DNA of 64,000 nt from Lachnospiraceae bacterium (GTDB lineage Bacteria; Bacillota; Clostridia; Lachnospirales; Lachnospiraceae): contig JAQXVO010000012.1 in assembly GCA_029224965.1 (NCBI GenBank), positions 1 through 64,000 on the forward strand. The letters are read 5' to 3'. Shown piece by piece: positions 1 through 64,000 of the stretch (positions are counted from its first letter, which is position 1; each line of letters begins with the position of its first letter). The notes beneath the pieces are model-generated. The model saw only the letters and a program-made list of their open reading frames with translations, made no database searches and had not been told where the DNA came from. The position numbers were made by a program, and so were the translations under genes.

Positions 1-42
1 CGAACGCAAGCGTTCGACGAGTCCGGATGCGTTCCGAAGAGC

Positions 43-2157
43 TTATTCAGCAAACTGCGAGTTATACAGATCGGCATAGAATCCGTTCTTGGCGAGGAGC
101 TCGTCATGGGTTCCCTGTTCTACGATATCGCCATGGTTCAGTACAAGAATGCGGTCTGCATTTCTTATCGTAGAGAGTCTGTGGGCAATGACAAAGCTGG
201 TCCGGCCTTTCATCAGGCGGTCCATAGCGCTCTGGATCAGCTGCTCGGTTCTGGTATCGACCGAGGATGTTGCCTCGTCCAGAATCAGAACCTTCCGGTC
301 TGCCAGCATGGCCCGGGCAATGGTCAGAAGCTGCTTCTGTCCCTGGGATACATTGGTTGCATCTTCATTCAGAACCATGTCATAGCCGCCGGGAAGGGTA
401 CGGATAAAGTGATCCACATAGGCTGCCTTTGCCGCCTTTTCGACCTCCTCATCGCTTGAATCCAGACGCCCGTAACGGATATTTTCCCGAATGGTACCGG
501 AGAAAAGCCAGGTGTCCTGAAGGACCATGGAGAAATTATCTCTGAGCTGATGCCGGTCAATGGTCCGGATGTCTTTTCCATCCAGAAGAATGGATCCGCT
601 GTTTACGTCATAGAAGCGCATCAGAAGTTTTACAAGGGTGGTCTTTCCGGCCCCGGTCGGACCTACGATTGCAATCTTCTGGCCAGGTTCTACATGACAG
701 GAAAAGTCCTTGATGATCGTCTGGTCCGGATCATAGCCAAAGCGAACATGATTGAAGTCCACCTCGCCTCGAACATTTTCCAGCGTCTCGGCAGTATTTG
801 CTAATTCATTATCTGTTTCTGCCTTCTGTGTATCTTCGATTTCCTTATCACCAGCACTACTCTCCGCCTTCTCCGGAAGTAGCACATTCGGCTCCTCTTC
901 TTCCTCCAGGAATTCAAAGACTCTTTCGGCTGCTGCCGTCATCGACTGCACCTGGTTCATGACCTGTGCAAGCTGAGCCAGGGGCTGCTTTATATTTCCC
1001 ACGTACTGGATAAAGGCCTGGATATCGCCGACTCCGATGACACCCTGAATGGCAAGCATACCTCCGGAGATAGCCACGCCGGCATAGCCCAGATAGCTGA
1101 TGAAGTTCATGACCGGCATCATGACGCCGGAGATAAACTGGGATTTCCAGGCAGAGTCGTAGAGGTCTGCATTTGTCCTGCTGAACTCGTTCAGAGATTC
1201 CTGCTCACGGTTGAAGGCCTTGATGATCAGCTGGCCGGAGAAATCCTCTTCGATCTGTCCGTTGATGATTCCCAGAGAATCCTGCTGACGGATGAAGTAA
1301 TTCTGGGATTTTTTGACAATGAAGGAAACCAGAATACCGGATACCGGGATAACGACGACCGCGATCAAAGTCATCAGGGGCGAGATGGTCAGCATCATCA
1401 CCACAACACCGACGAGCGTTGCAATCGAAGAGATGATCATGGTGATACTCTGATTCAGTCCGGTGCCGAGGGTATCGACATCATTGGTAATCCGGGACAG
1501 AACATCTCCGTAAGGCCGGCTCTCGAAATATTTCATCGGCATGCGGTCGATTTTCTCCGAGATCTCCCGCCGCATCCGGTAGGCAGCCTTCTGGCTGACC
1601 GAGGTCATGATCCAGCCCTGAAGGAAGCTGAAGGCGGCCGATGCGATATAGAGTGCCAGGGTCATGAGGAGGATTTTTCCGATCTTGGTGAAATCGATAC
1701 CGCCGGTTCCCTGGATCTTACGCATGAGTCCGTTGGCCAGTTCCGTCGTCGCATGTCCCATGATCTTCGGTCCCATAACATTGAAGACCGTGGAAAGGAT
1801 GGCAAAGATCGCGACAAAAATGACGGCTATCCGGTAGCGGCCGATATAGCGCATGAGCTTTCCGAAGGATTTCCGGAAGTCCTTCGGCTTCTCGCCGACC
1901 CGGTTTCTGCCCGGGCCTCGGCGGTTGGATGCCGCATTATGTTTTTTTCTGTATTCCGCAAGCTTCTTCTCCCGCGCAAGTTTTTCAGCGTCACGAGCGG
2001 AAGCCCTGTCTTTTTTATTTTTCTTATCAGCATCTGATTGGGATCCAGAGGCATCCTGTTTCTGATTTTCAGTCCTGGATTCCATAGCAGAAGTCTTCTT
2101 CTCAGCCTCAGCTTCTAAAAGGGAGGCTTTCTTGTTCTGAATATTATCTTCTCGCAT
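43..2157 (-). CDS. ABC exporter, fused permease/ATP-binding subunit (heterodimeric multidrug type)
   Basis: ORF 43..2295; likely start MREDNIQN at ~2157, overlapping the end of the upstream ABC gene. TM domain plus Walker A (GPTGAGKTT), signature (VSQGQKQ), Walker B (VLILDEATSSVD). Confidence 0.93.
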   Translation of the reverse strand: MREDNIQNKKASLLEAEAEKKTSAMESRTENQKQDASGSQSDADKKNKKDRASARDAEKLAREKKLAEYRKKHNAASNRRGPGRNRVGEKPKDFRKSFGKLMRYIGRYRIAVIFVAIFAILSTVFNVMGPKIMGHATTELANGLMRKIQGTGGIDFTKIGKILLMTLALYIASAAFSFLQGWIMTSVSQKAAYRMRREISEKIDRMPMKYFESRPYGDVLSRITNDVDTLGTGLNQSITMIISSIATLVGVVVMMLTISPLMTLIAVVVIPVSGILVSFIVKKSQNYFIRQQDSLGIINGQIEEDFSGQLIIKAFNREQESLNEFSRTNADLYDSAWKSQFISGVMMPVMNFISYLGYAGVAISGGMLAIQGVIGVGDIQAFIQYVGNIKQPLAQLAQVMNQVQSMTAAAERVFEFLEEEEEPNVLLPEKAESSAGDKEIEDTQKAETDNELANTAETLENVRGEVDFNHVRFGYDPDQTIIKDFSCHVEPGQKIAIVGPTGAGKTTLVKLLMRFYDVNSGSILLDGKDIRTIDRHQLRDNFSMVLQDTWLFSGTIRENIRYGRLDSSDEEVEKAAKAAYVDHFIRTLPGGYDMVLNEDATNVSQGQKQLLTIARAMLADRKVLILDEATSSVDTRTEQLIQSAMDRLMKGRTSFVIAHRLSTIRNADRILVLNHGDIVEQGTHDELLAKNGFYADLYNSQFAE

Positions 2158-4507
2158 GGCGTGTCTCCTCCAGTTCCTTTTCTGAAAGCTGTGAAGCAGC
2201 GATCTGCCGGTATACCTCACAGGTGTCCAGCAGCTCTTCGTGTCTTCCGAGTCCGACCACCTGGCCCTCATCGAGAACCAGAATCTGGTCGGCATTCAGA
2301 ATGGTGCTGACCCGCTGGGCCACGATAATCTTGGCTGCATCCTTTTCCTGCTTTGCAAGCTCTTCCCGGAGCCTGGCATCAGTCTTCATATCAAGAGCGG
2401 AAAAACTGTCATCGAAGACCAGGATTTTCGGATTCTTTGCAATGGCACGGGCAATGGACAGTCTCTGTTTCTGTCCGCCGGAAACATTGCTGCCGCCCTG
2501 AGAGATATAGCTGTCGTAACGGTCTTCCTTTTCCTCAATGAAATCCTCTGCCTGGGCAATCCGTGCTGCTCTCTCGACTTCCTCATCCGTCGCATCCTGG
2601 CATCCGAAGCGGATATTGGATGCAATGGTGCCGGAAAACAGGGTTCCCTTCTGGGGCACGAAGCCGATCTCTGCACGCAGATCCTGAAGATTCCGCTCCC
2701 GGATATCGACACCGTCAACCGTGATGGATCCGCCGGTGACATCGTAGAAACGGGGAATCAGGTTGACCAGGGTACTCTTTCCTGAGCCGGTGCTTCCGAT
2801 GATGGCCATGGTTTTCCCCGGCTCTGCCGTAAAGGTAATATCCTTCAGGGCATCCATCTCCGCACCCGGATAACGGAAACTTACATTATGGAAGCTTATG
2901 ACTCCGGTCTTCCTTTCCGGAGTCTTCTCATCAGCAGGGCTTTCGATAGAAGGCTTGGTATTGATGACTTCCTGAATTCGTTCCGCTGCCACACCGGCTC
3001 TGGGGAGAATGATGGACATGGCGGTCAGAATCATGAAAGCAGAAATAATGATCATGGAATAAGTGATGAAGGAAGTCATGGCGCCGACCTGGAGAGTTCC
3101 CTCATTGACCCGGTGGGAAGCCACCCAGGTGATCAGGATGCTGAGTCCTGTCATGACAAACATCATGGCCGGCATCATAAAGGTCATGACCCGGTTGGTA
3201 AAGAGCTGGGTCCGCTTCAGATCCTGATTGGCTTCATCGAAGCGCTTCTCCTCTTCCTTCTCCCGTCCGAAAGCGCGGACCACCATGAGACCGGTCAGGA
3301 TCTCACGGGAAACCAGGTTCAGTCGGTCCACAAGCTTCTGCATGATCTTGAATTTCGGCATGGCAACCACAACAAGGGTCAGAATGATTCCCACGATCAC
3401 GGCAATTCCGAGGGCAATGACCCAGCTCATGTTGGCGTGGGACTGGTAGACCCGGATCACGCCCCAGACAGCCAGGACCGGTGCATAGAGTACCATGCGG
3501 AGAAACATAGTCGTTACCATCTGTACCTGCTGGACATCATTGGTTGCACGCGTAATAAGAGACGAGGTCTGAAATTTATCCATCTCCGCGTTGGAATAGC
3601 CGATGACATTGTTGAAGACCTTGAGTCGGAGGTCACGGCCGACGCCGGCGCCGACACGGGAGGCGACGAAGGAAACCGCTACTGCCACCATGGCCATGAG
3701 GAGTGCCATCAGCATCATCCGTCCGCCGCTGGCCCAGAGATAATTTTTCTGGACCTTGTCGACATTGACTCCGGCTGCCTCTTCTGCGGAAGATGCATAG
3801 CGGATGCCCATGGCCCGCATAGTCTGGCTGCCGATCTTCTTGACTGTCTTATTGATCAGCTTCCTCATCTTATTGATCTGGCTGGTATCAATCTGGCCGC
3901 TCTGAATCATCTGCTCCAGGGCAGGACGAACATCGACATAAGTTGCCTTCTTTCCGTCCTCATCCTTAGCTGTGAAGACCTTGACATTCATGTTATAGGC
4001 CTTGGCGATTTCCGAAGCAGACATGGAATCGATTTTCTCCAGGGCCGCTTCCATCTGGGCCTTGGCAGCAGCTGCCTGGCTCTGCGCCTGCTCAGCCGCT
4101 TCCATCTGGCTCTTCAGCTGATTTTTCATCATGGTCCGGAAATCTGCTTCCGTCATATGTCCCATCTGATAAGTCATAACAATGGGATTCAGAAGGTCAT
4201 CGTCGAGCCGGTCTAACTTTTTCGAACTCAGATCCTTCAGCACATAGTTGTCGCCCTTGGCCCTGTAGGCATTCTCCCACTCGTTCTTCTGCGAATCGCT
4301 CATGAAGAATTCGGCCTGGCTGTATTCCTCTGCCGTGATCTCTGTCGGTAGGATATGCTCGATGCCCTTGTTCTGGATGCCGGTATCGATAATGTTCTGG
4401 GTGTACTGGGGCATGGACATCTCGCAGTAGCCCTGCACGATCAAAAGCACAGCCAGAAGCAGTACCGATTTCCAGTACTTCTTCAAATTTGAAAAAATAT
4501 ACTTCAT
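2144..4507 (-). CDS. ABC exporter, fused permease/ATP-binding subunit (partner)
   Basis: 787-aa ORF; Walker A GSTGSGKST, signature VSGGQKQR, degenerate Walker B ILVFDDSFSALD, typical of the degenerate half of a heterodimer. Confidence 0.93.
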   Translation of the reverse strand: MKYIFSNLKKYWKSVLLLAVLLIVQGYCEMSMPQYTQNIIDTGIQNKGIEHILPTEITAEEYSQAEFFMSDSQKNEWENAYRAKGDNYVLKDLSSKKLDRLDDDLLNPIVMTYQMGHMTEADFRTMMKNQLKSQMEAAEQAQSQAAAAKAQMEAALEKIDSMSASEIAKAYNMNVKVFTAKDEDGKKATYVDVRPALEQMIQSGQIDTSQINKMRKLINKTVKKIGSQTMRAMGIRYASSAEEAAGVNVDKVQKNYLWASGGRMMLMALLMAMVAVAVSFVASRVGAGVGRDLRLKVFNNVIGYSNAEMDKFQTSSLITRATNDVQQVQMVTTMFLRMVLYAPVLAVWGVIRVYQSHANMSWVIALGIAVIVGIILTLVVVAMPKFKIMQKLVDRLNLVSREILTGLMVVRAFGREKEEEKRFDEANQDLKRTQLFTNRVMTFMMPAMMFVMTGLSILITWVASHRVNEGTLQVGAMTSFITYSMIIISAFMILTAMSIILPRAGVAAERIQEVINTKPSIESPADEKTPERKTGVISFHNVSFRYPGAEMDALKDITFTAEPGKTMAIIGSTGSGKSTLVNLIPRFYDVTGGSITVDGVDIRERNLQDLRAEIGFVPQKGTLFSGTIASNIRFGCQDATDEEVERAARIAQAEDFIEEKEDRYDSYISQGGSNVSGGQKQRLSIARAIAKNPKILVFDDSFSALDMKTDARLREELAKQEKDAAKIIVAQRVSTILNADQILVLDEGQVVGLGRHEELLDTCEVYRQIAASQLSEKELEETRHARR

Positions 4508-4968
4508 TCTGTCTCCTTTTTTTCTTCCGGGTTCAGGCAGACCCGGTTGATCTGGTCGTAGAGCTCGTTCAGAAGCGTCGTCAGGGTCTGGATTTTCTCC
4601 ACGCCCATGCCCTCTGTGATCGCATCCACGGTCTGATTGATCCAGGCCCGACCCCGCTCGGTTTCAGCGCACCCACTGTCTGTCAAAGACACGAGCGTAT
4701 TTCTCCGGTCGGACGGGTCGATGGTTCGAACCACAAGGGCTTCTTCCTCCAGTCCCTTCAGAAGTCTCGACACTCCTGGTGCCGGCATCTGAAGCGTCGA
4801 AACCAGATCGCTCACACGCACTTTTCCGTCCGGACTGATCTCAGAAAGCCGCACCACCGTTCCCATAAGGATCATTTTCCCCCGGCTTGTGCCCGTCATG
4901 TGGAAGGCCGGGCCCAGCTTGTGAAAGCGGTTCAGCGCGCGTAAGAAATCTTCTTCCTCTTGAATCAC
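4504..4968 (-). CDS. MarR-family transcriptional regulator
   Basis: wHTH: VRVSDLVSTLQMPAPGVSRLLKGLEEEALVVRTIDPSDRRNTLVSLTDSG. GTG start at ~4968 preceded by an AAGGGAG RBS; precedes the ABC exporter genes. Confidence 0.85.
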   Translation of the reverse strand: MIQEEEDFLRALNRFHKLGPAFHMTGTSRGKMILMGTVVRLSEISPDGKVRVSDLVSTLQMPAPGVSRLLKGLEEEALVVRTIDPSDRRNTLVSLTDSGCAETERGRAWINQTVDAITEGMGVEKIQTLTTLLNELYDQINRVCLNPEEKKETE

Positions 4969-5066
4969 AAATCTGCTCCCTTCTTCTATGCCTGGCTGGC
5001 AGGCCAAATATAGACCGCGGCCAGCTCTGGCTGATATCACTGTTGTTTGGAATTGTTGTTATGGAT

Positions 5067-5105
5067 AATTATTAACGTGTATAATTATTATCGTTGTTAA
5101 TAATT
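5067..5105. promoter_or_regulatory. 10-bp inverted repeat AATTATTAAC-n19-GTTAATAATT, candidate MarR operator
   Basis: Perfect dyad in an AT-rich stretch directly upstream of the marR-like gene. Confidence 0.5.
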
Positions 5106-5159
5106 GCTTGCGTTAAATAATACGCTGACCATATGGACATGTCAATAGGATTTGGGGAA

Positions 5160-5200
5160 TAAAAAAAGACGAGCGAAAAGCTTTTGCTTCTCACTCGTCC
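5160..5200 (-). terminator. Rho-independent terminator downstream of tRNA-Ser
   Basis: Minus strand GACGAGTGAGAAGCAAAAGCTTTTCGCTCGTC followed by a T-run. Confidence 0.8.
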
Positions 5201-5210
5201 ATATACCAAC

Positions 5211-5295
5211 GGAGAGGATGGGATTCGAACCCATGTGGCGTTGCCGCCAAACGGTTTTCAAGACCGCCTCGTTATGACCGCTTCGATACCTCTCC
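5211..5295 (-). tRNA. tRNA-Ser(TGA)
   Basis: Minus strand GGAGAGGTATCGAAGCGGTCATAACGAGGCGGTCTTGAAAACCG...GGTTCGAATCCCATCCTCTCC; acceptor, T-loop and long variable arm present. Confidence 0.95.
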
Positions 5296-5399
5296 AAACA
5301 TTGGTATGTTACTATATTCGGTTCTTACTTGTCAATGAATTTTTCAGACCCGCCCTTGCTTCTGCATGCCAAATGAATCTTTTCCATGCAGTCTTCATC

Positions 5400-6815
5400 T
5401 CAGGTCTGGCTTTCCTCCGTCAGGTCATGAATCCACCTTCCGCTCCGGACCATAAAGAAGCCAATGAACATCTTGATGAAGTCCGCTGTCTGCACCAGGG
5501 CAAAGAGAGGAATGATCGGCAGGCTGGTAAAGTGTGTCAGAATCGAAGCCAGAGGCAGACTGGCCGCCCAGACAAAGCAGCTGTCGAAGAAGAAGGTAAT
5601 CCAGGTTTTTCCGCCGCTTCGAAGGGTAAAATAGGCTGCATTCTCGTAGGCATAGACCGGCATGAAGCAGGCACTGACCCGGATCAGACCGGCTGCGACA
5701 GCCCGGATTTGGTCCGATGTATTGTAGATCTGCGGAAAGAGGCCGCTGATCGCGAAAAGAAGGGCGCCGGAAAAGAGGCAGAGCACGACAGAAATGAAGG
5801 CCAGCCGGTGGGCATCCCGTTTCACCGTATCCGTCTTTCCACTGCCGAGCTCCTGGCCCAGGATAATAGCGGTCGCACTTCCCATGGCGATAAAAGCAAT
5901 GTTGAAGACATTGGCAATGGTATTGGAAATATTGAAGGCAGCAACAGCCGTCAGACCCCGCAGGGAATACTGCTGGCTTAAGACCGTCTGACCCAGGGAC
6001 CAGAGAGTTTCATTCAGTAATAAAGGAAAGGCCCGGAAGGAAATGGTCTTTGCCAGTCCCAGAGGAATATGAAAATGGCTGAAGATCCCATGGACAAAGG
6101 GAAAGCGCTCGCTATGGCGGAGGAGCCAGATGACCAGATAGGAAGCCTCTGCCAGCCGGCTGATCACGGTTGCAATAGCGGCACCGACAACGCCCAGAGC
6201 CGGAACTCCGAATTTTCCGTAGATCAGGATGTAGTTTCCGATCAGGTTGACAGCGACAGCCAGAAGGCCCGCCTTCATGGGCGTCATGGTTTCACCCAGT
6301 TCACGAAGGGTATCCGCGCAGACCTGGGACAGGGCAAAGGGCAGAAGACCGATGCACATGACCAGGAGATAATGATGGGCGGCCGTCAGGGTTTCCGCCA
6401 GGTCCGCCTTGGATGCTCCGCCCGACAGCCAGAGAGAAGCCAGACGGACACCAGACGTCAGGAAAACGATAAGCCCCACAGCCACCAGAACCGCTGCCAA
6501 AATCAGCTTCATACGGAAGGTGATCCGAATGCCCTCCTGGTCTCCCTTTCCCGCATACTGAGCCGTATAGATACCGATGCCGGCCAGGCCGCCGAAAATC
6601 ATCAGATTAAAGACAAAAAGCAGCTGGTTTACAATCGAGACACCTGACATCTGTGTCGTTCCGATCTGCCCGACCATGATATTGTCCAGCATACTGACAA
6701 AGTTCGTAATGCCGTTCTGTATCATGATGGGCACAGCAATATAGAGCGTATGCCTGTAGAATTTCCGGTCATAGAGCCAGCCGAGCTTCTTTGCTCCTGC
6801 TTTCTTTTCTGTCAT
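5400..6815 (-). CDS. MATE-family efflux transporter
   Basis: 471-aa, 12-TM protein with MATE signature regions (PIMIQNGITNFVSMLDNIMVGQIGT). Confidence 0.9.
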   Translation of the reverse strand: MTEKKAGAKKLGWLYDRKFYRHTLYIAVPIMIQNGITNFVSMLDNIMVGQIGTTQMSGVSIVNQLLFVFNLMIFGGLAGIGIYTAQYAGKGDQEGIRITFRMKLILAAVLVAVGLIVFLTSGVRLASLWLSGGASKADLAETLTAAHHYLLVMCIGLLPFALSQVCADTLRELGETMTPMKAGLLAVAVNLIGNYILIYGKFGVPALGVVGAAIATVISRLAEASYLVIWLLRHSERFPFVHGIFSHFHIPLGLAKTISFRAFPLLLNETLWSLGQTVLSQQYSLRGLTAVAAFNISNTIANVFNIAFIAMGSATAIILGQELGSGKTDTVKRDAHRLAFISVVLCLFSGALLFAISGLFPQIYNTSDQIRAVAAGLIRVSACFMPVYAYENAAYFTLRSGGKTWITFFFDSCFVWAASLPLASILTHFTSLPIIPLFALVQTADFIKMFIGFFMVRSGRWIHDLTEESQT

Positions 6816-6876
6816 GCCTCCTCCTTAAATATAAACAAAATAATACAGCTTTATAGAATTACATTTTTTATTGTCT

Positions 6877-7599
6877 TTATTTCCCTTTTGCCTGCTTAAG
6901 AATCGCCTTCCCGAAGACCAGGTCCTCCGGTGTTGTGATCTTGATATTGAAATAGTCCCCTTGAATCAGCTGAATCCTGGGATGGCTTCCATCGGGCATC
7001 CGTCCGCCCTCTTCAACCACCATGGCATCATCGGTCAGACTTGCCATGGAGCAGTCCGGATCTTCCGAAAGCAGTCTCTGGTAGGCCTCACTGATCAACT
7101 GCCGGTCGAAGGCCTGAGGCGTCTGAATCTCCCAGAGCCTGGACCGGTCCAGGGTGCTGGTGACCCAGTGGTCACTGTCGCCCTCTTTGATCGTATTCTT
7201 TTCCGGCACCGCTGCGATGGCCGCTCTATATTTCTGAACGGCATCCATCATACGGCCGATGACCTCCTGGCTTAAGAAAGGTCTGGCCCCGTCGTGAATC
7301 AGGACATAATCGCCCTGTGCCGCCTCAATTCCATTACGGACAGACTCCGACCGCTCGCTTCCGCCCTCGATAATACGGTCGACTTTATGAAATCCAAACC
7401 TCTCGACAATTTCCCTCTGGCAATAATCAATATGGCCCGGATTGACGACCAGAACGATCTCGTCAACCGGGCTTTCTTCAAAGGCCGCGAGGGCATAGTA
7501 AATCAGTGGCTTCCCGCAAAGGTCCATATACTGTTTGGGCAGGCCGGCATGCATCCGCTTGCCGGAGCCGGCCGCCAGCACGATCGCACTATATTTCAT
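6877..7599 (-). CDS. ispD: 2-C-methyl-D-erythritol 4-phosphate cytidylyltransferase
   Basis: SAIVLAAGSGKRMHAGLPKQYMDLCGKP, VLIHDGARPF, TPQAF; start MKYSAIV at ~7599 overlaps the tsaD stop. Confidence 0.93.
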   Translation of the reverse strand: MKYSAIVLAAGSGKRMHAGLPKQYMDLCGKPLIYYALAAFEESPVDEIVLVVNPGHIDYCQREIVERFGFHKVDRIIEGGSERSESVRNGIEAAQGDYVLIHDGARPFLSQEVIGRMMDAVQKYRAAIAAVPEKNTIKEGDSDHWVTSTLDRSRLWEIQTPQAFDRQLISEAYQRLLSEDPDCSMASLTDDAMVVEEGGRMPDGSHPRIQLIQGDYFNIKITTPEDLVFGKAILKQAKGK

Positions 7600-8609
7600 C
7601 ACCGCTCTCCCAGCGCCAGATTCGGGATAGCATTGAGATTCCATCCGTCCCGTCTGCCCTTCTTGAAGTCGTAGTAGGCAGCCGCGCCGATCATGGCGCC
7701 GTTGTCGGTGCAGAGAATGGGGCTCGGACACAGGAACTCCACGCCCCGCTTCTCACAGGCCTCCTGCATGGCCGAACGGAAGGCCCCGTTGGATGCGACT
7801 CCGCCCGCAATGGCAAATTTAGACCCGCCGTAGGTATCCAGTGCCAGCATGGCGTGTTCCACCAGCGCAGATACGACCGCCTTCTGGAAGGAAGCAGCCA
7901 CATCCGCTTCGTTGACCTTCTGTCCCCTCATCTGCATGCCATTCAAATAGTTCAGAACCGCAGACTTGAGGCCGCTGAAGCTGAAATCAAAGGGATGGTC
8001 GGAAACCTTGGCCCTGGGGAAGTCGATGGCATCGGGATTTCCCTCTTTGGCCTTCTTCTCGATCTTGGGTCCGCCCGGATAGCCGAGTCCGATGGCCCGA
8101 GCCACCTTGTCGAAGGCTTCGCCGGCCGCATCATCAACGGTTCGGCCCAGGATTTCATAAGAGCCATAATCCAGAACCCGGACCAGATGGGTGTGTCCGC
8201 CGGAAACCACCAGGCACAGGAAAGGCGGCTCCAGATCCTTGTGTTCGATATAGTTGGCGCTGATATGGCCTTCGATATGATGAACGCCGATCAGGGGCAG
8301 GTCTCTGCCGAAAGCCAGGGCCTTGGCAAAGGACGTGCCGACCAGAAGGGGTCCGACCAGGCCGGGGCCATAGGTCACGCCGACTGCGTCAATATCATCC
8401 AGGGTCACATTGGCCTCTTTCAGGCCCTCTGCAACCACCTGGCTGATTCGTTCAATATGCTTTCTGGATGCAATTTCCGGAACCACGCCGCCATAAAGGG
8501 TGTGGATGGGGATCTGTGTGGAAATTGCATTGGAGAGAACGGTCCGGCCGTCCTTTACAACAGCTGCCGCCGTTTCGTCACAGGAACTTTCGATTCCAAG
8601 TATTAACAT
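7599..8609 (-). CDS. tsaD: tRNA N6-adenosine threonylcarbamoyltransferase
   Basis: [41 protein letters not shown] motifs. Confidence 0.97.
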
Positions 8610-8612
8610 TTC

Positions 8613-9524
8613 TTATTCCTCCGGGAAATCCAGTTCTTTCATGCGTCCGTCTTTTCCAAGCGTCAGACGCGGGAAAATTTTCTGCGCCGCCTTCAGATAT
8701 CGTTCCGGCCGAACCAGGGACGGGCTGAAATGCGTCAGCCACATTTCTCTGACATCGGCCTTTTTCCCCATTTCCGCCGCCTCGTAAAAGGTCATATGGC
8801 GGTACTGCTTTGCTTTCTTTAACTTATCGGGCTCGCCGTACATGCCCTCACAGATGAAGAGATCTGAGTCGGCCGCTGCCTGAACGATCCGGTCCATGGG
8901 CCGCGAATCCGTGCAGTAGGTCACCTTGATGCCCTTCCGCTCTTCGCCCATGACCATGTCCGGCGTGTAGATTATTCCGTCCGCTTCCACGGTCTCGCCC
9001 TTCTGCAGGGGATTCCAGTATTTGAGCGGAACCTCCAGAGCCTTGGCCCGCTCCACATCAAAACGTCCGGCCCTCGGAATGGACAGAGAGTAGCCGTAGC
9101 AGGTCACATTGTGGCGGACCTTGAAGGCATGAATCTTGTAGCCCTTGATTTCAAAGTCTTCTTCGTCCTTCGACAGCTCCTGAAAACGGATCTCGAAGGG
9201 CAGTTCCGGCGCCACCACACGGAGCGAATTTACCACGCGCTCCAGTCCCCTCGGCCCGACCATGGTCAGAGGCTCGGTCCGTTCTGCATTTCCCATGGTC
9301 AGAAGCAGGCCCGGCAGGCCGCTGATATGGTCGGCATGAAAATGCGTAATCAGGATGGTATCGATGGGCTTGGGGCTCCAGCCGCACTCCTTCATGGCGA
9401 CCTGGGTTCCCTCGCCGCAGTCAATGACCAGGCTGGATCCGTTGTAACGGGTCATAAGAGACGTCAGCCACCGCCCCGGCAGCGGCATCATCCCCGATGT
9501 CCCAAGCAAGCAAACATCTAACAT
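8613..9524 (-). CDS. rnz: Ribonuclease Z
   Basis: LLGTSGMMPLPGR, ITHFHADHISGLPGLLLTMG metallo-beta-lactamase motif, MTFYEAAEMGKKA. Confidence 0.94.
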   Translation of the reverse strand: MLDVCLLGTSGMMPLPGRWLTSLMTRYNGSSLVIDCGEGTQVAMKECGWSPKPIDTILITHFHADHISGLPGLLLTMGNAERTEPLTMVGPRGLERVVNSLRVVAPELPFEIRFQELSKDEEDFEIKGYKIHAFKVRHNVTCYGYSLSIPRAGRFDVERAKALEVPLKYWNPLQKGETVEADGIIYTPDMVMGEERKGIKVTYCTDSRPMDRIVQAAADSDLFICEGMYGEPDKLKKAKQYRHMTFYEAAEMGKKADVREMWLTHFSPSLVRPERYLKAAQKIFPRLTLGKDGRMKELDFPEE

Positions 9525-9695
9525 CTGTCTTTCCCTTATCTATTGCTTCATCAGAGGTCGTTTTTCAGCCACCCATAAATCCCATGGATTCATGGAAAAA
9601 TGTAGACCTCTCTTATATTTACAAAATTTAGCCATCGTCTGATATGACCGTGATTGGCCTCAGCATCATCCGCCAATACTCAAAGCAATTCTTAT

Positions 9696-10328
9696 CTACT
9701 GATGATTCCGGAAAGAGTAGCTCATCACAATCGCATCTTCCGTGGGAAAACTGTAAAAGTTCTTACGTATACCACAGGGCAGGAAGCCCCGGTCCTTATA
9801 TAAGGCAAGCGCCGGCCCGTTGGACGGCCGCACCTCAAGAACAATCTGCTCCAGCTTCTTTTCCCGGCCGAAGTCCAGCATGGCCGAAAGCAAAGCACCT
9901 CCGATGCCATGACCCCGATAGCCCTTTTCAACAGCAACGGTCTCAAGCTCTCCGTCGAAATCCGTAAAATACAGGACCAGGTAGCCCAGCAGATGATCCT
10001 TCTCATCCACTGCCGCAAAAAGCCGGGCTGTCTCGGGAAGATTCATGGCATCCTGAAAGCCTTTCAGACTCCAGGGTTCCGAGAAATTATCGGCCTCAAT
10101 CCGGGCCATATCGGGAAGATCTTGTTCTTCTGCCAGGCGGATCCGGATTTCTTCAGCTTCATTTATGAATCCGGAATTTATCCGTGCATCATCCGGTCCA
10201 ATATTTTTCAATGCATCTTCTGCTCCAGCCCTGATCATTTCTGTTTTATCATCCGGTCCGGCATTTTTCATCGCATCTGTTTTGGCTTTGATCATTGCTG
10301 TTTCATCTTCCGACCGGGTATTCCTCAT
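9696..10328 (-). CDS. rimI: Ribosomal-protein-alanine N-acetyltransferase with repetitive N-terminal extension
   Basis: GNAT fold (VEKGYRGHGIGGALLSAMLDFG, LEVRPSNGPALALYKDRGF); in the tsaB/tsaE/tsaD cluster. Confidence 0.88.
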   Translation of the reverse strand: MRNTRSEDETAMIKAKTDAMKNAGPDDKTEMIRAGAEDALKNIGPDDARINSGFINEAEEIRIRLAEEQDLPDMARIEADNFSEPWSLKGFQDAMNLPETARLFAAVDEKDHLLGYLVLYFTDFDGELETVAVEKGYRGHGIGGALLSAMLDFGREKKLEQIVLEVRPSNGPALALYKDRGFLPCGIRKNFYSFPTEDAIVMSYSFRNHQ

Positions 10329-10343
10329 TCCATTTCTGCCTCT

Positions 10344-11102
10344 TCATTTGTCGTTTTGATGCAAATTGTCAACCGAATTGGAAACTTCCTTCAGATTCTT
10401 CTTCCGCTCCCGCTCCGCCTGGGAGTCCCTCAGATAATTGGGCCGATGATCTTCACCCTTCTCCATCTTTCCCTCTGCCGCATAGACAGAAGCCAGGGCA
10501 GCCAGGGCTCCGGCTCTCTGCAGACGCTCATGGAAAGGTGCAAAAGCATAAGGCATGGTCAGATGCTCGGCGATATAATCCTTGAAAACCGGAATGCCGT
10601 CACCCAGGAAGGTAACCTTCTGGCCACGCTGGTTCAGATCATCGACGATCTCTTCGATTTTGACAGCGCACTCCGGCCGGACAACGTCCATTTCGATTTT
10701 ATGGTCTACATTTGTATGAAAAGCGTAGATACCCGTATAGGTCTGCTGACGTCTGGCGTCCAGGATGGGGCAGACCAGGCCCTCGGCACCGGCCATGTTG
10801 TAGGCGATGGCATCGACGGTCGGCACGGAAATAATGGGCACATTCCAGGCGAAAGCCAGACCTTTGGCCGTAGCCGAACCGATCCGGAGTCCGGTAAAGC
10901 TGCCCGGGCCGCCGGCAACTGCGATAGCCTCGATCGACTGCTTGGATTCCCCGGTCAGAGTCAGAAGGGCATCCACCATGGGAAGCAGGGTCTGCGAATG
11001 TGTCATTTTCGTATTCATAGTATATTCGCCGAGCAGCTTGTCCCCGTCGGACAGAGCAGCCGAAGCGACATTGCCTGAAGCATCCAGGCTTAAGATTTTC
11101 AT
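10344..11102 (-). CDS. tsaB: tRNA threonylcarbamoyladenosine biosynthesis protein TsaB
   Basis: MKILSLDASGNVASAAL, GGPGSFTGLRIG, ATAKGLA. Confidence 0.95.
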   Translation of the reverse strand: MKILSLDASGNVASAALSDGDKLLGEYTMNTKMTHSQTLLPMVDALLTLTGESKQSIEAIAVAGGPGSFTGLRIGSATAKGLAFAWNVPIISVPTVDAIAYNMAGAEGLVCPILDARRQQTYTGIYAFHTNVDHKIEMDVVRPECAVKIEEIVDDLNQRGQKVTFLGDGIPVFKDYIAEHLTMPYAFAPFHERLQRAGALAALASVYAAEGKMEKGEDHRPNYLRDSQAERERKKNLKEVSNSVDNLHQNDK

Positions 11103-11152
11103 AAATGTAGTCCTTTCCATCGAAGTTTTTCGGATTCGATCATTGCCGAGAT

Positions 11153-11584
11153 CTATTTGTCTTCAACAATAATTCGCCTATAATCGAATCCCCTGGTCAG
11201 ATCCTTCTCAATTGTGATCTGCCGATAGTGTTCCGGCATGAGGTCGGAAATCAGCTCCGCCCACTCGATCAGGCAGAGTCCGTCACCGTAGATATAGTCA
11301 TCGAAGCCGACCTCGTCCATCTCCTCCGGATCCCCGATCCGATAGACATCGAAGTGATAGAGGGGCATGCGGCCGGACCGGTATTCCTGCAGAATTGTAA
11401 AGGTCGGACTGGAAACCGGTTCCTTCACGCCGAGGCCTTCGGCGATTCCCTTGGTGAAAACGGTCTTTCCGACGCCAAGATCACCTGTCAGAGCAATGAC
11501 ATCTCCGGCCTGGGCCTCTTCTCCCATTCTTTTGCCAAGGGCACGCGTCTCCTCGGCGGAATTGCTTTCATATATTGTTTTCAT
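11153..11584 (-). CDS. tsaE: tRNA threonylcarbamoyladenosine biosynthesis ATPase TsaE
   Basis: GDLGVGKTVFTKGIAEGLG, SPTFTILQEY, HFDVYRI. Confidence 0.96.
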   Translation of the reverse strand: MKTIYESNSAEETRALGKRMGEEAQAGDVIALTGDLGVGKTVFTKGIAEGLGVKEPVSSPTFTILQEYRSGRMPLYHFDVYRIGDPEEMDEVGFDDYIYGDGLCLIEWAELISDLMPEHYRQITIEKDLTRGFDYRRIIVEDK

Positions 11585-11803
11585 AATTTCTTATCTCTGT
11601 ATTTTCTATTAAACACTTGTCTCTTTGAATCTCATGCAGACTCACAGAATCTGATAAATTCTAATAATTATCAGCTTCTGTCTATTACAAGCTCCGATCA
11701 TCTTCCATGCTCTTAGGTCATTATGCTCTTAGGCTCTTATGATTTCAAAGCTCCAATGTTCGACTTACTTTCAGCTTTTTCGACTCACTCGTTTGAACTT
11801 TGA

Positions 11804-12409
11804 TCACAATTTCAGCTGCTTCTTGCCGAGATGCGCCCGAAGGATCGTCTTCACATCCTCTTCCTGATCTCCCAGAAGCTGCCGCGGAATGATATAAGCG
11901 CCAGACTTTCCTGCATAAAGGAGAAGCTGGTTTTTATTCAGCACCGCCTTTCCGATCATTTTCCAGGTCAGAAGAGCATCGGTTCCGGACGCACTATGTT
12001 TCTGCCCGGGGAGCTTCAGGGGCGTATGAACCAGAACACCATCCTCCCGGAAGGTATAGGTGATCGGATGCTTCAGGACCTCTGTCGCGCTGACCTGCTT
12101 CTTGGCAGATGTCTTTAGGAAAATCGGCTGATAGACGAGAAGCATAACGCCGATGACCAGATACATGGCCGCATAGGTTGTCCCGCCCTGGGCCAGATTC
12201 CAGAATCCGGCCACAATGGCAATGACACCAATCAGAAGGGAAATGATTCCGTTCACATGGCTGTAGGTATGATAGAGATGAAACTTATACATATCATCAG
12301 CTGTCAGCTGCACCTCGAAGGTCGGGTCTTCTTTTCTGCCTGCCTTCTTCGCCTTCTCTGCCTTCTCTGTCATTTCTGCTTTCTCTGTATTCTGTCTTTT
12401 TTCTGACAT
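11804..12409 (-). CDS. YcxB-like membrane protein
   Basis: 201 aa; two central TM segments followed by a YcxB-like C-terminal domain (YIIPRQLL). Confidence 0.6.
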   Translation of the reverse strand: MSEKRQNTEKAEMTEKAEKAKKAGRKEDPTFEVQLTADDMYKFHLYHTYSHVNGIISLLIGVIAIVAGFWNLAQGGTTYAAMYLVIGVMLLVYQPIFLKTSAKKQVSATEVLKHPITYTFREDGVLVHTPLKLPGQKHSASGTDALLTWKMIGKAVLNKNQLLLYAGKSGAYIIPRQLLGDQEEDVKTILRAHLGKKQLKL

Positions 12410-12545
12410 GAGAGTCTCCGTTATAAATGAAAGATGCCGCTGCTTTCCTGCTCAGTGTGCAAGGTTGCTTCCCTGCTCAGTGTGCAAGGCAGAAGCTCGC
12501 ATTTTTTAATTCAGTATCCAAAATAGTATAGCACGAAAAGAAAGG

Positions 12546-12577
12546 CAAAAAAAGGGACCGCCCCAGGCGGCCCCGAT
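12546..12577 (-). terminator. Rho-independent terminator
   Basis: Minus strand GGGGCCGCCTGGGGCGGTCCCTTTTTTT. Confidence 0.7.
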
Positions 12578-12649
12578 CCTCGATTCCTAAATTTTACATC
12601 ACAGCTTCTCCGCTGATATTCACAAAACAGAAAACTTCCACATCATATT

Positions 12650-12800
12650 GCTTCGGATTCTCCCTGCAGAAATTTTCTGTTTGGAATTGCTTCGGATTCT
12701 CCCTACAGATTTTTTCTGTTTGGAATTGCTTCGGATTCTCTCTACAGAATTTTTCTGTTTGGAATTGCTTCGGATTCTCTCTGCAGGATTTTCCAACAGA
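12650..12800. repeat. 39-bp tandem repeat, four units
   Basis: GCTTCGGATTCTC(C/T)CT... starts at 12650, 12689, 12728 and 12767; exact 39-bp period. Confidence 0.9.
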
Positions 12801-12861
12801 ACTGCCTTGATCATAGCATGATCTCTGAGGTGACTAACAGAGGAAAAAAGAGTAAAAAATG

Positions 12862-12913
12862 GCAAAAATACAGGTTCTCCCAGCTGGACGAATCCGGCAG
12901 GGAGAACCTGTAT
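12862..12913 (-). terminator. Rho-independent terminator, likely of the ribU transcript
   Basis: Perfect 14-bp stem ATACAGGTTCTCCC/GGGAGAACCTGTAT, T-rich tail on the minus strand. Confidence 0.7.
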
Positions 12914-12930
12914 TGTTGCAGATGAGACCC

Positions 12931-13490
12931 ATACATCGGGATTTGAAATTTCCTTCAAAATCGTTGTACAAAATCGGGTAATGGGGGAAGTCATACAACG
13001 GAATTCGAGTTTTCCTTCAAAATCGTTGCACAAACACGGTAAACTACGGAAATCATACATCGGGATTCAGCTTTTCCTTCAAAATCGTTGCACAAACTCG
13101 GTAAACTACGGAAATCATACATCGGGATTTGAAATTTCCTTCAAAATCGTTGTACAAAATCGGGTAATTTGAGAAGTCATACAACGGAATTCGAGTTTTC
13201 CTTCAAAATCGTTGCACAAAATCGGGTAATTTGGGAAGTCATACAACGGAATTCGAGTTTTCCTTCAAAATCGTTGCACAAAATCGGGTAATTGGGGAAA
13301 TCATACATCGGAATCCGCTTTTTCCTTCAAAATCGTTGCACAAACACGGTAAACTACGGAAATCATACATCGGAATCCGCTTTTTCCTTCAAAATCGTTG
13401 CACAAACTCGGTAAACTACGGAAATCATACATCGGGATTCAGCTTTTCCTTCAAAATCGTTGCACAAACTCGGTGAACTCCTAAAATCAG
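12931..13490 (+). repeat. 62-bp hairpin-repeat array 1 (nine units)
   Basis: ATACA(A/T)CGG... unit starts at 12931, 12993, 13055, 13117, 13179, 13241, 13303, 13365, 13427; exact 62-bp spacing. Confidence 0.95.
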
Positions 13491-13498
13491 GTAAAACG

Positions 13499-13535
13499 TA
13501 CCTCGGGATTCAAGAAAGTCTCCAATCCCGAGGTA
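13499..13535 (+). repeat. 37-nt perfect-stem member of the hairpin family flanking array 1
   Basis: TACCTCGGGATT-CAAGAAAGTCTCC-AATCCCGAGGTA, 12-bp perfect stem. Confidence 0.75.
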
Positions 13536-13592
13536 TGGAAGCCGGAAATCAGCATCTGACTGCGGATTTTTCCTCAAAATCGTTATCCACGA

Positions 13593-14363
13593 TCAACCCC
13601 GTCTTCCATGAAGAACAGGAGACAGAGGCTTGTAGATCAGCATGGTAATCAGGACACTGATGACACCCTTTACAAAGGTGAAAGGCATGTTGAATACCAG
13701 AAGTGCCTGGGTCATATTCTTGATAGAAGGAATGATAGCCTGATACATCTGAAGAACGACTTCCTTGGGCATAAAGTTATAGTAGAAAGGATATACCAGG
13801 AAGATGTTCGACGGAAGCGAGATCAGAGCCATGGCTGCTGCTCCGACGAAAGCTCCGATCAGGGCGTTGGTCCTGGTCTTCTTTCTCTTGTAGATCAGTC
13901 CTGCAACTGCTACGAATACAGCGCCGAGAATGAAGTTTGAAATTTCTCCGACACCGAAGGACTGGGATACAGCAGAATGCAGAAGGTTCTTGATGAGTTC
14001 GATCAGGATACCGGAAACGGGACCCAGTGCGAAGGATCCGAGCAGTGCCGGAAGATCCGAGAAATCAAACTTGATAAAGCTTGGCATAAAGGGAACGGCG
14101 ATCTCAATGTACTGAAGGACAAAGGCGGCTGCCGAAAGAATACCGGTCACTGCCAGGAAACGAACCGTGCTCTTCTGACCTCTGCTTTCGGTCTGCTCGA
14201 TGGCCCGGGCACGCTTCTCCAGGTCTTCCTTCTTGACGCGGCGCTCCGCTGCCATTTCATTCAACTGATTGGTCTGATTCATTGTGTTTTCCATCTCTTT
14301 CTTCCTTTCCGTAGACGGTTCTGTCTTCGAAACAAAAAGAGAAGTTTCTGCCGTATCCTCCAT
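13593..14363 (-). CDS. ribU: ECF-type riboflavin transporter substrate-binding subunit
   Basis: MPSFIKFDFSDLPALLGSFALGPVSGILIELIKNLLH, typical RibU; preceded by an FMN riboswitch. Start uncertain. Confidence 0.9.
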   Translation of the reverse strand: MEDTAETSLFVSKTEPSTERKKEMENTMNQTNQLNEMAAERRVKKEDLEKRARAIEQTESRGQKSTVRFLAVTGILSAAAFVLQYIEIAVPFMPSFIKFDFSDLPALLGSFALGPVSGILIELIKNLLHSAVSQSFGVGEISNFILGAVFVAVAGLIYKRKKTRTNALIGAFVGAAAMALISLPSNIFLVYPFYYNFMPKEVVLQMYQAIIPSIKNMTQALLVFNMPFTFVKGVISVLITMLIYKPLSPVLHGRRG

Positions 14364-14451
14364 GCTGTCTGATCAGCTCCTGCCGAATCGAAATTCCGGA
14401 CGACTTAGAATTCCGCGAAATCGAAATTTCTTTTGACAAAGCCTTCTGACC

Positions 14452-14483
14452 AAAAAAATACCCCGAGTATAAACTCGGGGTAT
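14452..14483 (-). terminator. Terminator of the FMN riboswitch expression platform
   Basis: Minus strand ATACCCCGAGTTTATACTCGGGGTATTTTTTT. Confidence 0.85.
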
Positions 14484-14544
14484 CTGGAATCGGTTTCTGT
14501 CTGTGAGGCATTTCAAATCCTGCTTTCGCACGACCTTTCAGGCC

Positions 14545-14672
14545 TCATAGAATCTGCTTCTCTTCTTCCATCCAGACTTTAACTGTCGGTACCGGAGTTT
14601 CACCGGTTCTTGCAAATGCTCGCGGACTTTACCGCCGATCGGGAATTGCACCCTGCCCCGAAGAACTTATTT
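14545..14672 (-). promoter_or_regulatory. FMN riboswitch (RFN element)
   Basis: Minus strand TTCGGGGCAGGGTGCAATTCCCGATCGGCGGTAAAGTCCGCGAGC...CCGGTGAAACTCCGGTACCGACAGTTAAAGTCTGGATGGAAGAAG. Confidence 0.96.
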
Positions 14673-14685
14673 TGTTTACCAGTCA

Positions 14686-14714
14686 AATATAGACCACTGT
14701 CGCAGTCCTGTCAA
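14686..14714 (-). promoter_or_regulatory. Sigma-A-type promoter of the ribU riboswitch transcript
   Basis: Minus strand TTGACA - 17 bp - TATATT. Confidence 0.7.
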
Positions 14715-14783
14715 GAGTCGTTGTCTTCTTTTTTCTTACATCATTTGAATTATGAAGCAAAAATGAATCTATAGACTGCCTAT

Positions 14784-14960
14784 CTCAGATGCAGGTCTTA
14801 CCTGCCACATTCAGAAGCAAAGCGTTCTCTGCCTGCTTACAAAGCTGCTGCCTCAGATGCAGGTCCTACCTGCCGCATTCAGAAGCAAAACGTTCTCTGC
14901 CTGCTTACAAAGCTGCTGCCTCAGATGCAGGTCTCACTTGCCACGCTCGAAAGCGAAGTA
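14784..14960. repeat. 68-bp tandem repeat, about three units, spanning the 3' end of the next ORF
   Basis: CTCAGATGCAGGT at 14784, 14852, 14920; exact 68-bp period. Confidence 0.9.
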
Positions 14961-15278
14961 AACCATGATCGAATCCTCTGCCCGATGGAGCCATACGCCT
15001 GTATCTGTATCATCATCCGCGGTCAAAGGGGAAATCTCATAGCGGCCATATTCATGTCCGGGGCGGGGATTCTTGCCATGCTCTGCGGCATCACCATAGT
15101 CCTTCTTCTGGAAACGCGTCACAACACTTGTCAGAAGATTCTCCGTCTTCTTATCGCCCAGGAAAACTTCCCGGATGCCGCGCGAAAGATAGACCGGATC
15201 GCCGTTGATGTGGTTGTATTCCGTTGAACCGAAGCCCTTCTTCTTTACCAGTTCCTGCAGATCTTTGAATTTCTCCAT
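14934..15278 (-). CDS. Hypothetical protein (114 aa)
   Basis: Open frame with good start context (MEKFKDLQELVKKKGFGSTEYNHINGDPVYLSRG); no recognised family. Confidence 0.6.
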   Translation of the reverse strand: MEKFKDLQELVKKKGFGSTEYNHINGDPVYLSRGIREVFLGDKKTENLLTSVVTRFQKKDYGDAAEHGKNPRPGHEYGRYEISPLTADDDTDTGVWLHRAEDSIMVYFAFERGK

Positions 15279-15402
15279 AGTAATTTCCCCTTTCCGAAAG
15301 ATACACCAAATCCTTCTATACCAGGATTATACCCCTTTTCCCTCCTGCTTTCGAGGTTTTCAAAGCATATATTCGCCCGGCCGGCGGGAAATTTCGTTCA
15401 TT

Positions 15403-17760
15403 TTATTTCTTGAGATTCAGTCCGTTAAGCAGATCTCCTAGAGAGGTCGTTGCCGTATTCCTTCTGCCGGAATTCTGGTTTCTCTGGCCCTTGCCTCGAT
15501 TACGACCCTGGTCGCGATTCCTGCCCTGGGTATGATTTTTCTGGCCCTGGCCCCTGTCAGAACCGGAGCTCTTCCGGTCCTCCTTTTTTCCGCCATGCTC
15601 TGCATCTGCCTCGCCGATCAGCATGGAAAGGGCGATCCGCTGCTTGGCCGGATCCACATCGAGGACCTCGACATCCACCACATCACCAACCGAAACGACT
15701 TCCAGCGGGTGCTTGATGAACTTCTTTGTCATATGAGAAATGTGGACCAGTCCGTCCTGATGGACGCCAATATCCACAAAGGCACCAAAGTCGACGATGT
15801 TCCGGACAGTACCTTTCAGAACCATGCCCGGCTTCAGGTCATCAATGGAAAGGACATCGGACCGGAGGATGGGCTTTGGCATGTCCTCACGAGGGTCTCT
15901 GCCCGGCTTCTTCAGTTCCTTTACGATGTCTTCCAGAGTCAGCTCGCCGACACCCAGGTCTTCCGCCTCCTTCTTCATGTCCGGAATCTCCCGGTCGATG
16001 GTCGGGATGCCGCCCTTTGCCAGGTCCTCGGGGCTGTGGCCCAGAGACTTCAGAAGCTTCTCGGCAACCTCATAGGATTCCGGATGGACCGAAGTATTGT
16101 CCAGAGGATTCTTTCCGCCGGGAATCCGAAGGAAGCCAGCGCACTGCTCAAAGGCCTTGGGTCCGAGCTTGGGAACCTTCAAAAGGTCGCGTCGGGAGGT
16201 AAAGCGGCCGTTCTGATCCCGGTAGGAAACCACGTTCTTTGCAATGGTCTTGGTCATGCCGGAGACGTATTCCAGCAGAGAATAGGAAGCTGTGTTCAGA
16301 TCGACACCGACCTCATTGACGCAGTCCTCGACCACGTTATTGAGCTGGCCGGAAAGCTTCTTCTGATTCATGTCATGCTGGTACTGGCCGACACCGATGG
16401 CCTTGGGGTCTATCTTTACCAGCTCAGCCAGCGGGTCCTGCAGCCGTCTCGCCATGGAAGTCGAGCTTCTCTGTCCCACATCGAAATTCGGGAACTCCTC
16501 GGTCGCAAGCTCGGATGCCGAATAGACGGAGGCGCCAGCCTCATTGACGATAACATAGCTGACCTTCTGTGGAATCTTTTTGAGAAGGTCGACGATGATC
16601 TGCTCGGATTCCCGGGAGGCGGTGCCGTTGCCCAGGGAAATCAGGGTGATGTGGTACTTCTCGATCAGATGGGCCACAATTTTCTCGGACTCCTCGACCC
16701 GGTTCTGGGGTGCGGTCGGGAAAATGACGGTCGTGTCCAGGACCTTTCCGGTCGGATCGACGACAGCCAGCTTGCAGCCGGTACGGAAAGCCGGATCCCA
16801 GCCCAGTACGGTCTGATTGGGGATGGGCGGCTGCATGAGAAGCTGATGGAGGTTCTTTCCGAAGACATCGATGGCGCCGTCCTCGGCCTGCTCGGTCAGA
16901 CCCGAACGGATTTCCCGCTCGATGGCAGGTCCGATCAGCCGGCTCAGGGCATCCGCAATGACTTCCTCCAGCACCGGCATGGTCACCGGGTTTTCCTTTA
17001 CGATGATCTGTTTTCTAAGGTAGGAAAGGATCTCATTCTCCGGGAGGTTTACCTTTACCTGAAGGATCTTCTCCTTCTCGCCACGGTTCAGGGCCAGAAC
17101 CCGGTGACCCGGCAGGCCCTCGATTTTCTCCTCGAAATCGTAGTAGTTCTCGTAGACCGACTTGACCTCGGGGTCCTTGGCCTTGGACGAAATCGTCCCC
17201 TTCTTCTCGGTCAGGTCGCGGATGTAGATCCGATAGTCAGCCACGTCGGAAATCTCTTCGGCCAGGATGTCCTTTGCCCCGGCCAGCGCTTCCTCCGCCG
17301 TCCTCACTTCCTTTCCTTCCTCGGACGAAATATAGACCCCGGCCTCCTTTTCCAGATCGCCGGAGAAGTCCTGGGCCTTAATCAGCTCCGCCAGAGGGGC
17401 AAGGCCCTTCTCCTTGGCCATCATGGCCCGGGTCCGCCGCTTCTGCTTGTAGGGGCGGTAGAGGTCTTCGACGACAACCAGAGTCTCGGCTGCTTCGATC
17501 CGCTTCTTCAGATCAGCGGTCAGCTTGCCCTGCTCTTCGATCGCAGAAAGAACCGTCTGCTTCCGGTCCTCCAGTCCGCGCAGATAAGTAAGCCGCTCGT
17601 CCAGCTTCCGGAGAACCTCGTCATTCAGAGCTCCGGTCACTTCCTTCCGATAACGGGCGATGAAGGGGATGGTATTCCCCTCATCGATCAGCCGGATTGC
17701 GGCCTCTGCCTGCTCCGGGCGGATCTTCAATTCTTCTGCGATCTTCATTGTGATTTCCAT
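15403..17760 (-). CDS. tex: RNA-binding transcriptional accessory protein Tex
   Basis: IPFIARYRKEVTGALNDEVLR, GWDPAFRTGCKLAVVD, HhH and C-terminal S1 domain (GTVRNIVDFGAFVDIGVHQDGLVHIS). Confidence 0.95.
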   Translation of the reverse strand: MEITMKIAEELKIRPEQAEAAIRLIDEGNTIPFIARYRKEVTGALNDEVLRKLDERLTYLRGLEDRKQTVLSAIEEQGKLTADLKKRIEAAETLVVVEDLYRPYKQKRRTRAMMAKEKGLAPLAELIKAQDFSGDLEKEAGVYISSEEGKEVRTAEEALAGAKDILAEEISDVADYRIYIRDLTEKKGTISSKAKDPEVKSVYENYYDFEEKIEGLPGHRVLALNRGEKEKILQVKVNLPENEILSYLRKQIIVKENPVTMPVLEEVIADALSRLIGPAIEREIRSGLTEQAEDGAIDVFGKNLHQLLMQPPIPNQTVLGWDPAFRTGCKLAVVDPTGKVLDTTVIFPTAPQNRVEESEKIVAHLIEKYHITLISLGNGTASRESEQIIVDLLKKIPQKVSYVIVNEAGASVYSASELATEEFPNFDVGQRSSTSMARRLQDPLAELVKIDPKAIGVGQYQHDMNQKKLSGQLNNVVEDCVNEVGVDLNTASYSLLEYVSGMTKTIAKNVVSYRDQNGRFTSRRDLLKVPKLGPKAFEQCAGFLRIPGGKNPLDNTSVHPESYEVAEKLLKSLGHSPEDLAKGGIPTIDREIPDMKKEAEDLGVGELTLEDIVKELKKPGRDPREDMPKPILRSDVLSIDDLKPGMVLKGTVRNIVDFGAFVDIGVHQDGLVHISHMTKKFIKHPLEVVSVGDVVDVEVLDVDPAKQRIALSMLIGEADAEHGGKKEDRKSSGSDRGQGQKNHTQGRNRDQGRNRGKGQRNQNSGRRNTATTSLGDLLNGLNLKK

Positions 17761-17872
17761 ACTTACTCCTCTTGTTTCTATTTAAACTACTACCTATCCA
17801 GTAGACACATAGCTGACAAAATTACGATGCTCTGCTCCTAAAAAATCCCCGGAAGTGTCGAAAATTCTCAAT

Positions 17873-17940
17873 CCCGATCCATGACGCCTTTACCTGATTT
17901 CATGGATCGATTTTGAAAGAAATTTCGAATCCCGATCCAT
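17873..17940 (-). repeat. Solo/partial member of the hairpin-repeat family with a divergent covarying stem
   Basis: Minus strand ATGGATCGGGATTCGAAATTTCTTTCAAAATCGATCCAT; second half-unit ATGGATCGGGATT 58 bp away. Confidence 0.75.
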
Positions 17941-17982
17941 CAGGATTTACACCCCGCACTGGGAATGGCTAGAAAGCTGCAG

Positions 17983-19383
17983 TCAATTGTCCTTGAGATA
18001 CTTACTCCGTGCAAACCGAATCAGGAAAATCACTCCCCGAAAGGACAGTTCGATGGCCATAGCCGTCCAGACGCCGCGAAGTCCCAGACTCTTCGACAGG
18101 ATGCTGGCCAGAGTCAGGCGGACACCCCACATGCTGAAGAGGGACATGAGGGCCGGAACGAAAGTATCGCCCGCACCTCTCAGTGCTCCGGCGCTGACAA
18201 TCGACGCACCGAAGAGAGCCTCTGCCATAAGTTCGATCCGAAGGACTCGGACACCCAGCTTCTGCACCGCCTTAACCGGCGTCAGAAAGCGGAAGACCCA
18301 GGGACAAAGGAAATACATGGCTCCTCCGGCCCCGGCCATAATCCCCATTCCAAGAAGAATGGTCATCCAGCCGAAGGATCGGGCCAGCTTCTTCTTTCCT
18401 GCCCCGTAGGCCTGGCCGACCAGGGTGGACGCTGCACCCTCCAGTCCGTAGCCCGGCATATAGCAGATGGATTCCGCCGTAATGGCAAAGGAATGGGCCG
18501 ACACGGCAACCGTACCAAGGGGCGCCACAATCATGGTGGATACCAGCTGGGCTCCGGTTAGGGCCACCTCCTCAAAAGCCATGGGGCTTCCGATCTGCAG
18601 AGCCCGGGTCAGAATGCTCTTTTCAAAGGGCTTCTTTTCCTTCCTCCAGTGCAGAGGATCGGACCGGAAGAGAATGCAGTACCACATGGCAAAGGCCGTG
18701 ATCAGATAAGCCAGACAGGTTCCGAGAGCGGCACCCGTCACACCTAAACCTGCACCGATCCCCAGAGGAGCCGGAACGAAAGACCGGTCTGCATTTGCCC
18801 CTGCCGGGAAAATCAGGAGGGCATTCAATATCACGTCCTCCAGACACATGAGACTCTCCAGAATCGAGGGCGTCTTCATGTCGCCGCTGGCCTGGAGAAC
18901 GGCGCCGCCGAAGTACATCATCTGAACCAGGGGCAGGAAGGAAGCGTAGGTCAGGAAATAGCCTTTTGCCTCCCTGGCCATCTCTCCGGAGCCGCCCAGC
19001 CAGTAGGGCAGACGGCCGGCAATCAGGACGCCGAAGATCCCGATCAGAAGGGAGAGGATCAAAAGAGAGAAAACACCTTGATGGACCACCTTCCGGACCC
19101 TTTTCTCTTCACCAGCGCCCAAGCCCTGGGCCACCTGGACCGAAAAGCCGTAGGAGAAGGCGTTGGTGACGCCGCCCATCATCCAGACCGCAGCTGAAAC
19201 TAGGCCGATCGAAGCCGAGGAAGTCGCGCCCAGCTGGCCGACCATGGCCGCATCGATGTACTGCATGGCAATCGAGGAAATCTGGGCCAGAATGGCCGGA
19301 CCGGACAGGCGGAGGGAGATTTTTGCCATCTCCCCCCTGCTTAGAACCCGGTCACTTTGAATGATGGAGGTTAATTCAATCAT
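17983..19383 (-). CDS. MATE-family efflux transporter
   Basis: 466 aa multi-TM protein; LSGPAILAQISSIAMQYIDAAMVGQLGA. Confidence 0.9.
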   Translation of the reverse strand: MIELTSIIQSDRVLSRGEMAKISLRLSGPAILAQISSIAMQYIDAAMVGQLGATSSASIGLVSAAVWMMGGVTNAFSYGFSVQVAQGLGAGEEKRVRKVVHQGVFSLLILSLLIGIFGVLIAGRLPYWLGGSGEMAREAKGYFLTYASFLPLVQMMYFGGAVLQASGDMKTPSILESLMCLEDVILNALLIFPAGANADRSFVPAPLGIGAGLGVTGAALGTCLAYLITAFAMWYCILFRSDPLHWRKEKKPFEKSILTRALQIGSPMAFEEVALTGAQLVSTMIVAPLGTVAVSAHSFAITAESICYMPGYGLEGAASTLVGQAYGAGKKKLARSFGWMTILLGMGIMAGAGGAMYFLCPWVFRFLTPVKAVQKLGVRVLRIELMAEALFGASIVSAGALRGAGDTFVPALMSLFSMWGVRLTLASILSKSLGLRGVWTAMAIELSFRGVIFLIRFARSKYLKDN

Positions 19384-19402
19384 GCTGCTTTTCCCAAGAC
19401 CG

Positions 19403-19466
19403 AAAAAAGCTCAATGCTCTCACTTTTCGAAGAATCGCCAAAGCAAAGGCATTGAGCTGTTTTTAT
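19403..19466. terminator. Bidirectional terminator-like hairpin
   Basis: AAAAAAGCTCAATGC ... GCATTGAGCTGTTTTT. Confidence 0.65.
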
Positions 19467-19629
19467 ACTTTTAAACTTGTACTGCTTTTTTACGATTAAT
19501 TTCTAAATATAGACCGGACTTCACCCGGATTCAGCATCCATAAATGATTTCGTATCGAAAATCAAAGTCCTGAATCAATATCATATCGAAAGAGACAGCT
19601 GCCGTCAATTCAGCCTCTTTCATCTTTAC

Positions 19630-21264
<1,635 letters not shown>

Positions 21265-21320
21265 TTATAAATCCATCCGGCTTCCATTACAATGTTTTCA
21301 AGCTGCCCTATGGTCTGTAT

Positions 21321-22457
21321 TTACTCGGCATCCTGACCCTTCCACTTGGGTTTGCCCAGGCTCAGCCAGCGGAGATAGGCCCGCATGAAAGGATCCAGAC
21401 CCCCGTCCAGGACCTTTTGGGCATTGCTGGATTCCTCGCCGGTCCGAAGGTCCTTGACCATGGTATAGGGCTGAAGGACGTAGGAACGGATCTGGGAACC
21501 AAAGCCGTTCTCCATAACCTCGCCGCGGATGGCCGCTTCCTTCTCGGCATTTTCTTCCAGCTTCTTCATGTAGAGCTTCTGCTTCAGCATCTGCATAGCC
21601 TTGTTCTTGTTCATGAGCTGGGACCGCTCATTCTGACAGGTGACCACGATACCGGTCGGGAAGTGGGTGATTCGAATGGCGGATGAAGTCTTGTTGATGT
21701 GCTGTCCGCCGGCACCCGAAGAACGATAGGTATCGATTCGGATATCCTCGTCCCGGACCTCGACATCCAGATCCTTTTCAATATCCGGCATAACCTCGCA
21801 GGATGAGAAGGAGGTCTGCCGCTTGGCATTGGCGTTGAAGGGAGAAATGCGGACCAGACGGTGAACGCCGTGCTCCGACTTTAAGAAGCCGTAAGCGTTC
21901 TCACCGTTGACCTGGAAGGTTACCGACTTGATACCGGCCTCATCACCCTCCTGCAGGTCCAGAAGCTCGGTCTGAAATCCGTGCTGGTCGGCCCAGCGGG
22001 TGTACATGCGGTAAAGCATGGAGGTCCAGTCACAGGCCTCGGTTCCGCCGGCGCCTGCATGCAGCGTGATGATGGCATTCTCAATATCATACTCACCGGA
22101 CAGGAGGGTCCGGATCTGCAGATTCTCGAGCTTGGTCTTGAATTCCTCGAAATCATTCTGGACTTCCGGAATCATCTCCCGGTCATCCTCTTCATTGGCC
22201 AGATCAATCAGATCCAGGATGTCATTGTACTGGTTTTCCAGACAATGGAAATCCTGGACATCATCCCTCAGAGCCTTGAGCTTTTTGGTCTTCTCGGTAG
22301 ACTCCTGTGGATTGTCCCAGAAATCAGGAGCCTCCATAGCCCGCTCCAGCTCTTCGATCTTATGGTCTTTGTTTTCCAGATCCAGCCCTTTTCTGGTCTC
22401 TTCCAGGGCCGGCTTATAATTCTGCAGGTCAACTTTGATATTATCTAATTCTACCAA
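21321..22457 (-). CDS. prfB: Peptide chain release factor 2, single uninterrupted frame
   Basis: AGAGGTEACDWTSML, SSGAGGQHINKTSSAIRITH. Confidence 0.97.
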   Translation of the reverse strand: MVELDNIKVDLQNYKPALEETRKGLDLENKDHKIEELERAMEAPDFWDNPQESTEKTKKLKALRDDVQDFHCLENQYNDILDLIDLANEEDDREMIPEVQNDFEEFKTKLENLQIRTLLSGEYDIENAIITLHAGAGGTEACDWTSMLYRMYTRWADQHGFQTELLDLQEGDEAGIKSVTFQVNGENAYGFLKSEHGVHRLVRISPFNANAKRQTSFSSCEVMPDIEKDLDVEVRDEDIRIDTYRSSGAGGQHINKTSSAIRITHFPTGIVVTCQNERSQLMNKNKAMQMLKQKLYMKKLEENAEKEAAIRGEVMENGFGSQIRSYVLQPYTMVKDLRTGEESSNAQKVLDGGLDPFMRAYLRWLSLGKPKWKGQDAE

Positions 22458-22551
22458 GGTCTTTTCCTTTCTCTTCTTATCCCTTTATCCGTTCTTATTT
22501 GTTTTCTGTCCGTCCGCAGAGTTTTCTCTGCCGATCTGTAAATCACGCTTC

Positions 22552-23925
22552 CTACTGTTCACCCTTGAGGACCTCGATGGCCTTCTGCACCTGATTGTCC
22601 TTGGTCCAGTCATAGGCCGAACTGCTGTCACCGGTATATTCCAGCTCCAGCTTGATATCCGGTTCAATGCCCTTGCCCTGGATGCAGACGCCGCTCGGCG
22701 TATAGTAGCGGGCAGTGGTCAGCTTGACCGCACTGCCGTCGGACAGAGGCAGGGTGGTCTGCACGATGCCCTTGCCGAATGTCTTGGTTCCGATCACGGT
22801 TCCCTTCTTGAAATCCATGACGGCGCCGGTGAAGATCTCGGCCGCGCTGGCTGTATTCTCATTCACCAGAACAGTCATCGGCATATCCAGCTGCTTCTTG
22901 TCATCCGAAGTATAGTTGGTCCGCTTGCCGTCTTTATTCTTGGTATAAACGACTGTTCCCTTGGGTAGGATGTCGTCGAGGATGGCAACCACGGAATCGA
23001 CCATGCCGCCGCCGTTGTCCCTTAAATCAAAGACAATCGATGTCATGCCCTGCTTCTTCAGATCCTCCAGAGCTTCTTCAAATTCCTTCTGGGTTCCGTC
23101 CGAGAACTGGGAGATCCGGATGTAGCCGATCTTATCCGTCAGCATCTGATGGGATACCGAAGGCACAATGACCTGCTCCCTGGTAATTTCGACGGTCTTT
23201 TCCACTCCGTCCCGAAGATAGACCATGGTGAGCTTTGTTCCCTTCTTGCCGCGGACCCTCTGAACGAAGTCATCCAGGCTTTCCTGATCCGCTTCTTTAC
23301 CGTCGGCCGAGACAATGGTGTCGCCGGCCTGAAGGCCTGCCTTTTTAGCCGGGGAGTCATCATAGACCTGAACAATGGAAACTGCCTTGGTATCCTTGTC
23401 CTGGGTCAGGACCGCGCCGATGCCGGCATAGTCGCCGGACAGGCTGACCATGAGCTCCTGATATTCCTTGGCTGTGTAATATTCGGTATAGGGATCGTCC
23501 ATGCTTTCCATCAGGCCCTTGTAGAGGCCGGTCGCCTTGGCGGAATCGCTCACGTCCTTATAGTAATAGTCGTCGATAATGGAAGAAAGCATATTGAGCT
23601 TGGTCTGTGTCTTTGCACTTAAGAAGCCGTTCGGGCTGATGTGAAGGACCAGACTGGCACCGATACCAATCATGGTCACAAGAACCAGGGCGCTGACAAA
23701 TCCTGCCAGGAAGGTGTGACGCTTCTTTTTCTTCTCGGCCTTCTTTTCAGCTCTGGCCTTCTCCTCTTCCTGTGAAAGTACTTCTGTCCTTCCGGCTCTG
23801 CCTTCTTTCCGGCCGCCGTTTCTGGTGTCAGTTCCGGCTTCGATCTTCATTTCTTCCATCGGATCCCGGTCCGCATTCTGAGCAGAACCGGATTCTCTTC
23901 GATCCTGATTTCGTTCTTCATCCAT
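22552..23925 (-). CDS. S41-family C-terminal processing peptidase
   Basis: PDZ domain plus DLRDNGGGMVDSVVAI, NENTASAAEIFTGAVMD. Confidence 0.93.
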   Translation of the reverse strand: MDEERNQDRRESGSAQNADRDPMEEMKIEAGTDTRNGGRKEGRAGRTEVLSQEEEKARAEKKAEKKKKRHTFLAGFVSALVLVTMIGIGASLVLHISPNGFLSAKTQTKLNMLSSIIDDYYYKDVSDSAKATGLYKGLMESMDDPYTEYYTAKEYQELMVSLSGDYAGIGAVLTQDKDTKAVSIVQVYDDSPAKKAGLQAGDTIVSADGKEADQESLDDFVQRVRGKKGTKLTMVYLRDGVEKTVEITREQVIVPSVSHQMLTDKIGYIRISQFSDGTQKEFEEALEDLKKQGMTSIVFDLRDNGGGMVDSVVAILDDILPKGTVVYTKNKDGKRTNYTSDDKKQLDMPMTVLVNENTASAAEIFTGAVMDFKKGTVIGTKTFGKGIVQTTLPLSDGSAVKLTTARYYTPSGVCIQGKGIEPDIKLELEYTGDSSSAYDWTKDNQVQKAIEVLKGEQ

Positions 23926-23957
23926 AAAAGCAAACTTCCCTTAGGTCTATATTTCAA

Positions 23958-24866
23958 TCACACCTTCAGATGCCGCTTCAGAGTCACCCGGCTTCCGATA
24001 TAGCCGATGCCGACACCTAAAAGGAGGGCAATCGGAAGCAGGAAATGGAAGATCTCCTTTTCCGGCACGAAGTCCACCAGATTGCTTAAGAAGGTAAAAC
24101 GGTTCGAAATATAGGCCAGGATTTTCTGATAGAGAAACCAGAGGATGGTCAGGGGAATCAGCGAACCGATCAGTCCGATGACTACACCTTCGACAACGAA
24201 AGGCGCGCGGACGAAGCTGTCCTTAGCGCCGATCAGCTTCATGATGGCGATCTCATCCTTGCGGACGGAGACACCGACCGTGATGGTGTTGGAGATCAGG
24301 AAGGCTGCGACTGCAATCAGAATCGCGATGACAGCCACCGAGATCAGGGTCAGGAGGCGGTTGAAGTCGGTCAGAGTCCGGGCAGCCGCCTTGGACTGGT
24401 TGACCTTGCGGACCCCGTCCAGCTTCTGCGCATAATTTACGAACTTCTCCTGCTGAGAGACATCCTTGAGATAGACCTGATAGTTGGCGGAATTCGCCAT
24501 AGGGTTGTCATCCTTGAAGGTCTCGGCCGCCTCGGAATCGCCCTTGAAGTATTCCTTCTGGTACTCGGCCCAGGCCTCATCGGCCGAAACGTAGACCATC
24601 TTGTCGACTTCCGGTCTGGCCTTGATTTTGGCTCCGATCGCATCGATCTGGTCCTGGGTCAGGCCCTCGTTAAAGAAGACGGTAACCGATACGCTGGATT
24701 CGGCGTCCTTCACCATGCCGCGGAAGTTGGCACCGATCGAATAGAAGAGACCAAGAAGGAAAATGCAGGCTGCCATGGTTGCAATGGAAGCCATGGAGAA
24801 CATCTTGTTTCGCCAGATGTTCTTGAAGCCCTGTTTGATATTATAAAAGATACTGCTGATTTTCAT
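23958..24866 (-). CDS. ftsX: Cell division protein FtsX
   Basis: IKQGFKNIWRNKMFSMASIATMAACIFLLG, FtsX extracellular domain and C-terminal TMs. Confidence 0.95.
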   Translation of the reverse strand: MKISSIFYNIKQGFKNIWRNKMFSMASIATMAACIFLLGLFYSIGANFRGMVKDAESSVSVTVFFNEGLTQDQIDAIGAKIKARPEVDKMVYVSADEAWAEYQKEYFKGDSEAAETFKDDNPMANSANYQVYLKDVSQQEKFVNYAQKLDGVRKVNQSKAAARTLTDFNRLLTLISVAVIAILIAVAAFLISNTITVGVSVRKDEIAIMKLIGAKDSFVRAPFVVEGVVIGLIGSLIPLTILWFLYQKILAYISNRFTFLSNLVDFVPEKEIFHFLLPIALLLGVGIGYIGSRVTLKRHLKV

Positions 24867-25546
24867 TATAAGTCCTCATCCTCCGGTTCTACATCACTGA
24901 TCAGGGAACCTCTCTTGATCGTAATCACACGCTTCTTCATGCGCTCAACGATCTCCAGATTATGGGTGACGACAAGGACGGTGGTTCCTCTCTTATTGAT
25001 CTCATCCAGGAGACCCATGATCTCCCAGGCGGTATGATTATCGAGATTTCCGGTCGGCTCATCGGCCAGGATGACACGGGGCCGGTTGACCAGGGCCCGG
25101 GCTATGGACACACGCTGCTGCTCACCGCCAGAAAGCTGACGGGGCAGAGACCGGTACTTGGCAGCCAGTCCGACCATGGACAGAACCTGAGGCACCTTCT
25201 TCTTAATCTCACGATTGGAAGCCTCGACGACCTTCATGGCGAAGGCAACATTCTCATAGACATTCCGGTCCGGAAGGAGACGGAAGTCCTGGAAAACGCA
25301 GCCGATATTTCTTCGATATTTGGGAATGGAACGATGTTTGATTCCGGCCAGGTCCTTGCCGTTGACGACAATCCTGCCCTCGGTCGGGGGAAATTCATCC
25401 AAAAGAAGCTTGATCAGTGTAGATTTACCGGAGCCGCTCGCACCGGTTACAAAAACAAACTCACCCGGATGGATGTGCAGACTGATATCGTTCAGGGCAG
25501 GGACTCCCGCCTGATACGACTTACTAACATGTTCAAGTTTGATCAT
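24866..25546 (-). CDS. ftsE: Cell division ATP-binding protein FtsE
   Basis: [53 protein letters not shown]; adjacent to ftsX. Confidence 0.96.
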
Positions 25547-25563
25547 TTAAATCAGATCTCCTG

Positions 25564-26673
25564 TCAGAAATTATGGTCCTCCATATAATTCATATACTCT
25601 ACCACCATCAGGGCAATTTTGAAAGTGATGGCGTCCTCGAAGACACGGAGATCCAGGCCCGTAGCCTTCTGCAGCTTATCCAGCCGGTAGACGAGAGTAT
25701 TTCTATGAATGTAAAGCTGACGCGAGGTCTCGGATACATTCAGATTATTTTCGAAGAACTTATTGATAGTTGTGATGGTCTCTTCATCGAAATCGTTCGG
25801 GGTCTTATCCTTGAAGATTTCCTTGATGAACATCTTGCAGAGCGGAATCGGCAGCTGATAGATGAGCCGTCCGATGCCAAGTACCGAGTAGGCAATAACA
25901 TTCCGGTCCTTGAAGAAGATTCTTCCGACATCCAGAGCCAGGGAAGCTTCCTTGTAGGACTGGGAGACGTCCTTGATTTCATTGACAATGGTACCGTAGG
26001 CCACACGGACATTCCGGTCCGGTACGCCATGGAAGAGATCAACGATCGTATTGGCAATCTTCTGGACATCATCGTAGGTATCTCCGGGCTTGAGCTCCTT
26101 TACGATAATGATGTTCTGCTCGTCGACAGCGGTGACGAAATCCTTGGAACGTCCGCTGAACAGAGTTCTGACACGCTCCATGTCGTCTCCGTCCTTGTCA
26201 TCGCCGACTTCAACAACCATGACGATCCGGCGGGCTTCAATGTCCACATGCAGGCGGGTTGCCCGGTTATAAATGTCGACCATAAGGAGGTTGTCCAAAA
26301 GCAGGTTCTTGATGAAGTTATCGCGGTCAAAGCGCTCCCGGTAGGCCACCATGAGTTCCTGGATCTGGAAGGCCAGGATCCGGGCCGCCGTATAGGCTTC
26401 CTCGGAATCTCCCTGGGCAATGACAATAAACTCCAGCCTCTGCTCATCAAAGACCTTCATGTAGTGACATCCGAAGATGGTCTGGCTGTCGGCATCGGAG
26501 CCTGCAAAGCTTCGCGCCGAATCCACATACCGCCTGGTATCCTCCATAGTTGTAGCAAGAATTCCGCCTTCTGAATCTGTCACAGCAAAGTTTTTCTTTG
26601 TGATTTGTGTCAACCCGTCAAGAGTTTTCTGCAGAACCTGATTAGATACCACGATCGCATCCCCCAATTCCAT
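25564..26673 (-). CDS. CdaR/PucR-type transcriptional regulator
   Basis: C-terminal HTH NLNVSETSRQLYIHRNTLVYRLDKLQKATGLDLRVFEDAITFKIA. Confidence 0.87.
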   Translation of the reverse strand: MELGDAIVVSNQVLQKTLDGLTQITKKNFAVTDSEGGILATTMEDTRRYVDSARSFAGSDADSQTIFGCHYMKVFDEQRLEFIVIAQGDSEEAYTAARILAFQIQELMVAYRERFDRDNFIKNLLLDNLLMVDIYNRATRLHVDIEARRIVMVVEVGDDKDGDDMERVRTLFSGRSKDFVTAVDEQNIIIVKELKPGDTYDDVQKIANTIVDLFHGVPDRNVRVAYGTIVNEIKDVSQSYKEASLALDVGRIFFKDRNVIAYSVLGIGRLIYQLPIPLCKMFIKEIFKDKTPNDFDEETITTINKFFENNLNVSETSRQLYIHRNTLVYRLDKLQKATGLDLRVFEDAITFKIALMVVEYMNYMEDHNF

Positions 26674-26922
26674 ACTCGTAACTATACACATTCAACAATT
26701 CCACTGGAATGTTTTATGGTACTTTTACCATATCTTGTTCCAGTTTAATATAAATGCACGAAAAATGGAATACCTCTTTGAATGAATTTATGCATTTTTT
26801 ACAGTTACACTCCTGTCAAGCAGAATTTTCCGGATTCGGTGAATTTTGTCATCATTTAACAAAACAGCCGTTCTTTTTTCCGCCCTCGTCATTTTTTAAC
26901 GCTCTCCGGATTTTGTGCATAA

Positions 26923-27006
26923 TGTGGATAATTCTGTGTATAAGTCGGTTTTTCGGCCTTTCTGATGTGGAAAAGTTTTGCAGTTTCCGTGGATAACTGT
27001 GGATAA
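26923..27006 (+). promoter_or_regulatory. Cluster of five DnaA-box-like 9-mers
   Basis: TGTGGATAA 26923, TGTGTATAA 26935, TGTGGAAAA 26966, CGTGGATAA 26988, TGTGGATAA 26998, same orientation. Confidence 0.65.
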
Positions 27007-27077
27007 AACCTGACAAATTCTAAAAAATGTATAAACTTTGTGCAGTCTGTATAGACAGCTTTGCCAAGCTTCGGATA

Positions 27078-27110
27078 GACAAAAAGGGACCTCATACGAG
27101 GTCCCCCATT
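27078..27110 (-). terminator. Rho-independent terminator of the NlpC/P60 gene
   Basis: Minus strand GGGACCTCGTATGAGGTCCCTTTTTGT. Confidence 0.8.
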
Positions 27111-27131
27111 GTTTCAGATGTTAAAAATGGC

Positions 27132-28472
27132 CTAGTTCAGCACTCTGCGGACAGATACAATCGGCCTGTAGTTAATGTTGGAGTACTTGATACCGGTTCT
27201 CGGGTTGGATGCATTGATCATCTGTCCGCCGCCGGCATAGATACCTACATGACCGCTGTAGCATACAATATCGCCAGGCTGGATTTCAGATACACTGACA
27301 CCTCTTCCTGCAGAACGCATTGCAGAAGAAGAATGAGGAAGGCTGACACCGAACTTCGAATAGACACTCATAACGAATCCAGAGCAGTCCGTACCGTTTG
27401 TCAGGCTGCTTCCGCCGTAGACATAAGGATTGCCAAGGAACTGGCTGGCATAGCTTACAACAGCACTTCCGGATCCGCCGCTCGGAGCAGAATAGGTCTT
27501 TCCGGCTGATGCACTGCCAGTACTCCTGGAAGAACTCTTTGCTGATGCATTTGCTGCTGCCTTTGCTGCTGCCTTTGCTGCTTTTGAAGCGGCTGCCTGT
27601 CTCTGGGCAGCGGCTGCCTGCCTCTGAGCTTCAGCTGCGGCAGCTGCAGCAGCTGCCTGTGCCTGCCTCTGGGCCTCTTCCGCTGCCAGACGTGCCTGCT
27701 CTGCAGCCTTGGATTCAGCATATAAGAAGCTGGTTGCTACAGCAGAAACGTACTGACGGCTAACATAGCCATTTCCGGCATCTGTTGCAACGCCAACCCA
27801 GTCCGGATTGGAATTATCTACAACAGAAAGTTCCGTTGTTCCAGCCACCATGGTAAGCACCTGGGCATTTTCATCTGCTGCAGTACGAACCCGAAGGGTC
27901 GGAGTATTGACTGTTACCTTATTCTGAGCAATGGAATTTACCCGATTTTTATCACCGACAATCAGATAATCCTTCTGAACGTAACCGGTGACATCACCGG
28001 ATGTGATATTATACCAGTCACCTTCCAGACTGTTGACGGTAGCAACATCATTATAATAAAGCTTTCCGGCATAATCGCTGTTGGCATCCGGAGCAGTCCG
28101 GACAAATACGTAATCACTAACATTGGCAACTGCCAGTTTCGAATAGCGGGCCTCCTCTTCGGCTGCGGCATTTGCTGCTGCTACAGCTGCAGCATCCTGA
28201 GCTTCCTTTTCTGCAGTGATCTTAAGATCCGCTTTATTCTGGGAAGATACTGTAATCTTCGAAAGCATGGCAGAGACACCGGCTCTGGTAGATACCGATG
28301 AAGTCTGGATTACCTTTGCGGCCTTTTCTTTAGTGCTTGCGATGGAAGAAGCTGTCAGACTGGATGCTCCGGCAAGAGGAGCAGCTCCGGCTGTGAAAGA
28401 ACTTCCAGCAATCATAGCGCTGGCTGCGATCGTAAAAGTTGCCAGGTTTCTAAATTTCTTACTTTGATTCAT
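27132..28472 (-). CDS. SH3-domain NlpC/P60 cell-wall hydrolase with Ala/Gln-rich linker
   Basis: Signal peptide, two SH3-like repeats, low-complexity AAAAEAQRQ linker, NlpC/P60 domain (GNPYVYGGSSLTNGTDCSGFVMSVYSKFGVSLPHSS, GHVGIYAGGG). Confidence 0.93.
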   Translation of the reverse strand: MNQSKKFRNLATFTIAASAMIAGSSFTAGAAPLAGASSLTASSIASTKEKAAKVIQTSSVSTRAGVSAMLSKITVSSQNKADLKITAEKEAQDAAAVAAANAAAEEEARYSKLAVANVSDYVFVRTAPDANSDYAGKLYYNDVATVNSLEGDWYNITSGDVTGYVQKDYLIVGDKNRVNSIAQNKVTVNTPTLRVRTAADENAQVLTMVAGTTELSVVDNSNPDWVGVATDAGNGYVSRQYVSAVATSFLYAESKAAEQARLAAEEAQRQAQAAAAAAAAEAQRQAAAAQRQAAASKAAKAAAKAAANASAKSSSRSTGSASAGKTYSAPSGGSGSAVVSYASQFLGNPYVYGGSSLTNGTDCSGFVMSVYSKFGVSLPHSSSAMRSAGRGVSVSEIQPGDIVCYSGHVGIYAGGGQMINASNPRTGIKYSNINYRPIVSVRRVLN

Positions 28473-28615
28473 TATCCCATCCCTTTAAAATACTGTTTAC
28501 GAATTTTCTAACAAGAGTCTTAATTGACTTTACGAATCTGCAAAAAATGCTAAATTTCAGATTCATTTGTAACAACTTATCATAAATTGTTACGGATATG
28601 TTAAAAATCCTAAGT

Positions 28616-28644
28616 ATAATAACATGGACAGGATGCTTTGTCAA
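28616..28644 (-). promoter_or_regulatory. Consensus sigma-A promoter of the NlpC/P60 gene
   Basis: Minus strand TTGACA - 17 bp - TATTAT; -35 overlaps the trxB stop region. Confidence 0.75.
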
Positions 28645-29558
28645 TGTTCGATGAGATATCTCTGAACGCTGGTTACGGCGTTGGCTCCATCAGCTGCAGC
28701 TGTAATGACCTGGCGGAGCTGTTTGGTCCGGACATCGCCTGCAGCGAAGATACCGGGGATGGAAGTAATACCATCTTCTCCTGCAATGATATAACCCTTC
28801 TCATCCCGGTCGGGAAGCCAGGCCCAGTCATGGGTATTCGGTTCGGTTCCGACCGCAATGAAAACTCCATTTACTGGAAGCAGCTGACTCTGGCCGGTCT
28901 TCTTGTTATGAACCTTCAGGCCATTGACCTGGCCCTCGCCCTGGATTTCATCCGGTATCGTATCATAAAGCACTTCGATCTTATCGATGGAAAGAGCCTC
29001 ATCCTGAAGAACCTTGGCTCCGCGGAAGGCATCTCTCCGATGAATCAGGTAAACCTTGGAAGCGAAACGGGAAAGGAAGATCGCATCCTCCAGAGCCACA
29101 TCACCGCCTCCGATCACGGCTGTTACCTTGTTCCGGAAAAAAGCACCGTCACAGGTCGCACAGTAGGAAACACCAGCTCCGGTCAGTTCCTTCTCGCCCG
29201 GAATGCCAAGCTTTCGATTGCTGGCACCGGCACAGAGAATAATGGTCCTGGTCAGATAAGTCTCTTTATTAGAAACAACCTTCCACAGACCCCCGTCCTT
29301 TTCCACCGACTGCACAGTCTCCACCCGAATATCGGCACCCAGCTTTTCGGCGTGCTTTTTCATTTCCATGCCAAGCTGCATACCGCTGATGCCCGGAAGA
29401 CCCGGATAATTGTCGACTTCATAGGTGTTTACAATCTGACCGCCGCCCATGGGACTCGGATCCAGGCAGACCATGGAAAGCCCGGCCCGTTTTGCATAAA
29501 TAGAGGCCGTAAGACCGGCAGGACCTCCGCCAATAATCAGTGTATCGAATGACTCCAT
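28641..29558 (-). CDS. trxB: Thioredoxin reductase
   Basis: IIGGGPAGLTASIYAKRAGLS, CATCDGAFF. Confidence 0.96.
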   Translation of the reverse strand: MESFDTLIIGGGPAGLTASIYAKRAGLSMVCLDPSPMGGGQIVNTYEVDNYPGLPGISGMQLGMEMKKHAEKLGADIRVETVQSVEKDGGLWKVVSNKETYLTRTIILCAGASNRKLGIPGEKELTGAGVSYCATCDGAFFRNKVTAVIGGGDVALEDAIFLSRFASKVYLIHRRDAFRGAKVLQDEALSIDKIEVLYDTIPDEIQGEGQVNGLKVHNKKTGQSQLLPVNGVFIAVGTEPNTHDWAWLPDRDEKGYIIAGEDGITSIPGIFAAGDVRTKQLRQVITAAADGANAVTSVQRYLIEH

Positions 29559-29623
29559 AAGAACCGCCTTTCTAATCTGCTATTCAGATTGTGTGTTTTT
29601 ATATTTGGTCAAATATGATTTTA

Positions 29624-30454
29624 TCACACTTTTCGGATTTTTCCACCCTCTAAAGTAATTTTTCTTTCTTTATAAAGATGGCCGACGGCCCGCTTGAAGG
29701 CATTCTTGGAAAGGCCGGTCTCCCGGAAGATGACTTCCGGCTTTGCCTTCTCGGTAAAAGGCAGAACTCCGGCATAGGAATCCAGAAGGTCCAGAATCTT
29801 CTGCGCATCCTCAGGAATTTCTTCCGCAGCAGACTTACGAAGGGAGACATCCAGCTTTCCGTCTTCCTTGACGCCTGTTACATGAAGGTCCAGGACATCG
29901 CCGATCCGAAACTGGCTGGTTTTCTCAAACTTTGGAATCATGCCCGAATACTTGTCGTCCACAGCCACAAAAGTTCCGAAATCATGGCCGAATTCATAGA
30001 TCCGTCCACTGACAGAATCTCCCTTCTGATAAGGAGCCTGGGTCGAAAGGAGACGGTAGAGTCCTCTCATAGATGCAGCCAGACGGCCGGACTTATCGAT
30101 ATAAAGACGAACCAGGATTTCATCACCTGCTTCAACCTTTCCCACCATCTCACGGTAGGGAAGGAAAAGATCCTTTTCCAGACCCCAGTCCAGAAAGCCT
30201 CCGATTTTAGAGACTTCGCGGACCGTAAGAGCCGCCATCTTCCCGAGCGTAATCTTTGGCTCCCTCGTTGTCGCGATCAGCCGGTCCTCTGAGTCCTTAT
30301 AGAGGAAGACCTTCAGGACGTCATTCACGCCTGCTGTCTCAGGTACTTCCTTTTTCGGCAGAAGCACGGTCTCTTCGGACCCGTCCTCGCCCAGATAGGC
30401 ACCGAAGTCCTTGAAGCGGACAATGCGGAGACTCTGTATTTCACCTAATTTCAT
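29624..30454 (-). CDS. S1 RNA-binding protein, CvfB family
   Basis: MKLGEIQSLRIVRFKDFGAYLGE, tandem S1 domains, C-terminal wHTH (FRETGLSKNAFKRAVGHLYKERKI). Confidence 0.88.
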   Translation of the reverse strand: MKLGEIQSLRIVRFKDFGAYLGEDGSEETVLLPKKEVPETAGVNDVLKVFLYKDSEDRLIATTREPKITLGKMAALTVREVSKIGGFLDWGLEKDLFLPYREMVGKVEAGDEILVRLYIDKSGRLAASMRGLYRLLSTQAPYQKGDSVSGRIYEFGHDFGTFVAVDDKYSGMIPKFEKTSQFRIGDVLDLHVTGVKEDGKLDVSLRKSAAEEIPEDAQKILDLLDSYAGVLPFTEKAKPEVIFRETGLSKNAFKRAVGHLYKERKITLEGGKIRKV

Positions 30455-30480
30455 ATCTTTTCCTTTCATATTAAAATTAA

Positions 30481-31191
30481 TCACCTGGTCAGGATACAAA
30501 TGACAGCCAGGACATCTTTTTGGTCCTTCAGAACGGCCGTCATTTTTTCTTCCTCAGTCTTGGTATAAATATAGACCGTATCCCCTAAGACTGCCTGTCT
30601 CCGGTATTCAGTCCGGATGCCCCGGATTTTTCTGCCTTCCGGAAGGACCGCCATGGCTTCCTCCACATATTTCTCATTATTCATATGATGGTTGGAATCC
30701 AGGTAGATCCGGGTCACAAGAAAGCTTCCGGCCTCTCTCAGCTCTTCTGCTGGCGGTGCCGGGATCTTTCGTCCGGTCCAGTTTCCTTTGACCGGTTCAT
30801 CCAGGCCATAGGCGTCTTTCATTTCCTTAGAAGGCAGAGTCGGATGCATCTTTACAAGATCCATAAGGACCCAGATCGACCGGGCCCGGACAAAGGGATC
30901 CTGTCCCGAATATTCCATGGTAAAATCACGAATGGCATAGAGGCCCTTATAGGTAACCGGTCGGGTCGTAATCACGATTTCCTCGCCGATTTTCGGCAGC
31001 CTGTCGATATCAATCTGCCAGGAAAGGATATACCAGCCCTGCCCGTGATCTTTGAGCCAGCTTACGGAAAAGCCGGTATCTTCGGTCTGAAAGGTCGAGC
31101 AGTCCTGAAAGTAGTTAATCAGAGACGGTACCGTGAGGATTCCTTCGGAATCAACTTCACTGTAGCGCACCCTGCCATGCATTTCATACAT
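30481..31191 (-). CDS. Acyl-ACP thioesterase
   Basis: MYEMHGRVRYSEVDSEGILTVPSLINYFQDCSTFQTE; hotdog-fold, DSNHHMNNEKYVEEA. Confidence 0.87.
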   Translation of the reverse strand: MYEMHGRVRYSEVDSEGILTVPSLINYFQDCSTFQTEDTGFSVSWLKDHGQGWYILSWQIDIDRLPKIGEEIVITTRPVTYKGLYAIRDFTMEYSGQDPFVRARSIWVLMDLVKMHPTLPSKEMKDAYGLDEPVKGNWTGRKIPAPPAEELREAGSFLVTRIYLDSNHHMNNEKYVEEAMAVLPEGRKIRGIRTEYRRQAVLGDTVYIYTKTEEEKMTAVLKDQKDVLAVICILTR

Positions 31192-31283
31192 TTTTCTATC
31201 TCCTTTCCTGCAGACTTCTGTCATGGTTTCATCCTTGGAATTCTTCCTATGAATCCCTGCCAGAATGCATCCGCGGATTTCCC

Positions 31284-31412
31284 GTCTTGAATCTGCAGCA
31301 GGATTTCATCTATGAGTTTTCCGTCTTGAATCTGCAGCAGATTTCATCCATGAGTTTTCTGTCTTGAATCTGCAGCAGGATTTCATCCATGAGTTTTCCG
31401 TCTGAAATTTGT
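31284..31412. repeat. 39/38-bp tandem repeat, about three units
   Basis: GTCTTGAATCTGCAGCAG(G)ATTTCAT at 31284, 31323, 31361, partial at 31400. Confidence 0.85.
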
Positions 31413-31413
31413 A

Positions 31414-31445
31414 CGAAAAAAGGCACTGTGTAAAACACAGTGCCT
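31414..31445 (-). terminator. Terminator of tRNA-Gln
   Basis: Minus strand GGCACTGTGTTTTACACAGTGCCTTTTTT. Confidence 0.85.
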
Positions 31446-31450
31446 GAAGC

Positions 31451-31522
31451 TGGCCCAGCAGGATTCGAACCTGCGAAATGACGGAGTCAGAGTCCGTTGC
31501 CTTACCGCTTGGCTATGGGCCA
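31451..31522 (-). tRNA. tRNA-Gln(CTG)
   Basis: Minus strand TGGCCCATAGCCAAGCGGTAAGGCAACGGACTCTGACTCCGTCATTTCGCAGGTTCGAATCCTGCTGGGCCA. Confidence 0.93.
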
Positions 31523-31708
31523 TTATTGTTCTGCCGCTCTCGCGTCAACAAATGATAATATACAGGACACTGCCTTTGATGTCAAGCACTTTTATGAAAA
31601 AAATAATAAAAAGTTTAAGTCTGAAAATTCAGTCAGATTTCTCTGCCAGTCTTCCGAAGTCCAGTGAGAATTTCGGATGCATTTTTAGAGATCGGCTGGA
31701 AATTTCAA

Positions 31709-32401
31709 TCAGACTTCCGGGGCTAACAGGATCCCCTTCCCATCCTTCCGTACAAATCGGCAGGGCTCCCTGTTTTCGGCCGACAGGCTGCCTTTACTCA
31801 GATTTCTTAAGTCCTCAAAGAAGCGCCCGGCTCTTTCTTCCGGAAGAATTCCCCGGATTTTGACAGCACTGCCGTAATCCTGAGAAAGAAGGATACCGTC
31901 CGAATTCCGGAAGAGATATTCCACCTTTCCGGCCATATCATAAGGATAGATGAGATCAAAGACTTCGCCCCTCTCCTCGGCCAGAACCAGACTCTTCTCT
32001 ACCGCATCCCCCGCCGCCTTGGAATAGGCACGGGTCAGGCCGCCGGTGCCAAGCAGAGTGCCGCCGAAATAGCGGGTGACCACCAGGACTGCATCATGGA
32101 TTCCCTGACCGGTCAGAACATCCAGTATGGGCCGGCCGGCAGTCCCCTGAGGTTCTCCGTCATCCGCAGCCCGCATCAGATCTCCCTTTTCTCCAATCCG
32201 GTAGGCAAAAACGTGGTGCTTGGCATCGTAATATTTCTTTCGGACGGACTCTACGATGACCAGAGCCTCTTCCTCGGAATGCGCCGCATGAAGTTCTGAG
32301 AGAAAACGCGATTTTTTCTCTTCATAATAACCCTCGCCGTCTTCGAAGACGATCTTTTCGACTGCTGTTTTTTCGTCCGCCATATCTTTTCCCAGCCCCA
32401 T
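31709..32401 (-). CDS. YigZ/IMPACT-family protein
   Basis: KKSRFLSELHAAHSEEEALVIVESVRKKYYDAKHHVFAYRIG, DDGEPQGTAGRPILDVL. Confidence 0.92.
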   Translation of the reverse strand: MGLGKDMADEKTAVEKIVFEDGEGYYEEKKSRFLSELHAAHSEEEALVIVESVRKKYYDAKHHVFAYRIGEKGDLMRAADDGEPQGTAGRPILDVLTGQGIHDAVLVVTRYFGGTLLGTGGLTRAYSKAAGDAVEKSLVLAEERGEVFDLIYPYDMAGKVEYLFRNSDGILLSQDYGSAVKIRGILPEERAGRFFEDLRNLSKGSLSAENREPCRFVRKDGKGILLAPEV

Positions 32402-32402
32402 C

Positions 32403-32540
32403 CTGCTCTGCTGTTCTTCTGCCCAGCCGTTCTGCCATTCTTCTGCTCTGCTGCTATGCCATTCTGCCGCTCTGCTGCTCTGCCCGTTCTGCTGCTATGC
32501 TGCTATGCCCGTTCTGCTGCTATGCCGCTCTTCCTGCTGT
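32403..32540. repeat. Low-complexity (C)TGCTCTGCTG/CTGCTATGC repeat tract
   Basis: Repeated TGCTGCTATGC/TCTGCTGCTCTGCC units between divergent yigZ-like and pbp genes. Confidence 0.85.
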
Positions 32541-32642
32541 TTCTGATTATTATACATGATTCTGAAAAGCTATGGTATAATTATGATAATTATGACATGA
32601 AATAAGTAAGAAGGTATCGAACCGTTTTACGCGGAGGTTTTT

Positions 32643-35312
32643 ATGAATTTAGGAAAAAATAACGTGACCTCGAACCGGACTTCCTCGCGAAAGTCCCTTC
32701 GCCGTCGGAAAAAAGCCGGGATCGTCGTCGTCCGATCCATCCTGGTATTTATTCTGGTTCTCCTTGCAGGAGTTATTGCAGCCTTTACCATCTATGCAAG
32801 AAAGCTGATCCAGAAGCTGCCGGATGTATCCACAATCAACATTTCCCCGACCGGCTACTCCACCACCGTCTATGACAGTGATGGAAATGCCATTCAGAAG
32901 CTCGCAGCCACAGGATCCAACCGCGAATATGTCAGCCTGGATCAGATTCCCAAGGATGTTCAGAACGCATTCATCGCCATCGAAGATTCCCGCTTCTATG
33001 AGCATAACGGCGTCGATATCCGGGGCATCTTACGGGCCGGTTTTACTGGTCTTACTTCCGGCGGCCGCATGCAGGGGGCCAGTACCATTACCCAGCAGCT
33101 TTTAAAGAACAATTATTTCTCCACCTGGACTTCGGAAAAGACCTTCCGGGACTCCCTGGAACGGAAAATCCAGGAACAGTATCTGGCCGTTCAGCTGGAA
33201 AAAATCACATCCAAGCAGACCATTCTGGAAAATTATCTCAATACCATAAATCTCGGTCAGAACACTTTAGGCGTTCAGGCAGCATCCAAGCGCTATTTTA
33301 ATAAGAATGTCAGCGAACTCAATCTGTCTGAGGCAGCGGTCATTGCTGCCATCACGCAGAATCCAACCCGTTACAATCCGATTTCCAACCCCGACCAGAA
33401 TGCCGCCCGCCGAAAACTGGTCTTAAAAGACATGCTGGACCAGGGGCTGATCAAGAAATCTCAGTACAAGGAAGCTCTGAACGACAACGTCTACGAAAGA
33501 ATCCAGAATGCCAACAGCGCTGCTTCCGATGATTCGGTCAACTCTTATTTCGTAGATGCTCTGACTGATGAAGTTGTGAATGATCTGGTCAGCCAGCTTG
33601 GCTATACTGAGACCCAGGCCTATCAGAAGCTCTATTCGGGCGGTCTGAAAATCTACTCCACACAGAATACAAAGTTCCAGGAGATTGCCGAGAACGAGAT
33701 CAACAATCAGGACAATTATGGCTTCCAGCCCAAGATTTCCTTTTCCTATGCCCTGACCGTTACTAAGGCAGACGGAAGCTTTGAGAACTACAGCAGCCAG
33801 ACTCTCTTAAACTATTTCCGTCAGACCAAGGATCCGAATTACTCGATCAACTATAACAGTCAGGAAGAAGCTCAGGCGGCCATTGATGAATATAAGGCGG
33901 CCATTCTGAAGGAAGGCGACACTGTCGCTCCCGGAAACGAGGCCGTCACTTTTACCCTCCAGCCCCAGGCAGCAGCAACCATCATCGATCAGAAGACTGG
34001 AAAGGTTCTTGCCCTGGTCGGCGGACGCGGAGACAAGAGTGCAAGTAAGACCCTGAACCGGGCAGTTAATATTACCCGTCAGCCCGGGTCTACATTTAAA
34101 ATCCTGGCCGTCTATGCACCGGCACTGGATGCCGGCGGCAAGACCCTGGCCTCCGTCGAAGACAATGCGCCCACGAACTACGCTTCCTCAGACAAGCAGA
34201 TCCGAAACTCCAATGGCAGATACACCGGCTTCACGACCTTCCGGGAAGCCATCAAGGATTCCATCAACGTTGTTGCTGTCAAGGCTCTGACTGAGATCGG
34301 AACCAGTCTCGGCTACCAGTACGTCCAGGATTTTGGCATCACAACGCTGACCAGCGGCGATAACAACCAGACTCTGGCCATCGGCGGTATTACAAAGGGT
34401 GTCACCGATCTGGAACTCTGCGGAGCTTATGCCACCATCGCAGACTCTGGTCTCTACCATAAACCGACCTTCTACACGAAGGTCGAAGACAATGATGGAA
34501 ATGTCATTCTGAATAACGAAGCCAACCAGGCATCCGAAGGTACAAGGGTCATCAAAGATTCCACTGCATGGCTTCTGACCAGTGCCATGCAGGACGTTAT
34601 GACCAGCGGCACCGGTGTCCGGGCCAATCCATCCAATATCACAGTGGCCGGAAAAACCGGAACCACTAACGATAACCGTGATACCCTGATGGCCGGCTTC
34701 AGCCCCTATTACACCCTGACCGTCTGGGGCGGTTATGATGACAATACGCCGCAGACAACCACTACCTATTCCAAGAACATCTGGCGGAATATCATGAAGC
34801 AGATCAATGACGGATTGAGTGATCCAGGCTTCCCCATGCCTACGGATATCGTCCAGGCAACGGTCTGTTCCGAATCCGGAAAGCTGCCGGTCGACGGAGT
34901 CTGTAATGCAGATCCCCGCGGTGATAAGACCATCAACGAATATTTTGCCAAGGATACCGTTCCGACCGACACCTGCGATCACCATATCAAGGTCAAGATC
35001 TGCCAGGCATCCAATCTTCCGGCTGGTCCTTACTGCCCGGCATCACAAGTAGCGGAGAAGGTCTTTGTAACCGGCGGAAGCCAGGGGACCGAAGAAGCAC
35101 CCTATCTCATCGATGATGCCACCCTCCAGAAGACCTGCAATGTCCATACCCAGCCTACCATCGACGTACCGGATAGCAATCATATTACGACCGAAGGCCA
35201 GACCGGGACCGGGGAGACCTCTTCCGGAGCAGCCTCCGGCACAGGGGCAGAAGCGGAAGGGACAGCTTCCGGTACAAGCGGAACGGGCTCCGCCAGGGCT
35301 TCCGGAAACTAA
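32643..35312 (+). CDS. Class A penicillin-binding protein (transglycosylase/transpeptidase)
   Basis: GT51 motifs (AIEDSRFYEHNGVD, GASTITQQLLKN), transpeptidase (RQPGSTFKI, SINV, AGKTGTT). Confidence 0.96.
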   Translation: MNLGKNNVTSNRTSSRKSLRRRKKAGIVVVRSILVFILVLLAGVIAAFTIYARKLIQKLPDVSTINISPTGYSTTVYDSDGNAIQKLAATGSNREYVSLDQIPKDVQNAFIAIEDSRFYEHNGVDIRGILRAGFTGLTSGGRMQGASTITQQLLKNNYFSTWTSEKTFRDSLERKIQEQYLAVQLEKITSKQTILENYLNTINLGQNTLGVQAASKRYFNKNVSELNLSEAAVIAAITQNPTRYNPISNPDQNAARRKLVLKDMLDQGLIKKSQYKEALNDNVYERIQNANSAASDDSVNSYFVDALTDEVVNDLVSQLGYTETQAYQKLYSGGLKIYSTQNTKFQEIAENEINNQDNYGFQPKISFSYALTVTKADGSFENYSSQTLLNYFRQTKDPNYSINYNSQEEAQAAIDEYKAAILKEGDTVAPGNEAVTFTLQPQAAATIIDQKTGKVLALVGGRGDKSASKTLNRAVNITRQPGSTFKILAVYAPALDAGGKTLASVEDNAPTNYASSDKQIRNSNGRYTGFTTFREAIKDSINVVAVKALTEIGTSLGYQYVQDFGITTLTSGDNNQTLAIGGITKGVTDLELCGAYATIADSGLYHKPTFYTKVEDNDGNVILNNEANQASEGTRVIKDSTAWLLTSAMQDVMTSGTGVRANPSNITVAGKTGTTNDNRDTLMAGFSPYYTLTVWGGYDDNTPQTTTTYSKNIWRNIMKQINDGLSDPGFPMPTDIVQATVCSESGKLPVDGVCNADPRGDKTINEYFAKDTVPTDTCDHHIKVKICQASNLPAGPYCPASQVAEKVFVTGGSQGTEEAPYLIDDATLQKTCNVHTQPTIDVPDSNHITTEGQTGTGETSSGAASGTGAEAEGTASGTSGTGSARASGN

Positions 35313-35323
35313 CTGCTGTAAAT

Positions 35324-35370
35324 AAAAAATACTTCAGAGTCAGCCAGAAGCTTTCTCTGAAGTATTTTTT
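35324..35370. terminator. Bidirectional terminator between pbp and array 2
   Basis: AAAAAATACTTCAGAG-loop-CTCTGAAGTATTTTTT, 16-bp stem. Confidence 0.85.
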
Positions 35371-35414
35371 CTTGAAATCTTGAATTTTGAAGCCTTCCCT
35401 CCGGCTTACGGGAT

Positions 35415-35945
35415 TTATACATCGATTTTGACGAAAATCTCGAACCCCGTTGTACGATGTCCGAATTTCTGTGATTTTGTACAACGATTCTGAAAGGAAT
35501 CTCGAACCCCGTTGTACGATATCTGAATTTCTGTGATTTTGTACAACGATTTTGAATGTAATTTCCAATCCCGTTGTACGATATCCGAATTTCAGCGATT
35601 TTGTACAACGATTCTGAAAGGAATCTCGAATCCCGTTGTACAATGTCCGGATTTCAGCGATTTTGTACAACGATTTTGAATGTAATTTCCAATCCCGTTG
35701 TACGATATCCGAATTTCTGTGATTTTGTACAACGATTCTGAAAGGATTTTCAAATCCCGTTGTATGATGTCCGAATTTCTGTGATTTTGTACAACGATTT
35801 TGAATGAAATTTCCTATCCCGTTGTACGATGTCCGAATTTCTGTGATTTTGTACAACGATTTTGAATGAAATTTCCTATCCCGTTGTACGATGTCCGAAT
35901 TTCTGTGATTTTATACATTGGTTTCAAAGGAAATCCCGAATTCCG
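35415..35945 (-). repeat. 62-bp hairpin-repeat array 2 (eight units plus partial ends)
   Basis: GTTGTA(C/T)(G/A)AT markers at 35449, 35511, 35573, 35635, 35697, 35759, 35821, 35883; exact 62-bp spacing. Confidence 0.95.
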
Positions 35946-35987
35946 ACCTTCCTCAGGCCTCAGCCTTCACACCTCAAGCCTCAGATC

Positions 35988-38108
35988 TCAGACCTCGAAC
36001 AGCATATCGCCATAGCTTGGCATGGGCCACATATCCTTATCGACAATCATTTCCAGAGCATCGACCGGCTTCCTCAGTGCCTCCATGGCAGTTTCCACAG
36101 TCTGATAATAATAGCGGGCCCTCTTCTGATGGTCCCTGATTTCCATGCCGGTAGAGACATCCTTCTCCAGCGCATCCAGAGCTTCCCTGGTCTGGCAGAG
36201 GAGATCATCGGTTTTCTTCAGGAGATCCGCCTGGGTCTTGGGTGCGAAGCCTGCAGCCTTCTGGATCTCATTGATCGAAGAAGCAAGCTCTGTCTCATAA
36301 CCGATCACAGCTGGAATGATCTGCTTTCCGGCCATATCCAGCATGGTCTTGGCCTCGATATTGACCTTCTTGGCATAGGTATCATACTCGATATCCTCAC
36401 GGGACTCGAGTTCAGCCCGGTTGAAGACATGGAACTTCTCAAAAGTGGCAACGGTCTTCTCCGTGGTCAGAGCCGGGATGGCATCAACCATGGACTGAAT
36501 GTTGGGCAGTCCGCGGCGCTGGGCTTCCTTGACCCATTCCTTGGAATAGCCGTCTCCATTGAAGACGATTCTCTGATGCTTGATGGCCAGGTCTTTGATC
36601 AGGTCATGGATAGCCATGTTAAAGTCATCGGCATTCTCCAGAATGTCACAGGCATCGGAGAAAGCCTCTGCAACAATGGTATTTAAGACAATATTGGGCT
36701 CGCCGACCGAATCCTCCGATCCGACCATACGGAACTCGAACTTGTTTCCAGTAAAGGCAAAAGGTGAAGTCCGGTTACGATCGGTGGCATCCTTCATGAA
36801 ATCAGGAAGAGAAGCCACGCCGGTCTTCATTTTCTTACCGGAAATGGAGTGCGTTGCGGAGCCGGTGCTGATCAGCTGAGCTAGAACATCATCCAGCTGG
36901 TCGCCCAGATAAACACTGATGATTGCTGGCGGTGCTTCAGAGCCGCCCAGACGGTGGTCGTTTCCGACATCGGCAGCAGACTCTCTTAAAAGATCCGCAT
37001 GATTGTCGACAGCGGCCAGGATGCAGCATAGAACCAGAAGGAACTGAAGATTCTCATGAGGGGTCTTGCCCGGATCCAGGAGGTTGATGCCGTCATCCGT
37101 TACCAGGGACCAGTTGTTGTGCTTGCCGGAGCCGTTGACGCCGTCGAAGGGTTTCTCATGAAGCAGGCACTGCAGGCCATGGCGGTTAGCTACCCGGCGC
37201 AGGGTCTCCATGATCATCTGGTTATGGTCAACGGCGATATTGGCATCCTCGTAAATGGGAGCCAGCTCGTGCTGTCCCGGAGCAACCTCATTGTGCTCGG
37301 TCTTGGCCGGCACACCCAGTCTCCAGAGCTCCTTATCCGCATCTCTCATAAAGGAAGCGATACGGGCGGGAATGGTACCGAAATAGTGGTCATCCATTTC
37401 CTGACCCTTGGGAGGCATAGCTCCGAAAAGAGTCCGTCCGGTATAGACCAGATCCTTCCGCTTGAGGAAGTTCTCCCGGTCAATGATGAAGTATTCCTGC
37501 TCGACACCGACCGAAGGGGTGACATAGTGAGAGGTCTGATTTCCGAACAGGCGAAGGAGACGGATGGCCTGGCTGCTGATGGCTTCCATGGAACGAAGAA
37601 GCGGTGTCTTCTGATCCAGGGCCTCGCCGGTATAGGAACAGAAGGCGGTCGGGATGCAGAGAACCGCACCGGACTCATCATGACGGACAAAGGCCGGTGA
37701 TGAGCAGTCCCAGGTGGTATAGCCTCTGGCTTCAAAAGTCGCTCTCAAGCCTCCGGAAGGGAAGCTGGATGCATCCGGCTCGCCCTTGATCAGCTCCTTT
37801 CCGGAGAAGCTCATCAGGACCTTGCCGCTCGCATCCGGAGCCGTGATAAAGGAATCATGCTTCTCGGCTGTAACGCCGGTCAGAGGCTGGAACCAGTGGG
37901 TGTAATGGGTGGCCCCCTGCTCAATGGCCCATTCCTTCATTTCATGTGCAACGACATCCGCGGTCTCGAGATCCAGATCCTTGCCCAGACGGATGGTCTC
38001 CTTCAGTTTCTGATAGGTTTTCTTGGGGAGGCGGGCACGCATGACTTCGTCATTGAAGACGCTTTCCCCGAAAATGTCAGAGACATTGAAGTATTCTTTA
38101 TCTTCCAT
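35988..38108 (-). CDS. glnN: Glutamine synthetase type III
   Basis: GSIII hallmarks: PKKTYQKLKETI, THYTHWFQPLTGVTAEKHDSF, VGVEQEYFIID, NGSGKHNNWSL, NRTSPFAFTGNKFEFRMVGS. Confidence 0.96.
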   Translation of the reverse strand: MEDKEYFNVSDIFGESVFNDEVMRARLPKKTYQKLKETIRLGKDLDLETADVVAHEMKEWAIEQGATHYTHWFQPLTGVTAEKHDSFITAPDASGKVLMSFSGKELIKGEPDASSFPSGGLRATFEARGYTTWDCSSPAFVRHDESGAVLCIPTAFCSYTGEALDQKTPLLRSMEAISSQAIRLLRLFGNQTSHYVTPSVGVEQEYFIIDRENFLKRKDLVYTGRTLFGAMPPKGQEMDDHYFGTIPARIASFMRDADKELWRLGVPAKTEHNEVAPGQHELAPIYEDANIAVDHNQMIMETLRRVANRHGLQCLLHEKPFDGVNGSGKHNNWSLVTDDGINLLDPGKTPHENLQFLLVLCCILAAVDNHADLLRESAADVGNDHRLGGSEAPPAIISVYLGDQLDDVLAQLISTGSATHSISGKKMKTGVASLPDFMKDATDRNRTSPFAFTGNKFEFRMVGSEDSVGEPNIVLNTIVAEAFSDACDILENADDFNMAIHDLIKDLAIKHQRIVFNGDGYSKEWVKEAQRRGLPNIQSMVDAIPALTTEKTVATFEKFHVFNRAELESREDIEYDTYAKKVNIEAKTMLDMAGKQIIPAVIGYETELASSINEIQKAAGFAPKTQADLLKKTDDLLCQTREALDALEKDVSTGMEIRDHQKRARYYYQTVETAMEALRKPVDALEMIVDKDMWPMPSYGDMLFEV

Positions 38109-38120
38109 TTGTTTTTCCTT

Positions 38121-38165
38121 TTCAAAAAACAATAGAGGATGCACCGACTGGAACATCCTCTATTG
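38121..38165 (-). terminator. Intrinsic terminator/attenuator directly upstream of glnN
   Basis: Minus strand CAATAGAGGATG-loop-CATCCTCTATTG-TTTTTT, then the glnN RBS and ATG. Confidence 0.8.
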
Positions 38166-38210
38166 AATCAGGCTGACAGAAGCTCTGTCAGCTGACATAT
38201 TCTCTTATGC

Positions 38211-39074
38211 TCAGGCCTTGTCCTTGGAACCGAAGAGCTCGATCTTCTCCTTGACTTCCTGGCAGATTGCTTCATATCCGGGAAGAAGAAGCTTACGGGG
38301 ATCATAGCCCTTGCCCTGCTTATCCTTGCCTTCTTCGATGTACTTACGAGTTGCGGCAGCGAATACCAGCTGGCACTCGGTGTTTACATTTACCTTGGAA
38401 ACGCCAAGAGTGATGGCCTTCTTGACCTGGTCATCCGGGATTCCGGAACCGCCGTGAAGAACCAGAGGCATATCGCCGGTCTTCTGCTGGATGGCATCCA
38501 GTGTCTCGAAGGAAAGTCCCTTCCAGTTTGCCGGATAGATACCATGGATATTACCAATACCTGCAGCCAGCATATCAACGCCCAGATCAGCGATTCTCTT
38601 GCACTCGTCTGGATCAGCGCACTCGCCCATACCGATGACGCCGTCTTCCTCGCCGCCGATGGCACCAACTTCAGCCTCGATGGACATTCCATTGTCATGA
38701 GCCAGCTTTACGAGTTCCTTGGTCTTCTCAACGTTCTCTTCGATGTCGTAGTGAGAACCGTCGAACATGATGGAGGAGAAACCAACCTCAACGCACTTCT
38801 TGGCTCCTTCGTAAGTACCATGATCCAGATGAAGAGCTACAGGAACGGTGATTCCAAGAGTCTCATCCATTGCACGGACCATAGCTGCTACGGTAGCAAA
38901 GCCTGTCATGTACTTGCCGGCACCCTCGGATACACCAAGGATGACAGGGGAGTTCATTTCCTGAGCAGTATTGAGAATTGCCTTGGTCCACTCCAGGTTA
39001 TTGATATTGAACTGGCCGACTGCATAATGACCAGCCTTGGCCTTTTTCAGCATCTCAGCAGCAGAAACGATCAT
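38211..39074 (-). CDS. fba: Class II fructose-bisphosphate aldolase
   Basis: GHYAVGQFNINNLEWTKAIL, PVALHLDHGTYEGAKKCVEVGFSSIMFDGSH, VLHGGSGIPDDQVKKAI. Confidence 0.96.
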   Translation of the reverse strand: MIVSAAEMLKKAKAGHYAVGQFNINNLEWTKAILNTAQEMNSPVILGVSEGAGKYMTGFATVAAMVRAMDETLGITVPVALHLDHGTYEGAKKCVEVGFSSIMFDGSHYDIEENVEKTKELVKLAHDNGMSIEAEVGAIGGEEDGVIGMGECADPDECKRIADLGVDMLAAGIGNIHGIYPANWKGLSFETLDAIQQKTGDMPLVLHGGSGIPDDQVKKAITLGVSKVNVNTECQLVFAAATRKYIEEGKDKQGKGYDPRKLLLPGYEAICQEVKEKIELFGSKDKA

Positions 39075-39181
39075 AATAATCTCCTTCCAAAATAATCTAC
39101 TAAGAATTATTAAATTGATACATCGACAGAATACCGCTTTTTCCGGCACACTCTGTCTAAACTATTATAGAGCAAAGGAAT

Positions 39182-40069
39182 TTAGGCTTCAACCATAATT
39201 TCCAGAGCCTTGTGACAGAGACTGACCTCAGAGACCTTCTGTGTCCCGCCATACTCGCCGTCCAGAGTCCAGGACACATCCTCGCCAGCCGTAAGCTTGA
39301 GATTTGAGGTCTGGAAGGAATAGAGCATATCCGAATCCCTCCGTCCGGTCTGCAGACAGTTTAAAACTTCGGCCAGCTCGATCGGATTCTTTGGCATCCG
39401 AATGAGGGTCACCTCGAAGAGGCCGTCATTTAAGCTGACATCCTGTGGAACCATCTGACGGAATCCGCCGATGGAGTTGGAATTGGAGATCATACCGTAG
39501 ATGAACTCGTCATACATGACATTGCCGTCATATTCGACCTGCATACGGTAAGAAGGCACCTCCCGAAGCTGCTTGGCACCCTCGAGAATATAGGCCAGAT
39601 GGCCGAGGTTATTCTTCATGTCCTGAGGGGTCGAATAGGAAACCTCGGTAAAGATACCGAAGGCTGCCACGTAGACAAAATGCCGGTCGTTAAAGGAACC
39701 GATATCCACCGGATAGGGCTTTCCGCTGACTGCAATCTTTGCTGCCCTGGTCATGTCCTTGTCAATGCCGAGCGAATTTCCAAAATCGTTCGTGGATCCG
39801 GCCGGAATGTAACCGATCGGAATCTTGACAGGCGACTGCATCATGCCGGATACGACTTCATCGAGAGTGCCGTCACCGCCGCTGCAGACGATCCGGTCGA
39901 ACTCTATGGCCCGTTCCTTTGTAACCTCGATGGCATCCCCCTGACTCTGGGTCGTATGAACCGTCACGTCAAAGCCGGCCTTGACCATGATGTCAAGGAT
40001 CTCCGGCAGACAGGAGCGGATCTGGCCCTTGCCCGATCTGGGATTAAAAATAAACAGAAGTTTTTTCAT
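39182..40069 (-). CDS. Diacylglycerol/lipid kinase (YegS/LCB5-like)
   Basis: LFIFNPRSGKGQIRSCLPEI, VCSGGDGTLDEVVSGMM, IGYIPAGSTNDFGNSLGI. Confidence 0.93.
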   Translation of the reverse strand: MKKLLFIFNPRSGKGQIRSCLPEILDIMVKAGFDVTVHTTQSQGDAIEVTKERAIEFDRIVCSGGDGTLDEVVSGMMQSPVKIPIGYIPAGSTNDFGNSLGIDKDMTRAAKIAVSGKPYPVDIGSFNDRHFVYVAAFGIFTEVSYSTPQDMKNNLGHLAYILEGAKQLREVPSYRMQVEYDGNVMYDEFIYGMISNSNSIGGFRQMVPQDVSLNDGLFEVTLIRMPKNPIELAEVLNCLQTGRRDSDMLYSFQTSNLKLTAGEDVSWTLDGEYGGTQKVSEVSLCHKALEIMVEA

Positions 40070-40090
40070 TCGCCTCTGCCCTCCGGAAAC

Positions 40091-40339
40091 TTAAGCAGTC
40101 AGGAACTTTTCCATGGCGTCTACTGCATCGGACTCATCCTGTCCCTCTGCAGAAACCGTTACCTTGGATCCGCTGGTAAGTACCAGGCTCATCATACCCA
40201 TAATGGACTTTGCATTGACCTTCTTGTTTCCGATCTCAAAGTAAACCTGACTCTGATACTGATTTGCCAGCTGTACCAGATGTGCAATGGGTGTTGCTTC
40301 TGTTGAATTTGCCATCTGAACAACTACTTCCTTTTTCAT
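40091..40339 (-). CDS. crh: Crh-like HPr paralogue lacking the catalytic histidine
   Basis: ANSTEATPIAHLVQLANQY has no GxHARPA motif; retains the Ser46 region KKVNAKSIMGMMSL; downstream of whiA. Confidence 0.85.
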   Translation of the reverse strand: MKKEVVVQMANSTEATPIAHLVQLANQYQSQVYFEIGNKKVNAKSIMGMMSLVLTSGSKVTVSAEGQDESDAVDAMEKFLTA

Positions 40340-41366
40340 CACCGTTTTCCTCCTGCTTTCTAATCTCATCAGCAACTGCTCCTATTCTTCGGAGCCTGTG
40401 GTTCACGCCGGACTTGCCAACGGGCGGGTCCATCATCCGTCCGAGCTCCAGAAGTGAAGCATCCGGATGTAAGAGGCGGAGCTCTGCGGTTTCCCGCAGC
40501 TTACCGGACAGAGAGCCCAGGCCCCTGGTATCCCGGATCAGTTTTATGTCCCGCACTTCTCTTACGGCGGCTTCCACCATTTTTCCTATATTTGCCGTTT
40601 CGCAGTTAACCTTGCGATTGACGGCATTATTCATGTCCTTTCGGATACGAATATTCTCAAAATCCAGCAATGTGACTGACGCTTCCATAATATTCAGCAT
40701 ATCGGAAATCTCATTGCTTTCCTTCAGGTAGACCACGGTACGTCCCTGACGCGCCACAGTCTTCCCGTGCAGATCAAAGGTCTCCATTACGGAAACGATC
40801 TGCCTGGCCTGGGCCGGATTTCTGGCGGCAATCTCAAAATGATAGCTCTTGTTCGGATCAGAAATGGACCCGCCTGCCAGAAAACAGCCTCGCAAATAGG
40901 CTCTTTTTTCTTCCCATCCCTCGATCAGGCCGTTTTCCATCAGGCCCTGTCCCATGGGGTGGTGAAGAATGTCCAGAAGCTTTTCAGCCTTGGGACCGGT
41001 CAGAAGGATGCTGTCGAGTTCTGGTCTATCTTTCTTCGGATCATTTGAATCCTCTGAATTCTTCCGGCCATTCGCCTTCTTCGGATTTTCTGAATCCTTC
41101 CGGTTCTTTGAATCCAGAGCCTTCGAATCCATGGGAATCTTCTCATTCAGAAGCTTGTCCAGAAGACTCAGGATCCGATCCCTTAGTCCGGTCTGGTCCG
41201 TTCGGAAGGTGATCACATGACCTGCCTCGAAGACATCATTCGAATCAGAAATCACTCTCACTTCTCCAAGGAAGGAAAAAATTCCCGCCAGTTCCGCGGT
41301 CTGGCAGGCCCGATCCTTGGGAAAACGCCCGAGAAGCTCCTGCTTTAAATCTGATGAATAAGACAC
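40236..41366 (-). CDS. whiA: DNA-binding protein WhiA
   Basis: SYSSDLKQELLGRF, GCFLAGGSISDPNKSYHFEI, C-terminal HTH LLELGRMMDPPVGKSGVNHRLRRI; adjacent to rapZ. Confidence 0.93.
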   Translation of the reverse strand: MSYSSDLKQELLGRFPKDRACQTAELAGIFSFLGEVRVISDSNDVFEAGHVITFRTDQTGLRDRILSLLDKLLNEKIPMDSKALDSKNRKDSENPKKANGRKNSEDSNDPKKDRPELDSILLTGPKAEKLLDILHHPMGQGLMENGLIEGWEEKRAYLRGCFLAGGSISDPNKSYHFEIAARNPAQARQIVSVMETFDLHGKTVARQGRTVVYLKESNEISDMLNIMEASVTLLDFENIRIRKDMNNAVNRKVNCETANIGKMVEAAVREVRDIKLIRDTRGLGSLSGKLRETAELRLLHPDASLLELGRMMDPPVGKSGVNHRLRRIGAVADEIRKQEENGDEKGSSCSDGKFNRSNTHCTSGTAGKSVSESGLL

Positions 41367-42238
41367 TATTTGCCAATCTTACGGTCCTTATCGATGTCGC
41401 GGTGCTCGATTTTCAGACCATAATGCTGCGAATGCTTGAGAAGCCTTTCGTAAAGCTCGTTCGCCAGTGTCACGGACCTGTGCTTTCCGCCCGTGCAGCC
41501 GATCGCAATCACGAGAGAATTCTTGCCCTCCCGGATGTAGTTCGGAATCAGAAACTGCATCAGATCATCCAGTTTGTTTAGAAATTCTACAGACTGAGGA
41601 TATTTCATGACAAAGTCCTGAATGGGACGGTCATTTCCGGTCAGTGGCCGAAGCTTCAGATCGTAATAAGGGTTGGGAAGAAAGCGCACATCAAAAACCA
41701 GATCCGCATCCTCCGGAATCCCGTATTTGAATCCAAAGGACAGGACCATGATATTCATGCTCTTGTAATCCTGGTTTTCAACGAAGATTTTCGTCAGCTC
41801 TTCCTTCAGTTCCCTGGTCAGAAGGTTCGACGTATCAATGATATGATCTGCCCTCTCCCTGAGAAATGTAAGGCGCTGCCTTTCTTCCTGGATTCCCGTC
41901 TGAATTCTTTCCTTCTTCGAAAGCGGATGATTCCGCCGGGTCTCCTTGTAACGCTTTAAAAGGACCTCATCACTGGCATCCAGAAAAAGGATCTCGATCT
42001 GCTTTCCGTCCTGTTTTAATTCATCCAGGATACCCTCAAGCTGGTCTAACTTTTTGCCCGACCGGATATCGATTCCGACCGCAACCTTCTGGTCCTTTTC
42101 CGCCTGTTCCAGATCCACAAAGCTCTTCAGAAGCGGGATGGGCAGGTTGTCGACGCAGTTATAGCCGATATCCTCAAGAATCTTGAAGGCTGTGCTTTTA
42201 CCTGAGCCCGACATACCTGTAAGAAGAAGTAATCCCAT
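41366..42238 (-). CDS. rapZ: RapZ/YvcJ RNase adapter-type nucleotide-binding protein
   Basis: LLLTGMSGSGKSTAFKILEDIGYNCVDNLP, FGFKYGIPEDADLVFDVRFLPNPYY, IGCTGGKHRSV. Confidence 0.96.
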   Translation of the reverse strand: MGLLLLTGMSGSGKSTAFKILEDIGYNCVDNLPIPLLKSFVDLEQAEKDQKVAVGIDIRSGKKLDQLEGILDELKQDGKQIEILFLDASDEVLLKRYKETRRNHPLSKKERIQTGIQEERQRLTFLRERADHIIDTSNLLTRELKEELTKIFVENQDYKSMNIMVLSFGFKYGIPEDADLVFDVRFLPNPYYDLKLRPLTGNDRPIQDFVMKYPQSVEFLNKLDDLMQFLIPNYIREGKNSLVIAIGCTGGKHRSVTLANELYERLLKHSQHYGLKIEHRDIDKDRKIGK

Positions 42239-42413
42239 ACCAGTCCCTCATAAATCTAAACATCTCTTATTGTAACGGCTTAGCCTCTGTGAAAATAAAT
42301 AATTAATTGTCTATTTTATTAAGAATATTATGCAAAAATACGATTTATTCCGTTTTCGAATCCTGATTCTATCCATTCCTGTCTGGAATTGTTGAATTCG
42401 TCCGCTGTTTCAT

Positions 42414-43412
42414 TCAAATTTCAATCCCATTTCGAGGAATGCTCCGGGAATCTTCTTCCATGAAGCTCCCAACCAAGCGTACTTCCGGCTCCAGCTTCAC
42501 TCCAAACTTCTCCCAGACCGTCTCCTGCACATGACGGATGACCGCCAGCACATCAGCCGCACTCGCATTTGCCAGATTGATGACAAATCCGGCATGCTTC
42601 TTCGATACCTCGGCATCGCCGACCCGATAGCCCTGCAGGCCTGCATCCTGGATCAGCTTACCGGCGAAATACCCTTCCGGCCGCTTAAATGTAGACCCTG
42701 CGCTTCCATATTCCAGCGGCTGCTTTTCTCTCCGCCGTTGGTTAAAGTCAGCGGAAACCGCAGCAATTTCCTCCGGATCCTTGGAATTTAAGTGAAAATG
42801 TGCGCCGACTACGATCCGCTCCTGGCCTTTTGGATCCTCCATAAAGGCACTGTGACGGTAAGACAGGTTCAGCTTTTCCGCAGGAATTTCTTCGAAACTT
42901 CCGTCCGGTAGCAGAACCCGGACAGAGGTCAGGACATCCCTGATCTCTCCGCCATAGGCACCGGCATCCATAAAGACACCTCCGCCGACCGAACCCGGAA
43001 TGCCCGAAGCAAACTCAAGACCTGACAGACAGGCATCCAGAGCCGCATGATAGGCCGCTGCCATGGAGGTTCCAGCCATGACATAGAGGTCTTCATTTTC
43101 GACCCTGCTGCCCTTCAGCCGTCCCATGCTGACAACGACACCGGGGATTCCAAGATCGCCGACCAAAAGATTGCTGCCGTTTCCAAGAAGGAAATAGGGA
43201 AGCTTCTCCTCCCGGATCCACTTCATGATCTCCGCCAGATCCTCTTCTCTTTCCGGCTGGCAGAAGGCCTCTGCCGGCCCGCCGATCCGGAAGCTTGTAT
43301 GTTTTTTCATTGGTTCTTCCAAAAGGATAGCATCCTCCGGAATCCGTTTTTTTAAGCGGGACAGGGCCTCCGAAGAGACCATATTGCCCCGCTGGTTTTT
43401 CATTTCACTCAT
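42414..43412 (-). CDS. murB: UDP-N-acetylenolpyruvoylglucosamine reductase
   Basis: HTSFRIGGPAEAF, LGNGSNLLV, GIPGSVGGGVFMDAGAYGGEI, YGSAGSTFKRPEG. Confidence 0.96.
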   Translation of the reverse strand: MSEMKNQRGNMVSSEALSRLKKRIPEDAILLEEPMKKHTSFRIGGPAEAFCQPEREEDLAEIMKWIREEKLPYFLLGNGSNLLVGDLGIPGVVVSMGRLKGSRVENEDLYVMAGTSMAAAYHAALDACLSGLEFASGIPGSVGGGVFMDAGAYGGEIRDVLTSVRVLLPDGSFEEIPAEKLNLSYRHSAFMEDPKGQERIVVGAHFHLNSKDPEEIAAVSADFNQRRREKQPLEYGSAGSTFKRPEGYFAGKLIQDAGLQGYRVGDAEVSKKHAGFVINLANASAADVLAVIRHVQETVWEKFGVKLEPEVRLVGSFMEEDSRSIPRNGIEI

Positions 43413-43429
43413 ATCAGGTTTTCCTTATT

Positions 43430-44827
43430 TCAGTCTTCCTTCAAGAAAGCCATGTAACCCTTGTAAGCCTCGTAGAGATCGACCTTACTGATGATCTCCC
43501 AGGGTGAATGCATGGACAGAACTGCGACGCCGCTGTCGATGACTTTCATGTCATAGTTGCCCAGGATGTAGGCAATGGTTCCGCCGCCGCCCTGGTCTAC
43601 CTTTCCAAGCTCAGCGGTCTGCCAGGAGACATCGTTCGAATCGAAGATCTTCCGGATCTCTGCCATGTATTCAGCAGAAGCATCGTTGGATCCGGACTTG
43701 CCCCGGGCGCCGGTGTACTTGTTGATGACCAGGCCGCGTCCGAAGTAGGCACTGTTGTTCTTCTCCATAACGGAAGGATAGTTGGGATCGAAGGCTGCGC
43801 TGACGTCGGAGGACAGAGCGCGGGAATTCCGCATGCAGCGGCGGACAGAGACATTGGAGTCCTTACCCAGCATAGCCAGAATCTCAGCGACTGTATCTTC
43901 ATAGAAAGTGGACTGCATACCGGTTGCGCCGACCGAACCGATCTCTTCCTTGTCGACCAGGAGGCAGGCATAGGTCTTTTCGCCCGGCTCGACATCCAGG
44001 ATGGCACGGAAGGAAGGATATGCGCAGGACCGATCGTCGTGGCCATAGCCCATGATCATGCTGCGGTCGAAGCCGTAGTCCCGGGCAGCACCTGCCGGAG
44101 TGACCTCGATTTCAGCAGAAAGGAAGTCCTCTTCCTCGATGCCGTACTTGTCCTTCAGGATGCGGAGGATATTCTTCTTGACCAGATCCTTCTTCTCCTC
44201 GCCGGCAGCAGACTCGTCCAGAGGAATGGAGCCGATCAGGACGTTCAGGTCCTCGCCCTCGACAACCTTATGGCCATCCTTCTTCATCTGATCTGCAGAA
44301 AGATGGATCAGAAGATCACTGACACCGAAGACCGGATCCTTGGGATCCTCACCGATATTTACGGTAACCTTGGAACCGTCCTTTTTTGCAATGACGCCGT
44401 GCAGAGCCAGGGGCAGGGTCACCCACTGGTACTTCTTGATACCGCCGTAATAATGGGTATCCAGAAACGCCATGTCGGTATCCTCGTAGAGAGGGTTCTG
44501 CTTTAAATCCATGCGGGGGCTGTCGATGTGGGCACCCAGGATGGCAAAGCCCTTCTCCGGGTTCTCCCGGCCGATGACGAAAAGAGAGACGGCCTTGCCG
44601 TAATTGCTGCGGTAGACCTTGTCTCCGGCCTTCAGAGTTGCGCCATCTGCGATCAGCTGATCCAGATCGCGGAAACCGGCCTTTTTGGCCTCCTCGATAA
44701 AGAAGCCGGCGCACTCGCGCTCCGTCTTATGCTCTGAAAGAAAGAGGCGGTAATCCTCTGCAAAATCATAAACCTTCTGTCTCTTTTCACCTTCCGGGTA
44801 CTTGGCCCAGGCATTCTTACGTTCCAT
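43430..44827 (-). CDS. M18-family aminopeptidase
   Basis: ILGAHIDSPRMDLKQNPLYE, GHDDRSCAYPSFRAIL, DKEEIGSVGATGMQS, SMHSPWEIISKVD. Confidence 0.93.
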   Translation of the reverse strand: MERKNAWAKYPEGEKRQKVYDFAEDYRLFLSEHKTERECAGFFIEEAKKAGFRDLDQLIADGATLKAGDKVYRSNYGKAVSLFVIGRENPEKGFAILGAHIDSPRMDLKQNPLYEDTDMAFLDTHYYGGIKKYQWVTLPLALHGVIAKKDGSKVTVNIGEDPKDPVFGVSDLLIHLSADQMKKDGHKVVEGEDLNVLIGSIPLDESAAGEEKKDLVKKNILRILKDKYGIEEEDFLSAEIEVTPAGAARDYGFDRSMIMGYGHDDRSCAYPSFRAILDVEPGEKTYACLLVDKEEIGSVGATGMQSTFYEDTVAEILAMLGKDSNVSVRRCMRNSRALSSDVSAAFDPNYPSVMEKNNSAYFGRGLVINKYTGARGKSGSNDASAEYMAEIRKIFDSNDVSWQTAELGKVDQGGGGTIAYILGNYDMKVIDSGVAVLSMHSPWEIISKVDLYEAYKGYMAFLKED

Positions 44828-44920
44828 CTTACTTCATGTCCTTTCTTTTTAGCTTATTTAGACCAATAGGAGGGCTTCCCTCTATTACCACGGGTTTGCC
44901 TTCTCTTGTTCTTTCTGCAA

Positions 44921-45865
44921 TCACTCGTCCTCTTCCTGATCTCCGCCAGCCGCAATATTAGCCTGCACTCTGCGGTAGAGCTCCTGCGCAGCATTGTAGC
45001 CCATCTTCTTCTGTCTGTGGTTGACCGCAGCGGTCTCGCAAATGACAGCCAGGTTCCGGCCGGGCCGGATGGGCAGGCTGTGGCAGATGACCTTGTGGCC
45101 CAGAATATCGATATATTCATCCTGAAGACCCAGGCGGTCATACTCGGCGCCGGGCACATATTCCTGCAGCTTGATGACGAGGTCAATGCTGGTCTTTTCC
45201 TTAACGCACTCAACACCGTAGAGGGACTTGACATCGATGATGCCGATGCCCCGAAGCTCGATCAGGTACTGGGTGGTAGCGGGCGAGGTTCCCATCAGGG
45301 TGTGCTCGTTGACCGCACGAATCTCAACGACATCATCGGCAACCAGACGATGGCCGCGTCGGATCAGCTCCAGAGCCGCCTCGGACTTACCGATTCCGCT
45401 TTCGCCGATGATCAGAAGACCTTCACCGTAAACATCGACCAGTACTCCGTGAATGGTCTTCATGGGAGCCAACTCCCCGTTCAGAAGGTAGATCAGCTCG
45501 GCCATGAATTCGGAGGTCCCGCGGTCGGTTCCCAGCAAAGGTACATCGTATTTGTAGGCCAGATCCAGGACCTCGGGCTCCGGCTTGAAGCCCCGGCAGT
45601 AGATGACACCGGGAATCTGGTGGGACAGGAAGACGTCCCAGGTCGATACCTTCTCCTGAATCGACTTCTTATTCATATAGGCATGTTCCACGGATCCGAT
45701 CAGCTGCAGCCGGTCCTTCTCGAAATGCTCATAGAATCCGTTGAGCTGGAGAGCCGGACGGTTGACATCGGGAATGATGACCCTATGCTTGGTCAGATCA
45801 ATCTTTTCCGTGAAATTAACGAGATGCATCTTGTCAACAATTTTTGAAAGTTTTGCTCCTGCCAT
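44921..45865 (-). CDS. hprK: HPr kinase/phosphorylase
   Basis: GESGIGKSEAALELIRRGHRLVADDVVEI; LRGIGIIDV. Confidence 0.97.
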   Translation of the reverse strand: MAGAKLSKIVDKMHLVNFTEKIDLTKHRVIIPDVNRPALQLNGFYEHFEKDRLQLIGSVEHAYMNKKSIQEKVSTWDVFLSHQIPGVIYCRGFKPEPEVLDLAYKYDVPLLGTDRGTSEFMAELIYLLNGELAPMKTIHGVLVDVYGEGLLIIGESGIGKSEAALELIRRGHRLVADDVVEIRAVNEHTLMGTSPATTQYLIELRGIGIIDVKSLYGVECVKEKTSIDLVIKLQEYVPGAEYDRLGLQDEYIDILGHKVICHSLPIRPGRNLAVICETAAVNHRQKKMGYNAAQELYRRVQANIAAGGDQEEDE

Positions 45866-46053
45866 ATGTCGCCCCCTTTAGCGGCCAGATCGCTAGTTCA
45901 CACTTCTGTTATCATACCTTTCCCGCAGGAAATCTGCAAGATATGAGCCCTCTGCCATCCTGTCCCGGTTCTTCATCACGAAACCCTCTTTTATACAGAT
46001 CATTTCTGTCTTTCCGCATGGCCCATTTGAATCTTCTCTGTCTTTCTTCATGA

Positions 46054-48051
46054 TCATGTCTGACCTGAAGATTTATTTTCCGAAGATACCTGCCGATCTT
46101 TTGCAAGTTCATTTTCCGAGGCTGCCTTAAGATCTTCTGAAAAACCATTTTCTGCTTTCTGCTGCACGACTTCTGCGGCTTCCTTCCCTTCCGTCTTATG
46201 CAGAAATTCATACACCGACTCCGCGGCCCTGGCATTCATCTCCGGGATCTTCTCCAGGTCCTCGATGGAAGCCGCCTTCAGAGCCTCAGCGCTTTCAAAA
46301 TTCCGCATCAGGGCCTTCCGCCGGGCCGGGCCTATATTTGGAATGTCATCCAGGAAAGAATGCACCTGGGCCTTGCCCCGCAGGGACTTGTGATAGGTAA
46401 TGGCGAAGCGGTGGGCCTCATCTTGGAGACGCGTGATCAGGCGGAAGGCCTCCGAGTGCCGGTCCATGGGGATCTCGACGTTGTGGAAATACAGTCCTCT
46501 CGTCCGATGGTGGTCATCCTTTACCATGCCGCAGACCGGAATTGAGAGTCCCAGCTCGTCCAGGACCTCGAGGGCGATATTGACCTGGCCCCGGCCGCCA
46601 TCCATCATGATCACATCCGGAAAACGGGTAAAGGAACCGGTCTCGGGCTCCAGGCCCTTCTCCTCCAGCTCCTTCTGCTCCTCCAGACCGTGGGTGAAAC
46701 GGCGGGTCAGGACTTCCTTCATGGAAGCATAATCGTTAGGACCCGAAACTGTCTTGATCCGGAACTTCCGATAGTCGGACCGGAGAGGCTTTCCCTTCTC
46801 AAAGACCACCATGGAGCCAACCGACTGAAAGCCGTTGGTGTTGGAGATATCATAGGCCTCCAGGCGGCTGACATTCTTCATATGGAGAAGGCCGGAAAGC
46901 TCCTTCATGGCGCCGATGGTCCGGCCCTCTTCCTTCTTGATCCTCTCCTTGTCCTGGACCAGAACCTGCTCGGCATTCTTCTGGGCCAGCTGAACCAGCT
47001 TGGATTTCTGACCCCGCTGGGGAACCCGGAGATAGACCTTATTGCCGCGCTTTTCGGTCAGCCATTCCTCGATCAGCTCCCGGTTGGGGAGGTCCTGAGG
47101 GAGGAAAATCTCCTTGGGAATGACCGGTGTCCCGGCATAAAACTGCTGGACAAAAGCCTCCAGCTCCTCGGCCTCGGAATCATCCTCGGGCAGACTTAAA
47201 AAGAAGTGATCTCTTCCCAGCATCTTTCCGCCCCGGATGAAGAAAATCTGAACGACCGCATCCTCATCCTGACGGGCCATGGCGATGATATCCTGGTCCT
47301 CATCCCCGGTCTGGGTGATCTTCTGCTTCTCGACACAGGCCTCGACTGAGTGAATCAGATCCCGGTAGTGGGCTGCCTTTTCAAAATCCAGCTCCGCCGC
47401 CGCATCCTGCATCTTCTTCGTCAGATCCTCGATGACCGGCTTGTCATTGCCATTCAGAAATTCGACAGCACGGTCTACATTTTGCCGGTAGGCTTCCTTG
47501 GAAACCTGACCGGTGCAGATGCCGTCGCAGAGTTTCATGTGATAGTTGAGGCAGGGCCGGTCCTTGCCGAAATCGCGCGGGAAGACCCGGTTGCAGTTTC
47601 GGATTTTGAAGACCTTCTGGACCAGATCGATGGTCTCGCGGACCGCGTTGCCCGAGGTAAAGGGGCCGAAATAGCGGCTTTTGTCCTTCAGGACCCGGCG
47701 GGCGAAAAGCACGCGCGGGTAGTCCTCGCCCAGGGTCACGCGGATGTAGGGGTAGGTCTTGTCATCGCGGAGCATGGTGTTGTACTTGGGCCGGTGCTCC
47801 TTGATCAGGTTGGACTCGAGAACCAGGGCCTCCAGCTCGGTGTCGGTGATGATGTATTCGAAATGGTCGATGTGCTCGACCATCTGCTTTTTCTTGATGC
47901 CCTCGTCGTGGCTAGCCTGGAAATACTGGTGGACCCGCTTGGTCAGGGACTTGGCCTTGCCGACATAGATGATGGCATCCCGGCTGTCATGCATAATATA
48001 GACCCCCGGCTGATTGGGGAGCTTTTTCAATTCTTCCTGTATATCGAACAT
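46054..48051 (-). CDS. uvrC: Excinuclease ABC subunit C
   Basis: [47 protein letters not shown] motif, [11 protein letters not shown]-terminal extension [31 protein letters not shown]. Confidence 0.96.
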
Positions 48052-48103
48052 GGAATACCTCGGTTTATCGTTTGTTAGCTGCCAGGAATGCAATATAGGT
48101 AGA

Positions 48104-48134
48104 AAAAACTCGTCCGAAGACGAGTTTTTTCTTT
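48104..48134. terminator. Bidirectional terminator between uvrC and ftsH
   Basis: GAAAAAACTCGTCCGAAGACGAGTTTTTTC. Confidence 0.85.
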
Positions 48135-48199
48135 CTGAGGCTGTGCAGTTAATTTTTCATTTGCAACAGCCCCTCTGATTTCATTGGAAATTCCAGGAC

Positions 48200-50437
48200 T
48201 TACATATTCTGTCCGTTGTTGTTAGGATCCTGCCAGTTGTTGGGCTGGTTCGGCTGGTCCTGCTGATTAGACTGGCCGTAGGCCTGACCCGGCTGGCCCT
48301 GGCTGTTATTGACATTCCCGAAGGATCTTGCCATCTCTGCCTCATCGGCAGGCGGTGCCTCCCGGCCTTCCTTCTGGCCTTCCAGGAAATCATCACTGTC
48401 CGGTTCCTTGGTGTCTTCACTGATGTCGCCGGAATTTTCTCCCATATGATTGACCTCGTCAACCGGATTTCCGTTCTCATCAGTCTCAACCGGAGCCGGT
48501 TCTTCCAGACCCTTCATCTTACGGAAGATCTGCATGAATTCCTTACCGGTAATCGTTTCACGGCTGTAAAGATATCCTGCGATATGATCCAGGATATCCC
48601 GGTTCTCCTTCAGAAGACGGATGGCTTCATCATAGGAATCCTGAATGATCTCACGGACTTCCTCATCGATCTCGGCTGCGGTATCATCCGCACATTCCAT
48701 GGAAGCACGGCCTTCCAGATACTGGCTCTTTACCGTAGCCAGACCCATCATTCCGAACTTCTTGGACATACCGAAACGGGTAATCATGTTCCGGGCTATA
48801 TTTGTCGCCTGCTCGATATCATTGGAAGCGCCACTGGTCGGAGACTCGAAGATCAGCTCCTCTGCAGCACGGCCGCCCATCAGGGTAACGATCTTGGCCA
48901 GGAGTTCATCCTTGGTCTGCAGATACTTCTCCTCTTCCGGAGTCTGCAGGGTATAGCCCAGGGCACCCATGGTTCTCGGCACAATCGTAATCTTCTGTAC
49001 CGGCTCGGTATTCTTCTGAAGGGCGGTAACCAGAGCATGTCCAACCTCATGATAGGAGACAATCTTTCGCTCCTTGTCGGACATGACGCGGTCCTTCTTT
49101 TCCTTGCCGCCGACAGCGACAAGCTCGAAGGCCTCGAAAAGATCCGACTGGTTGACATACTGACGGCCCTTCTTGACCGCATTGATGGCAGCCTCGTTGA
49201 TGATATTGGCCAGATCCGATCCGACCAGGCCGGCCGTAGCCAGAGCCAGAGCGTGCAGATCAACGGTATCATCCATAGGAACATCCTTGGAATGCACCTT
49301 CAGGGTATCCTCACGGCCTTTCAGATCCGGACGGTCAACGATAATCCGACGGTCAAAACGGCCCGGACGAAGGAGGGCCTTATCCAGAACCTCCGGACGG
49401 TTGGTTGCAGCCAGGATCAGTATACCCTTGCTGGAATCAAAACCATCCATTTCTGCAAGCAGCTGGTTCAGAGTCTGCTCACGCTCGTCATTTCCACCGC
49501 CGTAAGCACCGTCACGGGACTTACCGATGGCATCGATCTCATCGATGAAGATAATGCAGGGAGCCTGCTTCTGCGCTTCCTTAAAAAGGTCACGGACACG
49601 GGATGCGCCGACGCCGACGAACATCTCGACGAAATCCGAACCTGCCAGAGAGAAGAAAGGCACACCGGCCTCACCGGCAACGGCCTTTGCCAGAAGGGTT
49701 TTTCCGGTTCCGGGAGGGCCTACAAGCAAAGCACCTTTGGGAAGCTTCGCTCCGATCGCCGTATATTTCTTCGGATTCTTCAGGAAATCAACGACCTCCT
49801 GGAGGGATTCCTTGGCCTCATCCTGTCCGGCAACATCCTTGAAGGTGACACCGGTCGACTTCTCGACATAGACCTTGGCGTTGGACTTTCCGACGCCCAG
49901 GACCCCGCCGCCGGAGCTTCCGCCCATCCGCCGCATGGCGAAGGCGAAGATTCCCCAGAGAATCAGAAGGGGCAGAACAAAGGAAAGGATGTTGTAGACA
50001 ATCGCACCGGTCGAGCTGGTCGGCTTCTCTACAATCTTCACGTCCTGCTTCTTCAGAAGAGGCAGGAGATCCTGATCCTCAACCAGATAGTTGGTGTAAT
50101 AGGTCACATCGACGGACTGGCCGGTCAGCTCATAAAGCGTGCTCCGTGACGAGTCACTGCTGCCGGTCAGGTCGGAATCCGCCCCATCCTTCAGAGTGAA
50201 CTGAATCTGATGATTCGAGAAGGTAACCGATTTGATTTTGCCGTCTTCCAGTTTACTGTAGAACTTGGAATAAGATACTTCCTGCTGGGAACCTGTGCTC
50301 ACACTGCTGTAGATCATCGTCGTGATGAAAATGGCAATCAGAGTAAACAGGATAAACATAAAAATCGGCTGCCGCCGATTGTTGTCCCCATTGTTATTTC
50401 CTCCATTGTATGGAGGACGATTTTGATTTTCGTCCAT
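48200..50437 (-). CDS. ftsH: ATP-dependent zinc metalloprotease FtsH
   Basis: [54 protein letters not shown]; start MDENQN with GGAGG RBS; Gln/Asn/Pro-rich C-tail. Confidence 0.97.
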
Positions 50438-50618
50438 TCGGGCCTCCATTCTTAGGCTGTACTTCCTAATTATATGAAAAGAACCTGCGAAAAGCAACGC
50501 GCCCGAAGCCTTTCCACAGATTCTTCATAAAAATTTCATTTTTTCAAATATAAACCGACGCTACACATTCGGCCGAGAGACCATGATCTGCTTCAGCAGA
50601 AGGCCTGCACGAAAAAAA

Positions 50619-51362
50619 TCAGATAATCTTGGCTAAGAAACTCTTCAATCTCTCGCTCTCCGGATGATCAAAGATCTGGTCCGGGCTGCCCTCTTCGACA
50701 ATCTTTCCGTCCGCCATAAAGACCACATGGTCGGCCACCTCACGGGCAAAGCCCATCTCGTGGGTAACAACCGCCATAGTCATGCCGCCCTTGGCCAGTT
50801 CCTTCATGACATCCAGGACCTCACCGACCATCTCCGGATCCAGAGCCGAAGTCGGCTCATCGAAAAGCAGAATTTCCGGATCCATACAGAGAGCCCGAAC
50901 GATGGCGATTCGCTGCTGCTGGCCGCCGGAAAGCTGTCTCGGATAGGAATCCGCCCGGTCCGCCAGGTTGACCCGCTCCAGCAGCTCTCTGGCCTGCTTT
51001 TCAGCCTCTTCCTTTGACTTATGAAGCAGCTTCATGGGTGCCAGGGTCATATTTTCCAGAATCGTCATATTGGGAAAGAGATTGAAGTGCTGGAAAACCA
51101 TGCCCATCTTCTGCCGATGCTTATTGATATTGATCTTCGGATCTGTAATATCGACCCCGTCGACATCAATGCTGCCGGAGGTCGGGAATTCCAGAAGATT
51201 CAGGGACCGAAGCAGAGTGGACTTGCCGGAGCCCGAAGGTCCGATGATAACCAGAACTTCACCCTGATGGATATCAATAGAGACCCCGTCCAGAGCCTTG
51301 ATTTCGCCGTTTTTATAATATTTCTTCAGGTCACGGACCTGAACCAGTACCTTATCGTTCAT
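50619..51362 (-). CDS. Polar amino-acid ABC transporter ATP-binding protein
   Basis: [61 protein letters not shown]. Confidence 0.95.
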
Positions 51363-52071
51363 CGCGACGCATCCTCCTCTCCAGCTTGCCGCCGACATAT
51401 TCCAGAAGCAGAACGGAAACGAGATAGATTCCGGCGATCAGGAAGAGCGGCATGAAAGCCTGATAGGTCGTGGACCGGATGATATCTCCGCCCTTGGTCA
51501 GATCCCGGATGCCGACGTATCCGGAAATGGAAGTTTCCTTAAAGAGGGTAATAAACTCGTTCATCAGAGCCGGGAAGACCGACTTGGTAACCTGGGGAAT
51601 GATGACGTAACGAAGAGTCTGCACATAGCTGAAGCCCAGCGACCGTCCGGCCTCGAACTGGCCCTCGTCGATCGACATGACGCCGCCCCGGATGATCTCG
51701 GAGACATAGGCACCCGAATTTAGACCGAAGGCGAAGATGGCGATAGGAACACCATTCTGGGCCATGGCGAAAATCAGGAAGTAGGAAATCATGAGCTGGA
51801 TAACCGTCGGGGTACCGCGGATAACCGTGATATAGATCTTCGCGATGAAATTCAGAACGGCCAGAAGATAGTAGCTGAACCCGCCTCTTCGTTTCAAAGC
51901 TTCCTTATTCTTGTCGTAGGTTGCCCGGATCAGGCCGCAGACAAAGCCAAGGATCACACCGATCACGGCCGAAAACAGGGTAATCAGAAGCGTTGCCCCG
52001 AAGCCGGAAAGGAGAAGCTTATAGCGGCCATTCTCAACGAAAGCCTGTATGAACTGGTCTTTTAAGCTCAT
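51352..52071 (-). CDS. Polar amino-acid ABC transporter permease
   Basis: [50 protein letters not shown]. Confidence 0.95.
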
Positions 52072-52237
52072 AAAATGTCCTCTTTCTACACACGAAGACA
52101 AGGGCCGGCCATAGCCGTCCCCTGTCCTTATTTACACGATGCCCGGATCACTTGTGTTTTCGAGCATCCACACGATGCGCCGAATCAACGAAATTCCTCG
52201 GGCATCTCATTCTGGTCTAAATTTAGAGCTACGCACA

Positions 52238-52987
52238 TCATTCCTTAATGTACTTAGCGATGATCTTGTCGATGGTGCCATCCTTCTTCAGTTCCTTCAG
52301 AGCATCATTAATGTCACCCTTGAGATCGCTGCCCTTCTTAACGCAGATCGCATATTCCTCATCGGCATAGGCAGAATCCAGAATCTTCAGTCCCTGGTTG
52401 GCAGCGACATAAGCCTTAGCCGGCTCACTGTCGATGATGACACAGTCAACCTTTCCGGAAATCAGAGCCTGTACGGCGGTCGGGCCATCGTTGTACTTGA
52501 TAACGGCATCTTCACCGTAATCATCACTTGCATAAATATCACCAGTCGTGCCCTGCTGAACACCGATCTTGTTGTCCTTGGTGATATCGTCAACCGACTG
52601 AATGGTGGAATCCTCTTTTACAATAACAGACTGAACAGCCTTTGCATACGGATCGGTGAAGTCAACATTCTTCTTACGATCCTCGGTAACGGTGATTCCG
52701 GCCATACCGAAATCATATTTACCCTGCTGAACACCGGCGATGATGGAATCAAAGGAGACATCCTTGATCTCAAGCTTCTTGCCCAGCTTCTTTGCAATGG
52801 CATTCGCAATGTCGACGTCGATGCCGACGATCTTGTCATTGGAAACCGACTCATAAGGAGGGAAGGTTGCATTGGTCGCCATGACCAGAGTATCCTTCGA
52901 ACTTGACTTAGAACCGCAGGCGGTCAGTACGCCAAAAGCCAGAACCGCTGTCAGTGCAAGACTGACGATTTTTTTCATTTTCTTCAT
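52238..52987 (-). CDS. Amino-acid ABC transporter substrate-binding lipoprotein
   Basis: Lipobox LTACGSKSS; ATNATFPPYESVSNDKIVGIDVDIANAIAKKLG. Confidence 0.94.
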   Translation of the reverse strand: MKKMKKIVSLALTAVLAFGVLTACGSKSSSKDTLVMATNATFPPYESVSNDKIVGIDVDIANAIAKKLGKKLEIKDVSFDSIIAGVQQGKYDFGMAGITVTEDRKKNVDFTDPYAKAVQSVIVKEDSTIQSVDDITKDNKIGVQQGTTGDIYASDDYGEDAVIKYNDGPTAVQALISGKVDCVIIDSEPAKAYVAANQGLKILDSAYADEEYAICVKKGSDLKGDINDALKELKKDGTIDKIIAKYIKE

Positions 52988-52994
52988 AATGTGC

Positions 52995-53100
52995 CTCTCT
53001 TCCATCCCATATTCTTCTGGTAACATTCCGTACTCATCTGTGAATATCACATATTCATCTGAATATTCCTTGTTCGTCTGAGAACATCGCATATTCATCT
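52995..53100 (-). repeat. About 21-bp periodic repeat in the leader of the substrate-binding protein gene
   Basis: Minus strand CAGATGAATATGCGATGTTCT / CAGACGAACAAGGAATATT / CAGATGAATATGTGATATTCA / CAGATGAGTACGGAATGTTAC / CAGAAGAATATGGGATGGAAG. Confidence 0.75.
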
Positions 53101-53362
53101 GATAAATAAAGAGTGTTTTAAAATGGTGAATAAAGTTTTTTCTTTTCCCTGGTCAGATGAATAATTAACCATCTGACTCCGTGATACTATCATAATTATT
53201 CATTGTGTGCAAGGGTGAATTGTATTTTTTATCACTTTATCCAAGATTTATATTATTCATGAGAGTTTTTTATATAATTATTCAAAAATCGATTTGCTTT
53301 TCTTATTTTTATCCACTATTTGGTTTTATCCACTATTTGGTTCAACTTTAAATTTGAACTAT

Positions 53363-53465
53363 TCATTTCAGCCGGCAGTTTGGCTTTGAATTTGGACGAT
53401 TCATTTCAGCCGGCAGTTTGGCTTTGAATTTGGACGATTCAATTCAGCCAGGCAATTTGACCTTC
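53363..53465. repeat. 38-bp tandem repeat, about three units
   Basis: CAGCC(G/A)GGCA at 53369, 53407, 53445. Confidence 0.85.
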
Positions 53466-53552
53466 AATTGATCATCATTTTGGTTTCTATTTTAACCTTC
53501 GTCTCGAACAAGCAAGTCAGGAACCTTGCATGTTTCCAAGGAAAATCTTGAA

Positions 53553-54045
53553 TGAACAACGAGATTCAAGATCTTTCTCAAAATTGTTGTTCAAAATCGG
53601 TAAATCAGGCAGTCGTACAACGGATTTCGAGTTCTTCTTTAAAATCGTTGTACAAAATCGGGGAATTTGGAAAGTTATACAACGGAATTCGAGTTTTTCT
53701 TCAGAATCGTTGTGTAAAATCGGGGAATTTGGAAAGTTATACAACGGAATTCGAGTTTTTCTTCAGAATCGTTGTGTAAAATCGGGGAATTTGGAAAGTT
53801 ATACAACGGAATTCGAGTTTTTCTTCAGAATCGTTGTGTAAAATCACAAAAGTTTGAAAAAAATACATCGGAGTCCGATTTTTCCTTCAAAATCGTTGTA
53901 TGGCTTCGAAAAAACCTGGCCATCATACATCGGAATTCAAGATTCTCTTCAAAATCGTTGTATGGCTTCGAAAAAACCTGGCCATCATACATCGGGATTC
54001 AAGATTCCCTTCAAAATCGTTGTATAAGTCAGCAAGCTACGGCTA
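53553..54045 (+). repeat. 62-bp hairpin-repeat array 3 (eight units)
   Basis: Unit starts 53553, 53615, 53677, 53739, 53801, 53863, 53925, 53987; exact 62-bp spacing. Confidence 0.95.
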
Positions 54046-54097
54046 ATCCAATATCAGGGTTCAACTTTTCAAGTACAAAGTTCCATCTCGATAGGAG

Positions 54098-54175
54098 TCA
54101 GAAGCACTTTCAACAAGCCCAAAGTCAGAGCACATTCAACAAGTCCGGAATCAGAAGCACAATCCACAAGTATAA
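54098..54175. repeat. 27/26-bp tandem repeat, three units
   Basis: (G/A)TCAGA(A)GCAC...CAACAAG at 54098, 54125, 54151. Confidence 0.75.
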
Positions 54176-54240
54176 AAAGGTTCTAGATATTATTTGTTAA
54201 TCTTCCATCCCCGCCATTTGCAAGCAAGGGTAGAAGATTA

Positions 54241-54900
54241 TTACTTCTCCTTCTTCGAAAACGAATCCCCGTACCCCTGGAAAATATTCTCCATCGTCCA
54301 GTACTCCGCCGGCTTCGTATAATCCGTCGTCCCCGGATTGTGCGTCAGCTTGAAGACCGCGCAGTTCTTCACTTCCACATTCCAGAAATTGTGAAGCTCC
54401 TTGCCCTGAGCGACAACCAGCAGCGCATGAAGGATTCCCCCGTGAGTCCCACAGAGAATGGTCCGCGGATCATCATCCGGATAGTCCTTTGCCAGCTTCT
54501 CCAGGAACTGTCTGGCCCGGTCCAGAATCTCCTCATAGGTCTCGGCACCCTCCGGCATCACGCATTTCTCCGGCGTTTCGAAGAAATCATGATGGAATTC
54601 CGGTGCCATGGTCCGCGCCTCGACACCCTCATAAGGTCCGAAACAGAACTCGATCAGCAGGGGCTCTTCGATAAATTTAGACCGGTCGATACCGCTTGCG
54701 ATTTCAACGGTTTCTTTGACTCGATCGAGGGGAGAAACCAGGATGCGGTCTGGCTTTATGTTTGCCTTCTTTAAAAACTCTCCGGCACCGGCTGCCATGG
54801 TTCTGCCGGCTTCGTTAAGGTGGGTATTGGTACGTCCCTGCAACATATGGTGGACATTCATATCTGTCTGGCCGTGTCTTATGAAATAAATGGTTGCCAT
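54241..54900 (-). CDS. Histidine phosphatase (phosphoglycerate mutase-like)
   Basis: IYFIRHGQTDMNVHHMLQGRTNTHLNEAG; ILCGTHGGI. Confidence 0.93.
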   Translation of the reverse strand: MATIYFIRHGQTDMNVHHMLQGRTNTHLNEAGRTMAAGAGEFLKKANIKPDRILVSPLDRVKETVEIASGIDRSKFIEEPLLIEFCFGPYEGVEARTMAPEFHHDFFETPEKCVMPEGAETYEEILDRARQFLEKLAKDYPDDDPRTILCGTHGGILHALLVVAQGKELHNFWNVEVKNCAVFKLTHNPGTTDYTKPAEYWTMENIFQGYGDSFSKKEK

Positions 54901-54971
54901 GATTCAATCCTTTCTATTATTCAGTCTGATTCTAGCATCCGCTATGTTGAGTTTATATGGAAAAAATACAC

Positions 54972-55004
54972 AAAAAAACAAGCAGAGAAGGGGGTCTCTG
55001 CTTG
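54972..55004 (-). terminator. Rho-independent terminator with a C-rich loop
   Basis: Minus strand CAAGCAGAGA-CCCCCT-TCTCTGCTTG-TTTTTTT. Confidence 0.85.
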
Positions 55005-55235
55005 TGAAAGGGAATTGGTGACAATTCACATTGCCACCTGTATATGAGGGGATATATGAGATAAAAACCGGTACCGTCGACGTCTGAGCTTCATTCTTAA
55101 ATGACAGTTCATATCTCTTAATAAGGGGGTGAGAATTGGCGTCTCATATATGGGTAGGGGGAGTAATATCAGCTACCGGTTTTTATTAGGTATGTTCCAG
55201 GGCCTCCTTTTCGGGAACGTTCCCTGAAACTGTCT
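54972..55235 (-). ncRNA. Candidate structured ncRNA or leader RNA with four C-rich motifs and H-type pseudoknot topology
   Basis: Ends in an intrinsic terminator; ATAAAAACCGGTA/TACCGGTTTTTAT and ATATATGAGA/TCTCATATAT interleave; no long ORF. Confidence 0.5.
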
Positions 55236-55492
55236 ATATAATAGACCCTGATTTCAAAACCTGCTTGCCAGATGAAAAAGTTTATTAGCCAAATCTTGCA
55301 AAATTCAGTTGCATGTGCTATTTTTGCTTTATCTTATACTGGATTTGCAAAATTAAAGTCGACAAAAAAGAATTAATTTGATTGAAAAACCGAATCAAAG
55401 TCAAAAAGGAGACGTTCCCGATGTATGCCATCGATCAGAGCATATCTGGTCCTGATAAATAATAAAGTGAATCAAAGAAAGAAGTATTCCCG

Positions 55493-56299
55493 ATGTATGC
55501 CATCTATCAGAATAAACCCGATTTTGAAGTCTATGTAAAATCTGTTGAGCATGTTCCGCCCCATCTGCACGAACCTATGGAGCTGGTCTATCTTCGGAGC
55601 GGAAGCATGGAAATAGGATGCGGCACCAATCTCTTCCATATGAAGCAGGGCGATCTGGCCCTGATTTTCCCTCAGGTCATCCACCATTATCAGAATATGT
55701 CCGGAGAGGAGGGCCACGCCCTCTTCATCCACTCAACTACCGACCACTGCCCGCCCTTCCGGGATGCGCTCGAGCGCTATACAGCTCAGGATCCGGTCAT
55801 TCCCAAGGAGCGGGTTTCCGACGATATCATCCAGGCCCTGATCTGCCTGGAAAATCTCGACGACCGCCAGGTCTACCACGATGTCCTCATGGACTCCTAT
55901 CTGCAGATCATCCTGGGGCGGATTTTTCCCATGTTCCATTTGGTTCAGAAGGATTCCATGGGAAGCGACGACCTGATCTACCGGACTGTCGAGTACATCG
56001 CCCGGAACCATACCCGTGAAGTGACTCTGACTTCCATGGCAAAGGATCTCTACGTCAGTCCCTACGCCCTGTCCCGGCTCTTCTCCTCGACCTTCCATAT
56101 GAACTTCAACCGCTATCTGAACCAGACCCGGCTGCGTGACTTCGTCCATCTCCTCCGCCTCAGCAACCAGTCCATCACCGAGGCCTGCATGAACGCCGGC
56201 TTCGACAGCCAGCGCACCATGAACCGGGTTTTCCGCGAAGAATACCACATGTCTCCAAGTGAATATCGGAAAGAAATCATCAAGAACAGGATGCAGTAA
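55493..56299 (+). CDS. AraC-family transcriptional regulator
   Basis: Cupin N-terminus (PPHLHEPMELVYLRSGSMEI) and AraC HTH (MAKDLYVSPYALSRLFSSTFHMNFNRYLNQTRLRDFVHLLR...AGFDSQRTMNRVFREEYHMSPSEYRK). Confidence 0.94.
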   Translation: MYAIYQNKPDFEVYVKSVEHVPPHLHEPMELVYLRSGSMEIGCGTNLFHMKQGDLALIFPQVIHHYQNMSGEEGHALFIHSTTDHCPPFRDALERYTAQDPVIPKERVSDDIIQALICLENLDDRQVYHDVLMDSYLQIILGRIFPMFHLVQKDSMGSDDLIYRTVEYIARNHTREVTLTSMAKDLYVSPYALSRLFSSTFHMNFNRYLNQTRLRDFVHLLRLSNQSITEACMNAGFDSQRTMNRVFREEYHMSPSEYRKEIIKNRMQ

Positions 56300-56420
56300 A
56301 GCTTTCAAGCAAGAGGCGGATTCCATAAGTCTCTCGGGAAAAAACGGATGCAGTAAAGCTTTCAAGCAAGCGGCGGATTCCATAAGTCTCTTGGAAAAAA
56401 ACGGATGCATTAAAGCATTC
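56289..56420. repeat. 57-bp tandem repeat spanning the AraC stop codon
   Basis: GGATGCA(G/T)TAAAGC(T/A)TTC at 56289, 56346, 56403. Confidence 0.92.
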
Positions 56421-56475
56421 GGAGCTATTCTTCCCTAGCTGTCAGACGATGTCAGTATCCGTGCGGCCTACAAAA

Positions 56476-56706
56476 TCACTGCATAGATTTCAGCTCCTGT
56501 GCCATCTCAATATCATCCGCAGTAACCCGCATATTGGCTTCAATCGGGTTCTCGCCCGGTTTCTCCACACGAATATCAATGACCGTTCCTTCCGGAAGGC
56601 CGCTCAGAAGTACGTTCTGCAAGAAAGCGGCCATCTTGGGATGGTTGTCCTCAAACCTTTTCTTGAGCTGCATAATCTTAAAAACTGATCCTGGATTTAC
56701 TGCCAT
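56476..56706 (-). CDS. Small conserved hypothetical protein
   Basis: 76 aa MAVNPGSVFKIMQLKKRFEDNHPKMAAFLQNVLLSGLPEGTVIDIRVEKPGE. Confidence 0.75.
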   Translation of the reverse strand: MAVNPGSVFKIMQLKKRFEDNHPKMAAFLQNVLLSGLPEGTVIDIRVEKPGENPIEANMRVTADDIEMAQELKSMQ

Positions 56707-56723
56707 ATTATTTTCCTTCTTTC

Positions 56724-57380
56724 TCACCGTAAAACAAATTTCTTGATCTCTGCATAAACCCGCGCCAGAGGCAGGCCGACCACATTGTAGTAGTCGCCCT
56801 CGATCCGGTCGATGAACTTGCCGAACGTCCCTTGGATTCCATAGGCTCCGGCCTTGTCCATGGGCTCGGTGCTTTCCGCATAGGCCCGGATCTCCTCATC
56901 CGTCATTGGAACGACATGAACAACAGTCTCTTCGTGAAATGTAAACCGCTCCGAACTTTCCGGCAGTGCCAACGTCACTCCGGTATAAACCTGGTGACTA
57001 CGTCCCTGGAGAAGCTTTATCATCCGAAATGCCTCATCATGAGAATGGGGCTTGCCCAGGATTTTTCCGTCACAGGAAACCACAGTATCTGCGCCGAGAA
57101 CCAGAGCCTGGCTGGGATTGAAAACCGGGACAAGGTCTATATTTGTCTCGGAAAGGCCTGCCATGGGATCGGAAAAGGAGCTCTCGATCATGTATTCTTC
57201 CAGGTGCTCCGCCACATCGCAGGCCTTCTGCCAGGAGAGTTCTTCGACGACAAGAGCCGGGTCCGTCTCGGTGATTTTCTCTTCGATCCGGCTTTTCACC
57301 ACGATAGGCTGGATGCCAATCTGCTGGAGAAGCTCCAGCCGGCGCGGAGATCCCGATGCCAGAATGATCTGTTTTATCAT
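56724..57380 (-). CDS. maf: Maf-family nucleoside triphosphate pyrophosphatase
   Basis: IILASGSPRRLELLQQIGI, LGADTVV, DKAGAYGIQG, GDYYNVVGLPL. Confidence 0.95.
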   Translation of the reverse strand: MIKQIILASGSPRRLELLQQIGIQPIVVKSRIEEKITETDPALVVEELSWQKACDVAEHLEEYMIESSFSDPMAGLSETNIDLVPVFNPSQALVLGADTVVSCDGKILGKPHSHDEAFRMIKLLQGRSHQVYTGVTLALPESSERFTFHEETVVHVVPMTDEEIRAYAESTEPMDKAGAYGIQGTFGKFIDRIEGDYYNVVGLPLARVYAEIKKFVLR

Positions 57381-57608
57381 GTTATGCCTCTTTTTCTAAG
57401 AGTCTGTCTTCAAACTCTGGTATAATTTTATAAAACTGAGGAATTTCTTATCGAGTGAACGAAAACTCAAATCGAGCGGGTAAACTCACATCACCGGATC
57501 GAGCGGGTAAACTCGTATCAAGTGGACGAAAACCGTAAAACACGAATAAAACCTCTCAGAAATGAGAAAGGCCACAATCGGAATACCTTTTGAAGAAAAG
57601 AGTAACAC

Positions 57609-58796
57609 ATGTCGGAAGAAAAAGTTACCAACATAAATAAAAATGTGTCGTCGGCAGGCATGAATCCGTCCGATCGGAAGACGTCAAAGTCAGATTCACC
57701 CAGCTCAAATACAACAGATTTGGTTTCGTCTAGTCTGAAACCAGGCAATCTGAAGCCAACAGATCCGGAATCCGACCGTCTGAAATCGGGCAATCCGAAG
57801 CTATCCGATCCGGAATCCGCCCGTCTGAAGCCGGGCAGTCAGTTAAAAGGCTCCATTATCCTTTTTCTCGCTTCCCTGATCTGGGGAACCGCTTTCGTGG
57901 CCCAGTCGGTCGGAGCTGAATATATCGGAGGGCTGACCTTTACTTCCATACGAAGTCTGATCGGCGCCATTTTCCTGATTCCGGTAGCTGTAATCGTCGA
58001 AAAAATCAGCCACAGGGGACAATCATCTGCAGCGGCTCCCGGATTGTCAGAAGGAAATTCATCTGAAGTTGCTCCGGACAAACCAACCTACAAAATCGGC
58101 CCGGTCACCAAAGCCGAGCTCAAGGGCGCCCTGATCTGCGGAACCGCCCTCGCCGCCGCCACCATCTTCCAGCAGTTTGGGATCGGAAATACCACGGTTG
58201 CAAAAGCCGGCTTCCTGACTGCGCTTTATGTTATCCTGGTTCCCATCCTGGGCCTTTTCCTTGGCAGAAAAGTCCGCCCCTACATCTGGTTCTGCGCAGT
58301 ACTCTCGCTGCTTGGTCTATATTTCCTCTGCCTGGCCGGAAAATCCGGCGTCGGCTTCACCCTGGGCGACATCCAGGTTCTGATCTGCGCTTTCCTCTTT
58401 GCCATCCAGATCATGACCATCGACTATTGGTCCATGCGCTGCCGGGGCGTCGTCCTTTCCTGCCTTATGTTTTTCGTCGTTGCCATTGAATCCGGCATTC
58501 TCATGCTGATTTTCGAGCATCCGACCTTGCCGTCCATTCTGGAGGCCGGGCCTTCGCTCCTCTATGTGGGCGTCTTTTCCAGCGGCATCGCCTACACCCT
58601 GCAGATTATCGGACAGAGAAATCTAAACCCTGCTCTTGCTTCCCTTCTCATGTGCCTGGAATCTGTGATCTCAGCTATTTCCGGCTGGATCATCCTGGGC
58701 CAGGCCATGTCTGCAGCGGAGATCCTTGGAGGCGGGCTCATGTTCTTGAGTATTGTGCTGGCCCAGGTCCTGCCATTTCTGAAGAAGAAGGCGTGA
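57609..58796 (+). CDS. EamA/DMT-family transporter with repetitive N-terminal extension
   Basis: LIWGTAFVAQSVGAEYIGGLTFTSIRSLIGAIFLIP; ten-TM EamA architecture. Confidence 0.92.
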   Translation: MSEEKVTNINKNVSSAGMNPSDRKTSKSDSPSSNTTDLVSSSLKPGNLKPTDPESDRLKSGNPKLSDPESARLKPGSQLKGSIILFLASLIWGTAFVAQSVGAEYIGGLTFTSIRSLIGAIFLIPVAVIVEKISHRGQSSAAAPGLSEGNSSEVAPDKPTYKIGPVTKAELKGALICGTALAAATIFQQFGIGNTTVAKAGFLTALYVILVPILGLFLGRKVRPYIWFCAVLSLLGLYFLCLAGKSGVGFTLGDIQVLICAFLFAIQIMTIDYWSMRCRGVVLSCLMFFVVAIESGILMLIFEHPTLPSILEAGPSLLYVGVFSSGIAYTLQIIGQRNLNPALASLLMCLESVISAISGWIILGQAMSAAEILGGGLMFLSIVLAQVLPFLKKKA

Positions 58797-58934
58797 TTAG
58801 TCTTAAGCATCGCGCTGGCCCAGGATTATGCACTTTCTCAAAAAGAAGGCTTGAAATCCGAAATCCAGGTGCTCTGCTCCCCTTGATCATCTCAACCTGA
58901 TTGCCCTTGGGTTGACCTCTGACATCGAGAATTA

Positions 58935-59400
58935 AGATTCCCCTTGAAATCGATGTACACATTCGAGGGATCTGGTTAGCATGCAACGGGAATGGAAATT
59001 TCTTTCAAAATCGGTGTACACATTCGAAGGATCTGGTTAGCATACAACGGGATTGAAAATTTATCTCGAAATTGTTGTATAAAAATCCGGAAATACGGCC
59101 GTCGTACAACGGGATTTAAAATTTCTTTCAAAATCGGTGTACAAAATCGTAGAAATTCGGTCATCGTACAACGGGATTTGAAATTTCTTTCAAAATCGGT
59201 GTACAAAATCGTAGAAATTCGGTCATCGTACAACGGGATTTGAAATTTTCTTCGAGATCGTTGTACAGAGTACCCTAAAATCCGGAAATTTCACAGCGCA
59301 ATTTGATATTTCCTTCAAAATCGTTGCACAACGACCGTAAACTCCGATCATCATACAGCGCAATTTGATATTTCCTTCAAAATCGTTGCACAAATTCAGA
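58935..59400 (+). repeat. 62-bp hairpin-repeat array 4 (about seven to eight units)
   Basis: Markers 58981, 59042, 59104, 59166, 59228, 59291, 59353; spacing 61, 62, 62, 62, 63, 62. Confidence 0.93.
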
Positions 59401-59647
59401 AAAAGATATCAAAAAGCAAGTTAGCTATTGAAATCGATATAGAAATTCGAGAGAATGTAAGTACTAAGTTGAGATTCACCCCCCGGAATCGAAGTTAAGG
59501 CTTAGCCATATCAACCCGGCATTGAAAATCATAATTTCTGAGCAATCGATGCCGCAACATATCCAATTAACAAATTATTGAGTAAAAAAGACCACAGCTA
59601 GAGGCGCTATTCGCAAAGTCATCACTTTTTTGGGAGGGGGGATATCC

Positions 59648-60475
59648 ATGAAGGAATATTCACTAAAACCAACCGGGCTTTATGATGAAGCCAGGCGAAG
59701 AAAGAAGGAACTCGAAGACATTTATTCCGCAGTCAAGCAAAGAGTTTCCAAGTATCCTGCGGGGAAAATACACGTTGCGAGCATCAGGGGAACACTGCAG
59801 TATTATCTCAGAAATGACCCGTCAGATAAGACCGGACGTTATATTTCCAAAAGGCAGCAGAATAAAATTCAGCATTATCTGCAGAAAAAGTACGATGAAG
59901 ATGTTCTTAAATTGCTTTCCAATGAGATTGACGAACTGGAGCGATTTCTTAAGAGAACAGGGAGCGGGGATATTCGTATACAGGAAATATATACCAAGGC
60001 ACCGGAGGAAATCAGAAAGCTTCTCTGTCCCATTGATATGAGGGATACGGATTTCAGGGAAAAATGGATAAGCCTCCCCTTTGAGGGAAAGGAAATTCCT
60101 GCTGATGTTCCGTTTTATCAGACAGATAAGGGGGAACGGGTTCGATCGAAATCTGAACTGAATATTTCCAATGCTCTCTTTCGGCTTGGAATCCCATATA
60201 AGTACGAATGTCCGCTCCTGCTTTCCAGCGGGCAGATCATTTATCCGGATTTTACTTTATTTGATGCACACCGACGGCAGGAAATGTACTGGGAGCATCG
60301 TGGTATGATGGACGACCGGCAGTATGCATCGAATGCGGTTCAGCGGACTAAGGCCTACCAGAAGTCCGGAATTTTTCCCGGTGACAGGCTGATTTTCACA
60401 GAGGAAACATCAGGCAGACCGCTTGGTACAGATGAAATTGAATCCGTAATCAGGCATTATTTTAAGCCACAGTAA
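59648..60475 (+). CDS. Hypothetical protein with C-terminal PD-(D/E)XK nuclease-like motif
   Basis: RSKSELNISNALFRLGIPYKYECPLLLSSGQIIYPDFTLFDAHRRQEMYWEHRGMMDDRQYA; GGGAGGGGGG RBS. Confidence 0.7.
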   Translation: MKEYSLKPTGLYDEARRRKKELEDIYSAVKQRVSKYPAGKIHVASIRGTLQYYLRNDPSDKTGRYISKRQQNKIQHYLQKKYDEDVLKLLSNEIDELERFLKRTGSGDIRIQEIYTKAPEEIRKLLCPIDMRDTDFREKWISLPFEGKEIPADVPFYQTDKGERVRSKSELNISNALFRLGIPYKYECPLLLSSGQIIYPDFTLFDAHRRQEMYWEHRGMMDDRQYASNAVQRTKAYQKSGIFPGDRLIFTEETSGRPLGTDEIESVIRHYFKPQ

Positions 60476-60651
60476 AATTGACACCGTGAGTGACTAATGC
60501 ATGAAAATGATGAATGCATGGTCCTATTAGGAATCAGAACAATCAGGATAATGGAAATCAGGATTCCGGATTTCCAGCAAAATCAATATCCAGATCGTCA
60601 TAGTAAACATTTTTGATGCAAAAAAATTACCTATTCAGTTTTTGCGAACAT

Positions 60652-60684
60652 TAAAAAAGAAGCCCGTCATGGGCTTCTTTTTAT
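60652..60684. terminator. Bidirectional terminator
   Basis: AAAAAAGAAGCCCGTCATGGGCTTCTTTTT. Confidence 0.85.
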
Positions 60685-60747
60685 CTCATTATATGATTTC
60701 GTGTATTTACAAAGCATAACAACAATACGAAGCGTAGCAATAATTAG

Positions 60748-61143
60748 TCAAACCAGATTGTCAGCTTCCTGCTCTACAACGCCTTCTTCTCCGTCATCGG
60801 TCTCGGCTTCCACTTCCTTGATCAGGCACTCGTTTCCGGTGATCAGCCAGGTCTCGCCCGAGCCGCAGTAGGGACAGGTTTTTCCGTACTTTACAGTCTC
60901 ATAGTTCCTCTCGCAGTTGCTGCAGAAGGTAATGGCCTTGATGGTTTCGAGCTTCAGCTTGGAATCCTTGAGAAGGGGATGCCGGCCCTTGAAGTAGTCC
61001 CAGCACTCCTCGAAGTAGTCCGTCATAATACCGGAGACCTCGCCGACGGACAGCGTCACGGAGCCGTATTTTGTAATATGGTTTTCTTTTGCGGCCTGAT
61101 CCAGCGTATCCGCCAGATGAAGCACAATTCCCATTTCATGCAT
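60748..61143 (-). CDS. hypA: Hydrogenase nickel-incorporation protein HypA
   Basis: N-terminal MHE Ni-binding motif; zinc site FCSNCERN...TCPYCGS. Confidence 0.9.
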   Translation of the reverse strand: MHEMGIVLHLADTLDQAAKENHITKYGSVTLSVGEVSGIMTDYFEECWDYFKGRHPLLKDSKLKLETIKAITFCSNCERNYETVKYGKTCPYCGSGETWLITGNECLIKEVEAETDDGEEGVVEQEADNLV

Positions 61144-61377
61144 GTATCTTTACCTCTATATTGTCTAGGGGGCGGGATATGCAGACAGTTTTCTGACTGC
61201 GTAACTTTTTCACTGCTTCATTCCAGTATGTCTGGCTCAGTAGAACTAAGCTTTCAGTCTGACTTACTCAGTGCCACTGCGTTTTCCATCTCGTCTGAAT
61301 CAAAGGCACTATATTTACCATCCTGACTCAGCGATATTGTATTTCCCAGCACGACTAAAATGATTTGTCTCAAACAA

Positions 61378-62037
61378 TTATTTCTTCCAGTCCTCGACTT
61401 CCCTGCGAAGATAATCCTCGAAGGCTTCCATGCCCTCACCTGTCTTTGCAGAAACCGGGAAAATCTGGACGTCCGGATTCAGAGCCTTTGCCCGTTCCTT
61501 GCATTTCTCCAGGTCGAAATCAAAGTAAGGAAGTGCATCAATCTTTGTGATGACCAGGGCATCTGATTCACGGAACATAAGAGGATATTTGAGAGGCTTA
61601 TCGTCGCCTTCCGGAACAGAAAGAATCATGACCTTCCGGCCGGCGCCGGTATCGAATTCAGCCGGACAGATCAAGTTTCCGACATTCTCGAGGAAGATCA
61701 GATCCAGGCCCTTGGATCCCATGGCATCCAGTGCTCTCTGAGTCATGCCGGCATCCATATGGCACATGCCATCGGTATGGGCCTGAATAGAGACCGCACC
61801 GTAGGATTCCATCTTCACGGCATCGACATCGGAAGCGATATCGGCTTCCATGACACCGATCTTCATTTCAGACTTCAGATCCGTCACGGTCTCCGAAAGA
61901 AGGGTGGTCTTGCCGGATCCGGGGGAAGACATAAGGTTGATTAAGAGAGTCCCCTGTTTCTTCATTTCCAGACGAAGCGCATCTGCATCGCGGTCGTTGG
62001 ATTCGGTGACAGATGCATTGAGTTCAATAACTTTCAT
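61378..62037 (-). CDS. hypB: Hydrogenase nickel-incorporation GTPase HypB, copy 1
   Basis: SSPGSGKTTLL, GVMEADIASDVDA, GMCHMDAGM, ENVGNLICPAEFDTG. Confidence 0.94.
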   Translation of the reverse strand: MKVIELNASVTESNDRDADALRLEMKKQGTLLINLMSSPGSGKTTLLSETVTDLKSEMKIGVMEADIASDVDAVKMESYGAVSIQAHTDGMCHMDAGMTQRALDAMGSKGLDLIFLENVGNLICPAEFDTGAGRKVMILSVPEGDDKPLKYPLMFRESDALVITKIDALPYFDFDLEKCKERAKALNPDVQIFPVSAKTGEGMEAFEDYLRREVEDWKK

Positions 62038-62207
62038 TCCATTCTCCTAAGATAACGCCATCTGACGTTCTTTATTTCTGGCAGCCTGTTTCTACTGCCT
62101 GACAGCCTGTTTCTACTGCCTGGCGGCCTGGTTCTTTTAGATATATTAGGCATTATTCATAAGCTTGCTTATACAGCCTTTATCAACAGACTGGCTTTAT
62201 TCAGCCC

Positions 62208-62882
62208 TTATTTCCTCGCTGCCTCAATGGCATCAGTCAGCCACTTGATCCATGCGTCAAAGCCGTCTCCGGTCTTTGCGGAAAGAGGCAGGACCTCCAT
62301 GTTGGGATTCAGTTCTTTAACATTTTTCTTCAGACGGTCCAGGTCGAAATCAAAGATCTCTTTGGTATCGTACTTGTTAATGAGAAGAACATCCCCAACC
62401 GTAAACATCAGAGGATACTTCAGAGGCTTGTCATCGCCCTCCGGAACGGACAGGATGACGACTCGCTTATCGGCACCAACATCAAACTCGGCCGGGCAGA
62501 CCAGATTTCCGACATTCTCAAGGAAGACGAGGTCCAGGTCATCCAGACCCAGACCGTCGAGTCCGCGCTCAGTCATATCGGCATCCATATGGCAGGATCC
62601 GCCGGTATGAAGCTGAATGGCCTTGGCTCCGGCCTCGGAAACTGCTCTGGCATCGACATCACTGTCAACATCCGCTTCCATAACACCGATCCGGTAGCGG
62701 TCTTTCAGGGCCTTGATGGTCCGAACCAGAGTCGTGGTCTTTCCAGCTCCGGGAGATGCCATCAGGTTGATGAGGAAGACACCTTTGTCCGAAAGCTTCT
62801 TCCGGACTTCGGCAGCTACCTTGTCATTGTCTTCAATTACTCTTTCCTTGGTTTCAAGGATTTCAAATGCACGATCACTCAT
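62208..62882 (-). CDS. hypB: Hydrogenase nickel-incorporation GTPase HypB, copy 2
   Basis: ASPGAGKTTTLV, GVMEADVDSDVDA, GGSCHMDADM, ENVGNLVCPAEFDVG. Confidence 0.94.
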   Translation of the reverse strand: MSDRAFEILETKERVIEDNDKVAAEVRKKLSDKGVFLINLMASPGAGKTTTLVRTIKALKDRYRIGVMEADVDSDVDARAVSEAGAKAIQLHTGGSCHMDADMTERGLDGLGLDDLDLVFLENVGNLVCPAEFDVGADKRVVILSVPEGDDKPLKYPLMFTVGDVLLINKYDTKEIFDFDLDRLKKNVKELNPNMEVLPLSAKTGDGFDAWIKWLTDAIEAARK

Positions 62883-63048
62883 TTTTTCTGAACTTTCTAC
62901 AGATAAGCTAACTTCGATTACTTATCAGCTTATTCATCAACATAAGCTACTGAATATTTCTGCTTATTCCACAGTCAACCGTTCTTCATAATTCCGCAGG
63001 CCTATCCCGGCCTTTGAAGGATTCTAACTCTTACTGCTATTATATCTC

Positions 63049-64000
63049 TTACTGCTCACTCGGATATTCCGAATGTCCCCGCATCTTGGTCTTTATGATA
63101 GCCATGGTCCGCTTTGGAAGATATGCCTTGACAGCATCCATCATCTGTTCTGCTGTATACATATCAGAGCAATGCGGCAGATCACGGGTCAGATGAATAG
63201 CATCGAATTCACAGCGGGTAGTGCAGAGGCCGCAGCCGATACACTTATTGAAGTCAACAGTCGTTGCGCCGCATTTTAAGCAGCGGTTGGCCTCAATCTT
63301 GACCTGTTCCTCAGTCAGAGGCAGGCGGAGATCCTCGAAGGACTTGGTGGCAGCCTTGATCATATCTTCCCTGGAGAAGCCGGCCTGGCCTGCATTTCCA
63401 CCTTCTGCATTTCCACCTTCTGCATTACCGCCTTCCGCATTGAATCCCTTAAAAGCAGACTGGTCTACATTTCCATACTCCTTCGGCATCCGCATGCCAG
63501 GCGTCTGTCGGGAAGCGTTGTCATAGCTTTCGATCCGGACATCGTCGCGGTCGAGCTCGATAAAGTTCCGCAGGTTCCGTCCGATGGTCATGGACTGGCC
63601 CGGATGGACGAAACGGTTGATGGAAACCATAGCTTCCCGGCCGTCTGCAATGGCATCGATGGCGAAACGCGCGCCGTGGTTGATGTCACCGCCGACGAAA
63701 ATATCGGGCTCAGCGGTCTGGAGGGTCACCGGATCTGCCTCAGCGGTTCCGTTCCGGCGAAGCTTGACACGGGTTCCTTCCAGCATCTTACCCCACTCAG
63801 CGGACTGGCCGATGGCCATGAGAACATGGCTGCAGGGAATTTCTTTGAGCTCGGACTCATCATATTTCGGATTGAAGCGGCCGGTCTCGTCCTTGACGCT
63901 TACGCACTTCTTGAAGACGATGGAGGCAATGCTTCCATCCGCATTCTTCCTGATTTCCTTGGGGCCCCAGCCATTGCAAAGATCGATGCCCTCGGAAAGA
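63049..64000 (-). CDS. FAD-dependent oxidoreductase/GltD-like protein with C-terminal 4Fe-4S motif (5' truncated by window edge)
   Basis: Frame stays open from 63819 to 64000 (LSEGIDLCNGWGPKEIRKNADG...); DIFVGGDINHGARFAIDAIADGREA; CLKCGATTVDFNKCIGCGLCTTRC. Confidence 0.88.
   Translation of the reverse strand, partial: LSEGIDLCNGWGPKEIRKNADGSIASIVFKKCVSVKDETGRFNPKYDESELKEIPCSHVLMAIGQSAEWGKMLEGTRVKLRRNGTAEADPVTLQTAEPDIFVGGDINHGARFAIDAIADGREAMVSINRFVHPGQSMTIGRNLRNFIELDRDDVRIESYDNASRQTPGMRMPKEYGNVDQSAFKGFNAEGGNAEGGNAEGGNAGQAGFSREDMIKAATKSFEDLRLPLTEEQVKIEANRCLKCGATTVDFNKCIGCGLCTTRCEFDAIHLTRDLPHCSDMYTAEQMMDAVKAYLPKRTMAIIKTKMRGHSEYPSEQ

Follow-up and report, generated by a model that had tools for sequence, protein, structure and literature searches.

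Introduction

Clusters of binding sites (boxes) for DnaA, the initiator of chromosome replication, have been described outside oriC in both B. subtilis and E. coli. For B. subtilis, an excerpt of PMC5295017 (citing Okumura 2012) reports that the removal of six such clusters leads to early initiation, and an excerpt of PMC4447404 gives ywcI/vpr, gcp/ydiF, trmE/jag, ywlC/ywlB, yqeG/sda, and yydA as the strongest sites. In E. coli, datA is a non-coding DnaA-box cluster outside oriC that is combined with a site for a second protein, namely IHF, and DARS1 and DARS2 each possess a short DnaA-box core, to which DARS2 adds accessory sites for other proteins (PMC5295017, same excerpt). Among clostridial origins, oriC1 and oriC2 of C. 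difficile contain clusters of TTWTNCACA boxes (PMC7561715).

Results and Discussion

The element analyzed here lies in a window of 64,000 nucleotides, which is the whole stretch of DNA under study, and consists of a DnaA-box array followed by a conserved motif that we designate M. Its parts and the neighboring genes are as follows:

27132..28472, minus strand: gene for an NlpC/P60 + SH3 cell-wall hydrolase, the most conserved neighbor of the element
27084..27107, minus strand: intrinsic terminator of the NlpC/P60 gene, which separates this gene from the element
26857..27006, minus strand: whole element (DnaA-box array and motif M), 150 bp, between two genes
26998..27006, minus strand: extra upstream DnaA box TTATCCACA, exact; present in L033, degenerate in L034
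26988..26996, minus strand: extra upstream DnaA box TTATCCACG
26966..26974, minus strand: box A TTTTCCACA, placed by alignment in the box A columns of A1/A3; A-B distance 31 bp
26935..26943, minus strand: box B TTATACACA; family consensus AGTTATACAC
26923..26931, minus strand: box C TTATCCACA, exact
26914..26922, minus strand: box D TTATGCACA, abutting box C
26859..26873, minus strand: motif M GAACGGCTGTTTTGT, conserved, ~40 bp beyond box D; family consensus RAACRNNYGTTTTGT
25564..26691, minus strand: gene for a PucR/CdaR-like regulator (GGDEF_2 + HTH_30), the first gene downstream of the element
24866..25546, minus strand: gene for an FtsE-like ABC ATPase, the name FtsE being based on the linkage to ftsX
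23958..24866, minus strand: ftsX
22552..23925, minus strand: gene for an S41 (CtpA/CtpB-type) protease, with prfB next in order

The array thus comprises six DnaA boxes on one strand within 93 bp, only two of which (2/6) have the exact sequence TTATCCACA. Five of them had been listed in the initial annotation, the coordinates, strand, and intervals (12, 31, 22, and 10 bp) of which are all correct; box D (TTATGCACA, 26914-26922, minus strand) had been overlooked and adds an interval of 9 bp. The flanking genes are indeed co-directional, both lying on the minus strand, but the cluster is not upstream of the NlpC/P60 gene as had been implied: It is located 3′ of the terminator of this gene and 5′ of the PucR/CdaR-like gene (cdaR in the following), after which come ftsE-ftsX-ctpA-prfB. 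This regulator gene heads the ftsE-ftsX-ctpA group and has homologues in 59/60 genera, which adjoin ftsEX in the loci that were read.

As a box array with a presumed site for a second protein, the element has the same outline as E. coli datA and DARS2 (PMC5295017, excerpt): Like datA, it is a non-coding DnaA-box cluster outside oriC, and like DARS1 and DARS2 it has a short DnaA-box core. The likeness to datA is one of outline only, the accessory part being an IHF site in datA and the palindrome M in the element. In the cores of DARS1 and DARS2, the boxes face in opposite directions; boxes A-D of the element are arranged in tandem. With the B. subtilis clusters, the element shares the grouping of DnaA boxes outside oriC, but none of the sites listed in the excerpt of PMC4447404 is beside hpf or, judged by gene names, beside an NlpC/P60 gene, and the main text of that paper makes no mention of yvyD. 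Moreover, neither a fixed architecture nor an accessory palindrome is described for the B. subtilis clusters in the excerpts, unlike what is found for the element. In its way of working, the element is of a known kind, yet it sits at none of the B. subtilis cluster positions given in the PMC4447404 excerpt. The clostridial origins are box clusters as well, and the core of the element resembles the array at oriC of its own genome; in contrast to an origin, the element is not located at dnaA and has neither a DnaA-trio nor a skew switch. Within the openly licensed literature, we found no earlier description of the element, no relevant paper joining Lachnospiraceae and DnaA boxes, and, at the level of titles and abstracts, no relevant paper on DnaA and hpf in Clostridia.

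Boxes of similar order and spacing are found upstream of cdaR in nine congeneric genomes and in loci from close genera. For a search of the entire family, a sequence-only profile (R1) was built from 20 elements beside cdaR, namely that of the window and those of close relatives. In this family, taken as Lachnospiraceae on account of near-identical proteins in named records, R1 has a match (E ≤ 0.01) in 229/250 genera, each represented by one genome, mostly in the form of a single strong, full-length, intergenic copy; the E-values are rough owing to a shortened calibration, and 21/250 genera, some of them with nearly complete genomes, gave no match. Conservation, which the initial annotation had named as a check on its reading, therefore reaches well beyond what had been envisaged there. 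In the search of its own genome, the element of the window, itself a member of the R1 training set, is matched at 26857-26974 on the minus strand (70.2 bits, E 1.6e-19), and the box pair at 26988-27006 lies upstream of this match and is lineage-specific. Inspection of 90 genera identified NlpC/P60 as the neighbor on the box A side in 49 of the 81 proteins scanned and, on the other side, hpf in 36/83 and a cdaR-like gene in 7, with the nearest open reading frames at median distances of 208 bp and 227 bp, respectively. Because the NlpC/P60 and hpf neighbors lie beyond the knowledge of the model, they provide independent support for the R1 matches. An early scan of the regions upstream of cdaR had suggested a clade-specific cluster; this was abandoned, as the profile search located the element elsewhere in other genera, usually still beside NlpC/P60. 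One locus (L060, JAMPCA010000009.1) is titled Muribaculaceae and contains a cdaR-like gene that is 64% identical to the Lachnospiraceae one; it probably belongs to a mislabelled or contaminated MAG.

At the level of the class, a second profile (R2), built from 90 elements, matched 205/393 genomes at E ≤ 0.001, which is an upper estimate since many matches cover the boxes only and the window's own family is included. Class-level matches below ~30 bits were not counted as the element because scores of 17-28 bits are also reached by oriC and by the promoter region of dnaD-dnaI. In other families, hpf is downstream in 16 of 40 newly fetched loci and in 10 loci fetched earlier; none of these 40 loci is beside dnaA or dnaN, and none of them gave a match to dnaA, dnaN, dnaD, or dnaI. 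The neighborhoods point to a position between NlpC/P60 and hpf as the ancestral place of the element. A comparison with Rfam yielded no family at or above the gathering score and nothing near the threshold. We consider it fairly probable that the cluster belongs to an ancient type of non-coding element in clostridial chromosomes, of which it is one copy, with a role in the control of DnaA.

The architecture of this element is fixed: The consensus of the 90 genera reads AGTTATCCACA - N29 - AGTTATACAC - NNAG - TTATCCACA - TTATCCACA - ~40 bp - RAACRNNYGTTTTGT, which corresponds to box A, 31 or 41 bp, box B, 12 bp, box C, 9 bp, box D, and then M. Boxes B and C are 12 bp apart in 86/90 elements of the family and in 59/62 from other families (145/152). 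The distance between A and B is quantized, amounting to 40-42 bp in most family members and to 30-32 bp in most others, with 31 bp in the window and single cases at 22 and 51 bp, so that the steps correspond to about one helical turn. For the helical phasing that had been proposed in the initial annotation, the single locus offers weak evidence (10.5 bp, R = 0.93, p ~0.015), whereas the 31- and 41-bp A-B classes of the relatives, combined with a B-C distance of 12 bp, support it. Motif M is a perfect 18-bp palindrome, ACAAAACANNTGTTTTGT, located 11-12 bp after box D in 15/60 elements from other families, as obtained from a model-free scan with no profile for M, in which shuffled sequences scored at most 13 of 16; within the window's family, the left half of M is degenerate. 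In L320 (2182-2274) and L317 (2273-2378), palindrome M runs on into inverted arms that look like DnaA boxes (AAATCCACAAAACAAGTGTTTTGTGGATTT and a nearly identical sequence), and by the look of these arms M might be derived from a pair of inverted DnaA boxes.

The chief rival to a role of the element in controlling DnaA itself is that hpf, or whichever gene lies downstream, is transcribed under the control of DnaA and would in this way be tied to the replication cycle, like sda and ywlC in B. subtilis. In favor of such transcription control, the gene downstream has the same orientation in 67/86 loci, at a median distance of 227 bp, it is hpf in 36/83 loci of the family and in 26 from other families, and DnaA regulates several B. 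subtilis genes from clusters of this type (PMC4447404, excerpt). Moreover, among the placements beside NlpC/P60 one orientation is kept in 55/60, with reversal in the other 5, which represent five further genera, and because orientation and neighbor are retained to this extent a role in local transcription is conceivable. However, the element lies well upstream of the start codons and is kept despite differing downstream genes (hpf, cdaR, WecG-type, ATP synthase D, and others). It is also kept when inverted in place: In L096, L077, L121, and L131, the element as a whole, M included, is turned around with respect to cdaR, and in L096 and L077, of which both sides were read, the inverted element is still found between NlpC/P60 and cdaR-ftsEX. 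A promoter element serving one gene should as a rule keep this gene and its orientation, so the changing genes and orientations count against it, and control of one adjacent gene explains the element poorly. Regulation of cdaR was rejected as a general explanation, as most genera have other downstream genes. We regard transcription control as unlikely, though it deserves serious consideration, and are similarly doubtful that its targets would be hpf ancestrally and cdaR-ftsEX-ctpA in the window.

A different alternative concerns motif M, which may be an SOS operator, in which case the element would combine binding sites for DnaA with control of the locus by LexA. Indeed, the core AAC-N4-GTT occurs both in the family form of M, RAACNNNYGTTTTGT, and in the LexA box of clostridia, GAACNNNNGTTT (PMC4234289), and the family form also resembles AGAACAGATGTTTG upstream of lexA in the window's own genome. 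Yet, in comparison to LexA operators (CGAAC-N4-GTTCG; clostridial GAAC-N4-GTTT), this core is common whereas the outer bases differ: The outer GTTTTGT is near-invariant in M and does not resemble the GTTCG half found at lexA, the full palindrome in other families has ACAAAAC and not CGAAC, and ~25/86 copies have AAAC-type left halves instead of GAAC. We deem a LexA operator at M improbable. The upstream region of lexA itself (L155; C8:52150-52746) contains CGAACTTCTGTTCG and AGAACAGATGTTTG, both of which are likely LexA operators by their sequence.

That the element serves as a second origin of replication, or is what remains of a former oriC, is highly improbable. This idea draws on the B-C-D core, which is similar to the box array of oriC in the same genome (23.8 bits). 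That oriC, however, is located at C21:72699-72769 between rpmH and dnaA, on a contig other than that of the window, and possesses its own boxes; the order of the locus, jag-yidC-rnpA-rpmH-dnaA-dnaN, is the usual one, and a normal origin is hence present. GC skew in the window is negative on both sides of the cluster, with no switch of sign. Near 90 relatives, runs resembling a DnaA-trio do not exceed the length seen in shuffled sequence, and the intergenic region of the window contains none. The cluster as oriC is ruled out, since it neither adjoins dnaA/dnaN nor shows a skew switch nor has a DnaA-trio, which bears out the initial annotation on this point.

A chance grouping of DnaA-like 9-mers can practically be dismissed, for although DnaA boxes are short and have 501 matches at ≤1 mismatch across the genome, the observed density was reached in no simulation and the conservation across family and class refutes this explanation. 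The window contains 19 box matches at ≤1 mismatch, 6 of which fall within 93 bp. When the window was simulated 400 times with its local dinucleotide composition kept, the densest 100 bp held ≤2 boxes (6 observed), and 20,000 simulated versions of the intergenic region (440 bp) gave a maximum of 2. Genome-wide counts, obtained by pattern and profile searches, amount to 53 TTATNCACA sites in the 2.0-Mb assembly, 4 of them in the cluster of the window. By simulations and counts alike, clusters this dense do not arise at background frequency, a point on which the initial annotation had made its reading depend. Other dense spots in the same genome are oriC, the dnaD-dnaI promoter region (C24:11869/11947), and C25:33781-33873. 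Between murC and dnaD-dnaI, the DnaA boxes GTTATCCACTTTATCCACA and ACTTATCCACA are present (L133 3860-3956; own genome C24:11869-11955), and other genomes of the family have weak R2 matches close to a dnaI-like gene; these sequences suggest that DnaA boxes upstream of helicase-loader genes may be widespread. The spot at C25:33781-33873 (L132 4782-4874), which lies upstream of a gene for a short-chain dehydrogenase, contains three TTATNCACA sites in a span of 93 bp and is a further candidate DnaA-box cluster.

The B. subtilis clusters are oriC-proximal, and the same is true of the element in 19 relatives, on which this statement rests, as the window's own dnaA is on another contig: In these 19 assemblies, which have both on one contig, the element is 35-985 kb from dnaA, corresponding to 1.4-16.4% of the genome, where contigs with dnaA at the first bases were treated as circular and some genome sizes are rounded. 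A KS test of these distances gives p = 5e-9 (7e-8 with 15 genera). The distance list does not include three single-contig genomes (G319, G390, G609), the matches of which lack a link to hpf or NlpC; determined by hand, their distances to dnaA are ~6%, ~45%, and ~2% of the genome, respectively. The linkage to dnaA could arise partly from conserved gene order and not from selection on distance.

Conclusion

The preference of the initial annotation for a titration cluster or a DnaA-regulated locus over oriC is supported by the exclusion of oriC, the box density above background, and the matches in 229/250 genera. The variable neighbors and in-place inversions favor a titration or control element over regulation of adjacent genes. 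With reasonable though limited confidence, we therefore propose that the element is a site close to oriC at which DnaA assembles and is thereby limited or modulated, in the manner of the B. subtilis clusters or E. coli datA/DARS; judged from its sequence, it is probably a control switch for the timing of DNA copying that has so far been overlooked. In the proposed mechanism, DnaA would bind A-B-C-D cooperatively on one helix face, away from the origin, and a second, dimeric protein at palindrome M, possibly of the LexA-type winged-helix, would stabilize or gate the DnaA complex. As it is usually oriC-proximal, the element would be duplicated soon after initiation, and the doubled sites would then withdraw DnaA or change its nucleotide state, by which re-initiation would be restrained.

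More tentatively, and with considerable doubt on our part, A-B-C-D and M may serve throughout Clostridia as a site at which DnaA assembles with an M-binding protein and which controls the activity of DnaA and not merely its free amount. If this is true, A-B-C-D and M would be a Gram-positive counterpart of datA/DARS and a type of control that is not known in B. subtilis, for which, according to the excerpt of PMC5295017, no regulator of the DnaA nucleotide state has been identified. Replication timing in Clostridia, a major group of gut bacteria, has been little studied. The element would point to a DNA-binding protein that recognizes M and, being present in about nine out of ten sampled genera of the family as well as class-wide, it would offer a ready target for distinguishing DnaA titration from switching in Gram-positives.
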